Assembly: GCF_032362555.1 (NCBI RefSeq)
Contig: NC_083525.1
Coordinates: forward strand, 8,913,501 to 8,977,500
Source: Amyelois transitella
Taxonomy: Eukaryota; Arthropoda; Insecta; Lepidoptera; Pyralidae
Reading direction: 5' to 3'
Length of the DNA stretch: 64,000 nt
Below, piece by piece: positions 1 to 64,000 of this stretch. A program made the position numbers and the translations under genes. The notes under the pieces were generated by a model that made no database searches, was not told the origin of the DNA, and saw only the letters and a program-made list of their open reading frames with translations. Each line of letters begins with the position of its first letter. Within the stretch, counting starts at the first letter, position 1.

Positions 1-111
1 AAGAATGCCAAATTTATAAGCATATCCCTTAGTCGCCTTTTACGACATCCATGGATAAGTGATGGAGTGGTCCTATTCTTTTTTCAATTGGTGCCGGGAA
101 CTATACGGCTA
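1..111 (-). mobile_element. SINE-like repeat, cut by window edge
   Basis: 5' half of the family, ending at GGTGCCGGGAAC read on +. Confidence 0.75.
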
Positions 112-177
112 AATTATTTAAATTTCAAAGAACGTATATAACTAGCATTCAGGGTAATCTTTCGAAGTATGACATAC

Positions 178-3132
178 CTGATTAGGAAACTGTCTGATGC
201 TCTCCACTAGGTACTGGTAGGGCTTCCACTGGCCCGCGATCAGCTGGCCCAGCACCGGGATCATTTGGAACGAGTACTGGTCGTAGATCCTGGGCAATTG
301 GTAATTAACTATGTAAGCAGCAGAGAGCAGCCATTTTGGTTTTGTTTTATGAAGTTTGATCAGACATAAGCCAGTGGTGACAACCGGGAATAGACATATT
401 ATGGTGTCGTGTGGTTTTCGGCACACTACTTTCTACGGTTGGCAAAACAATAGGACCACACCATATCTTTCTCATGGATGTCGTAAAAAGAGACTAAGGG
501 ATAGGCTTATAAACTTGAGATTCTTATAGGCGATGGGCTAGCAACCTGTCACTAGTTGAATCTGAATTGTACCTATCATTGGTAACTGTAATTTAACTTT
601 ATGATATGCAATAAAGATTTTGAATTAAGCCTAATCAGCTGAACGTGGCCTGTTAGTTTTTCTTTTTTATACTCGTATCTATTCTAGGCAAAGAATAGGC
701 ATAATGAAAGATCATATTTTTCCATACAAAGTTCAATAAGCTGATTGGTCAATTAGTATGAGAAAAATCTATGTACCTATGTAGCATTTGTTACATAAGT
801 TTATCAGCATGCTTTTTTATGCCCTATAGACGGACCATAAAAAATTTCCATAATAATAATTACCACTGTAATGTGTCGTTAGGTATGTGACTGAACTCCA
901 GGCACAGGAAGCGGCCGCCCGGAGCCAGCACGCGGTAAGCCTCCTCCAGGACCTGTGAGTGTTACAAAATGTCACATTTCGTTACTTTTTTTTTTGTCTC
1001 GTGTGGTTCCAGACTAACTTAGCCCACCATTTCATCCGCGCGAATTTAGCGCGACCTACAAAAGGCTATAGGTTTTTTCGCGCGAATTCAACGGGAACTA
1101 AAGTTTTACATACACCTGATTGTGATATACATATTATGTGGATGGATGAAATCCGATCATATGAAATTTTTGATATTTTGTGAGAAAGGTGAATGTTCTT
1201 CAACTTTTTTGTTTTTGTAAGTTAGTTTCTTGCCAATTTTTTTTTTCCTTTGTTTATTTGACTGACTAAAGACTGTCAATATTCAATTTTGCTAAGTTTT
1301 ACAGAATTCTTTGCCAAATACTTTAAGAGGTGTATTATAACCATTGTTATTTGCGTAAATAAATAAACATAAGCGATAAGTTCAGTAGATAACGCGTGAA
1401 AAATAAACATTAGTAGGTACATTAGTTTCAGTACTAATCAATGCTCTTAATTCGGGAAAACATCGTGAGAAAACCTGCACATTCAGGCAACCACCATTGA
1501 TCCAATACGGGTTACCCAATCTGGGATCCACGGTCAAAAAAGCATACCCCAGACTCCTCTCCAAAGTGGTGAAGGTGCAACCGGGACAACAGCCAGGTGG
1601 AAGAAGAATACTAGCCTTGTCAACGTGCGTACAGTTCCTGATGCCGAACGCGATGGTGTAGGCGGTGTAGCCGTCGCTGCGGAGCGCCAGCCGCTCGGCG
1701 TCGCCGCACTCCCACTCGATGTCCACCCCGCACTCCGAGGTGTAACCCTGTCTGTACGCCATGATGATTATTAACAAGTTACATACATATGGTAAATAGA
1801 GCCAACAGTATTGAAAAGATTGAATGGCCACGATCAGCTATTTGGCATTATAATAGAATTGAGATTCAAATAGTGACAGGCTGCTAGCCCATCGCCTAAA
1901 AAAGAAAACTATAATAATTAATCCATTAAAATTATATAATAATTAAAATAGTAGTACTTAATAAAGATAAATATAGCAATAAGGCGAGGCACTCACTTGA
2001 TAGCCCTCTGTTTGCCGACGTCCAACATGGCCTGGTTGATGTCGCACACGGTGACGGCGCTGCGGCGGCCGGCGGGCGGCGGCCCGCGGTGGCGCAGGTA
2101 GTTGATGTAACGGAACGTGATGTCGCCTGAAACATCAGGGCTTGTAGATCAATATGTGGAACTCATATTCAGTAATGTGCGTCTGCAATGTGGAGTTAAC
2201 AACATTTAGATTTGATTCGGAATATACCCTGAACCAAGGCTACCTGTTACAGAATTCTGATACAGGAAATTAAAATTAAATATACCTATGTGTCTACCTC
2301 ATGTCTGTAGAGCTTATAATATTGTTGAATAATCCATAATAATGAATGACGATGAAGGGGAAGCAGTGATTCACAAAGGAAAGATCTTCTGGCAGGCTAG
2401 GTTATTGCGTGCAGTTCTGTGCAATAGATATTGAGTTGGAGGTCGTATTTATTCTACATCTGTTGAAATTTTGTATTAAGCATACAGGCTGTGATTGTCT
2501 ATTGGCATGGGACATTTGAGTTGTCACCCCAAGGAAGAAGAGAAACAAGGCTATAGGCTGTTTTTCAGGAAATATCCGTGATAACAAACCTCAGGAAAAA
2601 AGTCTAGTTTGGTTTAGTTTTAACTCCAAGAATTAATTGATAAATTAAAGATTGGTCTAAAACGATCCTAGTAAACCTAGGTAAGTACCTGTGCCGCCAG
2701 CCATATCCAGCAGTTTGGTGCCGTGAGTGGGAGCCAGCCGCTGCATAAAGATATCCTTCCAGATCCTGTGGATGCCGAAGGACATCGCATCGTTCATTAC
2801 GTCATACTTCGCAGCCACGGTCTCGAACACTTCGTGGACTGATGGCAGAATATCAAGAAAATATATAGGTAGGAGTTTTAAGAGAGTCTGTTCACAAAAG
2901 TACTGATAAAAATCGATTAAAACAATGGTAATGTAGGTTCTAAACCAGTTCATTAGCCACCTTTTTTTGATTTCTCCTGCTCATCCACAGTTTCGAATCC
3001 AAAGTGAGTCTGTTTCCTAGATTCGGCATTTTCCTTTTGAGCTGTATCTGTGCTGAGCGCGCGAAACCTAGACACCTGGTATGTGGGCTGCTTTGTTCGC
3101 AGTAGCAATAGAAGTCCTTTTCGTAAGGACAT
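178..3132 (-). CDS. COQ5: 2-methoxy-6-polyprenyl-1,4-benzoquinol methylase, mitochondrial (COQ5), C-terminus beyond left edge
   Basis: SAM-dependent C-methyltransferase of ubiquinone synthesis, known to act in the mitochondrial CoQ complex. Exons on -: 3132-2961, 2838-2689, 2126-1997, 1751-1616, 952-864, 289-178; together 263 codons, phase closing at each junction. Residues 1-30 are basic and hydrophobic, like a mitochondrial presequence. Visible family motifs: [17 protein letters not shown], the SAM motif [11 protein letters not shown] (~99-108), [38 protein letters not shown], and [14 protein letters not shown] followed by [12 protein letters not shown]. About 35 C-terminal residues (usually starting EEF) lie left of position 178, where the exon ends in a normal GTATGT donor. 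The intron after exon 4 seems to use a GC donor (see findings). The start ATG at 3132 is the first in frame. The gene is head-to-head with GUCD1. Identity is very secure. Confidence 0.95.
404..656 (+). mobile_element. SINE-like repeat interrupted by a LINE end
   Basis: 5' hairpin at 404-424, GCGATGGGCTAGCAACC at 530-548, then the LINE fragment (570-628), then AGCTGAACGTGGCC. The copy lacks the 3' tail. Confidence 0.7.
570..628 (+). mobile_element. LINE 3' end inserted in a short-repeat copy
   Basis: GTAACTGTAATTTAAC...ATGATATGCAATAAAG matches the 3' end of the LINE at 60680-60730. Short-repeat sequence continues on both sides (404-569 and 629-656). Confidence 0.6.
1455..1601 (+). repeat. Second-family repeat beside the COQ5 exon 4 donor
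   Basis: Contains ACATCGTGAGAAAACC and GGTGCAACCGGGACAACAGC; ends ~15 bp from the exon end at 1616. Confidence 0.7.
1780..1906 (-). mobile_element. SINE-like repeat, 3' half, in COQ5 intron 3
   Basis: Tail ATACATATGG ends ~28 bp above the exon 4 acceptor (1752). 5' truncated. Confidence 0.7.
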
Positions 3133-3559
3133 CGTTAAATCTAAATATGTGAAAAATGGGAGGTTTTTTATAGGTTAAGAAAAGGATTTTGATTTGGTTT
3201 TTGACATTAACACTTAAATCAGCTGTTTGCAATTGTCAACCTACAAGATGTTACGTTTTGTTGAAGTCAACTTAAATATGTCATGAATTAATACATATAC
3301 CTATTTATTTATCAGCGCAATTAACATTCGTTATCCTATCCAACTTTCGCATGATTTATTTAAAGATTTATTACTGTGTTTGAGAGTTGTTTGAATTTTG
3401 AATCGAACAAAACAATAAACCAAAACGTATTTCAAGAACATCAGTATTGTTTTGCTTGTCAGTGTCAGTCAAGAAGACAACAAAAAAGGTAAACAAAAAG
3501 AAAGCGGGCGAATGTTGTTAATTTGTGATTCATTTTGGCGATTTCTTACTAATTTGATA
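3133..3559. promoter_or_regulatory. Shared divergent promoter region of COQ5 and GUCD1
   Basis: About 430 bp separates the COQ5 start codon (minus strand) from the chosen GUCD1 start. It must hold both 5' UTRs and core promoters unless an unseen 5' exon exists. I see no clear TATA box placed for either gene. No repeat copy lies in it, unlike most other non-coding stretches here. Confidence 0.5.
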
Positions 3560-5839
3560 ATGAGTCAAATTCGACGTACTTTAGTGACTGTAGATCAGTT
3601 TGTTAATCCCAAAACTAAATCATGTGAAACAGGAAAAGCCATGACAACAAACAGTAAGTTACATTCAACATTACAATTTAATTCATCATTAATATTCCTG
3701 AAGCCCAATTTGTTTTGTAACTCCCTCATATTTTTCCTTCTAAATTTTGAATTCAACATGTAAACCGTTTTCATTGTCAAAACCTGATTGTCGAACACCA
3801 ATTTAAGGTGGCACTCCAGCTATGGTCCTCCACAACATCCCGCACTACCAGCAGCGGTTCCACTGGGACTGCGGAGTGACGTGCGTGCTCATGCTCCTGG
3901 AGAATAATGACCGACAACAACTGCTCGACAACTTCGCGGAGATCTGCAGAGAAGAGGGCTTCGGCCAGTCCACGTGGACTATTGATCTGTGTTATTTGTT
4001 AAAGAGGTAACTTTTTGCAAATTTAATGATTGTAGGTATCATAATACATACATACATATGGTCACGTCTATTTCCCTTGTTGGGTAGACAGAACCAACAG
4101 TCTTGAAAAGACTGATATGTCACGCTCAGCTATTTGGTTTAATGACAGAATTGAGATTCAAATAGTGACAGGTTGCTAGCTTATCGCCTAAAAAAGGAAT
4201 CCCAAGTTTGTAAGCCTATCCCTTAGTCGCCTTTTACGAACGGAACGGAACCACACAGAACTGTAATTGTACAGCAAGGTATTGTAATATGGTAATTTGT
4301 TTGCTGGTAATAATAGAAAATGAAAAATATAAAAAATATGTTTCTCCTCTTCTTCCTTCTGGCGTTAGTCCGGTCACATCCTCACCTTTCTTGAGAGGAG
4401 CCTAGGATGCACCTTTATGACATTCATCCTGGGTTGGGTGAGTCAAATGTTTACACGAAGCGACTCTCATCTGACCTCCGCAATCTTTGCAGGGGTAATG
4501 AACCGACTCAAGGAACAATTACATATTTTTTCAGATTTGGAGTCCCTCATACCATGTACACCACGATGGTGGGCGTCAATGAAGACCACAAGAAACAGAA
4601 CTACTACAGCAAAATCATCACATTGGTAAATATTTAAAAATACACTGGGCCTTTCAGTCTACAACAAACAAAATAAAATGTTTGCCTCTGCCCATTGGCC
4701 TTCAGAAAACAGCAAAGGATATGAAAGGAAAAGGTTAAGAAGCAAAAATTTTCACTTCATCAAAAAAAATCTGAACTATGTAAGAGCTGGATCTACATAA
4801 TTATGCAAACTATTGAAACGAAAGGAATGTGAAATTTTGTGGACAAAATCACTAATTTATTTATTGCATCCAACTTACTCTATTTTAACAGATGACTCAA
4901 TACCAAAAGAAAGCCTCAATTAACTATTTACACGGTAACATATTACATTAAGAGCAATCCTACCTGACTACACTAAAAGAATTTTGAAGAATTTTGCCCA
5001 TAAATAAATTTTATCACTTAAATATAGTTTAAAAGGTTGTAACTTGCAACAGGACCGTGAACGCGTCCAAAGGCGTTTCGCACAAGCTTCTGCAAATGGC
5101 ATTAAGGTGGTTCCGAGGGGAGTCTCACAGGACGAACTGTTGCAGCACCTGCAGCGAGGACCCGCCATCTTGTTGGTGGACGCGGGGCTGCTGAGTTGTG
5201 ATCTCTGCAAGCATAATAAGATGCGCTTTGAATTCAGGTGACAGGATATTAGAATTCTTTTTCTGTGTACACTATCTGTGTTACACTATCTATATACATT
5301 GTCTACTATTATTGTTAACTAATAATTAGCAAAAGTTCTTTGAATGCAAATTCGTTAGCGCAGAACTAGTTTCTAAATTCATTTGATAATTTTAAGAAAT
5401 TCTCTCAGTCCTCCTTCTTTATAAGATAAATACGTTTTCTTCGACTGTTACTTTTGCATGTAAGTTGAAAACACTAGTTTATTATTTATTTTGCAATTTT
5501 CATAATAATTCTACAATATTTGATAACTAAAAAAGTAATCTTTTGATTTAAATACCTTCCCACAGGCGTTGGTTCGGCGGCGGCTACCGCGGCCACTACA
5601 TCGTGTGCGTGGGCGCGCGCGGGCCGCTGCTGCTGTACCGCGACCCGGCGCGCCGCCCCGCGGGGGGCCCCGCCGGGGGGAGCCTCCCCGCGGGGAGCCC
5701 CCCCGGGGGGAGCCTCCCCGCGGGCAGCCTCCCCGGGGGGAGCCCCGCGTGCGGCGCCCGCGCGGCGCGCCTGCTGGCGGCGCACGCGGCCAGCGGCACC
5801 GACAGGGACGCTATACTTATACACAGGGATTACCGGTGA
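3560..5839 (+). CDS. GUCD1: GUCD1-like protein (guanylyl cyclase domain-containing protein 1 family, C39-like cysteine-peptidase-related fold)
   Basis: Exons: 3560-3653, 3808-4006, 4535-4625, 5053-5237, 5566-5839; 280 residues, all junctions in phase. Family signatures: QQRFHWDCGVTCVLMLL with the Cys of WDCG, STWTIDLCYLL, FGVPHTMYTTMVGVN, GPAILLVDAGLLSCDLC, GGYRGHYIVCVGA with the conserved HYIV histidine, and the end SGTDRDAILIHRD, matching the vertebrate GUCD1 end (YGTDEDILFVYL). The molecular function of GUCD1 is poorly established; the name reflects homology, not proven cyclase activity. It is ~40 residues longer than the vertebrate protein, largely because of a Gly/Ser/Pro-rich insertion in the last exon. 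In-frame ATGs at 3452 and 3512 also exist; 3560 is chosen because it immediately precedes the plausible N-terminus, and this choice is uncertain. An AATAAA at 5978 follows the stop. Confidence 0.9.
4044..4258 (-). mobile_element. SINE-like repeat in GUCD1 intron 2
   Basis: Nearly complete; tail at 4044, 5' part rearranged near 4240. Confidence 0.75.
4340..4503 (-). repeat. Second-family repeat in GUCD1 intron 2
   Basis: ACACGAAGCGACTCTCATC and GACCTCCGCAATCTTTGC mark it; ends ~30 bp before exon 3. Confidence 0.65.
5649..5760 (+). repeat. GC-rich short tandem repeat inside the last GUCD1 exon
   Basis: Imperfect ~15/30 bp units (CGGGGGGAGCCTCCCCG and variants) encode alternating GGSLPAG / GGSPPGG blocks between the conserved LLYRDPA and the RAARLLAAHAASGTD end. 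All six frames stay largely open here, so the other long ORFs over this stretch are low-complexity shadows. The units are close to self-complementary and could fold into strong hairpins. Confidence 0.85.
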
Positions 5840-5977
5840 TACTTTATAGAACATCCATGGGATTTGGAGCAGAAGCTTTAATCCCTCAGAAGATAGCGAT
5901 GTTACCGGCCAAGGAACGAGATAAATGGTCGCACCGCTAGCATTAAAGTTATTGTTGTGTGCGTTAATTAATATGAC

Positions 5978-5983
5978 AATAAA
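5978..5983 (+). terminator. Polyadenylation signal of GUCD1
   Basis: AATAAA 139 nt after the GUCD1 stop codon, on the same strand, in an AT-rich stretch. This is a plausible but untested poly(A) signal. Confidence 0.5.
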
Positions 5984-7828
5984 CATTTTTATTGTATCAG
6001 AAATATGACATTTTCACATATTATAATAATAATTCATTATGTATACAAATATATGTGACTGAGTGAATATCCATCACTCCCAGTGTTGACACCTAAAAAG
6101 TTCATTAAATGGTTATTATTTATGATGCTCCATACTTTGCTTTCATCACACCTCAATGTGAACCGAATTTATATTAAACTGTTTTTTTTTATTTTTTACT
6201 TGGCTGTGATTTCAATGTTGTTGTGTTTTGAAATTATTTATTTTAAACAAATTGTGGTATAATAGTTTGTTAAATTTGTGTATCACATTATTATAGATAC
6301 ATCTATTTAGGTAAATTATTTTAATCTTTTACTTAATAAAAAAAAGTTTTATAAAACGTAGGTGGTATTTGTAATTTTATTTGGATTCCCATGCATGCAT
6401 AATATGCTTAATTTAAGGCTTAAAATAGCCTTAACAAATATTATTTTATTAATTTTGTAAATAAGTGATCTATTGTATTACCTACCTATCTAACAAATAA
6501 AGCGTAACAGTTAAGTTTTCACGCTTGAACAAATTTTGATGAAATTTGGTCGACCCTGAGGAAGAACATAGGTTAAAAAAGGGGAATAAATGTGTGTAAA
6601 GACACCACGCGGACTAAGTCGCCGGCAAAAACTAGTATTTACTAAATCGTCGAGGGTAGCTAACTACATAGAAATAAGGAATATTCGCATTTAATAAAGA
6701 AAGAAACTTTTATGTTTCTTGCCTTTTATCTATAGGTAAGTATACCTAGTTACAGCTTTTTAAACAAATATCCAAACTCCATAAAATTTTTGTTGTTGCC
6801 AAATACAAAATCAAATAGAGCAGAGCACAGTTCTTTCAACAATACAAAATCCAAGAGTTAATATAATTTTTCGTTATTTTAACTTTTCATTCTCAATACT
6901 ATCATTAAGCCAAACAACTGACCTTGGCCTATCAGTATCTCTAGACTTTTAGATCTGTCTACCCCGCAAGGGATATGGACGTAACGTATGTACCTTTCTA
7001 AAATATTTTTTACAAACGGGATTCAAACCTATTTCACTAACACTTCAAATTGAATATTAATAAAATCAAATTACTTACCTACATGTTTATCGAAATGATA
7101 ACTAGGTATAATATAAGTCAATAAATTTTTTATTAAAGTTTCAAACATATCTAATTACTAATAAAAAAAATCGGATCGAATAGCCATTTCATGATGGGCT
7201 TTATAATCTGTGCAAGCCCTTACAGATTACTTCCGGAATATTATTATCAGTCGCTGCCCTGGGAATCCCCGCACATATTTATATTAACCCAAACGAGACT
7301 CTATTTTAAAAGCATAAAAATCAATTTAGATTGTAATAAAATTTGTAAAAATAATATTGAATCAATAGATAACGTAGTTGATTTTGTTTTCTTAGGCATG
7401 TTACATACAGGATGATAGAATTATTGAGATAATTACTGAGTTATCCACTCTTTGATCGTGGTTACTAAGCCCGGTATGATTATGGAAATAATAAATCAGA
7501 TATTAGTTTGACTTAGTACCTACCTAGTGGGGGATTTACCTAAGCCTAGAACCTACAGCATATAAAATACTTATAATGCTTACTTAATGGTAGCCAATCA
7601 TAAAACCTTCGGATTCTCAGAGTGGGAGAAAAGCTGGTAGGTACCTTAAAGTGATGGGGTCATGAAGTGAAAAGCAATTTGCTAGATTGAATTTTGAATT
7701 GACCTTTATACTAAGTACCTACTCAATTCACACCAACGAGTTCCCACTATACCTATGATCCAATACGGTTTCCCCTGCAATTTTTTTCTGAGGTTAGACT
7801 TGAATCATGGCAATGTTTCGCTTTTATT

Positions 7829-7985
7829 AGAATAGAATAAAATAGATTTATTTTCAAAATTGGATACAAGGTATTTCTTATTGACTTCACATCACTTAAA
7901 TCTAATTATAACTGCTACCGCTTTCAAAGAGCATGTGTAGAAGAAGCGGCGGAACAAACTACACGGCAACATTTTCACCGGACGC
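7829..7985 (-). repeat. LINE-like 3' segment, third repeat family
   Basis: AGATTTATTTTCAAAATTGG, TACAAGGTATTTCTTATTG, GTGTAGAAGAAGCGGCGGAA. Related segments: 56097-56240, 32225-32383 (opposite direction), 57750-57800, 33560-33660. Confidence 0.55.
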
Positions 7986-8504
7986 TCATTTACAAATATA
8001 TGTAGATCTCTTAAATCTATTATGGCATGAACCGGGACAGCGGCGCGATGAAAACGGCGTCGCGCTGTCCATACTACGGGGCGGAATCGTGGTTATAATT
8101 GAACATAGGGCTCTTCACTGCTCCAGAAAGGAGCCCCGGGTGTGCCTTAGGTCATGGTCGCCACAGGGATTCACACCTGGAGGATGTGACGTTTCTGTGA
8201 AACATCGCAATATATTGATAGAATAAAGAAAACTTTATTTGGACTAGTTTTACAAGTTAAAAGAGGTCTTGTTCACTAAAGACACGAGTACTAGCAAGTA
8301 GCCGCCAGAGGATAGCGAGATACTTGGTGAATGCTGATAGTCTAAAGGTAAAGGCCCGGGGCGCGTGCGGGCGTTTTTATAGGGCTCCCAGGCAAGAGAG
8401 GCGCCAGGGAGACCGAAGCGGCGCGATGTTACAAGGATGATGAACGAGTTCACTCTATATCTTACAACTTTAAGCTAAATTACTAAGATGTAATGAGCAG
8501 GGAA

Positions 8505-8650
8505 ATACATACATATAATGACGTCTTAATCTCTTACGGGGTAGACAGAACGAACAGCCTCAAAAAGACTGAATGGCTACGGTCAGCTGTACCTATGGCT
8601 TAAAATAGTGACAGGTTGCTATTCCATCGCCAGAAGTGTCCCAAGTTTGA
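8505..8650 (-). mobile_element. SINE-like repeat, 3' half
   Basis: Tail through CAGGTTGCTA; truncated after GGCGATGG-equivalent. Confidence 0.65.
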
Positions 8651-8707
8651 TTGACTTCTACAAACGGGAAGAGAAGCATCTTGGTTTGTCATCTCTATGG
8701 CTTGTCT

Positions 8708-8957
8708 TCGCTATATGTATATACATATAATCTATATACCTTGCGGGGTAGACAGAGCCAACAGTCCTGAAATGACAGATGGACCACGTTCAGCTATTTG
8801 CCTTTAAGATAGATTTGAGATTCAAATAGTGACAGGTTGCTAGCCCATCGCCTAAAAGAAGAATCCTATCCCTTAGTCGCCTTTAACGTCATCCATGGGA
8901 AAGAGATGAAGTGGTCCTATTCTTTTTTCTATTGGTGACGGGAACCACACGGCACAA
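8708..8957 (-). mobile_element. SINE-like repeat, full length
   Basis: Tail at 8708 and complete 5' hairpin (GGGAACCACACGGCAC) at 8940-8955. Confidence 0.8.
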
Positions 8958-9082
8958 TGCATGTACCAAAATCTTAAAAAAATCCCCTTCTAATGCATAC
9001 AGCATCATGGATATGACGCGTTAGAATATGTCTATAAATTTGATGGTTTTGTTGTTTCACAGCCATTGCGTCGTGGTTCACC

Positions 9083-9151
9083 ATGACTCATTACGTTTAC
9101 ATAATATTATGTGTGGAAGTATTTTTAGGACCGAATATAGCGCTTGGATTT
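9083..9151 (+). CDS. Candidate signal-peptide exon of the downstream unrecognised gene
   Basis: ATG in a good context (CACCATGA) opens 23 codons with a hydrophobic core (YVYIILCVEVFLG). It ends exactly at a strong GTAAGT donor in phase 0. The exons from 12852 onward also all join in phase 0, and the first of them has an acceptor but no start of its own, so this exon fits as exon 1 of a secreted protein (ALGF then ELPPPG). A rival 11-codon exon lies at 9871-9903. The assignment is inference from phase and signal character. Confidence 0.4.
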
Positions 9152-12100
9152 GTAAGTACTCAACATACTTAGTTACATTTTTTTTGTAAACATTAATTCA
9201 TTCATATAATCACGTTTATATCCCTTGCGGGGTAGAGCCAGCAGTCTTGAGTTTTCTATACAAAGCCTCAAGTTCGTAAAAATAGAAATAAGTACGTATG
9301 TGGATATGAAATAAAAACTCTTATTGATGGGTTTCTTGTCCGTCCTTTAAACTGACAAGCCAGAACTACCTATTGAGAGTAGAAATCACAAATTTGGTAT
9401 TGACTGTGTATATAAAATTTAACTTGCGAAATGTAGTTTATGAAGCAATAAAAGAGAATACCAATCACAACATTCACAGGATTTTTTTTATATGTAACGC
9501 TGCGTAGATCATATGAGGTGGTATTTAACAGTTTCCTTCGTCAGAATATTTTTATAAAAAAAAAAACCTCAGGTAAAATACTCGTAAATAAATATGTCCC
9601 TACAACATATCAATTATATCTACAACACGCCTTCATTTTCATCACAAATTTTCGTTTTACGTGGGTAGTGAAAATACTCCCATAGATAAGTATCTTGGAT
9701 GTCTATGATCAAGGATTACCGTGTTGCACTCAATGTTGCCAGTATGTTTTAAATAAGGTCACGTTAAATAAATGGCGGAAATAATCAGACTAATCATTTG
9801 AATAGAAAATATTGAAGGTGCAACTCTTGTACTGATTTAATCAATATAATTATTTGATTTGATCAATATAATGGAAAGAAGTAATTTGAAGCCAACGCAA
9901 GGGGTAAGTTTATAGCCTTACTTAAATAAATTTAGAATTTTACCATTTATTACTATGGCCCACCAGATTAATTTAGGAGGGGCGCGGCGGCCCCTGTCCT
10001 TTAGAAACGTTGAAACGGTCTGTAATTATTACATGAATTTAATTTAAATGTTGCTGTAATTTCTACAAATGTTTCTGCGACGCTTAACATAGAACTATTG
10101 GTACTACATATATCTATAAGTATCATATCGCACATGGCTTGTTTTTGTGTCGCATTGTATTTTTGGGCCAATAAATTTATTCATCCTGCCGCTAGTCTCA
10201 CCTCCCTGGAAGGTACCTACCCGGGAGTGCGCCTTTGATCATGGTACCGAATTGGATTATCTAGAATTGGAATTACATATTTAGAATTGGATTGAAGATC
10301 TGGTATATATATATATATTTAAGACCTTGTTGTACACATGTTATGAAAATAAAAATTTGAATTTGACCCCCGCTTGATCCTTTGCAGAGGAATCTAACTC
10401 GTATTTAATTATGGTTACACATACAGTCGCCTAAACGCGCAGGTATCACGATGTTCCCCTTCACCATAAGAATACTTAACATCCAAACGAATGAAAAAAC
10501 AGAAATTTGAGAAGAGATTATCAATCAGTTACCTACTTGATATTAAAATAGGTAGTAGCTAATATATATTTGCCATGTGATTTCCGGCACTTAAGAATTG
10601 AATCACTCCATATCTTTCCCATGGATGCTGTAAAAGGGACTTAGGTAAAGGCTTATAAACTTGCGATTCCTCTTGCAGGCGATGGGCTAGCAATCTGTCA
10701 CTATTTGAATCTCAATTCCATCATCAAGCCATACAGCTGAATGTGGCCTTATCCTTTACCAGATGGCAGATTTTTATGCAAACAAAAGACGTAGGTAATA
10801 TTTATGACAGAGCGTGACATTCACTTCCGCGGCGCTATAACTCTACCACCGATAACATCTTATCAGTCAGCCAACAAACCGTCTTACAGTAGGCTACAGA
10901 AGTTTCTACAAGTTACAGTGGTGATTCCCATGAGTTTCCAAGTTTTACCTACTTCAAAAAACGAGGTTGTGTGTTTCGACGTTAGTTGTGTGTGATTTTC
11001 GAAATAGTGACAGCGCATTGATTTGTTTTTTTTTTTGTTTTGTTATTAAAAGTATCTGTAAGTATATTTTAACAGATAATATAAGTTGTCAGTACGGAAC
11101 AAACTTAATTCAATTTATGCAACAAAAACAAATTAGGGCTTCTCTCTTATGGGAGTTTGCAGAAAAAGAGTACCCTAAGTAACACCTTAAGGCCTTGTCT
11201 GTCTCTTTGTCAACTGCCAAATATTTTCTTCAATACCGATCTAGTAGTTTTTGGGTGAAACTTGTCACTATTTAAATCTTAATTCTATCACTAAGCCAAA
11301 CGCCTGAAGGTGGCCTATCAGTATTTTCAAGCCTGTTGGCTCTGTCTACCCCGCAAGGGATATAGACGTGATTATATATTTTTATGTATGTACGTGTAGT
11401 AAGTACATAAATTTTATGGATTATGGATAAATTATCTTATGAATAGCTTTGTCTGATTGTAACATCTTGTACAATTCCGTGAAAAATACCTACAATGTAA
11501 TTTCATTTTTATCTCTTTGTAAGCAAGAAGATTACAAACAAAGATCGACTTTATTCTTATTATCATGGAAATGATATTACATTATATACTATTACTTTTT
11601 ATTTACTGTGTGAATACTATTGTATTCGGTTTAAACTATAACCTTGTTACAAAACAACAATAATTTGAATTCAGAAGTTTATTGCCAACTTAGGTTAGTA
11701 ATAATAAGACGTGCTGCCAACCTTAAAAATTTTTTATCACACATGTGATTCTTTTTTGTTTATCAATAACGCCGATATTGAGCGATAGTGTATCGAAATA
11801 TTTGGACAAGGTGAGTTCTAAATACATAAATCTTTACTTACTAAAAGAGACCTTTTTTATGAATTATTTTTAGATTGCTTTGTAGAGCCTATGTGAGTAC
11901 ACACACCTACAATCTACTATACATTATGATCCTCATCCTAGCCAATCAATAATTATACTTAGTTTATTGGATAAAATAAAATAACTATAAGTAATAAATA
12001 TGTAAGTTACCTATCTATATAAAACTAAATATTGAGACGTAATGGGGTGCCGTCACATTCTCGTATTCGGTCTATCTGTCGTAAGAGGCGGATAGGGGAG

Positions 12101-12851
12101 AAACGAATTTTTGATGTAGTGTGCACGACTTAACTCCATGTGACTACCTGATCTACCCACTCCGGGACAGTTGGACCCTGGGCTATTCCATTTAGGGAGA
12201 ACACACACCTATGCCAAATTTATTTATAAGTATAATAATAATTATGCCATAATTATTAACTTTTATTATCATAGGCGTTTTGTAAAAACAACTGGTAGAT
12301 TGTATCAAAATGGTTCATTTTGTAATTTGTGGAAACCCTGTTAAAATAGGAATAATTTCGTGTGTTTGTTTGTGGCATTAAACTCCCAAACTCAGAAAAC
12401 GAATAATCTTGTGAACGAAAGTTGATTCTTTGTCCTGTTGTTATTGTAATTTAGAATAGACCCCGCAGAATGTTATGTCTGAGTTATGAATGAATTTACT
12501 GAATTAGCAAAAATTGCAGCCAGGCTGTTTTTATAAGACCACCCAACACACAAAATTCGCTTTAATTATTTTAGCCATAAGTCGTAGCCTTAGTTCGGTC
12601 AGCCAACCATACGAAGAAATAATATTTAATAGGTACCTACTTACGCTAAAGCCAATCTCAGTTAATTGTTGAAGTTGGTACCTATCTACTTTGTTTGCTC
12701 CTACCAGATCTGCCCAGTGTTAGTGTTAGTAAGGCTTTCGTAGAGTGCGCACACTGCCTATCTAAGTGACATGTCACTAGTTTGAGAATCGTTAATGCTT
12801 ATTTTAACGCGCGCGGAGTTGCGGTAAACAGATCCCATCAAATATTTCCAG
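9152..12851. other. Stretch between the candidate first exon and the certain exons of the unrecognised gene
   Basis: If 9083-9151 is exon 1 this is a 3.7 kb intron. It contains an abundant-repeat copy (10580-10750, +), a fragment at 11260-11390 (+) and otherwise AT-rich sequence. A second candidate small exon is at 9871-9903 (11 codons, GTAAGT donor, phase 0). The ORF at 10804-10995 shows no coding character. Confidence 0.4.
10580..10750 (+). mobile_element. SINE-like repeat, 5' two thirds
   Basis: From TTTCCGGCACTTAAGAAT to GAATGTGGCC; tail missing. Confidence 0.7.
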
Positions 12852-14913
12852 GAACTCCCGCCTCCAGGCATGTCCCGCACGGTACGCAACGAGCAGTACA
12901 AGGGCGTGGTGGAGAACTTCTCCATCCCGGCGGAGATCCACGAGCGGGATGGCAGGAAGTTCGCCAGCTTCGGCGCCGTGGTGCCCATACATTGCTGCAC
13001 CTCTGAGGAGGTGATAGTTTACTACCCTTAATCTCTAATATTCAGACTTATAGCCGTTTTTCCGCCGAAGATTTCATTAGCGATGCTGTGCATATATTGC
13101 TGTTTTTCTCGTTATGGTGGGTAAAAAATAATAGAAATTGCGTAATGTAATGTCACTTTATCGATAATTAGTAGAAGGTGCGCGAATTTGGGTCTGTTTT
13201 ACGCGCTTCCATGGATGTGCAAAATTATATCTCAACCATTCCAAAATAACTACCTATCAAGAATGCACAACATTAAAATTCCACTTTTCTTTCCGTTTTG
13301 GCATTGTGTAATATCTTAAATAGCTTGCTAAATTCTTAGATCGAAACTTAAAAGTCAAAGTTTAATTTTTTGCAGAATGTAGGCCTCTAGATACGCACGC
13401 CATACAGTAACCTGTCACTTATTACAAATTTGTGGTTTATTTCAAACATAACTACTTATTAAACGGTTTTATTTAGCTCACCCCGTTTGTTTTATTCTTG
13501 GGTCAAATTTAGTAATTCAAATTTTTTTTATAACAGATAGCCGAGCGCGCGAAGACCACGCACCACTATTGCGATGTGTTCACTGAAGAGAAGATGGCGC
13601 CACTGGGAGAACTGGCTTACGTCAGGCTCGACGAGAACACGGCCGAGAAGGTATATCATACAGTTAATGAATGTCTTAAAGTTTCAAATTCTCCATCATT
13701 TACTTTTGGAAATAACGCCTCAAAGGAACTAACTGACTGTAGTACCTACCAAACATACAGCAACAGACTAAGGGAATTCCCTTAGTGACTATATAAATTG
13801 TCCTATTCCTGTAAATATGATTTGATTTTAATTTGATTTAATTGTAATCTCTATTATTATTTAAAAATATAGTAGTTTTTATATAAGTATCTAATGTAAA
13901 AGATTATATTATAAACATTGTAAATTTTGTTTTCAGGTGTTCATAAATCGTAGTAAGAAATTGCTGATGGTGTCGAGCGACGGCCGCATAGCTCAGTGGC
14001 GGTGCGCGCCGAGCTTCGAGTCCAACAACCAGTTCCTGGCCGGCACCCCCGTGGTCAACCAGGACGGGGCCCTGGTCACCGTGGTCACCGCTAAGAAGGG
14101 GAACCATTACGCTGTCTCTACTTTCGAGGTTGGCTTTTATAACTAGATCTATGGTCGGAGGTTTCTTTGAAAGTCCATGTACAAAAAACTGTTTAACAAG
14201 CTTGTTACATTCGTCAACTAAAAATATCACAATAGTCTTTGCTAAGAGAGCATCCTGTGTCTACTTTTTAAGGTTTAACATAGTTAAACCTTAAATAACA
14301 AAGTTTCCATAGATCTATGCTCTGAGGAGGCAAAGGTCCTCATTATATTCCCCGTCAGTCATTTTCTGAAGTGATCGCCTGTGAAAAATATAATCGAATA
14401 AAAACATGACGTTTGGGTTCCCGCCAAAAAGTCTAACCTCCAAGTTCACAACTTTCAAAGTCTGCGCGGGAATACAACCTAATCCATAGACTAAACAACC
14501 TAATTTTTCATAACCAGGGCGAAGGCGGGTACTTCGAGACGTCATCTCTATGGCACACCATCGACCTGGCCGAGGGCCGCGTGGCGTACGGGCTGCACAC
14601 GTTCTCGTCGCGGGAGGAGCTGCGCGCGCACGTGTCGCGGCTGGCGCGCGCGCCCGCGCACGGCGCCCCCGCGCCCGCGCTGTTCCGGGCGCGCCGCCCC
14701 CGGGTCGCCTTGGTGGAAGCCGGCGGGAAGCAACTAGCGCATATTTATCTACAGGTACTTATATACATATATAGTCACGTCTATACCCCTTGCGGGGTAG
14801 ACAGAGCCAACAATCTTAAAAACTTTTTTGATTTTAATAAGTTGTACACACTAAATTTTTTTTCTTTAATTCCCTTTCAGCCTGGAATCGTGTCCGACGT
14901 GGAATATTTGTAA
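12852..14913 (+). CDS. Unrecognised gene, possible trypsin-fold (serine-protease-homologue-like) secreted protein; 5' exon uncertain
   Basis: Exons: 12852-13010, 13537-13650, 13937-14128, 14518-14754, 14881-14913 (TAA). All introns are phase 0 and all have canonical GT/AG; 244 residues, or about 267 with the candidate exon at 9083. I do not recognise the family with certainty. What can be seen: GAVVPIHCC near residue 40, placed like the AAHC of trypsins; FLAGTPVVNQDGALVTVV near 125, placed like GDSGGPVV but with Ala where the catalytic Ser would be; and total length close to a trypsin domain. This suggests an inactive trypsin-like fold, which is only inference. Exon 4 is GC-rich with an Ala/Arg/Pro stretch. 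AATAAA occurs at 15473. Exon reality is well supported by phase closure and GC content; function is unknown. Confidence 0.75.
14760..14824 (-). mobile_element. SINE-like repeat 3' tail fragment right after exon 4 donor of the unrecognised gene
   Basis: TATATAGTCACGTCTATACC and GGGGTAGACAGAGCC. It starts ~6 bp past the exon end at 14754, so the donor GTACTTAT abuts it. Confidence 0.75.
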
Positions 14914-16027
14914 AGTGGTTACCTTTCATCGATATAGTATCATTTAAAGGCGTAAAGGCAGGCATCCTTAAGACTTTTTAAAACCATATATAGCAACTAC
15001 TGCCCCTTTACTCACGATCCTTGAAAGGCAATAAGTCTTCCATCCCTTTCTACCACTCAGTTAACCTCGCAGTTAGAAAGAGAGTGGAAATATCACATTA
15101 GCCTTTTAAGGTTCCTGACTAAGCCTATATCGCACTTATCTACTTTGTTGACGAATGTCATAATCCGATATTATATGAAAAAAAATATATTTATTTTTAT
15201 AATATTATGAAACGATACTTACGATAGCTTAAGCCAACAGTCTCCAGCCAACAAAAAAGCTATTTGTATGTATAACACATTAGATTATGACGCAAATATT
15301 TTTTTAAATTGGTATTTTATTACTAAAGCAAAAGTTTTTACTTTTTAAAATACTTAGGTATCTATTATATTTCTAAACATAATTTATTCAGTGTGCTTTT
15401 GATGTTAGACATTGTTTAAATTTTTAAGTACTTTTTAATGTATTATATTACATTATTTTACTAACATTTTGTAATAAAAAAGATCATGAAACAATATTCT
15501 TAATTAAAAGGATATAAATAAAATATGAAAGAAAAAAATTAACTTGCTAACCTAACAATATACACGTTTTTGTAAATTTTTTTATATTTTCTTGTCAATA
15601 AAACAAGTTTTAAATTTTTTAATTTTATTTTTAATTTATAGTAAAAAAAACATCACCTTTCTGTACAATATAATACGTTTTTGTCACTGGCACGTAAAAA
15701 TACTATAACAGTACCTAAAAAACGACTCAATATAAATAACACCCTTGCATCCAATCACCAAAACATTATTATAAAGCTATATCACATTAATATTAATTAA
15801 CATTTAACAAACTCAGGCAATTCATACTAATTACACAGAAATAAAATTACACCTACGGCTGAATTGAGTACGTTCTCCTTTTTAAAGTTGGTTAAAAAAT
15901 TGTATTTCTATGTCTGACCTTAGAGTAAACGACTGGAAAGTGACACAGTGTAATTTCAAATTGTTCAAAAAATCAGTCGTATCCGCTACGCACTCTTCGC
16001 AATATCAGTTCAAAGTGAGTCAGTCAG
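14914..16027. other. Convergent 3' region between the unrecognised gene and PEX12
   Basis: AT-rich, no ORF of note. It should hold the 3' UTRs of both converging genes; AATAAA on + at 15473. I see no mobile element in it. Confidence 0.6.
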
Positions 16028-19000
16028 TCAGTCAATGTAGAGTCTGACGAGCTCTCTGTCGGAGGCGGGGCAGCGGGTGACGGGGCAGGCAGAGTGCTGC
16101 CGCACGTGCCGAGAGATGCAAACGTAGCAGAAGATGTAGCTATAATAAATAAATACATACATATATACTTCCTACTGGCTTTAGTCCCGGTTTTATCACG
16201 TCTATATCTTTGCGGGATTGACAGAGCCAAAAGTCTTGAAAGTCTGACAGGCCACGTTCAGCTGTTTGTCGTAATGATAGAATTGAGATTTAAATAGTGA
16301 CAGGTTGCTAGCCCAACGCCTAAAAGATAAATCCCAAGTTTATGAGCCTATCTCTTAATCGCCTTTAACGACATCCATAGGCAAGAGATGGAGTGATCCT
16401 ATTCTTTTTTCTATTGATGCCGTGTATCACGCAAAAGTAGAAACTGTTTAAAAATAAAAGAGCCTCACTTACGGTGAGGGAAAACATCGTGAGCAAAACC
16501 TGCACATTCAGGCAACTGGATGTGTAACCATGATCGATCCAATACGGGTCAGGTTCCCCTGCAAAGGTTGCGGAGGTCAGATGGGAGTCGCTTCGTGTAA
16601 AAACCTGACTCACCCGATCCATGGTCACAGGCACACCCCGGGCTCCTCTCCAGAGTGGTGAGGATGCAACCGGGACTAAAGCCAGGCAGGAGACTTATTA
16701 AAAACTAAAAAAAATGAACGACAGAGAAAGAATAGTGCCGTGTGGTTCCTGGCACCAATACAAAAAAGAACCACTCCATCTCTATCCCATGGATGTCGTA
16801 AAAGGCGACTAAGAGATAGGCTTACAAACTTGGGATCCTTTTTTAAGGCGATGGGCCAGCAACCTGCCACTGTTTGAATCTCAATTCTATCATTAAGCCA
16901 AACAGCTGAACGTGGCCATTCAGTCACTTTCAAGACTGTTGGCTCTGTCCACCCCGCAAGGGATATAGACGTGACCATATGTATGTAGAGAAAGAGTAGG
17001 ATAGTTACCCGGACACCGGCAGCACGGTGGGGATCCTCCACGCGCGCCGGCACAGCGGACAGCGGTTCTTGTGAGCGGCCGGCTGCGGTCGCTAAAACAA
17101 TTTGTACACATACATACATACATATAATCACGCCTCTTTCCCGGAGGGGTAGGCAGAGACAACCTCTTTCCACTTGCCACGATCTCTGCATACTTCCTTC
17201 GCTTCATCCACCCTTTACCAGGACGTCCTTAATTTTGTACATAGAAACTTATATAGAATACTAGCTGTCCCGGCAAACGTTTTGCCATATAAAAATAATT
17301 TATTATAAAATATAAGTAGTATCGTTGAGTTAGTATCTCGTAACATAAGTCTCGAACTTACTTCGAGGCTAACTCAATCTGTGTAATTTGTCCCGTATAT
17401 ATTTATGATATTTATTTATTTATTATTATTTATAAATAATTTTTAGGTAATTTCTATTTAAAAAAAAATTAAGGGTGGACAACCCTAAGCACTAAGGTGT
17501 ATGTTTTCAGACCTACTCAATATGCTCACAAATTTTCATGAGAGTCGGTCAAGCCGTTTCGGAGTACGGGAACGAACATTGTGACACAAGAATTTTATGT
17601 ACGAGTATATATAATATACATGATTATTACCTATTATCACTTCGATTACACTTTCGCTCTGCAGTTTATTCGTTCTTTTTTGCACAACTTTCATGAAACC
17701 TTGTAAGTTCATTAACTGTGTTGTGCGCCAATAAATAAATAAACATTGGTCATTGGTCCTTCGGGCCGGATTCGGCGGTTGGATACGCTATTGTGCGCCG
17801 TCGAATATCGACAAGGCCACTTATACATATAAATAGTGGTAGTGGATTTAATTGGACTTATGTTGACGTCAATAAGTGATACCTGGTATCCAATTTAGAA
17901 AATAAATCTCTTCAGTTCTATTCTATTGACGGCCTCGGTAGTGCGCTTGTCTGTGAAACCAGAGGTCCCGGGTTCGAATCCCGGCCACTGCATGATGAGA
18001 AACGGTCTTTCTCTGATTGGCCTGGGATATTTATCTTTACAAGTATTTACCACAAAATATAATATCGTTGAGTTAGTATCTCGTAACACAAGTCTCAAAT
18101 TAATTACGAGGTTAATTGAATCTGTGTAATTTCCGTATCGCACACACGCGACTGAGGCATTAAGCGGGAGGTGATCAACAGCGTGGTGACTATGGGTAAA
18201 ATCCCCCAATTCTTGAGAGGCCTTAGTCCTGTCGTATTATCTATACCTACTAATATTATAAAGCTGAAGAAGAGTTTGCTTGTTTGAACGCGCTAATCTC
18301 AGAAACTACTGGTTCGAATTAAAAAAATTCTTTTTCTGTTTAATAGACCATTTATCGAGGAAGGCTTTAGGCTATTTAACATCACGCTGCAACTATTAGG
18401 CGCAAATAAATAATGGAAAATGTGAAAACAACGAGTAAAATTATTAATCCTTGAGGGCTTCAATGATGCCCAAAATAACTATTCCACGCGGGCGAAGTCG
18501 CGGGCACAGCTAGTCGTAGTACATGAGGTGTATGAATGCTGTAGAAGTGTACCTGCGGCGGGGGGGGCGCCGGCAGCCCCGCGGCGGGCGCCCCGCGCGC
18601 CTCCCACCAGCGCAGGAACTGCACGGCGAAGGCGCCGTACTCCACCGCGCCCAGGCACAGCGCGCCCAGCATCGGGAACGTTAGCGCGGCGCTGCTGTTA
18701 TGGCGAAAAAAAAAACAACTTTATACAATTTTCTATATACTTTATGAAATAAAATTGTAATCGATCGTTAAATACGAGGGCGACACTGAAAGTTTTTAGA
18801 ACTGGCCATTTGTTATATATGTATATAATAAAAAAATGAATTTGGATTTCAAAAATGGAACTCTTTAGCAATAATAATGAGTAAAAATTTCATTCAATTG
18901 TCATTATTTTAGCAATTTGGCGGCAAAGTGAAAATAATTCGTGCCAAAAATATGAATTTAACGCGAGAAAATTTTGGTGCAATGATTTTTTATGAATTTC

Positions 19001-22000
19001 GGTGTGAGTTAACTCAACAAGAAAGTTACAATAGCCTTCTATTGGTCTTTCATAATGAAGCCCCATCTCGTGCCACTGTTTACAACTGGTTCAATGAATT
19101 TAAGCGTGGTCGGTCTAATCTCACCGATGATCTGCGTGAGGGACGGCCTTCTACGGCGACGACTGAAGAAAACGTCAGTGTTGTGCGGCGTATGATAGAG
19201 GCTGACAAAAGAGTTACCTATCAGCAGATTCGGACAAGTCTAGGCATTGGTATGAGCCAAATCCATAAAATCCTCCATGAACATTTAGAGGTCAGGAAGC
19301 TTTGTGCCCGGTGGATACCCCATATTTGACTGAGACCCAAAAACTCCGTCGTGTTAATTGGTGCCGTGATATGATTTAAAATTTAACGGAGGTGACTCAA
19401 ATGCCGCATTCGACATACGGGTGACGAAAGTAAAAGAAAAACTTCGCGGTAAACGTTTTGTGAACGCTGAGGAAGCAGTCGCTGCGTTTGTAAGGGCCGT
19501 CGAAGAGACACCTAAGGAAGAGTGGGCAAGGTGCTTCTCCCAATGGTTCCATCGGCTGCAGCGATGTATTGACGTAAAGAGACACTATTTTGAAAAGATA
19601 TAATAAAACTAGTATTATAGTAGAATGCTCAGTTTTTGATTTTCTAAAAACTTTCAGTTTGACCTTCGTATTGTCATGATACTGCTGCAAATAGCGACAG
19701 CAGGTTGCCATCCCATTGATGCTATGGGGGATCAATGTATGACCGATAAAAGCCAAGAAGACTGTCCGTCTGTCAGTCAGTTTTATGCGACGGAAAGCAA
19801 TTTCAACTCACCCAAAGTTCCCCGTGACCATGTTCCTGAAGAGATCGGACCAGGTGTGATCGTCGGGCTGCGGCGCGGGCGGCGGCGCGTGTTTCAGCGA
19901 CAGACCTGGAGAGTTTCATTATAATGCGGCGACATCGCTTACGTCACACGCCATCAGCCAATCACAGCGCATTCGGCATTTAAAATCAGAGTTTCTACGG
20001 ATTGGAACATAAATCTTTGATTCAACATCGACTGTCGCTTTGTTCCACAGGCATAACACCTAGCCTGACGGAAGATCTTCCCTTTGGTGGCAGTCGAGCC
20101 CTAATCATTGCTTTCGCTACAATTAGTTTACTTCCATCATAAGACCCAGCTCAAAACAACAATAGGGTCTTGTGATTGTCTGTCTTCCCCGTAAGGGATA
20201 AAAACGCGGTATACATTACCTACCCATAAACATACTCAATTCTATCTTAAAGTCGTTCAGCCGTACCGTGTGGTTCCCGGCACCAGTGCAAAAAAAGAAT
20301 AGGTCCTATTCTACTCCATCTCTTTCCCATGGATATCGTAAAAGGCGACTAAGGGATAGGCTTATAAACTTGGGATTCTTTTTTTAGGCGATGGGTTAGC
20401 AACCTGTCCCTATTTGAATCTCAATTCTATCATTAGGCTAATTCTATCCTAAGCTAAATAGCTGAACGTGGCCATTCAGTCATTTCAAGACTGTTGGCTC
20501 TGTCTACCCCGCAAGGGATATAGACGTGACCCTATGTATGTATGTAAGTCGTACAGCTGAACGTAGCTTTACAGTGTTTTCAAGACTGTTGGCTACAAAG
20601 TATGTGTATACATTACCCAAGACCGCGAGCAGCGGGTCGGGGGCGGCGCCCCGCGTGAGGAAGGCGCCCCACCGCAGCAGCCGCCACGCCGACCACGACA
20701 TGTGCGCTACGCCGTACACCACCACAGCCGCGTGGCGCAGGCGGTCCTTAAAGCATATTTGGAAATTAAAAGTACTTCTACATATTATGGGGGTCCAAAT
20801 ACGTAATAGGTTACGTAAATCTACCATAAGCGATACCTTGTATCCTATTTTGATTACACCATGATCTAAACTATAACAAGATTATGAGAGACTCGTGTCT
20901 TACTAACCCACATACTACATAAGACATAACGAAAGATGTGTTTAAAAACAACAAGAATGTCAAGAGAACCAACAATGAGTTTGACTGAAGTGAATGATGT
21001 ATGTAGACGATGCGAAAGTGGTGTGATTTTACATATAATCACGTCTAAATCCCTTGCGGGGTAGACAGAGCCAACAGTTTTGAAAAGACTGATAGGCCAC
21101 GTTCAGCTGTTTGGCTTAATGATTATTTATTTGTTCATTTATATTATCACGTTTATATCCCTTGCGGGGAAGACAGAGCCAATAGTCTTGAAAGACTAAG
21201 AGACCACGTCCAGCTGTTAGGCTTATTGGTATAATTGAGGTTCAAATAGTGACAGGTTGCTAGCCCATCGCCTTAAAGAAGAATTCCAAGTTTATAAGCC
21301 TATCCCTTAGTCGCATTTTACGACATCCGTGGAAACAAGATGGAGTGGTCCTATTCTTTTTTTTATTGGTGCCAGGAACCACACGGTACGCGATTTTATG
21401 TATGTAAGAAATTTAAAAAAAGCTAATGCTCATAATTACCTTTCCCAACCGACCGTCCTCTTCATCTTCTCTCCACTTATCAATAACAGTCTCCAACTTG
21501 TCTTTCAAATACGGCAGGAGCACCAACACGGCCAGAGAAGCCTGCTCGAGACCAGGTGGGAGTCGGTGGTGGCCCGAGCTGAACTCTCCACTGACGGAGA
21601 CTGGCACTCGGAGCAGGCCGTAGAAACTCTCCGAGAATGATGCCGCTGGATTCATCAAAATCAATGTTTTATTCAGAAAATAGGACTTTGCAGGCACTTT
21701 TTCAGTCGTTTAACATAACACCTGTATTGCAAAAATATTTGGAAGTAAATTGTGTCCGATAATGTGTTGTTCTTTAATGGTCCACTATGTGTAGGGTACA
21801 TACATGAAGTCACGTCTATATCCCTTGCAGGGTAGACAGAGCTAACAGTATTGAAAAGGCTGATAAGCCATATTATTTGGCTTAATTATAAAATTGAGAT
21901 TCAAATAGCGACAACAGGTTGCCATCCCATTGATTAAAAGAAAAATCCCAAGTTCTCTTCTCTTTTTATTGGTGCCGGGAACCACACGGCATGTGTAGGC

Positions 22001-23386
22001 TATGCTATATAAATTATATGTATACAAAAGGTTTTGGGGTCAATTTTAATAGTAATATTTTTTCAGTTTGCCTGGGGGTCTAATCACAAACCTTGACAAG
22101 GCATATGTCTCATCTACTCTCTCTTTCTATATCCTTGGTCAGCTGAAAATATCGAAAGTGAGAGCAGATCATGCTTTGTCATTGTTTGTAAATAAAAGGG
22201 TTGTGCCTTTTAAATTTGTACCTATTAAATGTGGTTGAAAAAAATTATTTAGAAACTGGTATCCAAACATTGAGGCTACTTCCATATGATTTGTCCAAAA
22301 ATGAGAGCAAACATAGCTCACCATAATGCTTGAGGTAATGATACTGCAGACAGCAGTCAAACAGCAAATAAAGTTCATCGTACCATCTCTCGCACCACCC
22401 GCACTTGTTGGGGTACACGGCGGCTAGGTACTGAAATGGAACAGTTCATTACTGAGTGGTGTCAAAGTCATCCGAACCTCTACACAAAACGGCCAGTAAG
22501 AAAAATCTTACTATGACTAAACTTTCGAATCAAGTAAGGCTACATTTTATTAAGTTGTCAATAGTCCAACTGAGTAAAATTTGGGTGAAGGAAATTACCA
22601 CATAAGTAAAGCCGAGAAACAGACCTGGTGAGTCATGGTTAAATAGTAAATGGGCCATATTTTAACCCTTCTTCCTTCTCTACGAAAGGTTTTAAATAAA
22701 ATTATTTAAGACTGATTTATTACAATTTACAAAGTTTGCAAGAGTTTGTGAACTTGTAAAGAAAGAAAGAATGTTTATTTGGTACATTTAAACATATCAA
22801 GAATAGAAATTTTAAACCTATAACAAGTTTTGTACATAAATGGTCTTCACCAATAATTTATTTATTTTGTCCCTCATCATTTATCATAGTAGGTATATAC
22901 CCAAATGCTGGTTGTCTGGTGAAAAGTAAAATAAACAATAAAGCTGCTCTCTAGGTACAATTACTAATATTGCTAGCTTGTTTTACAATAAAAATAAATA
23001 TTACAGATTAAAAATTAAGAAATTGAAGTTGCTTATTGTAATTTATTATATCATGCAGGATTATGAAACTAATAGCATACAAGTGTAATTTAACGTCTAT
23101 ACATCATTTGTATGTAGATATCTCTAAAATAAAATTTATAATTCGAGAACTGTTAAAAAACTACTATCAAAACATTTGAACTTTTCTCAAATTGTCCTAT
23201 GTTTATGATATAGTACACCTAACCTATAACGTAATATTTTTCTCCTTGTATTGCTGCAATACTTACTTCCACTAGTTTTTTGAGTGCTGGCTTCACTGTA
23301 GCGCCCAGGGCTTCTTGAGCAGTGACCTGGAAGATTGAAGGAGTCCCCTGGAGGGTCCTCGTCAAATGAGCCGCGTATACGGCCAT
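16028..23386 (-). CDS. PEX12: Peroxin-12, peroxisomal membrane RING-type E3 ligase subunit
   Basis: Exons on -: 23386-23267, 22430-22322, 21645-21440, 20746-20617, 19905-19812, 18694-18553, 17091-17009, 16139-16028 (stop); 331 residues with phases closing throughout. PEX12 with PEX2 and PEX10 forms the membrane ubiquitin ligase that recycles the import receptor PEX5. Matches along the length: TPSIFQVTAQ near the N-terminus, CGWCERWYDELYLLFD, ASFSESFYGLLRV, LAVLVLLPYLKDKLE, FAVQFLRWWE then a Pro-rich APPPPQ, and a C-terminal RING-like domain CPLC (278-281), FCYVC (299-302), RQHSACPVTRCP, LVRLYID end. As in the family, the RING is incomplete compared with a classic one. Human PEX12 is 359 residues. 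The introns are full of retroelements, and intron 5 carries a mariner relic. Exon 6 has a tandem acceptor (18695/18692). Confidence 0.95.
16191..16433 (-). mobile_element. SINE-like repeat in PEX12 intron 7
   Basis: Full-length but diverged at the tail. Confidence 0.7.
16474..16686 (+). repeat. Second interspersed repeat family (~215 bp), reference copy
   Basis: Order: GAAAACATCGTGAGCAAAAC, TGCACATTCAGGCAACTGG, TTGCGGAGGTCAGATGGGAG, TCGCTTCGTGTAAAAACCTG, GAGGATGCAACCGGGAC. Other copies: 1455-1601 (+), 4340-4503 (-), 33812-34006 (+), 47224-47410 (-), 58620-58805 (-) and fragments at 31243-31297 and 48985-49016. I see no tail, no ORF and no clear terminal repeats, so its class is open. Confidence 0.7.
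16735..16988 (+). mobile_element. SINE-like repeat in PEX12 intron 7, tail beside exon 7
   Basis: Full length with hairpin at 16736; the ATGTATG tail ends ~20 bp from the PEX12 exon 7 donor at 17008. Confidence 0.8.
17104..17235 (-). mobile_element. LINE 3' tail fragment beside PEX12 exon 7
   Basis: Minus-strand reading matches the LINE end (KDVLVKG, then the CTACCCCTCCGGGAAAG tail and ATGTATG repeats). The tail ends ~13 bp from the PEX12 exon 7 acceptor at 17092. Confidence 0.7.
17928..18140 (+). mobile_element. tRNA-derived SINE
   Basis: tRNA-like head with pol III box B GGTTCGAATCC at ~17970, followed by the unrelated body TGAGTTAGTATCTCGTAAC and ATCTGTGTAATTTCCGTA. Distinct from the abundant repeat. 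Body fragments recur at 17290-17400 and, inverted, at 43365-43430. Confidence 0.8.
18240..18513 (+). mobile_element. Helitron-like non-autonomous element
   Basis: Starts TC after A and ends CTAG before T (A|TC...CTAG|T). Hairpin-like CGCGGGCGAAGTCGCG lies 11 nt before the CTAG. The 5' end reads TCTATACCTACTAATATTAT. 274 bp. Confidence 0.65.
18775..19668 (+). mobile_element. Internally deleted mariner (Tc1/mariner) element
   Basis: Bounded by TA target duplications (18773-18774, 19669-19670) and inverted ends: CGAGGGCGACACTGAAAG on the left, and the complement of CTTTCAGTTTGACCTTCG on the right. At 894 bp it is shorter than the ~1.3 kb of full mariners. It lies in PEX12 intron 5, ~80 bp from the exon 6 acceptor. 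Confidence 0.92.
18928..19603 (+). pseudogene. Mariner transposase remnant (N-terminal DNA-binding part plus C-terminal end, catalytic middle missing)
   Basis: 18928-19329 encodes the N-terminal helix-turn-helix region (NEAPSRATVYNWFNEF, GRPSTATTEENV, RVTYQQIRTSLGIGMSQI) and then stops. 19421-19603 encodes the usual C-terminal end (EEWARCFSQWFHRLQRCI). The region that should carry the D,D34D catalytic triad is deleted, so the element cannot encode active transposase. Confidence 0.9.
20263..20547 (+). mobile_element. SINE-like repeat in PEX12 intron 4
   Basis: Full length, with a short internal duplication near 20430-20460 (ATTCTATC repeated). A second 3' fragment at 20551-20596 ends ~20 bp from the exon 4 donor (20616). 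Confidence 0.8.
21141..21389 (-). mobile_element. SINE-like repeat in PEX12 intron 3
   Basis: Full length. A 3' half copy in the same direction precedes it at 21030-21118. Confidence 0.8.
21803..21992 (-). mobile_element. SINE-like repeat with internal deletion in PEX12 intron 2
   Basis: Tail and 5' hairpin are present; about 60 bp around the GGCGACTAAGGG part are missing. Confidence 0.7.
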
Positions 23387-26075
23387 TTTAATGATCTCAC
23401 AATTCGCTTTGAGTTGTTTTCGAAAACTTCAATAAATATTTCATCAAATTACTTAGATACTTAGTTTATACATATTGTAAAAGAACTTGTTTCACCAATT
23501 TCTAGGCAAAACGTAAACACGACGACGGGTAAATAACGAACTTTGACAATTTGTTACCGAGCTGATTTTGAAAGCCGTCAAGTTATTTAGTTTTTTTTTC
23601 TATCTCCGTCGTACTCTCATGGATGTCGTAAGAGGCAAATAAGGGATAACCCTCAATATCGGCTGTCCTGATCCAAGGTGTTTATAACTTTTGTATCAAG
23701 TATGTATACTTACTTGTCTTATACTTTCTGCCGGATTGGGGTATCTTTTGGCATAAAAATTATGTCAACAATATAGCTACCTATTATCCGGCGACGGGTT
23801 AGGAAACTGTTACTATTTGTATGTCAATTGCATCATTAAGCTATATAGCTGAACGTGGCTTTTCAGTCTTTTAAATACTGTTGCCTCTGTCTACCCCGTA
23901 AGGGATATAGACGTGATTATATGTATTAACCGGTCTTTACTGAGGACCCTTTAGATCACGTCTGCCTTACCCAGATGTTTATGTACTTATACCTAGTTTA
24001 TTAGGTATAGGTATTTTCACTTGCCACGGATCACTGCATTACATTTGTAAATTGACCTCTGGTGAAAATGCTGCAGTGTGGCTTGTTCTGCGCTTTGAAA
24101 GCGGTAGTAGTAGATATAATTATATCATAATCATTATTACATCAATAAGCGATACTTTAAAATAAATCTATTTTTATTTCAAAAAATTTAGAGCTGTAAA
24201 TTTTACAAGAAATTAAACAAGAGAAGTTATGAAAATAATTATTTTTATTATATAACATTATTATACAAGAGTAAGCTGTCCTTATACATTACATTAGCAC
24301 CTATATTCTACAAGCCAGTTCGCTCGTGTAAAAGCTTCAAAGCAAAAAAATTACATCCTCTTAATGGCGCATTTACACATGCGGTTTGCCGCCGGCTTAC
24401 AGACCGCCCTCATATATATATTAGAAAGGATGGATGTTCCGTCGGGCATGTGTGGATGTACCAAAAATCTACCTTAAAATTAAACCTAAAAATTAAAAAA
24501 ATATTTGATTTTCGAATTAATGGACTGGTTCATAGACCAAAAAGATCTTAAACACTTAAACAGCAAGCAGTTTTAAAAAATGGAATACCAACTCAATCAA
24601 AAAAATACCAAAGAAATTAAATAATTTTTTCAAGTAAACATTTTTCCTTTTTAATTTAAAAAAAAGTGTAAAATAAAGTTTGCTAACTTTCTGATTAGTG
24701 TAATTAAAAAGAGATAGCCGCTAATTAAAATGAGACGGGGTACAGAAATCTTTAGTGTTTCAGTCTGAAATTTGCGTTAACCTCACATTGGGTTCATAAT
24801 GAGTTCTTTGTATTAATCATACTCCCAAGCTCTTACATTTATCTTTGGATTTTTATAGGTATTTTCGGGGTAATTTTCCGTACAAATTGTAACCCCATAG
24901 ATAAATAATTTTTACGGCGTTTTATTAAGTTTCAATTTTATAATCGCAATATTAAGTAAAAATAGCCTTTTCAATTACTTTTACATATAAAAATACATAT
25001 AACTGTTATAATTTTCGCTAAGTACATACCTACGTAAGCCAAATAAGACACTAAAATATAAATATTATACCCATTTATTAATAAAATTGGTATAAAATGT
25101 CTTTTATCACCAACTAGTTTTTATAATAGTGACTCGAGATGTATGGCTTTCTTTAATTTTACAGCACAAATAAAATTATGAGGTTTATGAGCAATAAAAC
25201 TGAACTTTTTTTACATAAATTACTTAATTATGAAAAATGTAAACAAAATGGCGTGTTGCCGTCAGCTTATTCGCTTTTGATTACAATACATAGACTAACT
25301 TAATCTGACCAAAAATAAAACCTAAATGATATGTAGCGTCGCAGATCTATTTACAATTTAATATTTTTAAGTACATAATACATACAGCTGAACGTGGCCT
25401 TCTAGAGTTTTGAGACTGTTGGCTCTGACTACCTCGTAAGGGGTAAACGTGATTGTATGTATGTAAGTACATAATGTTGTTCTAACAATGGTAAACGACG
25501 TGTCTATTCAACCTCTGAGACTCTGTCAACCTAAGGGATGAAGACGTGTTTATATGTATGCATATAATTATGTTCCCTCCCGGAGGGGTAGGCAAAGACT
25601 ACATATTTCCACTTGCTAACTTTATCTTCCTTCTTATATGTACCTATGCAATTAAAAAAATTAACTAACTTTTGCTCCAAACTTTGCTTCCGAAGGACTT
25701 TGATAACTTTATAAGTGGTACCAATAAGAGCCCTAATTTAACGCGGACAGAGCCACGGTCATAGGCTAGTAATGTTCGACGATACAGATGTTCAAATCGT
25801 CTAAAACGTTATTTATTCTTTATAATAAGCCGTAGCGTTTATAAGTTGCATCACTAGAGGGCGCCAGGTACACTCAAAAGCTATATTTTTATTAAAAATA
25901 GTTAAAGTTTGTAACATCGTTTATTTGTTAGGGCTAATCTTCGGAAATACTGAACCGATTATGAAAATTCTTTCACCATTAAAAAGGTACATTATCTGCG
26001 GGTGTTATATGCTATGTATGTACCACGGGGGAAGCCGTGGCCGGCCGCTAGTCTAATATGTAACTACGGCAGGGA
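23387..26075. other. Between PEX12 start and MEAK7-like stop, no gene seen
   Basis: AT-rich. It holds a degraded copy of the abundant short repeat (about 23600-23930, +), another fragment at 25380-25470 (+), a LINE tail fragment at about 25563-25625 (-), and a Helitron-like 3' end at 25915-26053. A TTTATT at 25812, i.e. AATAAA on -, may serve the MEAK7-like gene. The PEX12 promoter must lie just above 23386. Confidence 0.55.
25915..26053 (+). mobile_element. Helitron-like 3' end fragment
   Basis: GGGGAAGCCGTGGCCGGCCG then CTAG|T. An inverted relative is at 58491-58620. Confidence 0.45.
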
Positions 26076-29000
26076 TCAGCTAGCGGAGTTGTTGTATTGA
26101 GGTCTGCCCGCTAACTCTAGTAGGTACCGATCGGGGTGCTCCAGCCAATCAGACGCTGATAACTTCACCTGGAAAAGAATAAAATTTTAAATTAAAAAAA
26201 GGCAATCCTGACTCAAATTTTACTTCATAACACATCTCTTTCTTTGCACTGGAGGTTTAGATAAGAACACTCTCAATTAAAGCATAAATATTCGCTAACG
26301 GCGCGCTTTCACTCGAATATATTCCCCGCCATTTGGTCTTCCTTCACCACTTTCAACTCCCACAACTTTTAAACGGCTCAACTGTTTTTGATCAAACATA
26401 TCTAAGGCTCTGTCTACCCCAAAAAGGATATAGCCGTGACCATATGAACTGAACGGAGAAGTATGAAGGCTTCACTGACCTGCCTCTGTCTCTCAGCCTC
26501 CTTCACTTGCCACTTCTTAATTTCTATTTGAGTTTCACGCGACGCCTCGTCTCCACAGCCCCACACCTGTAATCACAAATTAGTAAAAAAAAAATGATTA
26601 GATTCTGCATGGAATTCTAGTTACAAAATTCTTTTCAAATTGAAAGTTGGAATGTAATGACTTTTTAAACTCAATTCAAATTTTTAAAATAAAGTACACA
26701 GGGACAAAATAATTTCCAAAATATGTCATATAAAAAAAATACATTCTATTAGAATTGAATAGCTTCAAGAATTATATTTTGAACTGTTTCTTTCTTCTTG
26801 GCGGTTATCTATAATAGTTATTTATAACCAATTTTTTTGAAAACTATGGACTTTTCATCCTAAAAACATTGTTGTGGTTGGCCATGACCTGAGTGTATAG
26901 TTAATTATTACTTATCAATTGTTTAGCGATCATTATAATTTAAATAAATCACGATTGTAACACTAAACTCAAATCGACATTAATTAATTGAATTGCAACA
27001 AAAACAACGTGACGCGGGCAGTTGAAACATACACGATTAAAAAGTTACAGTTATTTTATGTGACTTGAATTAAGATTTTATTTTATTTTTGTTTCAGTAT
27101 AAACAATACAAGTTGCAGTTAAACGGACACTATAATATTGTTTCACATTATACAGCTACAATTTACAACCATGTGTACATTAAATAATATTTAAATTAAA
27201 TTACAAGTGAAAAGTTAAACATTACAAAAATATGAAAAAGGAATTCTAACATTGGTAAAATTATTACTTAAGTTACTTCATGAGTGATTTTTTAAGTGAC
27301 GTGCGATACTGGGACTCTGACGAAGTATAAATTAATGTATAAGTTGCAATGGATCTTAACAGATAATACATAAAACATTCAAGCGGTAAGATAACGTCGC
27401 AGCATACAAGATTTAATTATTTAAAAAAATATATAAGAAGAATAGTACAGCTGAATTCGTCGAAGTACTTTGGGGATCGAAAGAAGATGACTGGTGTATA
27501 TTTTAGTGTATAGAATGGAAAAGGTGACAAGTCGAGAGCTTTCTAGAAATCCATCAAGAAATTAAATGTCAAGTGAAACTGATTTACAATCAGGGCGTAA
27601 ATAAATATAAAAACTTTGGTTGTGGCTTTAAGATATTGTCTCACACATTTTCTTACGATATATGATATTCATATAAGAAACCTTCTACACATAGATCCTG
27701 AGTGTCTGCGGTCGCTAATCCGTGTTGTTGTCTGTCGGACTAACGACAAAAGATTACTGGGAGCCGTTGAGAGCATATTACTTTACGAAAGTTGTTGTTT
27801 TGCAAAAAGGAGGTTATCAAGAAAATAATATCACAAAAGCCTTAATGGAATCTCTTCCAGTCAACTGGCATAAGTGTTTAAAGCATGCTAGCCAGCACAA
27901 TCCAAAAAATCATACGCAGTACTCTCGTCAAAGAGTTCGCTGTTACCAACACGCTCACTATTATACAATGTTTCGGATTCCTATTTTTATTGTTAATTTG
28001 GTGTATATCTCCAAGATGGCGATCGTTACAACACTACGTAGGCATGTGTCAAATATGCGTCGGCATCGTCCACACGATTCACGGGAGCGTAGGTTTCATG
28101 CCCGGAGAGATACCGTACCACGCGAACAGTGACCGTTTTTTTCTGGAATACTTCACTTTACACGTCTGTTGTTCTCTGTGCTCTGTGCTGATAGCGCATT
28201 TCAAATTAGTATTCGTACATATCAGAGTTCCGAATGAGAAAATAAAAGCGACCGCGTTTATAATTGGAACATTTGCTCTGTGTAAAATAGTTTATTTGAT
28301 CACGAGTAAACTGCAAAGTTTTAATTTAGTGATGGACGACGTTGTTGTCGATAATTTTTTAACAGGTTTAAATATTGGTATTTTATTGATTTTCAATTTA
28401 GTTTTGTACATTAATGTAGCTTTTACTGTGGCGATTAGTTCTATAAGGCGTCCTAGTGTCGGGCAAATTGTAAGTTTGGTGGGCGTAGCTATATTATGCG
28501 ACACAAGTTTGGTCGTCAACTGGGCGTTGTACATGCACTATTACTCAAAGCACTTGATCATAAACGATAGTATTGCTAGCTACAGATCGTTCATGTACGT
28601 GGGAATGTATACGCGGTGCAGAATGTTGCCGCTCATATTGTTCTTCTTGTTAAAGAGATCCACCAGACATGAAGTTGTTGCGTATTTTAGAAAACTATTG
28701 AATCGTTGGAGAGCACGGCACTTGGCTTTGAATTGACATTTCGCTTTGGGAAGAGAAATAGGGTCTGAGAGACAGTAACTCTCACGAAGGGCTGTCAAGT
28801 AAAAGAGAAAAAAAAAATAGAAGAAAATGAAGGTTCGGGTTCTCGGCGGTTTCAGGTATTCTTTTGTAATAAAGTGTTTGAAATACTGATGGTTTTCTTT
28901 ACATACAATTAAATTCCTTACACCTTACAGTGGGTACTTACATTATTTTATAGAAACACTTTTCGATGAAATCATATTTTTAAACGTCTCCAAAAAAAAG

Positions 29001-32000
29001 AAGTGATAACCAGTATCATTTTGCCCTTTATGTATGTTTGTCCGTGATTATCTCGCGTTTCGCTGAACCGATTTTGATGTGGCTTTGAGGAAAGTGTTTG
29101 TTACACTAAGGAGAATGTTTTAAAAGTTTAATCATCATCAAAAAAGGAGAATATTGATTGGAGGCGGTTTTCTTTTTTTACAAAAGTTATTGTAGAAGAT
29201 TGAAATGCGACGTTAAGCTGTATGGCTTCATGATGGAATTGAGATCCAAATAGTGACATGTTGCTAGCTCGGGCCATTGCAAGAGGAATCTCAAGTTTAT
29301 AAAAAAATATAAACAAAGACAAAGACATTGAGTGTTTCTAGTCTAAAGTACTAAAAATTATATTCTCAAATTTAGTCGAAAAAAACAAAATATTTGTTTC
29401 ATCGATACACGTTTTCGGACTCACCTCGACCTCCCTGAGCTGGTAGGGCGCGCCGCGGAAGCTGAGCGCGTCGAAGCCCTCGGCCAGCGCCAGCTGCGGC
29501 GCGCGCGGCTCGCGGCCGGCGCGCAGCCCGCGCGGGTACCCGCGGATGCTGCTGTTCAGGTACAGCATCTTGGCGCCGCGCTCCACCACGCTGAACCTGT
29601 TGTAACCGTGTTCACATATGTACTAATATCTTCTTCTTATGCGTTACACTCTTGTCAGAGTGGTCGTGTACAGAAGGGTTAGTGGCTCGCTTTACAATCC
29701 TTCGCCACTCGTCGCGCATCGCTGCCTTTCTGGAGCATTCACAGAGAGGGTCACCTAGGGCTGATTTTATTTGATCTGTCCACCTCATGGGTGACCTGCC
29801 TCGAGGTCTAATATAATATGCCTATTTAAAAACATACATATGTATGTATGTATTTAAATAGGAATATATTAGTCCATGATCGTGTCTATATTCCTAGCGA
29901 GGTAGACACGACTGAACCTATTGTAACCGTATTCACATACGTCCTACTAATACATATATACATATGATCACGTCTATATCCCTGGCTCTGTCTACCAGAG
30001 CCACCAGTCTTGAGAAGACTGATAGGCCAAGCTCAGCTGTCTGGCTTAGTGATAGAATTGAGATTCAAATAGTGACAGGTTGCTAGCCCATCGCCTAAAA
30101 GAGGAATCTCAAGTTTATAACCCTATCCCTTAGTTGCCTTTTACGACATCCGTGGGAAAGAGATGGAGTGGTCGTATTATTTTTGTAATGGTGCCGGGAA
30201 CCACGCGGCACCTATCCTATTTAAACCATTACTTTTATATATATCCATGTTTTTTATGTAGACAATGTGCGTTAGTCTTCGATTTACATATATATCACGC
30301 TTTTTTCCCGGAGGGGTAGGCAGAGACTACGTCTTTCCACTTGCCACGGTCCCTGCATATTTCATTCATTATATCCACATTCATAAGTCTCTTCATGCAA
30401 TACGAGCTTGCATGAAGAGATCATCATACTCCTTACGCTCTCATTTCCACTGCATTTATTCTGCTTTCGTGCTTCTTTTGCCATACCCAACTTTCACTCC
30501 CATACATTAATGTCGGGACCAACACGCCCCTGTGCACAGCCAGTCGAGCCTTTTTTTTGGATAGTTTCTGACTGCTCATAAAGGCATGCAAAGCTCCATT
30601 CACCATGTTCCCCGCGTTCACTCTCCTTTCAATATCACTATCACACTTGCCATCTGATGTAAACTTTGATCCTAGATATACAAACATATCTTGATCAAAT
30701 TAAGGACGTCCTGGTAAAGGGTCAGGTCAAAAGTACCCGAAACCGCCGAGCTTGCATGAAGAGAGTTATGAATGTGGATGAAGCAAAGGAAGTATGCAGG
30801 GATCGTGGCAAGTGGAAAGAGGTAGTCTCTGCCTACCCCTCCGGGAAAGAGGCGTGATTTTATGTATGTATGTATGTATATACAAACTCTTTCACTTGCT
30901 ATGAATATATATATAATAATACCTAGTTATGATTGGGATGTTGTTAAACCATATGACAATTATTAAGCGATATATAGGTAGTATCCTATAATAATGAATA
31001 AAAATTTTGAATTTTGAATTTGAATTTTGAATTTGAATTTTGAATTTGAATTTTGGATAGTATGAACTGGATGGCACAACACACTTACGTAGGAGCCAAC
31101 TGTATGAGCGCGCACTCCGGCCCCCCCCAGTACTGGTGGGTCTCCCGCCATTCCTGGGGGGCCGCCACCACCACCACCAACGGACCCGCGGACAGAATCA
31201 CCATCGTGGGACCTCTGGAAAGAGATTATATTTAGGTGCCGTTCCAAAGGTTGCGGAGATCAGATTGGAGTCGCTTCGTGTAAAAACCTGAGTCACCTAT
31301 TCCTTGGGGGTAGACAGGGCCAATAGTCTTGAAAAGACCGTAAGGCCACGTTCAGCTGTATGGCTTCATGGTGGAATTGAGATTCAAAAAGTAAAAGTTT
31401 GCTAGCCCATCGCCTACAAGAAGAATCCCAAGTTTATAAGCCTATCCCTTAGTCGCCTTTAACGACATCCATGGTTAAATATATATAGTGGTTCTATTCT
31501 AAAGTGACTCAAACTTAATTACACAAAATAAACTGAAGTGAAGTGTGTGTTCTTCATTCATCAGCAGCCAGTTGTTGGTTAGGTTGTCCATTGACATAGG
31601 CCGCCCCCCATCGCCTTCCACTCATCTCCATATATATTTAGCCGAATTTTCTCCATCCTTTAGGTAGATCGTCTATTTTATATATATTCAACGCTAACTT
31701 ACTAATTTACATCATGCTGCCTGGAAAAATCACGTACATATAGGTATAGAGTAGTGAGCCGTGTGGTTCCCGGCACCAATACAAAAAAGAATAGGACCAC
31801 TCCATCTTTCTCATGGATGTCATACAAGGCCACTAAAGGGATAGGCTTACAAACTTGGTATTCTTTTTTAGGCGATGGGCTAGCAACCTGTCACTATTTG
31901 AATCTCAATTTTATCATCAAGCCAAATATCTGAACGTGGCCATTCAGTCTTTTCAAGACTGTTGGCTCTGTCCACCCCTCAAGGGATATAGACGTGACCA

Positions 32001-35000
32001 TATGTATGTATATTAAGTACCTGTAGCCCAGCGTGTGGTGCAGGAACCGGTTGGCGCCCAGCCCGTGCTCGGCGGAGCTGTAGAGCGGCACCCAGTGCAC
32101 CGGCACCGCGCACACCAGCCGCGCCAGCCACGCCGCGCTCGCCAGCCCGCCGCCTGCGCACCTCACAATATATCATTCATCATTCAAATCATTCGTTCAT
32201 TCATTCGGAGAACTATGTGGAACAGCTGTTTAGTGTGCGCCGCAGTGTAGTTTATTCCGCCGCTTTTTCTACACACGCGCTTTGGAAGCGGTGGTAGTTA
32301 TAATTAGATTTAAGTGATGTGACGTCAATAAGTGATAACTTGTATAAAATTTTGGAAATAAACCTATTTTATTCTATTCTATGTGTACACGTACATGCGT
32401 TTTAATGATTTTGTAATCTTGTGACTGTAATTTGTAGCAGTTTCAATGAAAATTAACCGCTTTTTAGGATACCAAATTGGCATATAAACTTGGGATTCTT
32501 CTTTGAAACGTTGGGCTAGCAACCTGTCACTATTTGAATCCCCATTCTATCATCAAGCCAAAAAGCTGAACGTGGCCTATCAGTACTTGCAAGACTATTG
32601 GCTCTGTCCACCCCGCAAGGGATACAGACATAACTATCTGTATGTATGTGTGTTTAAGGAATACATGTGAACGGGCCGAGGGTCTGTTGTCTCTCTGTTT
32701 GTGTCTGTGTCTGAAAAAAATAAAAAAGAATTTCGGCTGTTCAAGATACGTCTTGTCGTCTTAGTGTCGATGTCGATTGTCCTTTTTTTCACAGTCTGTC
32801 AGTCGGTTTTAGTCATCTAAATTTGTCAAGTCAAAGAGTCTCGTTTGTCCATGGAGGCTGAACGGCCGCTACAACATGATTATGATTACATGTGTCAAGG
32901 TAGCTAGTATATTAGTAAAAGTGATAAATTAGCAGTTGATAGCGACCTGCGGGCGGCTGCTTGGGGCGGCTGTAGAGCGGCGGCGCGGCGCCGGCCAGCA
33001 GCCAGGCGGCCGACAGCGGCAGCAGCGCCGACGCGGGCGCCCACGCCGAGCGCGCCAGCACCGGCGTCGCCAGCTCCAGCCCCGCGCCCCCGCCGCCCGC
33101 CGCGCCCGCCAGCGCCGCCTCCTCCACCGAGCGGTGCCGCGTCGCCAGCGTGTGAACGCAGTACCTGTTCGTACATACATATGGTCACGTCCATATCCCA
33201 TGCGGGGTAGACAGAGACAATAGGCTTGAAGACTGAATGGCCACGTTCAGCTATTTGGCTTAATGATAGAATTGAGATTCAAATAGTGACAGGTTGCTGG
33301 CCCATCGCCTAAAAGAAGAATCCCAAGTTTATAAGGGATAGCCCTTAGTCGCCTTTTACGACATCCATGGGAAAGAGATGCAGTGGTCCTATTCTTTTTT
33401 GTATTGGTGCCGGAAACCACACGGCACTATTCGTGGTTGGTACCTGTTCGTGGATATATATGACATATTAATATATTAATCTGCTGAACAATGTATTCTG
33501 TCGTCCACATTCTATTCTAAGTTTAATTGATATTGTGAAGTTGACGTTGTTGAAGAAAATGCTGCAGTGCAGTTTGTTACCGCTTCTTCTACACTAACGC
33601 CTCGGAAGGGGCGGTAAACTTAGTTGTAAGTAATTTATTTGACGTCAACCAATGTAGTTAAACCATACGTTTTGACAATTATTAAGCGATATAAAGTATC
33701 CTATAATAATGAATAAAAATTTTGAAATTTGAATTTTTTGATACAAGCATGCAGTAGGTACTGGCTTCTACCATCTCCGTTAATTATCGTGCTAAACATT
33801 TGTTTTTGTTACGGTGAGGTAAAACAGGTACATTCAGGCAACTGGATGTGTGGCATGATCGATCCAATGCGGGTTGGGGTCCCCTGCAAAGGTTGCGGAG
33901 GTCAGACGGGAGTCGCTTCGTGTAAAACCCTGACTCTGACAATTCAAGGATCCATGGTCAAAGGCATACCCTGGACCCCTCACCAGAGTGGTGAGGATGC
34001 AAGCTTAAACCACGAGGAAGAAGACATTTGTATTTTGCACAATAAAATTTAAATAAATAAATAGCATTTATGATAAATTTTTAAAAACTTTCACCACCCA
34101 CATTCTTGGGGCTGATATTTGAAAAGAGTATCCTACTCGTATGTTAGAACGCAAGTTTTCAACTATATGCAGACCAAATTTCATTCGAATCGGTCCATCG
34201 GTTCAGCTGGAAAGCGGAACTGACAGACAGACTTTCCCATTTATAATACTTAATCTATATATATAAAACTCTTCCGTTACTGAGTGACTGACTGACAGAC
34301 AACGCACAGTCGAAACTACTGGTCGTAGACAGCTGAAATTTGGAATGTAGGTTCCTTGGGATATGTAGGGGAGCACTAAGAAAGGATTTTTGGAAATTCA
34401 ACCCCCAAGGGGGGGAAAAGGGGTAAAAACGTTTCTATGAAAAATCTTATTCCTTGGGTTTATAAACTTGAAACTTGGCATGAACACGTACATAGGCAAG
34501 TAAATATGTTTGACATTATAAGTTTTTTCAAACTACCCTCCAATCGTGATTTAGGGGGTGCGATTGGGTGACTGATTTATTAACGCACAGCCGAAACCGC
34601 TCGGTATAGGAGTCTGAGATTTTGAACAGAGGTTCCTTTAGTAACATAAGTGAGCACTAAGAAGGGATTTTTGAAACGTCAACCCCCAAGGGGGGGAAAC
34701 GGGATAAACTGAGCCGGGGCTGCGGGAAAGTTCTAACGAGATACCGTGGCCCCGGAACGCAAAGGGCAACTGAAGGAACGAGGTGGGTTTTAGTCAGTAA
34801 AAGTCTGACACTCCCTTCCGTTCCACCCAGAGCGGGAGAGGTCATTTGATGATTTCCCATCCTTAAAAAAAAAGACTTTGTATGACAACTTTCTACTAAT
34901 ATTATAAAGAGGAACAATCTATTTTTTTATATGTTTGTTTGTTTACACATGTAATCGATAAACTCCGAAACTACTGAATCGATTTCAAACATTCACCATT

Positions 35001-38000
35001 AGAAAGCTACATCATCCCTGAGTAACACAGGCTATATTTAATTCCAGTTGTAACAAGATTTCAGCCTGTGGAAGAAAAAGCCCTGTCGAGATCATTAAAA
35101 AACGCTATATATAACCGAATTACACGTGGGCGAAGCCGCGGGCGGAAAGCTAGTACTAGTATATATAAAAAGTGTAACGGGAGCGATAATTTGGGCTCAG
35201 CCGTCCTCAAGGAGAAAATCTCCAGCCAGGTTGGTAAATGGTAGGTACAGTTTTACAATTTTTATAAATTACATCGATGTAACGTGCGCAGAATTTAAAT
35301 TTTTGCATAGCACGAATTCAACGATTAAACATTGATCCAATCAGAGCGAGCCAAGTGGTTGTATTCTTTTTTTTATTACTGCCCGGTTACCACACGGCAC
35401 CGTTACTTATAACTGGCGTTTTCGAATCTTAAGATCAGTTTTTAATAACTGAGTACTTCCCCTTAGGAGTATTATCAGCTAGTGACCACGCCTAATATTT
35501 GCAAGTCAATTGTTATCACTAAAATACGATTTGTTTGATCGATTAGCAAGCACTCAACAATAAATTAATCTCATAATGGCAGGTAGATAAACGTCATCAA
35601 TTACATGGTAGATTACAAAAGTCACGGCTATTTTACAATCAGTCAAGAATTGTAACACAATTAAAAATGAAAACAATTAAAAATGTCTGGACTTTAAATT
35701 TATCTCTCAACTAGCTGTGCCTGCTACTCCGTCCGCGTGGAATAGTTATTTTGGGTTATTTTTTAATTGCATCTCTTAACAAATAATGCATTAATTTCGA
35801 CCAAATTTTATTACCATAAAAACGGTTATAGAGTTTATCTTAAAAGATAGACATATAATGTCGCGGACATTTTTTTAGATTATTACAAGAGGAATAATTC
35901 TTTCATACATATATTTTTGGTATCTTGAACCGTTTTCGCAGCGCACACAACGGAAGCCCTCAAGGAAATATTCATCCTTTCCCCGTTTTTTTCACAGTTT
36001 CCATTATTTCTTCGCTCCTAATAGTTGGTAAAGTAAATGGTCTATTCAACACAAAAATAATTTTTCAATTCGAACTACATAGTTCCTGAGATTAGCGCGT
36101 TCAAACATACAAACAAACACACTCTTAGCTTTATAAAGATTATTATTGTGGAATAATAATAGTTGTCAAGAATGAATGTGCCGTGCGGTTCCCGACACTG
36201 ATATAAAAAAATAATAGGACCACTCTATCTTATTTCCATGGATGTCGTATAAGGCGGCTAAGGAATAGGCTTATAAACTTGAGATTCTTCTTTAAGGCGA
36301 TAAACTAGCAACCTGGCACTATTTGAATCTCAATTCTATCAATAAGCCTGACAGCTGAACGTTGCCTGTCATCTTTCAAGACTGCTGGCTCTGTCTAGCC
36401 CGTAAGGGACATAGACATGATCATATCAATGAATGACAAAAACGAGCCAAACAGTTGAACGTGGCCTATTAGTCTTTTCAAGACAGTTGGCTCTGACGTG
36501 ATTATACAGGGTGACATTTAATTCAACTGCATAAATTTAACTGTTAAGTGTTCATATTTCAGAAAGTAAGAAAAAAATAAAAGTATCAATATCCACGATT
36601 CTAAATACGTCATATCACGCCGGCGGAAAAGCGACGCTTAAGATTCAGAGGTCAACGACACAATTCATTCAGCTGAGCGATCTCGACAACTCTGTACTTT
36701 ACTTGATCTTGATACTAGAAAAATAATTTATTTTTCAGACATTTATTTACATGTTTAGTTTTAATTTCTTTTTGTTGTATTGGTCTTCAATAAAGCGTGT
36801 GACGTAGTTTTTGAGGGTTTTTTAAATGTGAAAATAATGACGTTTAATTTAAATAAAAATAGGCTCAAACGGCTCAGAAGCATGGGTATAGTCTATGTTT
36901 AAAAGGATGCAGTTGTTTTAAATGTCACCCTGTAGTATGTATGTGAACATTTAAGTGAACGGTAATCTCACCTATGAACAGGGAATATGAGCCTGGGACA
37001 GTTTTCCTCGAGCCAGCGCACCACGAAGCCCACGCTGTGGCTCTCCTTGTTGTTGAAACAGCCGCTCACCACCGCGCCCAGGGTCTTGTGGATCTGGGGA
37101 ACCACTAACTGATTGAAGCACTCCCTCGATATATATAAAGACTAGACCACATAAAGGTTTGGGATGTGCGTTTGATTTGTCAGTCAGTCATTCACTTCCT
37201 TTTATATATGTATTTAGATCTGATCTAGTAATTGTTCTCCTACAATCGTTTGACCTAAAAATCAAGACATCCCTTTTGGCATTGGTAATTTTGGAGCGAT
37301 TACACGACAGGACATTTTCAAACCATTCTCCTACAGAAAGAATCTAATGATCTAAGAAAGGACTTCTACATTCCAGTGGACGAATAGTTCCAGATGAAAA
37401 ATGGCCTGTCGTTCAATTTCCCAAAAACTGGTCATTTAGGGGGTCAATGGTACAAAATTAAAGGGACAATCAAGATATTTTGAAGGGAGACATAAAAGCT
37501 GTGAGAGCAAACTCTCTAGCAGCTTACTCCTGTGATTTGCCTCGTATACCCAGACGGTTGGCCATGGCTGGTGGTGGAAGAGTTAAGGCGTTCACTCACC
37601 ATGAGACAGGTTTGCGGGCCCTCAGGGTAGTGGTCCATGGACAGCTTGTAGCTGGTGTACAGTAGGCTGTTGAGATCTTCAGGTGTCACCGTGTTCTCGT
37701 CCGAGTCCGAGCTGAACATTCTGAAAGATATTCAGTTTGTTAGGGCCTTGAATTATCTGATAACATAGTCTCATATACTATTATTAATTTTTTTAAAAAT
37801 TGATAAGTATGTATAAAGCAAAAGAAGTTTCCTGCATCGCCGCCAGTATAAAGATGGAGTCTCAGCCAACCTGTTCATAAAGAGACGTCATTTTTCTGAT
37901 TACCTGAGGTAACTCTTCACTATACCGTAGTTGTCCAACATGGTTATGAAGCTCTGGCATTGAACCCTGAAGATAGCCAGTGAGATGTGCTGGTTCTTGT

Positions 38001-41000
38001 TCAACAAGGAATTTCCTTTGACTCCCTTAGAGACAATGCCCTTATTACCTGACAAAAGTCATCATATGATGGAATGAATCAAGAGTCTAAAAGGTTTTCT
38101 CTATAGAAGTTTTGTAAAAGCAAATAAACCAGGTGAGTTCATGGGAACCTTGGAAGGGGTAAACGTAGACTAACATACCTTTCTGGAGACAGAGGCAGGA
38201 ATATTCCTTACAGCGACGAGCTGCATGCATGACGAGAATGATGAACGTGGATGAAGCGTTAAAAGTAAGCAGAGATCGTGGCAATTGGATGTGGTCTTCC
38301 AATCATTCATACATACATAAATTTCTTTGTACACGCATATCTCCGGAACTACTGGACGGATTTGAATGAAACTTTTTTGTTGTATAGATAGAGCTCTAAA
38401 GGAAATATCTAAATGACATACATACATACATATATATGGTCACGTCAATATCCCTTGCGGGGTAGACAGAGCCAACAGTCTTGAAAAGACTGAATTGGCC
38501 ACGTTCAGCTATTTGGCTTAATGATAGAATTGAGATTCAAATAGTGACAGGTTGCTAACCCATCGCCTAAAAAAGAATCCCAAGTTTGTAAGCCTATTCC
38601 TTAGTCGCCTTTAACGACATCCATGGATGGAGTGGTCCTATTCTTTTTTGTAGTGGTGCCGGGAACCACACGGCACTCAAGTCTTCCAATCGCTTGCAGG
38701 AAAAAGCTGTTTTCTTCGTGACAGTGCCAATGTTACCTGACGTAAGTCTCCAGTATGACGGAGTCGTCCAATATGGCCAGGATCCTCTCGCACTGGACCC
38801 TGAAGGTGGCTAACGGAATGTGCTGGTTCTTGCACTTCCCCGTCCGGTGGATGTACTTGTAGAACTGCTTCGCCAGCTCGGGGTACATGGGGAACAGGTA
38901 CTTCTGGGGGAGACGATTAAAATTAATTTTACAATCATGAAAATAATGAGTACATACAAACATAAATCTCTTTATCCCTTTTCTTTATCCCTTGCGGAGT
39001 ACTGTCTACTCCGAATAATATAAAAAAAAGGGCCGACAGTCTTGAAAAGACTGAAAAGATACGTTCAGCTGTTTGACTTAATGATAGAATTGAGATTCAA
39101 ATAATGAAAGGTTGCTAGCCCATCGCCTTAAAGAAGAATCCCAAATTTATAAGAGTGGTGGAGGGGTAGGCAGTGATTTCCACTTGCTTGCCATGATCTC
39201 TGCACACTTCGTGCGTTTCATCCACATGCACTCTCTATGCAATCTCGTAAGTTTAGGATGGATACTCTTAGGCAAAAAATATGTTCAGTTCAATTTGGCA
39301 CGTTCCTTGGGGATTTCAGTTTTTATATTTTTTTTGTAAACTTAAAGTGTTTATAACTAAAATAAATAAAAGTATAACAGCTCATGTAGAATTTAGAAAC
39401 GTTTTCTCTAAATTCTTGATTATGAAAATATAAAGTGCCGTGTGGTTCCCAGCACCATTACAAAAAGAATAGGACCACTCCATCTCTTTTCCACGGATGT
39501 CGTAAAAGGCGACTAAGGGATAGGCTTATAAACTTGGGATTCCTCTTTTAGGAGATGGGCTAGCAACATGTCACTATTTGAATCTCAATTTTATGGCCTT
39601 TCAATCTTTTCAAGACTGGTGGCTCTGTCTACCCCGCTAGGGATATAGACGTGATCATATGTATGTATGTATGAAAATATAAACGCCACTTGGCCGACTT
39701 CGAACGGCATCACCACTCAGCGTACCTATAGAATTGAAACAACGAGCAACACTTAACTTAGAATATGTAAATTAAATAGAAGGATACGTACTGTGAAAGA
39801 CTTCTCAGTGACTCCATTGACGCCATCTTCCTTTTGAGATCTCTGCACGAGCAACTGCGAACAAAAAAGATAACAATTCATTTACGCATTTATCAGTAAA
39901 TATCTCTATAAATATTTGCTCAGGTGTATATCGGATATTTTTTTACAATTCGCGTTGACAAACTATTGATTACTTTCTTACTTACTATCAAAAATTAAAA
40001 ACAGTCGGGACTTTGCGCTGGTAACCACGTGGTAGAACAGAACTACCATATCTCTTTCCCATGTATGTTGTAAAAGACGACTAAAGGAACATGTGTATTC
40101 ATCAAGTGCAGTTTATACCACGATTTAACCTACTTAATTAACATTTTTAGTTTTTTAATTATAAAATTCGACATTTGACCTCCACCTTATTTTCTCCGTG
40201 TGGGGTATCGAAAGGCAGAGATCACAAGTTTAATCCACCACTGTCACCAGCGGACTAGATTTCGACCCCGGCGGAAACAAAACAACGAGAGTGAAAAGTT
40301 ATTTATCATAAAAAAGGGGGTACCTCACAAATAACACACCTAGCCTATGATCAAAAACATATTAAGAGAGAGTTAAGAAAGAAAAAAATCTCATAATTTT
40401 TCCGTTACGTACGTATGTTTTATTTACAACTAAGTTAATCAACCCTCTATTGGCAGATAAGTATTTGGCACTAGCGAGATAGTTGTGTTTGCAAACAATT
40501 GATAGTCTAACTAAATATCCGATTACTCGCAAATGTGATCAATGTCAGATAAGAATAGATATGAGAATCAGATTACACAGATTATGTCGATATCACATGC
40601 CTGCCTTGATGCCATGCCTTTTATGTCAACCTGAGTTGCTTATTTCTGTTGAAGTTAGTGGTATCAGTACAATACTAGTAGTGTTTCAAACAGAATGTTT
40701 ATTAATTTCAATTCTCTGTATAACAAAGAATCTCGATTAACTTTCTTTTTTTTACAATGATTATCGCACATTGTATGAGTTGTGAGAGATTACACAAATA
40801 CATGATTTTAAAATAAACTTTCAAATTCAAGGCATTCAACTTACTTTTTTGAACCGAGGGCAACACTTCATCAGCAATCCCAATTAAAACTGATATAAAA
40901 ATATAGATATTAATGATACAATATTTGTTCTTTCAGAACTTTTGTGTCTATTTTTAATACAAAATATCTTGTCTCTTTAAAACTATAAACATATCACTAA

Positions 41001-44000
41001 ACTTTGCGCTCTCACCTACCCAGCTTAATCAAAACTGGCTTACAGAATATACAATCGACTGAGGGTGATTACAATCGATCCATCACCGAGAGGTGGCCAG
41101 CACGTGGCGCGCGGCCACCTCGTGACAGCTCCGAGCAAACTTATAATTTTCCCAGATCACGCGGTGATAAAACAAGATAAAGTTAATTGTGAGAATCATA
41201 ACACACATGGCAAAGATTACGAGTAAGAATATCTCGTACAACCCTTCGGAAAGACGGAACCACTTCCAATTTTCCAATTGATTCCCATCCGGGAAATCGG
41301 AAACCGGAACCGGAATCAAACGTCCGGAAGTTGATTAAATATTTAAGATTATACAAATAGGCACGCCGAATTTTCAAAATCGGTGATGTCAGCTGTGGAC
41401 CTTTAACTTTTTTGAGTTTTATATCATCATCATACGGGTGTGTTCCCGGTTGGGGTACACTTCCTTAGTGATTCGACGAGGTTACTACTTTTACACAGAA
41501 CGACTTTCGCAACACAAAGGTAAGACTCAGAGGTAGGCCTAGATTTTATTAATAAGATCAATAATTTTATCATTGGCTACATGTACATATTTATGAAATA
41601 GAAAAATATACTTACTGCCGTGTGGTTCCCGGCACTATTACAAAAAAGAATAGGACCACTCCATCTCTTTCCCATGGATGTCGTAAAAGGCGACTAAGGG
41701 ATAGGCTTATAAACTTAGGATTCCTCTTTTAGGCGATGGGCTAGCAACCTGTCACTATTTGAATCTCGGTTCTATCATTAAGCCAAATAGCTGAACGTGG
41801 CCATTCAGTCTTTTCAAGACTGTTGGCTCTGTCTACCCCGCAAGGGATATAGACGTGATCATATGTATGTATGTATGTAAAAATATACTTACCCTATTTG
41901 GTAGTGCTGATAGTGAACTTAGTCGTCAACACACAAGAAGATAGGTGTGATCCAGTTTATATTTTACCAAAAGAAATAAATCAACGAAAAGACTACCAAT
42001 CAATTTAACTGAAACCTCAAACATCCATGAAATATGCTACTACAAATATTAACCAGCATTTCTTTCTTTCAATCAAACTTACATTAAAAGCATAAGCTAG
42101 TTGCTGTTTCCATAAAATTGTGGTAAGACAAACAGACCTTGCATGTAGAGTTGGGTGATGTGCTCTTATTGAAGCTGTTGACTTGTATGCCCACGATAGA
42201 GAGATGCAGTGACGCCCGCGCGGGCACCCAGCGCTTCAACCGAGTCCCCGTCATATCACTCCAAAAAGCTGGCCCAGTCGGTAGATACGATAATCTCAAC
42301 AAAATGGCGCAGCCGGTAGGTGCAATAATCCCAACAAAACGGCCAGCTGGTAGGCACAATTACATCATTTTATTCTTTAAGTTATTCGTTTTTTTTTTAT
42401 ATTGGAGATGTCCCATTCAACAAGTTTTACCTACAAGGTAAACTGTGCATATTGTTCATAAATTTGATCTATTCTCTGTTCCATTTATTTGAACTTTGAT
42501 GGCTGATATATGGTATTTTCCCACTGGCACAGTTATCGTTTTTGGGGCACTATTTTTTAAATAATAAGTGTCTCATTCGTATTTTCCATTTCGGCATTGC
42601 GGTCGCCATTATTATAAATTTCTTAGTTATTAATAAACGAACGTCAAAAATTTGCAAATATCAAGAATCAAAATTAACGGGTTTTCCACTGCTTCACTAT
42701 TACTACTTCAAAAATGTTATTATACAATTTTTAGCTTTATTATTCCAGTATCAATAGCTTTAAAAGTTCTCAATTTAATATTAAAATATAACTTTTTATA
42801 ATTACACGCGATCTAATACTAGTATTTCATAAGTTGACTTAGATTTGCGCGTAACAATCACAGAGTGAGCGATGGACAAATGTTTAGATTATGTGAATCG
42901 AAACATTTATCTGTGATTTCTGATAAAAGTAAGCCGTAAAGGTGGTTATATAAAGAACATGTATTAGTTTTAATTTTGCTTGCCGAACTTTTAACATTAA
43001 ATATTTATAAACAATTATATTAAACTGCGATGCATATATCTAATATAGACGTATGAATAAGAAAGAAGTTTAGTAACGGTATTCTTTGCATGGAGGGGTA
43101 CCTAACGTAACAGATAGTTAGTCCTGCTGGTGTTTACATCACACCAAATGACATTATCTTATTATGCCGTGCGGTTCTTGGCACTTTAGAATTCCTATTC
43201 TAAGAGATTCTTGTTGTAGGCGATGGCTTAGCAACCTGTATTTATTTGAAATCCATCATTAAGCCATAAAGTTGAATGTGGCCTTTCAGTCTTTTCAAGA
43301 CTGTTGGCTTTAGAGTATTTTCTTAGGTTTTAATAAAATAAAGTGTAAAATAGGACTAATTACACAAATTGAGTTAGCGTCGAAGTACGTTGGAGACTTG
43401 TGTTACGAGATACTAACTCAATAAATATGTACTTTTTTATAATAAATACTTATACCTTAAGATAAACATCCAAGACAAGGTAATCGGACCGGAGATAAAA
43501 TTAAATATTAAATAGCAGCTTTTAGTAGAAGAACCTAAATTTGAAGCCATAGGCTTAAGATATTGGCATATTGCTCTAATAGCGTGTTCAAACAAATTCT
43601 AAACAATTTAAATTCATAGGATTGTAGCAGCAGGAAAAAGATAATGTACCAATAACAATTATTTGCAATTAAACTGTGTACAAGTAATTGACGTGCCATC
43701 AAGTTAGGTACACAGATTTCAATAATAAATGCATTACAAGCCTTACTGATATGGATTATCTTATCAATTTAAAAACTTGCTGTCGTCCGCGAATTCCTAC
43801 GCCTGTCCTGGTAGCATGGCACGCGTCATGGCGTTTCATCGCGCGAAAAACTATCGCTGTCCCGTTTCACGTCATAATAAAAAGCGAAAGAAAGATAGTT
43901 TTCGAGCGATAAAATCGGCGTCAAGCGTGCCACGCTGTGGGGGGTGGTCCGCTTTGGTGAAGGAAAGCACAATACCGATGTGAATGGAGTGCATTGGAGG

Positions 44001-46371
44001 AGGCCTTCCTGCAGATTAATAATACGGTAAAAGATTGATATTTCTGGGGCAATATTTCATTTGTGTAGGTACCTAGTAGCTTTTCTGCTTTCAAACATTA
44101 ATATTAAAGTTATTATCTAATTTAGACTGTATCATTTACAGACAAAAATAATTTAACACATTTAAGCAAAATCTAAAGGCATTTTTAATTAATTCCCAAC
44201 TTGACAACTAACCATACTCTGCTGTATTTTAAGCCATCAGTTCCTAATTTTTTTTTATATATAAAGTCATTTAAATATTTCATTGCACGAAGAGAGCATT
44301 ATGATATTTTTATTTAAGTTTCTACTGAAAAATAGCGTCATGACCATGTGATGCCTTTAGTTAAGTTAAGTTAGAATAAGTTTTTTAAAATACATACTTG
44401 TATTTTATACTCCAATAAAATAATTTCTTTCTTTTAATTTTTTTCTTCTTATAATACTCATTAATATGTGCTTGCATGAATGTGGATGAATGAACAAAGT
44501 ATATGCAGTAAGATTTGAAGTCGCCGATAACAATTCTGCAACATTGCGTCACCATTTTGTGGCGGCAATTAGCGCTACGCGTCCCGTGACCAGCAAAATA
44601 AATTTACTGAAAACATCATTGTTTACCCGAATTTACCGAAAATATATATGGAAATGGCACTTGATGAAAAGTCGATCAGATTAGCATTTTTTTTTGACGT
44701 ATGATAATCGCCAATCATACTATTATACATACGTTTAAAGTTCTTTATTTGACGTCAACCAATGTTTCGAAACCTAATGTTATGGTAAAACTAACGTTAC
44801 AACTAACTAAAATTATCAAGCAATATAAAATGCTTATAATAGTTAATTTTGAATTTGAATTTTGATATAGCAAGTTTTATTACAAAAGAAATATATCATG
44901 AATCTGTCACTATGAATCTCAATTCCATCAAGACTGTTGGCTCTTTCTACTCAGTAAGTGATATAGACGCTAAAGATATAGTTATGTAAGAATCTTGCTT
45001 CCAATTTTGTTGATACTATCTTTTTTTATCTTTTTGTTGAAAAACACATTTCTCATACTTTTTTTGACATTATTTATCAAATTTTTTTACCATTTTTTTT
45101 TCTGTTTACCTAGAGCAGTGGACTATACATTCAGATCATAGATATCACAACACTAACAATAGGCTATCTGCTATGAATGAGTAATTTAAGAATCTTATCT
45201 CAATTTCACTGAAGCAAGAAAATAGAAGCAGTTCAGACTCCAATGGCGCTTTTCATAGATTGATAATAATATGAATCAGTAATTTTCTAGTCTAAAACAA
45301 AAATTGGATGATAAATTACAATCACACAAGAAATAAAATAGAACAAACAAGCTGTTGCAACTCCATCTGCCTTAAATCTCTATAAATTTCAACTTATGTT
45401 ATTCTTATGTCTTTAAATATTACTGAAAAGTGTAGAAGTGAGAATCTGTTCAGAAGCTTTTGTTTGTAAAATAGTTACAAAAACACACACACAACTTTAT
45501 AACAACAACATAGGTACATGTTATTACAATTTTTTCCCTTACAAGGTAGGCAAATATAATAGTCTCACAATTACAAAACCTACATACATTAAGCTGTTTA
45601 GCTTAATGATGGAATTGAGATACAAGAAGAATCCTAAGTTTATAAGCCTATCCCTTAGTAGCATTTTACAACATTAAAGGGTAAGAATTGGAGTGGTCCT
45701 AAAGTACCAGGAATCACAATATATCTACATTACTTAAAATTGAAATGCATTACCAACTAAATAGTGATTACATATCTATGGTCTTAAGTTTAATATAAGT
45801 TTATTGAATAAAATGGTCAATTCCTTTGCCACATAAAGCATTTAAGAACAAAAGAGAATATGAATTCATTTCCAACAGTTATCTTTTAGAACATGAGTGT
45901 TTATCCTTGTGTAAAGTGGAGTGATCTCATACAAACAATCAAGTTTCCATCGCAATAATATGACGTTATAAAAATGATAACATTTCACAAATGCTACCTT
46001 TTAATCTTAAATTCAGAACATTCTGCTCATTTAAAATGTCTAGACTCGGCTGAATAATACATGACCTTTTTTATCGACTAGCTTAAGTCAGAGACCGCGA
46101 CCAAAACAAACGGTTGACTAGGAAACAGACAAGTAACCATGAAGCCGACCTTGCTTATTACCGCGGCGATGCTTACCTTGGCAAGTTTCTCAACGGGCAC
46201 CATCGACGGAGGGGGTTTGTCGGGTTTCTCCAACCCTTGCAGGTCCCCGCCGGAGCCCGAGCGAGAGCCAGAGCCCCGCTGAGAACCCCCTCGAGGGGTA
46301 CTCGCTCCACTACCACTATTTGTGTTCGCTAAAGTCCCCTTCTCCTGAGCGTGACTATGATGATTCCCCAT
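26076..46371 (-). CDS. TLDc-domain protein, MEAK7/EAK-7 type
   Basis: Exons on -: 46371-46177, 39854-39792, 38903-38737, 37720-37600, 37093-36972, 33164-32947, 32153-32021, 31214-31089, 29596-29425, 26566-26480, 26168-26076 (stop); 498 residues, phase closing at every junction. N-terminal MGN fits the N-myristoylation seen in this family. Order: Gly/Ser-rich tail; helical EF-hand-like region (SFTKYLFPMYPELAKQFYKYIH, FRVQCERILAILDD, DENTVTPEDLNSLLYTSY); then the TLDc domain from ~300 (VPVHWVPLYSSAEHG, GPTMVILSAGP, SVVERGAKMLYLNSSIRGYP, EGFDALSFRGAPYQL, VEVWGCGDE) and a charged C-terminal helix. Relatives (human MEAK7, 456 residues) act at the lysosome in mTOR signalling and bind V-ATPase. The intron of 6.3 kb after exon 1 and the intron holding a 7TM gene are notable. 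A duplicate of exon 3 lies at 37904-38048. Confidence 0.88.
27885..28736 (+). CDS. Intronless seven-helix membrane protein, GPCR-like, unrecognised
   Basis: One 283-codon ORF with seven hydrophobic segments: TIIQCFGFLFLLLIWCIS, VGMCQICVGIVHTIHG, EYFTLHVCCSLCSVLI, KATAFIIGTFALCKIV, GLNIGILLIFNLVLYI, IVSLVGVAILCDTSLVV, and MYVGMYTRCRMLPLILF. The last runs into LKRSTRHEVVAYFRKLL, which resembles an amphipathic helix 8 of class A receptors. There is no DRY after helix 3 and no NPxxY in helix 7, so it is at best a divergent receptor. A TAA two codons upstream fixes the ATG as the first possible start. AATAAA follows at 28868. It lies in the MEAK7-like intron between exons 10 and 9, on the opposite strand. 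The single exon could mean retroposition or simply loss of introns. Other multi-pass families are not excluded. Confidence 0.7.
   Translation: MLASTIQKIIRSTLVKEFAVTNTLTIIQCFGFLFLLLIWCISPRWRSLQHYVGMCQICVGIVHTIHGSVGFMPGEIPYHANSDRFFLEYFTLHVCCSLCSVLIAHFKLVFVHIRVPNEKIKATAFIIGTFALCKIVYLITSKLQSFNLVMDDVVVDNFLTGLNIGILLIFNLVLYINVAFTVAISSIRRPSVGQIVSLVGVAILCDTSLVVNWALYMHYYSKHLIINDSIASYRSFMYVGMYTRCRMLPLILFFLLKRSTRHEVVAYFRKLLNRWRARHLALN
28868..28873 (+). terminator. Polyadenylation signal of the nested 7TM gene
   Basis: AATAAA 132 nt past the stop, correct strand. It supports the ORF as an independently transcribed unit. Confidence 0.45.
29622..29815 (-). mobile_element. RTE/Jockey-type LINE ORF2 C-terminal fragment
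   Basis: Minus strand reads RPRGRSPMRWTDQIKSAL, GDPLCECSRKAAMRDEWRR, IVKRATNPSVHDHSD: the usual C-terminal motif after the reverse transcriptase. It belongs to a different LINE from the one at 30290. Confidence 0.65.
29951..30212 (-). mobile_element. SINE-like repeat, full length
   Basis: Tail at 29951, 5' hairpin GGGAACCACGCGGCAC at 30197-30212. It lies just before the inverted LINE pair. Confidence 0.8.
30290..30687 (-). mobile_element. LINE 3' fragment with RT C-terminal coding remnant
   Basis: Minus-strand ORF 30687-30433 reads FVYLGSKFTSDGKCDSDIE, RRVNAGNMVNGALHAFM, RLAVHRGVLVPTLMYGSE, a classic end of a LINE reverse transcriptase. The 3' part then continues to the tail (CTACCCCTCCGGGAAA read on -) near 30300. 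A perfect inverted repeat (TCTCTTCATGCAA and its complement) at 30400-30432 marks a rearranged junction. Confidence 0.75.
30688..30884 (+). mobile_element. LINE 3' fragment, inverted relative to its neighbour
   Basis: It encodes YLDQIKDVLVKGQVKST, RACMKRVMNVDEAKEV, WKEVVSAYPSGKEA then stop, followed by GTGATTTTATGTATGTATG and a tetranucleotide tail. Nearly identical to 51700-51890. Confidence 0.75.
31000..31057 (+). repeat. Tandem (TTTGAAT/TTTTGAAT) repeat
   Basis: Alternating TTTTGAA and TTTGAAT units at the end of a LINE-like piece (AAGCGATATATAGGTAGTATCC). A shorter form of the same end is at 33690-33735. Confidence 0.7.
31299..31480 (-). mobile_element. SINE-like repeat joined to a second-family fragment
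   Basis: Begins in TTGGGGGTAGACAGGGCC directly after a second-family fragment (31243-31297), with no tail between them. The junction implies recombination or insertion. Confidence 0.65.
31756..32011 (+). mobile_element. SINE-like repeat, tail beside MEAK7-like exon 7
   Basis: Full length; the ATGTATGTAT tail stops ~9 bp from the exon 7 end (32021) and its donor (32020-32019). Confidence 0.8.
32225..32383 (+). repeat. LINE-like 3' segment, third repeat family, ending in AATAAA
   Basis: GTAGTTTATTCCGCCGC, GAAGCGGTGGTAGTTATAAT, then a TTGACGTCA-like block (TGTGACGTCAATAAGTG) and GGAAATAAACC at the end. Confidence 0.55.
32460..32655 (+). mobile_element. SINE-like repeat, 5' truncated
   Basis: From TATAAACTTGGGATTCTT to the ATGTATGTG tail. 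Confidence 0.75.
33171..33427 (-). mobile_element. SINE-like repeat whose tail abuts the MEAK7-like exon 6 acceptor
   Basis: Full length. The tail begins ~6 bp from the exon start at 33164, so the sequence preceding that acceptor (branch and pyrimidine region) is repeat-derived. Confidence 0.8.
33812..34006 (+). repeat. Second-family repeat
   Basis: Full-length copy, with GGTTGCGGAGGTCAGACGGG and TCGCTTCGTGTAAAACCCTG. Confidence 0.7.
34254..35153 (+). mobile_element. Helitron-like composite
   Basis: A|TCTATATATATAAAAC at the left, GGGCGAAGCCGCGG hairpin and AAAGCTAG|T at the right. An internal TACTAATATTATAAAGAGG-like 5' end near 34896 suggests two elements joined or nested. Confidence 0.45.
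35711..36139 (-). mobile_element. Helitron-like element, longer relative
   Basis: CTAG end at 35711-35714 (read on -) flanked by T, and TC start at 36139 after A. Shares the CTGAGATTAGCGCGTTC-type 5' body. Confidence 0.55.
36177..36428 (+). mobile_element. SINE-like repeat, full length
   Basis: A second 3' fragment follows at 36445-36512. Confidence 0.75.
37904..38048 (-). pseudogene. Duplicate of exon 3 of the MEAK7-like gene (alternative or dead exon)
   Basis: The encoded stretch KNQHISLAIFRVQC...LDNYGIVKSYLR parallels KNQHIPLATFRVQC...LDDSVILETYVR of exon 3 (38903-38737). It ends at an equivalent phase-2 donor (AG|GTAATC). The 5' part has diverged: after the best acceptor (38049) the phase does not match upstream exon 2. 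A weak internal AAG acceptor would restore it. It may be a decayed copy or a mutually exclusive exon. Confidence 0.6.
38418..38676 (-). mobile_element. SINE-like repeat between exon 3 and its duplicate
   Basis: Full length, lying ~60 bp from exon 3 (38737) of the MEAK7-like gene. Confidence 0.8.
38985..39150 (-). mobile_element. SINE-like repeat, 3' two thirds, with a LINE tail fragment
   Basis: Ends near 39150, where a LINE-end piece (GAGGGGTAGGCAG...CACTTGC) takes over to 39235. Confidence 0.65.
39435..39673 (+). mobile_element. SINE-like repeat with small internal deletion
   Basis: Hairpin at 39436; lacks the AAGCCAAACAGCTGAACG block; ATGTATG tail. Confidence 0.75.
41083..41319 (-). CDS. 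Possible 78-residue single-pass membrane microprotein
   Basis: The ORF has one clear hydrophobic span (YEIFLLVIFAMCVMILTINF) preceded by a polar Trp-rich segment (ENWKWFRLSE) and followed by basic HRVIWENYKFARSCHEV. Composition and GC content are more gene-like than the flanks, and no repeat family overlaps it. It sits in intron 1 of the MEAK7-like gene on the same strand. I see no homologue from memory. It could also be an exon of an unseen transcript. Confidence 0.4.
   Translation of the reverse strand: MIPVPVSDFPDGNQLENWKWFRLSEGLYEIFLLVIFAMCVMILTINFILFYHRVIWENYKFARSCHEVAARHVLATSR
41615..41878 (+). mobile_element. Abundant ~265 bp SINE-like repeat, reference copy
   Basis: Best-preserved copy of the commonest repeat in the window. 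Order: 5' hairpin GCCGTGTGGTTCCCGGCAC; GAATAGGACCACTCCATC; CCCATGGATGTCGTAAAAGG; GGCGATGGGCTAGCAACC; CACTATTTGAATCTC, which loosely resembles a pol III B box; AGCTGAACGTGGCC; the hairpin AGTCTTTTCAAGACT; CTGTCTACCCCGCAAGGG; and a 3' tail of ATGTATG units. The tail and frequent 5' truncation mark it as retroposed. More than 30 copies occur on both strands. It has no coding capacity. I do not assign a published family name. Confidence 0.85.
42250..42360. repeat. Imperfect ~36 bp tandem repeat, about three units
   Basis: Units vary on CAGCCGGTAGGTGCAATAAT followed by CCCAACAAAACGGC (42259-42292, 42296-42330, 42334-42360). A 40-codon stretch (MTGTRLKRWVPARASLHL on -) beside it is open but has no supporting acceptor. 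Confidence 0.5.
43166..43320 (+). mobile_element. SINE-like repeat, internally deleted
   Basis: Hairpin GCCGTGCGGTTCTTGGCAC joined to the 3' half, ending at AAGACTGTTGGCTT. Confidence 0.65.
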
Positions 46372-46714
46372 TATTCACAACTAAATAGGTAACCGGGAAA
46401 ATTCTTCGCAAAAATATACCATTGGAACAAACCAAAACAGTCAAAATAAATCGCAAAGTGGATGGAAAAAACTAAAATAAAACTCGCAGAAAAGCGTAGG
46501 TACGGTGGCCGTTTGATTGATGTCACCCGTCGGCACGTCAGCTGTGACAGCAATCAACAGTGACAGTGGCAGACAGTTACTATCACCTGTGTTACCATAA
46601 TTAAAAAAATTCGGCAAGATGCCTTTACAAGAAGTGAAAAAAGTTCCATGGTCTGGTTCCTGGAGTAAAGAAAAAATTAGGAGAGTCATTAAGTAAATTT
46701 TTCAGTAAATTCCC

Positions 46715-46945
46715 AGTGCCGTATGGTTTCCGGCACTTAAGAATAGAACCACTCTATATCGTTCCCATGGATGACGTAAAAGGCGACTCAGTGATGGACT
46801 TTTTAATTTGTAAGCTAGCAACCTGTCGATATTTCAATCTCAATTTAATTATTTAGCCATACAGCTGAAAGTGGCTTAGGCTTTTCAAGACTTTTACCTA
46901 GCTCTGTTTTCCCCCAAGGGATATATTTGACTATATGTATGCATT
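46715..46945 (+). mobile_element. SINE-like repeat, diverged
   Basis: Hairpin GTGCCGTATGGTTTCCGGCAC; 3' end CTATATGTATGC. Confidence 0.65.
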
Positions 46946-47223
46946 CGCAGGGAGGGAAGTCCCGTGGAAAAGCTAGTATTGTATAAAGTTAAAGGTCGAA
47001 TTATTTTTCAGTCGACGTGACCTCTTTATGTTGCAAACAAGGTTGTTTTGTTGTCTCGTGTCTCGAACGCAACGCAACAATCTTCTTGTTGATTGTTTCG
47101 TCAAGTCACAAGGTTTAAGAATAAAATTAAATATTAACTTAGGTATAGAGTACAAGGGAATATGAATTTCAAAGTTGGATTGGGAGTGGGAGGGCCTAGA
47201 CGAACGTTGTCTTTTTCCTTCAG

Positions 47224-47410
47224 GCTATAGTGGTATAAGGGCGTATGGTATGGGTCCATACCCAGGATCAGGTGAGTCGGGTTTTTACATGAAGCGACTT
47301 CCATCTGACCTGCGCAACCCTTGCAAAAAACTTAAATCCGTATTGGTACACATCCAGTTGCTTGAATATACGTACAGGTTTCCGCAAGATGTTTTCCCTT
47401 ACAATAACAG
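47224..47410 (-). repeat. Second-family repeat, diverged
   Basis: GAAGCGACTTCCATCTGACC and TTGCTTGAATATACGTACAG; it explains the ORF on this stretch. Confidence 0.55.
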
Positions 47411-47999
47411 CATCGGTTAGTATTCAAACTAATGTACTCATAACTACGTAAATTGTCGTTGGCCGAGCCGGCATTTCACTTTACCGTTGCGACAACCGAC
47501 GTTTTTATGTCTGGACTAACTTACCTTCATCAAATTGGGGACCTGACAAAAGGTCATTTTAAGAGGTACCTGAAACCATCAAGAGCATCAAAAGTTTACA
47601 TAAAATAAAGCCTCCTTCCCGGAGATGAAGACAAAGACTCTTTACACAAAAAGGACACGGGTCTACTGGAAGAGATTTTTATTGAAATAAAAGTACCACC
47701 TTTGCACTTTAATATGTTCTTTTGTGTATACGAATAAATAAAAAAAAAAAAAGGTTTCATCATATTATTCAGAGATCGTCTGTAGTTACTGTACACTTTG
47801 TGTTTGTAATAAATTTTATCCCGTAATTTACATAAGCCTAGTTAAAACATTAATTTCTGACGTGACAGAGCACTTTTGACTTGTACCTAACTACATTGTG
47901 TTGTTTCAAAGGGTTTTTTAAGCCTTCGACTAAAGGAGATTACACACTTGAAATTGGCAGGTACCTACTACGTACTTATAATCTATATCGATTATATGT

Positions 48000-48300
48000 A
48001 TCACAACTTTATCTCTACGGGGCTAAGGTACATAACAATTTCGAAAAAACCGACGGCCACGTGCGATAGAATTGCAATGCAAATAGTGACAGGTCGCTAG
48101 CCCTTTGGCTAAAAGAAGAACCACAAGTTTATTAGCCTTTCCCTTGATTGGCTTTTATTATCTGCACTGTAGGGGGAGCGCTGGCACACACATTGTGTTT
48201 ACCTCGCAACTGGCTAGTATGAAAGCTTTGTCGCCTTATACGACATCCATGGGAAAGAGATGGGGGTACTATTCTTTTGTACTGGTAACCACACGGCACC
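48000..48300 (-). mobile_element. SINE-like repeat interrupted by ~75 bp of unrelated sequence
   Basis: The copy breaks near 48158 and resumes at 48230 (GTCGCCTTATACGACATCC). The insert contains AGGGGGAGCGCTGG and is not recognised. Confidence 0.6.
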
Positions 48301-48861
48301 AAGGCAAGAAAACTGCATCATTCTTATCACAGCGTACTAAAGATCCTTAGCTTCGACATAGAAATAATGAAATTAAGAGTCTGGAGAACCTTTTATTCCG
48401 GTAAACTATTGTTCCCGTGGGATTTGGGTAAAATCTGTTTTATTTTGTAAAGGTTAAATTCGGCGAAAAAACTAGTACCTTATATAGATTAACCCTTATA
48501 TACAGGAGTACCCTTTAAATCCCTTAAAAAAGTAGGATACTACAATGCCGAAAACACAATCGTGCTCTAAAAATAGCGCCTGGATCTTAGAAATATAAAT
48601 GTAAAGGCAATTCGTACTATCACTATTTCTATAATTTTAAGCATAAATACAAACTCCGACTTGAGGTCATGCCTAGCTCGGCTCCCCAACCAGGTATTTC
48701 ACCTAAACTAGCGCAAAGTCTTCTTAGTTCTCACTAAAATATTCATACCGACCACGCATTTGACGAAAATCGCGTTTCACAATGTTGGTGTAAAATCACC
48801 TTTAGCAGAATTGACAAAATTACCTACTTTAGAGTACAAAAAATCTTCATTAGCGACTAGG

Positions 48862-51800
48862 ATGGCGGTGAGGTGGTTGTCTCTCGTGGTGGTGCTGGTG
48901 ACAGCGGCGGGGGCGGTGGGTGATGTGCCTAGTACGTAGCCCTGTTTTTGTGTGAAACGTGTTTGATTAATTGAGCTCCCTAGGGTGGTGTGGGTGCAAC
49001 CAGGGTATACCCCAGGATTTTAGGTATAGAAATTTAAGATTTACCCCTAAGGAGTAGAATCATTGGATGCTCCTTATTTATAGGATAGGAGTAGCTAGTT
49101 ATATGATAAGGAAATATGGATTAAAATAAGATCGTATGTTGATTACTACATAAAAAGCAGCGAACCAGAAGGTGACCTTTTTGTCGGATGTGGCGGAGTT
49201 GTCATAAAAACACATGATTGTGACTTTATAAGTTGACTTTAGATCTCAAAAACAGCCATGGAGGATACAACTACACGCGAACGTGAGAATCATCAAAGGT
49301 TCATAGACTTATTGGTTTCTATCCTGGGGTGGTTTCTTCTTCTTACTTGTTTAAGACTCTGAAATTTGTTCGCACTCGATCGATTATCATTCGGATCTAT
49401 CTCTAGACTAAGCACAGGCCTCTCGGTCCTCATCAGATCGTCCGACTACCTTATTCTTAAAATTATCACGTAATTTTTTGTTGCAGTATCTGATGAGTTG
49501 TTCTACCGAGCGCCGAGACTGTTTCACCTCGACGACTACGACAGGTGCCAGTTCCAGAATGCCACCTTCTGCATGGGTGTCTTCGAGATCAGCCCCGAGG
49601 GTGAAGAAGGTTTCAAACTCTACCAAGAGATGATGGTGAGTAATGATAGTAAAATCTCTTATGATACAAAAAACCGTTGATATTACTTATGTAAAAATGG
49701 GTAGTTCAGTCATTGCTAAACCATGATTATTTTCAAATTGAGATTTATAATAAAGCACTTTCGGTGAAATTAATAATTTTATGATTAAACTTCCACTTCA
49801 TACATAAGCAGAATGATAATTCGTAGTTTTTTTAATGGTTTTCTCAGAAAGTATCCGAGTTCGGGTTCCGTCAGAACCGTTCAGTGCTGTACCGGGGGAT
49901 ATGCCTGGCTTCATGTGACCCAGGAGACCAGGACCCAGAAGCCAAATTGGAAGAAAAAGACCCAGCAGCGAAATTTGAGCGCTGCGTTGACCACGAACTG
50001 AAGAAGAAGTATGACTTGCGCGCGCGCCTGCAGAAACTCCAGTACTGTAAAAGCAAACAGAACCCAGGCATTCGTAAAAGGGATTTCACCGATTGGCTCC
50101 TGGCTGCTGTGGTCGTAATTATTGTATTATTGAACGTCGTTGGGACCCTTTACGATTTTAAGAAGGACCCCTGTGTCAAACGTAAGTCTTTCTTCATTGA
50201 TGTCTTATACAATATTATGTTAACATTACCCCATCTGATAATTATTCTAGCATTCACATCTTTTGGTCGAGTTCCCTTCTCCGTTTAGGTGTAGGTATTC
50301 ATTTTCAAGTTAATTTTCCTTCGTATATTGCTGTATCATTATTATAAACATTTGTGTAAGCTATTACGGAAACATGTCTTTCGAATCTTATTCAAATGAA
50401 CTCATTCATTCCGTCTTATTTTACAATAGATGGAAGTCTTTGAACTTTGTACATATACCTACTTAACAAAATGCATACGTTTACCTGTAGTACGTTAAAG
50501 ATGAATCGGTTATTATTACACGCATAAATCTACGCCGCTTTCCCGGAGTTGAGCAGGCAGCGACTACGGTTTTCCATTTGCCAATACCTTCGCATACTTC
50601 TTTGGTGTAAATCCCTGCATTATTTATTGTCGGTGATATGGACGCAAAAGGTCACCGTTCTCATGTTTGGTTTCAGCCAACAAGTTCCTCATGGCGTGGT
50701 CGCTCCGGAGCAACTGGAACCGCCTCACTGCCGTGCACAGCGGCGACCAGCGGCTGGACGCGCTCGCTCCCATCCATGGCATCAAGTGAGTATATATCAA
50801 TACTAATATTATAAAGCTGAAGAGTTTGTTAGTTTGAACGCGCTAATCTCAGGAACTACTGGTTCGAATTGACAAATTCTTTTTGCGTTGAATAGACCAT
50901 TTATCGAGGAAGGCATTAGGCTATACCTATAACATCACGCTGCAACTATTAGGAGCGAAGTAATAATGGAATATGTGAAATAAACGGGGAAAATTATTCA
51001 TCCTTGAGGATTTCAATGATGCCTAAAATAAGTATTCCACGCGGACGAAGTCGCGGGCACAGCTAGTAATGAATACATTGGTTGAACGCAAGACTGACTT
51101 CATCATGAACCTCGAACAACATGATTGATGTTCTATCAACATTAGAATAAAATTCAATGTCGGCTAATTTATTTGCAGAGCGCACATGATCCTGTTGGTC
51201 ATTTTCTCCCATACCACGTTTGCTATGACCATGGTCTACCCACATGATGAAAGGATAGTGGATGACGTGAGTTTTTTAAAGTACCTAATAACGAAATTAA
51301 GTCAATAATAAGTTATGACTTTGGCTAGCAGTGATCATAACATTAAAATTTATGCTCCTGATGTTTTTTTGTTAATTTCAGCTAAGCGTTGAATCAGACA
51401 TTATACAAATTTTATTTCAAGTATTGCTTTGATAACGTCTGCTATTTTCAGCTAGGTGATTCCATTGGGGCCACCATCGGCACCAACGGTACGATAGTAG
51501 TCCAGACATTCACCATGGTCTCCAGCTTTCTGCTGGGCTACATGATCCTCACCAACTTCGAGAAGGCGAAGAAGTCGCCCAACGTCAAGTACTGGCCGGT
51601 CATAGTTTTCAGCAGATATATGCGGTATGATTTCACTGTTTTAGGTACAAGTAAATTTCTAGGAGGGAAAGGTCGGAGTGGGAAGACCTAGACGAACGTA
51701 TCTTGATCAAATTAAGGACGTCCTGGTAAAGGGTCAGGTCAAAAGTACCCGAAACCGCCGAGCTTGTATGAAGAGAGTTATGAATGTGGATGAAGCGAAG

Positions 51801-54800
51801 GAAGTATGCAGAGATCGTGGCAAGTGGAAAGAGGTAGTCTCTGCCTACCCCTCCGGGAAAGAGGCGTGATTTTATGCATGTATGTATGTAAATTTCTAAA
51901 GAGTTGCGCATTTTCTTATTATAAGAGGTATCAATCCGTTTGTTCTCTCACAAACTAGTTTAACCTCGTGACATTAAGGCGATTATCACACGGCACCGCG
52001 CACCGCCGCGGAGGGCGGTGGCGGTAACGCGGATTTCGCAGCGGTGCACCGCGCGGTAAGGCGGTTTACGCGCCTGTACGCGCGGATGGATTTAACGCGG
52101 TTTTGACCAGTTTGATTGCAGACGCTGGCAAGAATGGACGCTGAAGTGGTGGCAGCAATCTGGCTTTTATGGCGCAGAAAGAAAAAAATAAGAAGATACT
52201 GGGTTCATCCATTTTTACGAAGCAGAACTCTAAATGGGTCATTCATGTTATTCTATATAAGTTTGAGAAAATACGAAGATAAATTTTTTAATTATACGCG
52301 AATGTCCACTTCTTCATTTGATAGCAGAGCGACTTTGAATCTCTGAAATAAACTTTTCGACATCGAAATCCATTTTTAAATTGCGACACGTCTTGCTTCC
52401 ACGATGTTCCGCGCGGTTATGCGGTGCCACGTGTGTGAGGTGCCGCCCCTCCGCGCTGCCGTCCGCGCGGAGAGGCGGTGGCGGCGAGAGCACCGCTCGA
52501 CCGCGCGGTCGGGCGGTGAACATGTGTTTAGTATCAACGGATTTAGTAGAGGCTTATGCGACATGAGAACCGCTTCACCGCCTGCCGCGGCGGTGCGCGG
52601 TGCCGTGTGATAATCGCCTAAATAGTCAGGCAGCTTCAAAACTGGAGCATTAAAAGGTTTGACCTGTTATGTAAATTACAAACAAACAAACATATTGTCA
52701 CGTCTTTAACCCTTCCGGTATAGACGAACCCTACAATATCAAAAAAAATGAAAGACAGACGGTTATTAATGAAAATAGTAATCAGATCTTTCCTCGCAGA
52801 ATGGCCCCGACTTTGATATTTGTGGTGGGTCTCACCGCTACCTGGATAGCAGGCTTAGCGAGTGGCCCCATGTGGAACCTGGTGGAGGAGTTGGAGGGTG
52901 CCTGCCGTAGGAAGTGGTGGTCACAGCTGCTCTTCATCAACAACATCGTGGACCCAGACGACCGTTGTCTTGTGCAGTCATGGTGAGGGATGTGTTGCTA
53001 CTAAATGATGCTTAAGTTGAGAAAAATACTGTAAACATTCTCTATAACTGCTCCTCTTTAATCTGAAATTCTGAGAGTAATCGTCATACTTCAAAATTAT
53101 CACAATATTCTGTACTATATATCATCGTAGTAGGGTTCCTGAAATTGATCTTTTCATAACCTCTAGTTGACACATGGTCCATTTTATAAAATACGTTCCA
53201 AATATCTTGAGTAGCAAGCTAATATTTTTCTTCTTCTATCTATGCATGGATTGGATGCTCGCGATTGTACGCTACCGCCCCGAAACATCCGAAACAGTTG
53301 CTAACCTAATGACCTGGTTCCAGGTTCTTCGCGGTAGAAATGCAGCTGTTCATGGGCGCCGTGGCCTTGGCTCTGCTGCTGGCCATGAAGCCTCGCTGCG
53401 CGCTGCGTGTCATCAGCGCGCTGTACGTCGTCACTTTGGGAGTCAACTTCGCGCTCAACTTGTCTTGGAAGATGCAACCCGTCGTTAAATTTGCTACCAC
53501 CGAGTTAGTATAGAAATCGATCAATTTATATACAGTTTTTTTAATCAATCATTTCAATGTAAATAGATAGGTACCTAGTTTGCTTTTGAAAAAGACCGTC
53601 CTTCCAACAAATGAACTTGTGGAAAAAAACGAACTTGGAGGATCGAACCGCTAAAGTTGATACATAAAATAGACGCCTAAATTTATTACATACATACATA
53701 TTATCACGTCTTTATCCTTTGCGGGGTAGACAGAGGCAACAGTCTTGAAAAGACTGATTGACCACATTCAACTGTTAGTTAGTTAGCCTAAATTTTTTTA
53801 TCGGCCCAAAAACATCACTATAATTTATTTATACTTCGCAGTCAAGTCCGAACGATGGCGGTGGGAGTGGACTCGTACACCTGGATGTTCTCCGCCACTT
53901 GGACCAGCATCCCCTCCACTTTGCATGGACTCTTCCTAGCCTTCCTCAAATACCAGCTGGAGAAGACTGGCTTTAAGCCTGACAAGCATAAGGTGAGCGT
54001 AACACGATGTATTTTGTTTAGTATAATTCAAAATGAGTATTACTTTTTTACTAGTTTTACTCTTTACTTCGTTTACCAGGTTGCAACTGGCCACTTACAA
54101 AAAAATAAAAAGAAATTTTTTGAGTTCACATGGATTTCCATTAAGTTATACTATTAGATCGATTTGATGTTTAGCATAAGTATTATTTTTTTATTAAAGT
54201 GCATGTTTTTAAGTTCAAATCAAAGTGCAGTTTCAGTTCATCAAGAGTTCAAATAACTATTTTTCAATGAGTGTTTAAACATATTTAAACCAGGTTGAAA
54301 ACATTTGGACACTGGATCTTTTCTTATAAGCAGAGATATTTCCTTTTCAGTCCACATTATTTCAAATTAACGATAATCTGTTCTGGATTTAAAATCTGTG
54401 TAGTCCAGATATCTGAACCAGGTAATATTTGTATTCATAAGGTTTATAAAGAGTTTTATATATCAATGCAGTGGATTACCAAGATGACATACATCCTGTA
54501 CGGCTGCATGATCACGTGGCTGCTGGGCGGAGACCTGGTGAAGCGGATAGACGACCCGTTCTGGCTGGCGGTGTACGCCACGCTGGACAGAAACGTCTGG
54601 AATCTCATGGTCACCTTCCTCGTCTTCGCTTATATCCATGGACAAGGCGGTGAGTGTTTCATATTTTCTTAGTAGGGTAAATATAATCTTAACTTCTGGA
54701 AAGCTTTGTTGTACAGTTTTGGTACCGAAAAAATATTACTACTAACTTTTCATTGCAACGCAAAAAGTCGCCAATAAAAAGAAAAATCTGTTCCACAACT

Positions 54801-55613
54801 AAGTTTGCACTGCCATGGCGGCCGAAAACGAGACGATATACCTATACGAGTTTTTTGGACTTGCCTGCAGGTTACGTGGTTCCATATCTGAGTTGGGGCG
54901 GGTTCCAGATCATGAGCCGCGTGGTGTTCCCGGCCATGCTGGTGCACTGGCACGTCAACCTCATGTCGGTCGCTGCCTACCCCGCGCCTGTCCACGTCAC
55001 CTATAATACTATGGTAAGTTGGATGGAGTCAGGTATCCTTTAGGGAACCATATTCATCTTTTAGGCGATTAAGATGACATTTGACAGTGATTGTTGCACG
55101 ACGGCCTCTGTGGCTCAGCGGTAGTACGCTTGTCTGTGACATCGGAGGTCCCGGGTTCGAATCCTGGCCAGGGCATGATGAGAAAAGAACTTTTTCTGAT
55201 TGGCCTGGGTCTTGGATGTTTATCTATATAAGTATTTATTATAAAATATAGTATCGTTGAGTTAGTATCTCGTAACACAAGTTTCGAACTTACTTCGAGG
55301 CTAACTCAATCAGTGTAATTCGTCCCGTATATAAAAATAAAGTTAAATCAGGTGATCATTCTGCGTGCAGCATGAAAAGGTGTATTTTGTTTAGTACACA
55401 AATCACTGTTTCGGAATCCTGTTTGGGTGGCTAACCAAATTTAAGCTCTTGGCGCTTCTTGCTCTTTAGGTATTGCTATATGTGTAGGTGTGAAATAACA
55501 ATAAGCTCCTATTTCAGATGCTGAATTTGGTGTCCAGCATAATGGTGACGATGATGTTCTCTATTCCGCTGCACCTGCTGGTGGAGCTGCCGATGCAGAA
55601 GATGTTGAGTTAG
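48862..55613 (+). CDS. NRF-6-type membrane O-acyltransferase (acyltransferase 3 family)
   Basis: Exons: 48862-48931, 49487-49635, 49848-50181, 50677-50785, 51179-51266, 51452-51624, 52800-52982, 53324-53503, 53842-53992, 54472-54649, 54871-55013, 55518-55613 (TAG); 617 residues, all junctions in phase. Residues 1-22 are a signal peptide (LSLVVVLVTAAGAVG). An extracellular NRF-like region with paired cysteines follows (DDYDRCQFQNATFCMG, GICLASCDP, RCVDHELKK). The first membrane span is WLLAAVVVIIVLLNVVG (~160-180). The acyltransferase-3 domain begins with IKAHMILLVIFSHTTFAM, whose FSHT histidine is the likely catalytic-site residue of the family, and continues through about ten spans to LHLLVELPMQKML. 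The family is named for the C. elegans nose-resistant-to-fluoxetine genes; insect members are many and mostly without known substrates. A tandem paralogue starts at 62538. Confidence 0.92.
50797..51066 (+). mobile_element. Helitron-like non-autonomous element, near-twin
   Basis: Same ends and same body as 18240-18513 (TTTGAACGCGCTAATCTC, ACCATTTATCGAGGAAGGC). In intron 4 of the NRF-like gene, ~10 bp after the exon 4 donor. Confidence 0.68.
51665..51890 (+). mobile_element. LINE 3' fragment in intron 6 of the NRF-like gene
   Basis: Starts in GRPRRTYLDQIKDVLV and runs to SGKEA stop, then GTGATTTTATGCATGTATG. Differs from the copy at 30688 by only a few bases, so both are probably young. Confidence 0.8.
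51978..52618 (+). mobile_element. Non-autonomous PIF/Harbinger-type DNA transposon
   Basis: Perfect 34 bp terminal inverted repeats (starting GGCGATTATCACACGG) are flanked by TAA on both sides (51975-51977, 52619-52621), the TWA duplication typical of PIF/Harbinger. Sub-terminal GC-rich GCGGT/ACCGC arrays extend the inverted symmetry. 641 bp, in intron 6 of the NRF-like gene. Confidence 0.93.
52116..52346 (+). pseudogene. N-terminal fragment of a Harbinger transposase
   Basis: 76 codons; the stretch RRYWVHPFLRSRTLNGSF followed by YEDKFFNYTRMS matches the conserved start of HARBI1-type nucleases (W-V-x-P, then FFN-F/Y-x-RMS). The catalytic DDE part is absent; the frame stops just before the right inverted repeat. 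The element is therefore a deletion derivative of a coding copy. Confidence 0.8.
53690..53790 (-). mobile_element. SINE-like repeat 3' fragment
   Basis: Tail, GCGGGGTAGACAGAGGC and AGTCTTGAAAAGACT only. Confidence 0.65.
55098..55345 (+). mobile_element. tRNA-derived SINE, best copy
   Basis: Box A-like TGGCTCAGCGGTAG and box B GGTTCGAATCC 50 bp later, then the same body as the copy at 17928. Lies in intron 11 of the NRF-like gene. Confidence 0.85.
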
Positions 55614-56096
55614 ACCATACTAACATAGTAGCAGAATATTGAGCCAAAGCTGCTACTGAAGTGAAGATGATGGGAGAATTAGAATTAAGTTTAACGCTAT
55701 ACTAATCAGAACATAATATTAAGCGTCTATTGATAAATGAACTAGACTAAATACTAACTTTACAAATGAAGTAAGTCGCGGAAGTGTTTGAGAATGCAAT
55801 TAAAGTGCATAGTGAAGCCACCGTTTGAAATATTATTTTTATATTACGATCCAAATTGTCAGATTTCATCTTTACTTAACTAAGAGAACTTTGGACTACA
55901 ATGTCCTTGTTCAGAATGTTGTTTGCATGACTTGTACATTATTGTCTGTTTCGCATTAGTGTTGTAACGCATTCATTGACGTCAAAGCTGTGTGTTTAAC
56001 AAGACACAAGTGCCGTAGATGAAACATTGTCACAACAACCTTATCTTGTGCTTATGTAATTCGGGTGTACTGGTCTGAAAACTGTTCTCAGATATT

Positions 56097-56240
56097 TAGA
56101 TTTATTTTCAAAATTGGATACAAGGTATCACTTATAAACGTCACATCACTTAAATTTAGTTATAACTACTACCACCTGCTTCCAACGCGCATGTGTAAAG
56201 AAACGGTGGAACAAATTACACTGCAGCATTTTTACCGGAC
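56097..56240 (-). repeat. LINE-like 3' segment, third repeat family
   Basis: Matches 7829-7985 in order, with more divergence. Confidence 0.55.
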
Positions 56241-57356
56241 GTCGACGATCTCTTAATTTGTTATATCTCGATATTTGGCCTACGAACGGTTCGATGACAT
56301 AATTTTGATATTGGACAACTTGCCATTTTTCATCTTTTTCACGAGGAATAAGTTTCCGCAATTAAGCCGCTCTCTGGCAGCCCTTTTTTGGGCTTAATCG
56401 TCTTTAGTTAAACCATCCCAGCTCCCCCAGAAAGCGAAGTACCGCCAATGGCGAGGAGCAGGCCAGCAAGGTTCAATCCCGACAGGACCTCTCCGATAGA
56501 AGTTTTCTTCAACGAAATTGACTCTTACTTTGTGTTTCATATAGGAATTTATGATTATTTAGGATATTTATAAATAAAACACATTCGAGCTTCGCTTGCA
56601 TGATGACGCAATCCCAAACTGATTTATTTTCTTGTATGGCCGTTACAAACTGTTAGTCTATCTCTCTTGACAATGACATTGACACTAATATGACACACTT
56701 TGGACGACGAGAATTGAGAACAGTATTAGGACTTAAGTTTAGTGTACTGTTGTTCTGTTTCCGTGCGAATTATTTTTTATGTTTTAAATTACACTTACCT
56801 ATAAAAATGTCCAGTAAAAATTATTTTTTATATTGACAGGTTTGATATATTAATGGTCAGGACAGGACAGATATTAAATAGTTTTATTGGCAGGACACAA
56901 GCGGGGTACAGATTTTTGGTCACTTGTATTTGTTCATTAATTGTAAATTATTTTTACTGACACCACCGATAATTTACAGACTTTTTTTAAATAAAAATTA
57001 ATAGGACTTCTGGATTTTTGTAGTTATCCCTTGAAAATCATAAAACAGCTCCCTAGTGCTTCTCTATAATTACATAGGAGTTACCCTTCGTGTGTCGATT
57101 GAAAGGAAAGTAAGTGAGGTTGTAGCGGGAGCGATGATTCGGCTCGACCGCCACCAAAGGGAAGATCTTCCGCCAGGCTAGGTGTTATGCCTGGGGAACC
57201 GCATTTATGTCAGATCTTGAATTCCAACAATTTGTAAGTGTTTGAAGAAACATGGTCTAGCTTTGGCCCTGACATTAGAACACAGATAAAATATTGAAAA
57301 AAAAAAATTGTAATACCGATTTACGTTTACGGAACAAATAAATACTGTAAATAAAG

Positions 57357-57612
57357 GTGTCCCTTGTGGTTTCCGGCACTTTCAAATGGAAACAATCTAT
57401 ATCAATTCATGGATGTCGTAAAAGGCGACTAAGGGATAGGCTTAAAAACTTGAGATTCTTTTTTAGGCGATGGGCTAGCAACCTGTTACTATTTGAATCT
57501 CAATTCTATCATTAAGCCAAATAGCTGAACGTGGCCATTCAGTCTTTTCAAGACTGTTGGCTCTGTCTACCACGCAAGGGACATAGAAGTGACCATATGT
57601 ATGTATGTATTC
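57357..57612 (+). mobile_element. SINE-like repeat, full length
   Basis: 5' hairpin degenerate, tail ATGTATGTATGTAT intact. Confidence 0.75.
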
Positions 57613-58014
57613 TAGTCGGAACATAGTGCGGTTGTTTCCCCATTCACCTTCCGTACCGCAGCATTTTATTGTCACCACTGCTGCCTCGTGACAGAGGAAT
57701 ACGGAGAGGACGCTCCACTTTACCGTTTGAAGGCTAAGCTAAAAAGACCGCTTCTAAAGCGCATGTGTAGAAGAAGCGGCGGAACCAACTACACTGCAGC
57801 AGCAGCATAGAGCGGGCGAGGGCCACAGGTGCGCCTACGACCACGATCCCGTTGCAGATAGTCACGTTTTTATACAAAGCAATTCTCCTAAATGAGTGCA
57901 ATTATTGCAGGACCCGTATTGGGTCATAGTTCATCTCACCTTGCCTTATGTTATACTTTTTCTTTTATATTCGAAATGAAGACTGTCAAAATTATACACA
58001 CACACACGCACATA

Positions 58015-58185
58015 GTCTATATCCCTTGCGGGGTTTTCCATGTTAGCCACGTTTAACTGTTTGGCTTAATGATAGAATTGAGATTCAAATAGTGACAGGT
58101 TGATAGCCCATCGCTTAAAAAAGTATCCCAATTAGGATCCTAAGCCTATGCCTTAGCCGCCTTTTACGACATCCATGTCAAGATC
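58015..58185 (-). mobile_element. SINE-like repeat, partial
   Basis: From TATATCCCTTGCGGGGTT to TTTTACGACATCCATG; internal deletion at the AAGACT hairpin. Confidence 0.65.
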
Positions 58186-58490
58186 CATGTCAACTAGAAC
58201 CGCTGTATTATTGGCGTAAATATATAAATAGATACACATCCATTTGCCTATACTACGTGTGTTTTCCGCCCTTGCATATAGTCCCTCACCGTAAGACCAT
58301 CGGTTAGCAATGAAACTAAGAAATGAGTCATTGCTACAATGCTATGGTCGGATTTAAGAAATGTTTTGTAAATATAAACTTACGGGAATTTTGTCTTAAC
58401 AATAGTGAAAACTGCATCAAAATCAGTTACGTATAAATATGTAAAGCTAAGTAAACAAACACAGGCAGAGGTAATCTGAGATATTTACTA

Positions 58491-58620
58491 TACTAGCAGG
58501 CAGCCACGGCTTCGCCCATGGTACATACATAACCTGTGACGTCTGCAGATAATGTACCTTTGTAACGATGAAGGAATTTTTATGATCGGTTAGTATTTAC
58601 GAAGATTAAGCCTTCCTTCA
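58491..58620 (-). mobile_element. Helitron-like 3' end fragment
   Basis: Starts (on +) CTAGCAGGCAGCCACGGC and shares ATAATGTACCTTTGTAACGA with the copy at 25915. Confidence 0.45.
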
Positions 58621-58805
58621 CCTTTTTCACACTTTTCTCACTACTCTAGACAGGAGTCTGGGGTTCGTCTTTGACCATGGACGCTAGATTTTGTGATTTA
58701 AGTTTTTACACGAAGCGACTCCCGTCTGACCTCCGTAACCGTTGCAGGAAAACCTTACCCGTATTGGATCGATCATGAATACACATCTAGGTTTCCTCAC
58801 GCTTT
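58620..58805 (-). repeat. Second-family repeat
   Basis: ACACGAAGCGACTCCCGTC and GACCTCCGTAACCGTTGC. Confidence 0.65.
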
Positions 58806-59236
58806 TCTTTTTCTGTGACAATTTAAAAATCGACCAATGCCGACGGTCTGACATCATGACTAAGGAACGATCAAATTTGTCGAACACATTTTCTTCAACC
58901 AGAAAGTACGAAATCATACAAAAAATAATAATTTATATTACTATATAACATTTATTTTTAAGCAAAGCCACTTGTCTACTGGTTTAAACCAGTGTCTTTC
59001 AATTATCACTAGATAGATACTAAAAGCATTAGTAAAATATTCTTTGTGGCAAAACAAAAAAAATAAAGAGAATAGAACAATCAATGTTACGAACACCTGC
59101 ATAAAATATTAGTATAGAAGTACAGATAGTATAAGATGACAAGATAGGATCTTGTTTAAATGTGCTGCTAACTTCTAACATAGAAATTTAATATTCTATA
59201 TGTTTTACATAACCCATGGGTAACTAAAAATAACAT

Positions 59237-59485
59237 GCCTTGTGAACCGCGGCACTTCAATAGAACAGGATCACTTCCCATGATGTCCTAAGAGGCGACT
59301 AAGGATTAGTCTAATTATCTTGGGATTGTTGTTGTAGGCGATGGGCTAGCTTTTTGTAGCCCATCGCTTTGAATCTCAATACCATCTTTAGCCTTACCTA
59401 CAGCTGAACGTGGCCTTCCAGTCTTTACAAGACAGTTGACTCTGTTTGCCCCGCAAGTGATATAAATGTGATTATACCTATGTAG
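59237..59485 (+). mobile_element. SINE-like repeat, diverged
   Basis: Contains a local duplication (TAGCCCATCGC after GATGGGCTAGC) forming an extra small inverted repeat. Confidence 0.65.
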
Positions 59486-59639
59486 TTACGTATATTTATA
59501 AAAATAACATTTCTATATATACCTATTTAAGTTTAAAAATGTAACCACTTAAATCTATGTATTTTAAAAACTAACATAGACATTTACATAATTATTCCAT
59601 GCTTAGACAGTAAAAATCGAGAGTCTGTACATTAAATGT

Positions 59640-60733
59640 ACACCACCACCAATTAACACCATACTTAAAAACGGACGATGTAAATCAAATACTTACACAA
59701 ATTATTGACTGCGTAATATCATGGCTATCCGACCACAATCTTGACATTAATTTCATTAAAACAAAAATAATGGAATTTCGACCCTATCAAAAACCCGCTA
59801 TAAATATAGAATTCACCTATAATGGCATAAAACTAGAATGCGTTAGTAGTTTCCAACTACTATATTAATTTTAAAGCCCATATTAACAAAGTAGCAACAA
59901 AATTATCAAAATTCATTTACGCACTCCGGGAACTTAAAAAAACGACAAACAAAAACACTGCCTTAACAGCCTATTATGCATATGCATTCTCTTGGCTAAC
60001 ATACGGAATTGTTCTCTGGGGAAATAGCACCGACGCAGATAAACTTTTTATCCTGCAGAAAAAATGTATTCGGATAATAAATAATGTTCAAGGGACAGAT
60101 ACCTGCAAACCTCACTTTCAAAACCTAAAAATTTTGACTTCGCCCTCAATATACATTTTGGAGGCATGTAAATTTGTGAGAAAACACCCAGAATTCTACA
60201 ACAAAAAATATAATTTACCGCGGCGTTATCCCACAAGACAGAAAAATAAATTAGTTACACCTTGCTATAAACTGGTAATCTCAAATTCTGGTCCATTAGC
60301 GATGACTACAAAAATCTTTAATGCTCTACCTGACTGCATGAGAAAAGAAGTAAATATGAACTTATTTATTAAAAACTTAAAACTACTTTTAAATAATACC
60401 GATAAATGCTACTATACACTGGACGAGTTTTTAAACGATAGAAATATTGACATTTAAATTATTTTTCATTATAATATACATATACTTTTATCAATTAAAT
60501 ACATTTTATAAATTATATTAATTTTAAATTACTTATTAATGTTTTCTCCAAATATAATACGACTTTTTTTTCTTATATTCAACATAATAGTCGACATAAA
60601 CCTGCCCGCCGTTCCATATTATTTTGTAATTGCGATGCCCAACAGGGTTCATATTGTACCTATTTATAAGCAGTAACTGTAATTTAACTGATGTACTTAC
60701 TTTATGATATGCAATAAAGAATTTGAAATTGAA
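59640..60733 (+). mobile_element. 5'-truncated non-LTR retrotransposon (Jockey/CR1-type RT end)
   Basis: It encodes the C-terminal part of a reverse transcriptase with frame damage: DVNQILTQIIDCVISWLSDH, then in another frame ALTAYYAYAFSWLTYGIVLWG, KLFILQKKCIRIINNV, to an intact end at 60457. The 3' end is ATGATATGCAATAAAGAATT. A copy of the same 3' end (with ATGATATGCAATAAAGATTT) lies at 570-626. Confidence 0.8.
60134..60457 (+). pseudogene. Reverse-transcriptase C-terminal remnant of the LINE
   Basis: 107 codons (PSIYILEACKFVRKHPEF, LPRRYPTRQKNKLVTP, ALPDCMRKEVNMNLFIKNLK) ending at TAA, as in the C-terminal tails of Jockey/CR1-group elements. Upstream frames are broken. Confidence 0.7.
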
Positions 60734-60800
60734 CGGCCTCGATAGTCCAGTGGTTGGCGCGTGAGACTATAAAGTTGGCGGTCCAAGTTCGAGCCCCAAC
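60732..60800 (+). repeat. tRNA-like SINE head
   Basis: GATAGTCCAGTGGTTGGCG and CCAAGTTCGAGCC look like boxes A and B. It is joined directly to the 3' end of the LINE at 59640. It does not fold as a full tRNA by eye. Confidence 0.5.
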
Positions 60801-61767
60801 AAAAACAAGATATTTTTTTAAATAAAAATATTTTCTTTTGTTGTTTAAGTATTTTATTAAAAAAAATTGAAAATCAAAATTACTTCACATAATAAAACGG
60901 TAAAAATATTTTGTCTGTACATTTAATATTTTGACTGAAACTGATAGATATTTTTTTTTACATTTTTCGTCTGTCTGTCTGTATAATTAAGATTCACCTC
61001 GTTTACGCGGGCAACAGCTAGTTAACTATAAGTCTATTATAGTTTTGAATAATTATTATTGTATATTTCACAAGTTACACGAAAATAAGCTTCATGAGCG
61101 CAGGCAACGGTTAGCATCAATACATATAATAAAACAGTAAAAATAATTTGTCTGTACATTGAGTATATTTGCAAAAAAATAATTTATAACGATATTAAAA
61201 TAGCAACCGCAGCATGAATTTGTAAAAAAAACTGCCTGTTTGTATGTTTGGTTGTACAAGCTAATCTGCGGAACTACTGGACGGATTTGAATTAAACTTT
61301 TTTTGGTGTAGGTATAGAGCTAAACTATAGGAAATATCGAAATGACGTCTTGAAAAAAAGTTGTTTCAAAAGTTGTTCAACCTAATGAGCATTTTCTGTC
61401 GGCGTATAAAAATCGAAGATCTGGTACACCTGATCCAGAGTCATTATATACCAGCTAAATCATTCGAATTATGAAAAGGCGTCTTGACAAGTTGTTCAAC
61501 CTAATGAGCATTTTCTTTTGGCGAAAACAAAATGGAAGATCTGGATAATGTTATGTAGAAGCGAAAGGGACCAGCTACGCTGTAATATGTACCAAATTTG
61601 ATTAAATTTAATGTTAAAAGATTAGTTAACCTTCGTATTTCCAATAACACGCGAATGGAGTTGCGGGCGTCAACTACTATTGTAATGAAATACATAAGTA
61701 ATAGGTAATTCAGGTACAATACTTAGTTCTTCCCTTTAAAGTTTGGTTAACTTTTATTTACTTGATT

Positions 61768-62135
61768 AGCACCGGAGGTCCCGGGTTCTGATCCGGGCCA
61801 GGGTATGATGAGAAACGAACTTAATCTGATCAGCCTGGGTCTTGGATATTAATCTATTATACCTACATAAGTATTGATTTAAAATTGGTAGACCTGTAAC
61901 TATCAAACAGTATCCCCATGAAAGACCCCATAACCTATTTGCCTAAATAGATGCAATATCAAATTTTTGCTTATTTATATTGTGAAAGCTAATGGCGACA
62001 TTAAAATATTAAACAAACATAAAATTAATTCATTATAAAATATAGTATCTTTGGGTAGGTAGGATCTCTTAACACAAGTCACAAGCTCAATTCAAGGCTG
62101 ACTCAAGCTGTGCAATCTGTCCCGTATTTATACCT
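61768..62135 (+). mobile_element. tRNA-derived SINE split by an insert
   Basis: Head from AGGTCCCGGGTTCTGATCC (box B mutated) to about 61880, then unrelated sequence, then the body (AAAATATAGTATCTTTGGG...) at 62037-62125. Confidence 0.6.
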
Positions 62136-62537
62136 TTATTTATTTATAAATTAATTTTCCATGGTAAGAAAGATCTTCTCCCAGACAGATGAGCCATTTC
62201 GCTTTCATTAAAATAATATGTTACCTACTACACCACGCGTTATGCAATATGCGCGTTGCACATTGGTGCATGACATGACCTTTACAAAACTGTCTACCTA
62301 CCTGTTCAAGTGCATCCTTTCTTCGCTACATATAAGTATAAAATAAATTCACACCCGCCTTCATCTGTTTCTTAGCTTTCGTCTTATACACAACAGATTT
62401 GAATGCTGTTGAAGTGTTGACACTGTTATATATATTAATAAGGTTTATCAATATACAAGAGACACAGTGTGGGTCCGGGACAGTTTTCTAGTTATTCATA
62501 CATTGTTGAATATATAAAAGACGTTTCTATGACGAAA

Positions 62538-64000
62538 ATGGCGGGGAAGTGGTTGAAATCTCTCGTGGTGGTGCTGGTGATAGCAGCGGCGGCGGCTGAT
62601 GTGCCCAGTACGTAACCCTATTTCGTGACACGTGATATATATACTTTGGCTCCTTTCCAGGGACGTAAATTTCAAAGGGTTCATTTCTTGCATGTGTAAA
62701 TATAAAATTTTACTCCGTTTACAGTCAGAGGGCAGTTTCTAGTCAAATGACAAGTGAAATATGATAAAACTGAAATATTCCGCTCATTTCACATAACTAA
62801 GTACGTAGCAGTAAGAAGATTTAAAAAGAATTATATAACTTTCAGTCAGTAATTAAGTTCATAGGCCAAATGTCTGCTACCCGTGGCTATAGTAGCTAAC
62901 TAAGTTTTTATCCGCGTGTTAACTGGTCTAAACTCTGAACTTGATGTTGTAATAGCAGATTTTTTTGGAAAATCAAAGGCTATTTCAATCTTTATGAGCG
63001 GAACAGAAAATTACTTTAACGTTTTTATACCTAATTAGTATACAAGTGCACTGCACTGCATGCACTTTGCACTTTGCATACATATTTTTTATTAATAGGT
63101 ACATATTTGACGAGAATTCTTTTCGTAGTTTCTGATGAGTTGTTCTACCGCGCGCCGCGACTGTTCCGTATGGATGACTTCGACAAGTGCCAGTTCCAGA
63201 ACGCCACCTTCTGCATGGGCGTCTTCGAGATCACACCCGAGGGTGAGCGAGGCTACAAACTCTACCAGGAGATGATAGTAAGTTTATATTAATAAATCTT
63301 ACAATGTGACAGTTCCAGTGATAAAGACTCTACATGGCCGAGATGGGATTTGAACCTGTGCCTTTCTGCGCATCACGCATTTTAACCGGGCACCTTACTG
63401 ATTCGACCACCGACGTTCTAAACAGGTCAATAGTAAAGATTATGTCACTAAAAATAATTCTGTGGCTTTTAAATTTATCGAGTGCGTAATCGATGATAGT
63501 TTTTTGCCAAACTATCTATTCTAGTAAACCCTAAAGAGAGAATTTATATTAGTCACGACACGTATGTCATAAGGGACGTAAATGATGAATTTTATTTGGC
63601 AAAGATTAACAAATAACACAGCGACAGTATAAGTGACATTTTTTATCTAGTTTATTGTTTGCTGGTTGACTGGAAGAGATCCTTTCATGGGAGATGTCCT
63701 CCATTGCAAGTGATTTATTTCTTCTCTAACTATGTACTATTTCTTGTAACTGGGTAAATTTTTGTGCAATAAAGATATTACAAACAAATTAACAAACAAA
63801 CAAAATAATTCCTTAGCCAACTTGTTACTAATTTTACTACGACATTCAATGTATAACCTTATAAGTAATTCATGAACATCTATTTCTGATGTCTTTGTTA
63901 TCCCAAACAGAAAGTGTCCGAGAATGGTTTCCGTCAAAATCGTTCAGTGATTCACCGCGCGTCTTGCCTAGCTCCACGTGATGAAGAACAAGACCTGTCT
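62538..64000 (+). CDS. Second NRF-6-type acyltransferase, tandem paralogue, cut by right edge
   Basis: Exons so far: 62538-62607 (70 nt), 63129-63277 (149 nt), and 63911 to beyond the window. The first two have exactly the same lengths and phases as exons 1 and 2 of the gene at 48862. Exon 1 is a signal peptide (WLKSLVVVLVIAAAAADVP). Exon 2 has 41 of 49 residues identical to the upstream copy (DELFYRAPRLF, CQFQNATFCMGVFEI). Exon 3 starts KVSENGFRQNRSVIH. An in-frame ATG lies 9 nt upstream (62529), but 62538 is the start equivalent to the paralogue. Nothing in view suggests decay. The substrate is unknown. Confidence 0.88.
63332..63422 (-). repeat. tRNA-like promoter segment (degenerate SINE or tRNA relic)
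   Basis: On - it reads GTCGGTGGTCGAATCAGT ... GGCACAGGTTCAAATCCC, with a good box B. It lacks a matching acceptor stem by eye. Lies in intron 2 of the second NRF-like gene. Confidence 0.5.

Follow-up and report, generated by a model that had tools for sequence, protein, structure and literature searches.

In the window analysed here, a 64,000-nucleotide stretch of the genome of the pyralid moth Amyelois transitella, a short interspersed element (SINE) and a long interspersed element (LINE) end in similar sequence, which raises the question of which enzyme copies the SINE and of how the two elements came to resemble each other. A first-pass annotation of this DNA had paired the SINE with the LINE as its likely source of enzyme. 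The reading preferred here, with a probability of about two in three, is that the SINE is copied in trans by this RTE-like LINE, or by a close relative, via the shared 3' tail, and that modules have been exchanged between the two elements in both directions.

The limits of the window LINE copies and of the SINE were set by target-site duplications. Two 5'-truncated LINE copies lie on the forward strand: one at 30686..30877, with the target duplication ATATACAAAC on both sides (30676-30685 and 30878-30887), and another at 51662..51887, flanked by GTAAATTTCTA (51651-51661 and 51888-51898). The SINE reference copy, 263 bp long and also on the forward strand (41616..41878), is bounded by AAAAATATACTTAC (41602-41615 and 41879-41892). 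These elements are present where the first-pass annotation had placed them. Its interval for the first LINE copy, which ran to 30884, does contain the tail, but positions 30878-30884 are duplicated target and lie outside the LINE. A third LINE copy on the reverse strand (~17108..17235) has an internal deletion and the same tail; its possible 8 bp duplication, TGTACAAA, was not recovered in a later systematic duplication search. The window also holds 3' fragments of older LINE copies, six in number; an older fragment at 30294..30400 (reverse strand) is 88% identical and has the same CTACCCCTCCGGG tail.

The short repeat has the features of a SINE: it is short (263 bp), non-coding, flanked by target duplications and furnished with a LINE-type 3' tail. 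Lepidopteran SINEs have been described with tRNA identities of 58-66.5% (accessible portions of PMC3272025 and PMC8010984); in the window SINE, head included, Rfam matched neither tRNA nor 5S RNA up to an E value of 10. At least 40 copies identical to the window SINE (41616..41878) at 100% exist elsewhere in the genome: among 474 candidates the best 40 were scored, and 40/40 were 100% identical and located outside the window, while four further listed matches were short and partial. Among the copies that were fetched, the first 250 nt matched the window copy exactly in 30/30.

The tail occupies 30827..30864 in the LINE (CTCTGCCTACCCCTCCGGGAAAGAGGCGTGATTTTATG, forward strand, with ATGT units next) and 41827..41865 in the SINE (forward strand), where it is predicted to form the hairpin GUCUA-CCC-GCAA-GGG-UAGAC. 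The first-pass annotation had claimed about 45 bp of in-register similarity, tetranucleotides included, and this holds over a greater length: LINE and SINE tails are 82-83% identical over 53-55 bp including the ATGT units (blastn E 4e-9, within the window). When the ATGT units are removed, the 38- and 39-base tails align with a score of 29; dinucleotide shuffles gave a maximum of 19, and 0/5,000 reached 29. A common 3' tail adjoining terminal repeats is a feature of stringent-type LINE/SINE pairs. Beyond the window, the similarity is upheld in samples of LINE and SINE copies. In the LINE the tail is at the same time the end of the coding sequence. At 30686..30877 the reverse transcriptase frame ends in ..VSAYPSGKEA*, its TGA lying inside GCGTGA within the shared tail and followed by the ATGT units. 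The presumed recognition end thus overlaps the LINE's own stop codon.

The first-pass annotation had further called for a full-length LINE with an intact frame, and had held that full-length copies devoid of the tail would speak against the pairing. The window's own genome (327 Mb, 33 contigs) was searched for the LINE, and 39 copies were fetched with upstream DNA. A full-length copy (L017) measures 3,424 bp and has one endonuclease/reverse transcriptase frame; in L017, L022, L023 and L024 this frame is open for 1,061 codons, up to the TGA of the tail. The LINE protein P0002, a single frame of 1,036 aa, contains RVT_1 (E 3.8e-41) and Exo_endo_phos_2 (E 3.1e-6), both over the curated cut-off, and Exo_endo_phos at E 2.6e-4, under it. 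A genome search with the first 287 residues returned 1,340 candidates, of which the best 136 were all 100% identical (rounded), and 92/136 of these best-scoring copies have the 1,061-codon open frame. Older LINE copies are unlisted because this search scores the best candidates first. The tail was present on 10/10 further copies fetched with both ends. Intact LINEs with the tail therefore exist, and the LINE family is young. Since the copies of each element are near-identical, both the SINE and the LINE appear to have been active recently.

Viral contigs and a collection of other genome contigs were also searched. Relatives of the LINE C-terminus were sought in the viral contigs, where 43 stretches matched and none was confirmed; the tail pattern and the SINE core pattern had no match there, nor had the tail pattern in the collection of other genome contigs.

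The LINE looks RTE-like rather than L2-like, and the earlier likening to an L2-type element such as UnaL2 is not retained. It has a single ORF with an AP-type endonuclease and a reverse transcriptase, and its TGA is followed by a few bases and ATGT units, that is, by a very short 3'UTR with simple repeats. Such a 3' end is described for RTE LINEs, whose 3' ends are also reported as sources of lepidopteran microsatellites (PMC2887409, accessible portion). A third RTE-type feature is a T stretch that precedes the start of the duplications by about 10 nt (T at -11 in 17/21 LINE duplications).

This insertion signature is similar in the two elements: both make target duplications of 9-14 bp downstream of a T-rich stretch. 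The duplication search used a threshold of at least 9 bp (8 bp for three window LINE copies) and found duplications for 24/37 SINE copies examined, leaving 13/37 that yielded none. The 21 LINE duplications comprise 9/15 from a first set (none in 6/15), 11/39 from the fetched copies (none in 28/39) and that of L024, added by hand. T occupies positions -12 to -8 in 67/120 cases for the SINE (n=24) against 98/360 elsewhere, and in 51/105 for the LINE (n=21) against 98/315 elsewhere. The profiles overlap without being identical, the T peak being at -8 for the SINE (17/24) and at -11 for the LINE; at -11 the SINE has T in 14/24. A query that ended in TATATACA biased the list from which 12 of the 21 LINE duplications were taken, and favoured copies flanked by TATATAC, probably owing to the skipping of very common words in the search. 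This query selects the duplication itself and not the bases upstream, and the nine unbiased LINE duplications have T at -11 in 6/9 and at -12 to -8 in 24/45 against 46/135 elsewhere. For Bov-B (RTE) LINEs and Sauria SINEs, T residues are described about 10 nt upstream of the duplication, with a further mark for Bov-B, a duplication that begins with A (PMC13295347, accessible portion). Here the duplication begins with A in 15/24 SINE cases and in only 9/21 LINE cases. A T-type insertion signature is common to RTE LINEs in general.

The two elements are also alike at their 5' ends, a likeness absent from the first-pass annotation. Nucleotides 1-103 of the full-length LINE align with SINE nucleotides 1-113 (41617..41729, forward strand) with 98/113 identical positions (87%) and 10 gap positions. 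Thirteen insertions at separate sites begin with the LINE-type head, from the same starting base: L015, L017, L022, L023 and L024, which are the only five of the 39 fetched copies with the exact LINE-type head, and eight of ten further copies. In copies without indels the head begins 290 nt ahead of the ATG. Among the 13, the first bases differ in L078. In L103 and L105 the first 11 nt of the head are visible where the fetched sequence breaks off. The remaining two of the ten are truncated at ~nt 118-121 and 235-244, with duplications of their own; they are uninformative on the head because truncation lies within the 5'UTR. Copy L101/L102 was left out on account of its ambiguous 5' end. Chaining of matches gave apparent starts at nt 1 in L014, L038 and L045, at nt 28 in L040 and at nt 42 in L036; these are taken for nearby SINE heads because the exact LINE-type head occurs in only 5/39 copies. 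In the sequence examined, the head lies immediately upstream in 6/6 copies that reach the start of the UTR, and the UTR start with any base but T in front of it had one exact match in the genome, in a search that diverged copies would escape. No older headless LINE was seen in searches that list the best copies first.

To which element the head originally belonged can be approached through its variation. A 333 kb sample, made up of the window and of stretches selected for their LINE or SINE copies, contained 192 head matches; a length filter left 110 of them, 5 LINE and 105 SINE, and the two classes were clearly separated. The LINE head has the states 22T, 59C and 108C, which occur all together in 3/61 distinct SINE heads (L050:1190 and the window heads at 39437 and 30209), two at a time in 2, singly in 6 and not at all in 50. 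The two window copies of this subfamily, the one closest to the LINE in its head, lie at 39437..39673 (forward strand; target duplication TATGAAAATATAAA) and at 29950..30209 (reverse strand). A fourth state of the LINE head, 71G, occurs in four SINE copies that do not belong to the subfamily, and two further states, 74C and 96G, are its own (0/61 SINE heads). The columns of its two gaps (2 and 8 nt) are likewise gapped in 2-3/61 SINE heads. The LINE head diverges by 2.9% from the nearest SINE head and by 5.8% from the SINE consensus; the SINE heads are themselves up to 18% off this consensus, and the five LINE heads sampled are 99-100% alike. In a midpoint-rooted FastTree phylogeny (63 tips, 103 sites) the LINE head is sister to the nearest SINE head (0.84), and both sit within a clade of eight (0.91). 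The LINE head therefore falls inside the diversity of the SINE. The three subfamily-marking substitutions suggest that a SINE head was captured by the LINE, and the case for this direction, on a short alignment of 103 sites and a tree rooted by midpoint only, is good but not conclusive.

On the preferred reading, the endonuclease/reverse transcriptase of the RTE-like LINE or of a close relative would copy the SINE in trans, with the shared 3' tail as its recognition end, and the exchange of modules would have run both ways: the tail of the SINE is of LINE type, and the young LINE starts with a SINE head (~113 nt) whose donor would be a SINE of the 22T, 59C, 108C subfamily in particular. The likeliest route would be template switching in target-primed reverse transcription, in which the enzyme, having almost reached the LINE RNA's 5' end, would jump to a SINE RNA and continue to the SINE 5' end. 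At the junction the SINE 5' end is kept and its 3' end is missing, which fits an RNA-to-RNA switch and not an ordinary SINE insertion. More tentatively, at somewhat less than even odds, it may have been this SINE-headed chimera, and not a plain LINE, that then underwent a burst, in a reciprocal swap of head and tail that left the SINE head as the promoter or start region of the LINE, with a possible gain in transcription. The SINE-headed burst is suggested by the near-identical coding start of the 136 scored copies and by the presence of the head in all 13 5'-complete insertions.

Several other histories could account for the same ends. Chance or convergence, through a coding motif followed by a microsatellite, might be envisaged for the 3' similarity, and the LINE tail being coding, some of its letters are indeed constrained by the protein; this is nevertheless highly improbable and already contradicted, given a score that no shuffle attained even without the ATGT units, a match at the extreme 3' end of both elements and a 5' homology besides. 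Alternatively, the SINE could be a deletion derivative of the LINE, a bipartite RTE element that retained the 5' and 3' ends and lost the middle, in which case the head was originally the LINE's. That both ends are common at similar identity (87% and 83%) agrees with such an origin, and RTE derivatives of this bipartite kind are described as common (PMC7245038, accessible portion). However, the LINE head has, beside its own 74C and 96G, the derived states that mark a single SINE subfamily, the SINE heads are far more varied (up to 18% from consensus) than the five LINE heads (99-100% alike), and some 97 nt in the middle of the SINE match nothing in the LINE, so that this derivation is considered unlikely. 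A comparably low probability is given to the insertion of a SINE upstream of one LINE master copy, followed by co-transcription without any template switch. SINEs are dense in the window, and the descendants would look alike under either route; but the head stops at SINE nt 113, without the SINE 3' end, which would demand an extra deletion, and those SINE insertions in which target duplications were seen do retain their 3' ends.

The loops of the tails raise a different possibility, namely that the SINE is moved by another, unseen RTE LINE with a GCAA-loop tail, of which the LINE in hand would be a cousin. In the 333 kb sample, the 64 tails in LINE context have the loop TCC in 52 cases (7 unreadable, 5 other), and the 158 in SINE context have GCAA in 102 (25 unreadable); a further 65 tails of unassigned context include 11 GCAA and 2 TCC. 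The TCC loop is absent from the 12 commonest classes of SINE-context tails listed (156/158), and the loop classes are unmixed in the readable tails of known context. In zebrafish L2 LINEs, specificity is set mainly by the loop (PMC4176376, accessible portion). Given this role of the loop and the difference between GCAA and TCC, the true partner may be another LINE related to this one, and the enzyme donor may be the LINE in hand or a near relative. A genome pattern search with the LINE spacing and a 4-nt loop gave 51 matches, about six of which, judged by eye, have LINE coding context and a GYAA loop; among those listed, C15 fits the longer shared-type tail pattern and C2 does not. These six loci may be hybrids, or may be what is left of an older LINE that had the tail of the SINE. 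Against an unseen donor, they are few, only one of the two checked fits the shared-type tail, GNAA occurs in 0/57 readable LINE-context tails of the 333 kb sample, and both the insertion signature and the timing fit the LINE in hand; such a donor is therefore held to be rather unlikely.

The predicted fold bears on the same point. The SINE tail, folded within its natural context, is predicted to adopt a two-part hairpin (pair probabilities 0.95-0.99), with fold z-scores of -2.9 over 84 nt and -1.6 over 41 nt. For the LINE tail in context the same hairpin is improbable (pair probabilities 0.03-0.09; z -0.1 over 83 nt and -0.8 over 41 nt), and its 23-mer in isolation is predicted to fold into a hairpin at -6.9 kcal/mol. 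The covariation that the first-pass annotation had proposed to look for in the stem is seen at only one pair, changed on both sides (U-A in the SINE, C-G in the LINE); another pair is broken (A-U to A.G), and the LINE tail in context is not predicted to adopt the fold of the SINE tail. Taken together, the pairing of SINE and LINE as enzyme source is favoured by the tail, the intact young LINEs and the similar signature, and is weakened by the different loops and the weak stem.

Tail sharing explains how a SINE may borrow the enzyme of a LINE and is known, Lepidoptera included; pairs of the same kind have been published for lepidopteran SINEs (PMC3272025, PMC8010984; accessible portions of these and of the papers cited below). 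In Helicoverpa armigera, HaSE1 matches HaRTE1.1 over 43 bp at the 3' end (82%), and a partner role was proposed; as here, a SINE shares its 3' end with an RTE LINE (PMC3272025). Unlike the present pair, HaSE1/HaRTE1.1 have a tail of TGA repeats, and the accessible text describes no SINE head on the LINE, for which the copy described is 1,645 bp long and may lack its 5' end (PMC3272025). SfSE1 and PxSE5 are likewise (ATGT)n-tailed lepidopteran SINEs; PxSE5 is 84% identical over 43 bp to the 3' end of PxLINE1.1, its proposed partner, an element of 3,228 bp with EN, RT and terminal ATGT units (PMC8010984). At their 5' ends SfSE1, PxSE5 and PxLINE1 are described as strongly divergent (PMC8010984), whereas the LINE and SINE described here have a common 5' end. 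An RTE partner is also suspected for the Metulj SINEs of butterflies (PMC6685494). The shared tail is thus confirmed and of a largely known kind, and the shared 5' end is the new part.

A LINE that starts with the head of its SINE represents a loan in reverse. In trypanosomes, the autonomous and non-autonomous partners ingi/RIME and L1Tc/NARTc share a 5' segment, which is the promoter of the autonomous element; the clade differs from that of the LINE described here. The tail of UnaL2 is also carried by a SINE. UnaL2 and ZfL2 resemble the present LINE in having a recognised 3' tail that closes in short repeats, but belong to the L2 clade and have a proven stem-loop, whereas the LINE tail here is without in-context fold support (PMC4176376). 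Hagfish bipartite SINEs contain 5' as well as 3' portions of an RTE LINE, and chimera formation was proposed (PMC7245038); there the SINE took parts of the LINE, whereas the evidence here points to a LINE taking the head of a SINE. For the mammalian U6/L1, tRNA/L1 and Alu/L1 chimeras, in which small-RNA or SINE sequence is joined 5' of a LINE as in the present case, template switching or RNA ligation was proposed (PMC13174262). U6 chimeras usually do not propagate (PMC13174262), in contrast to the SINE-headed LINE, which is multi-copy with its head in 13 insertions. The same 2026 paper on L1 chimeras speculates that swaps of the 5'UTR drive LINE success (PMC13174262). A literature search conducted largely outside subscription papers and without Repbase found no published account of a LINE family that propagates with the head of a SINE. 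For lepidopteran SINEs, a LINE origin of the conserved central part has been proposed (PMC8010984); in the A. transitella genome the direction looks opposite, if the same SINEs are concerned. A propagating chimera with an identifiable donor subfamily and intact copies makes it possible to test promoter function, the specificity of the partners and the sequence in which events took place.

Two smaller observations concern the LINE transcript and a hybrid copy in the window. The LINE has runs of T5 and T6 at nt 262 and 301. Runs of T are expected to stop Pol III, and these two speak against transcription of the whole LINE by Pol III. Transcription of the LINE by Pol III via the head was considered and rejected, as the predicted shortage of T runs is absent (13 runs of at least 4 T, against a shuffle mean of 9.4). 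Finally, at 39029..39247 on the reverse strand, a LINE 3' end (to ..CTACCCCTCC) is fused to a SINE body, a chimera that could be either a template-switch product or a nested insertion.

On the reverse strand of the window (39247-39029), the 3' end of a copy of the RTE-like LINE, which terminates in CTACCCCTCC, is joined directly to the body of the SINE. This junction could reflect a template switch between LINE RNA and SINE RNA, or a nested insertion. A pattern search of the genome located six loci in which, judged by eye, LINE coding context appears together with the GYAA loop typical of the SINE (C2:12447043, C15:1994968, C23:2676678, C28:1161102, C30:3309984 and C30:3733964); these may be LINE/SINE tail hybrids or, alternatively, members of an older LINE subfamily. 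Among the matches listed for the SINE-type tail pattern, eleven lie at an exact spacing of 109 bp in C12:1100562-1101685, a tandem array whose repeat includes the tail.

The 5' junctions of three LINE copies carry additional bases: an inverted segment similar to the SINE-like head in L084, a partial duplication of the head in L105 and a short filler in L096. We regard these as signs of how the LINE 5' end is resolved.

At 20549-20594, 36435-36495 and, on the reverse strand, 21141-21030, three SINE copies in the window are each followed, within about 20 bases or less, by a second, 5'-truncated copy. All three truncated partners start near SINE nt 160-175, and the pairs may represent either dimers generated by template jumping or a favoured truncation point.

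The window also contains a short tandem AT-rich repeat (gaattttgaattt; 30980-31060) next to the LINE copy at 30686-30877, a tRNA-His predicted by ARAGORN (55104-55175) and a weak Rfam tRNA match (31 bits; 17932-17992).
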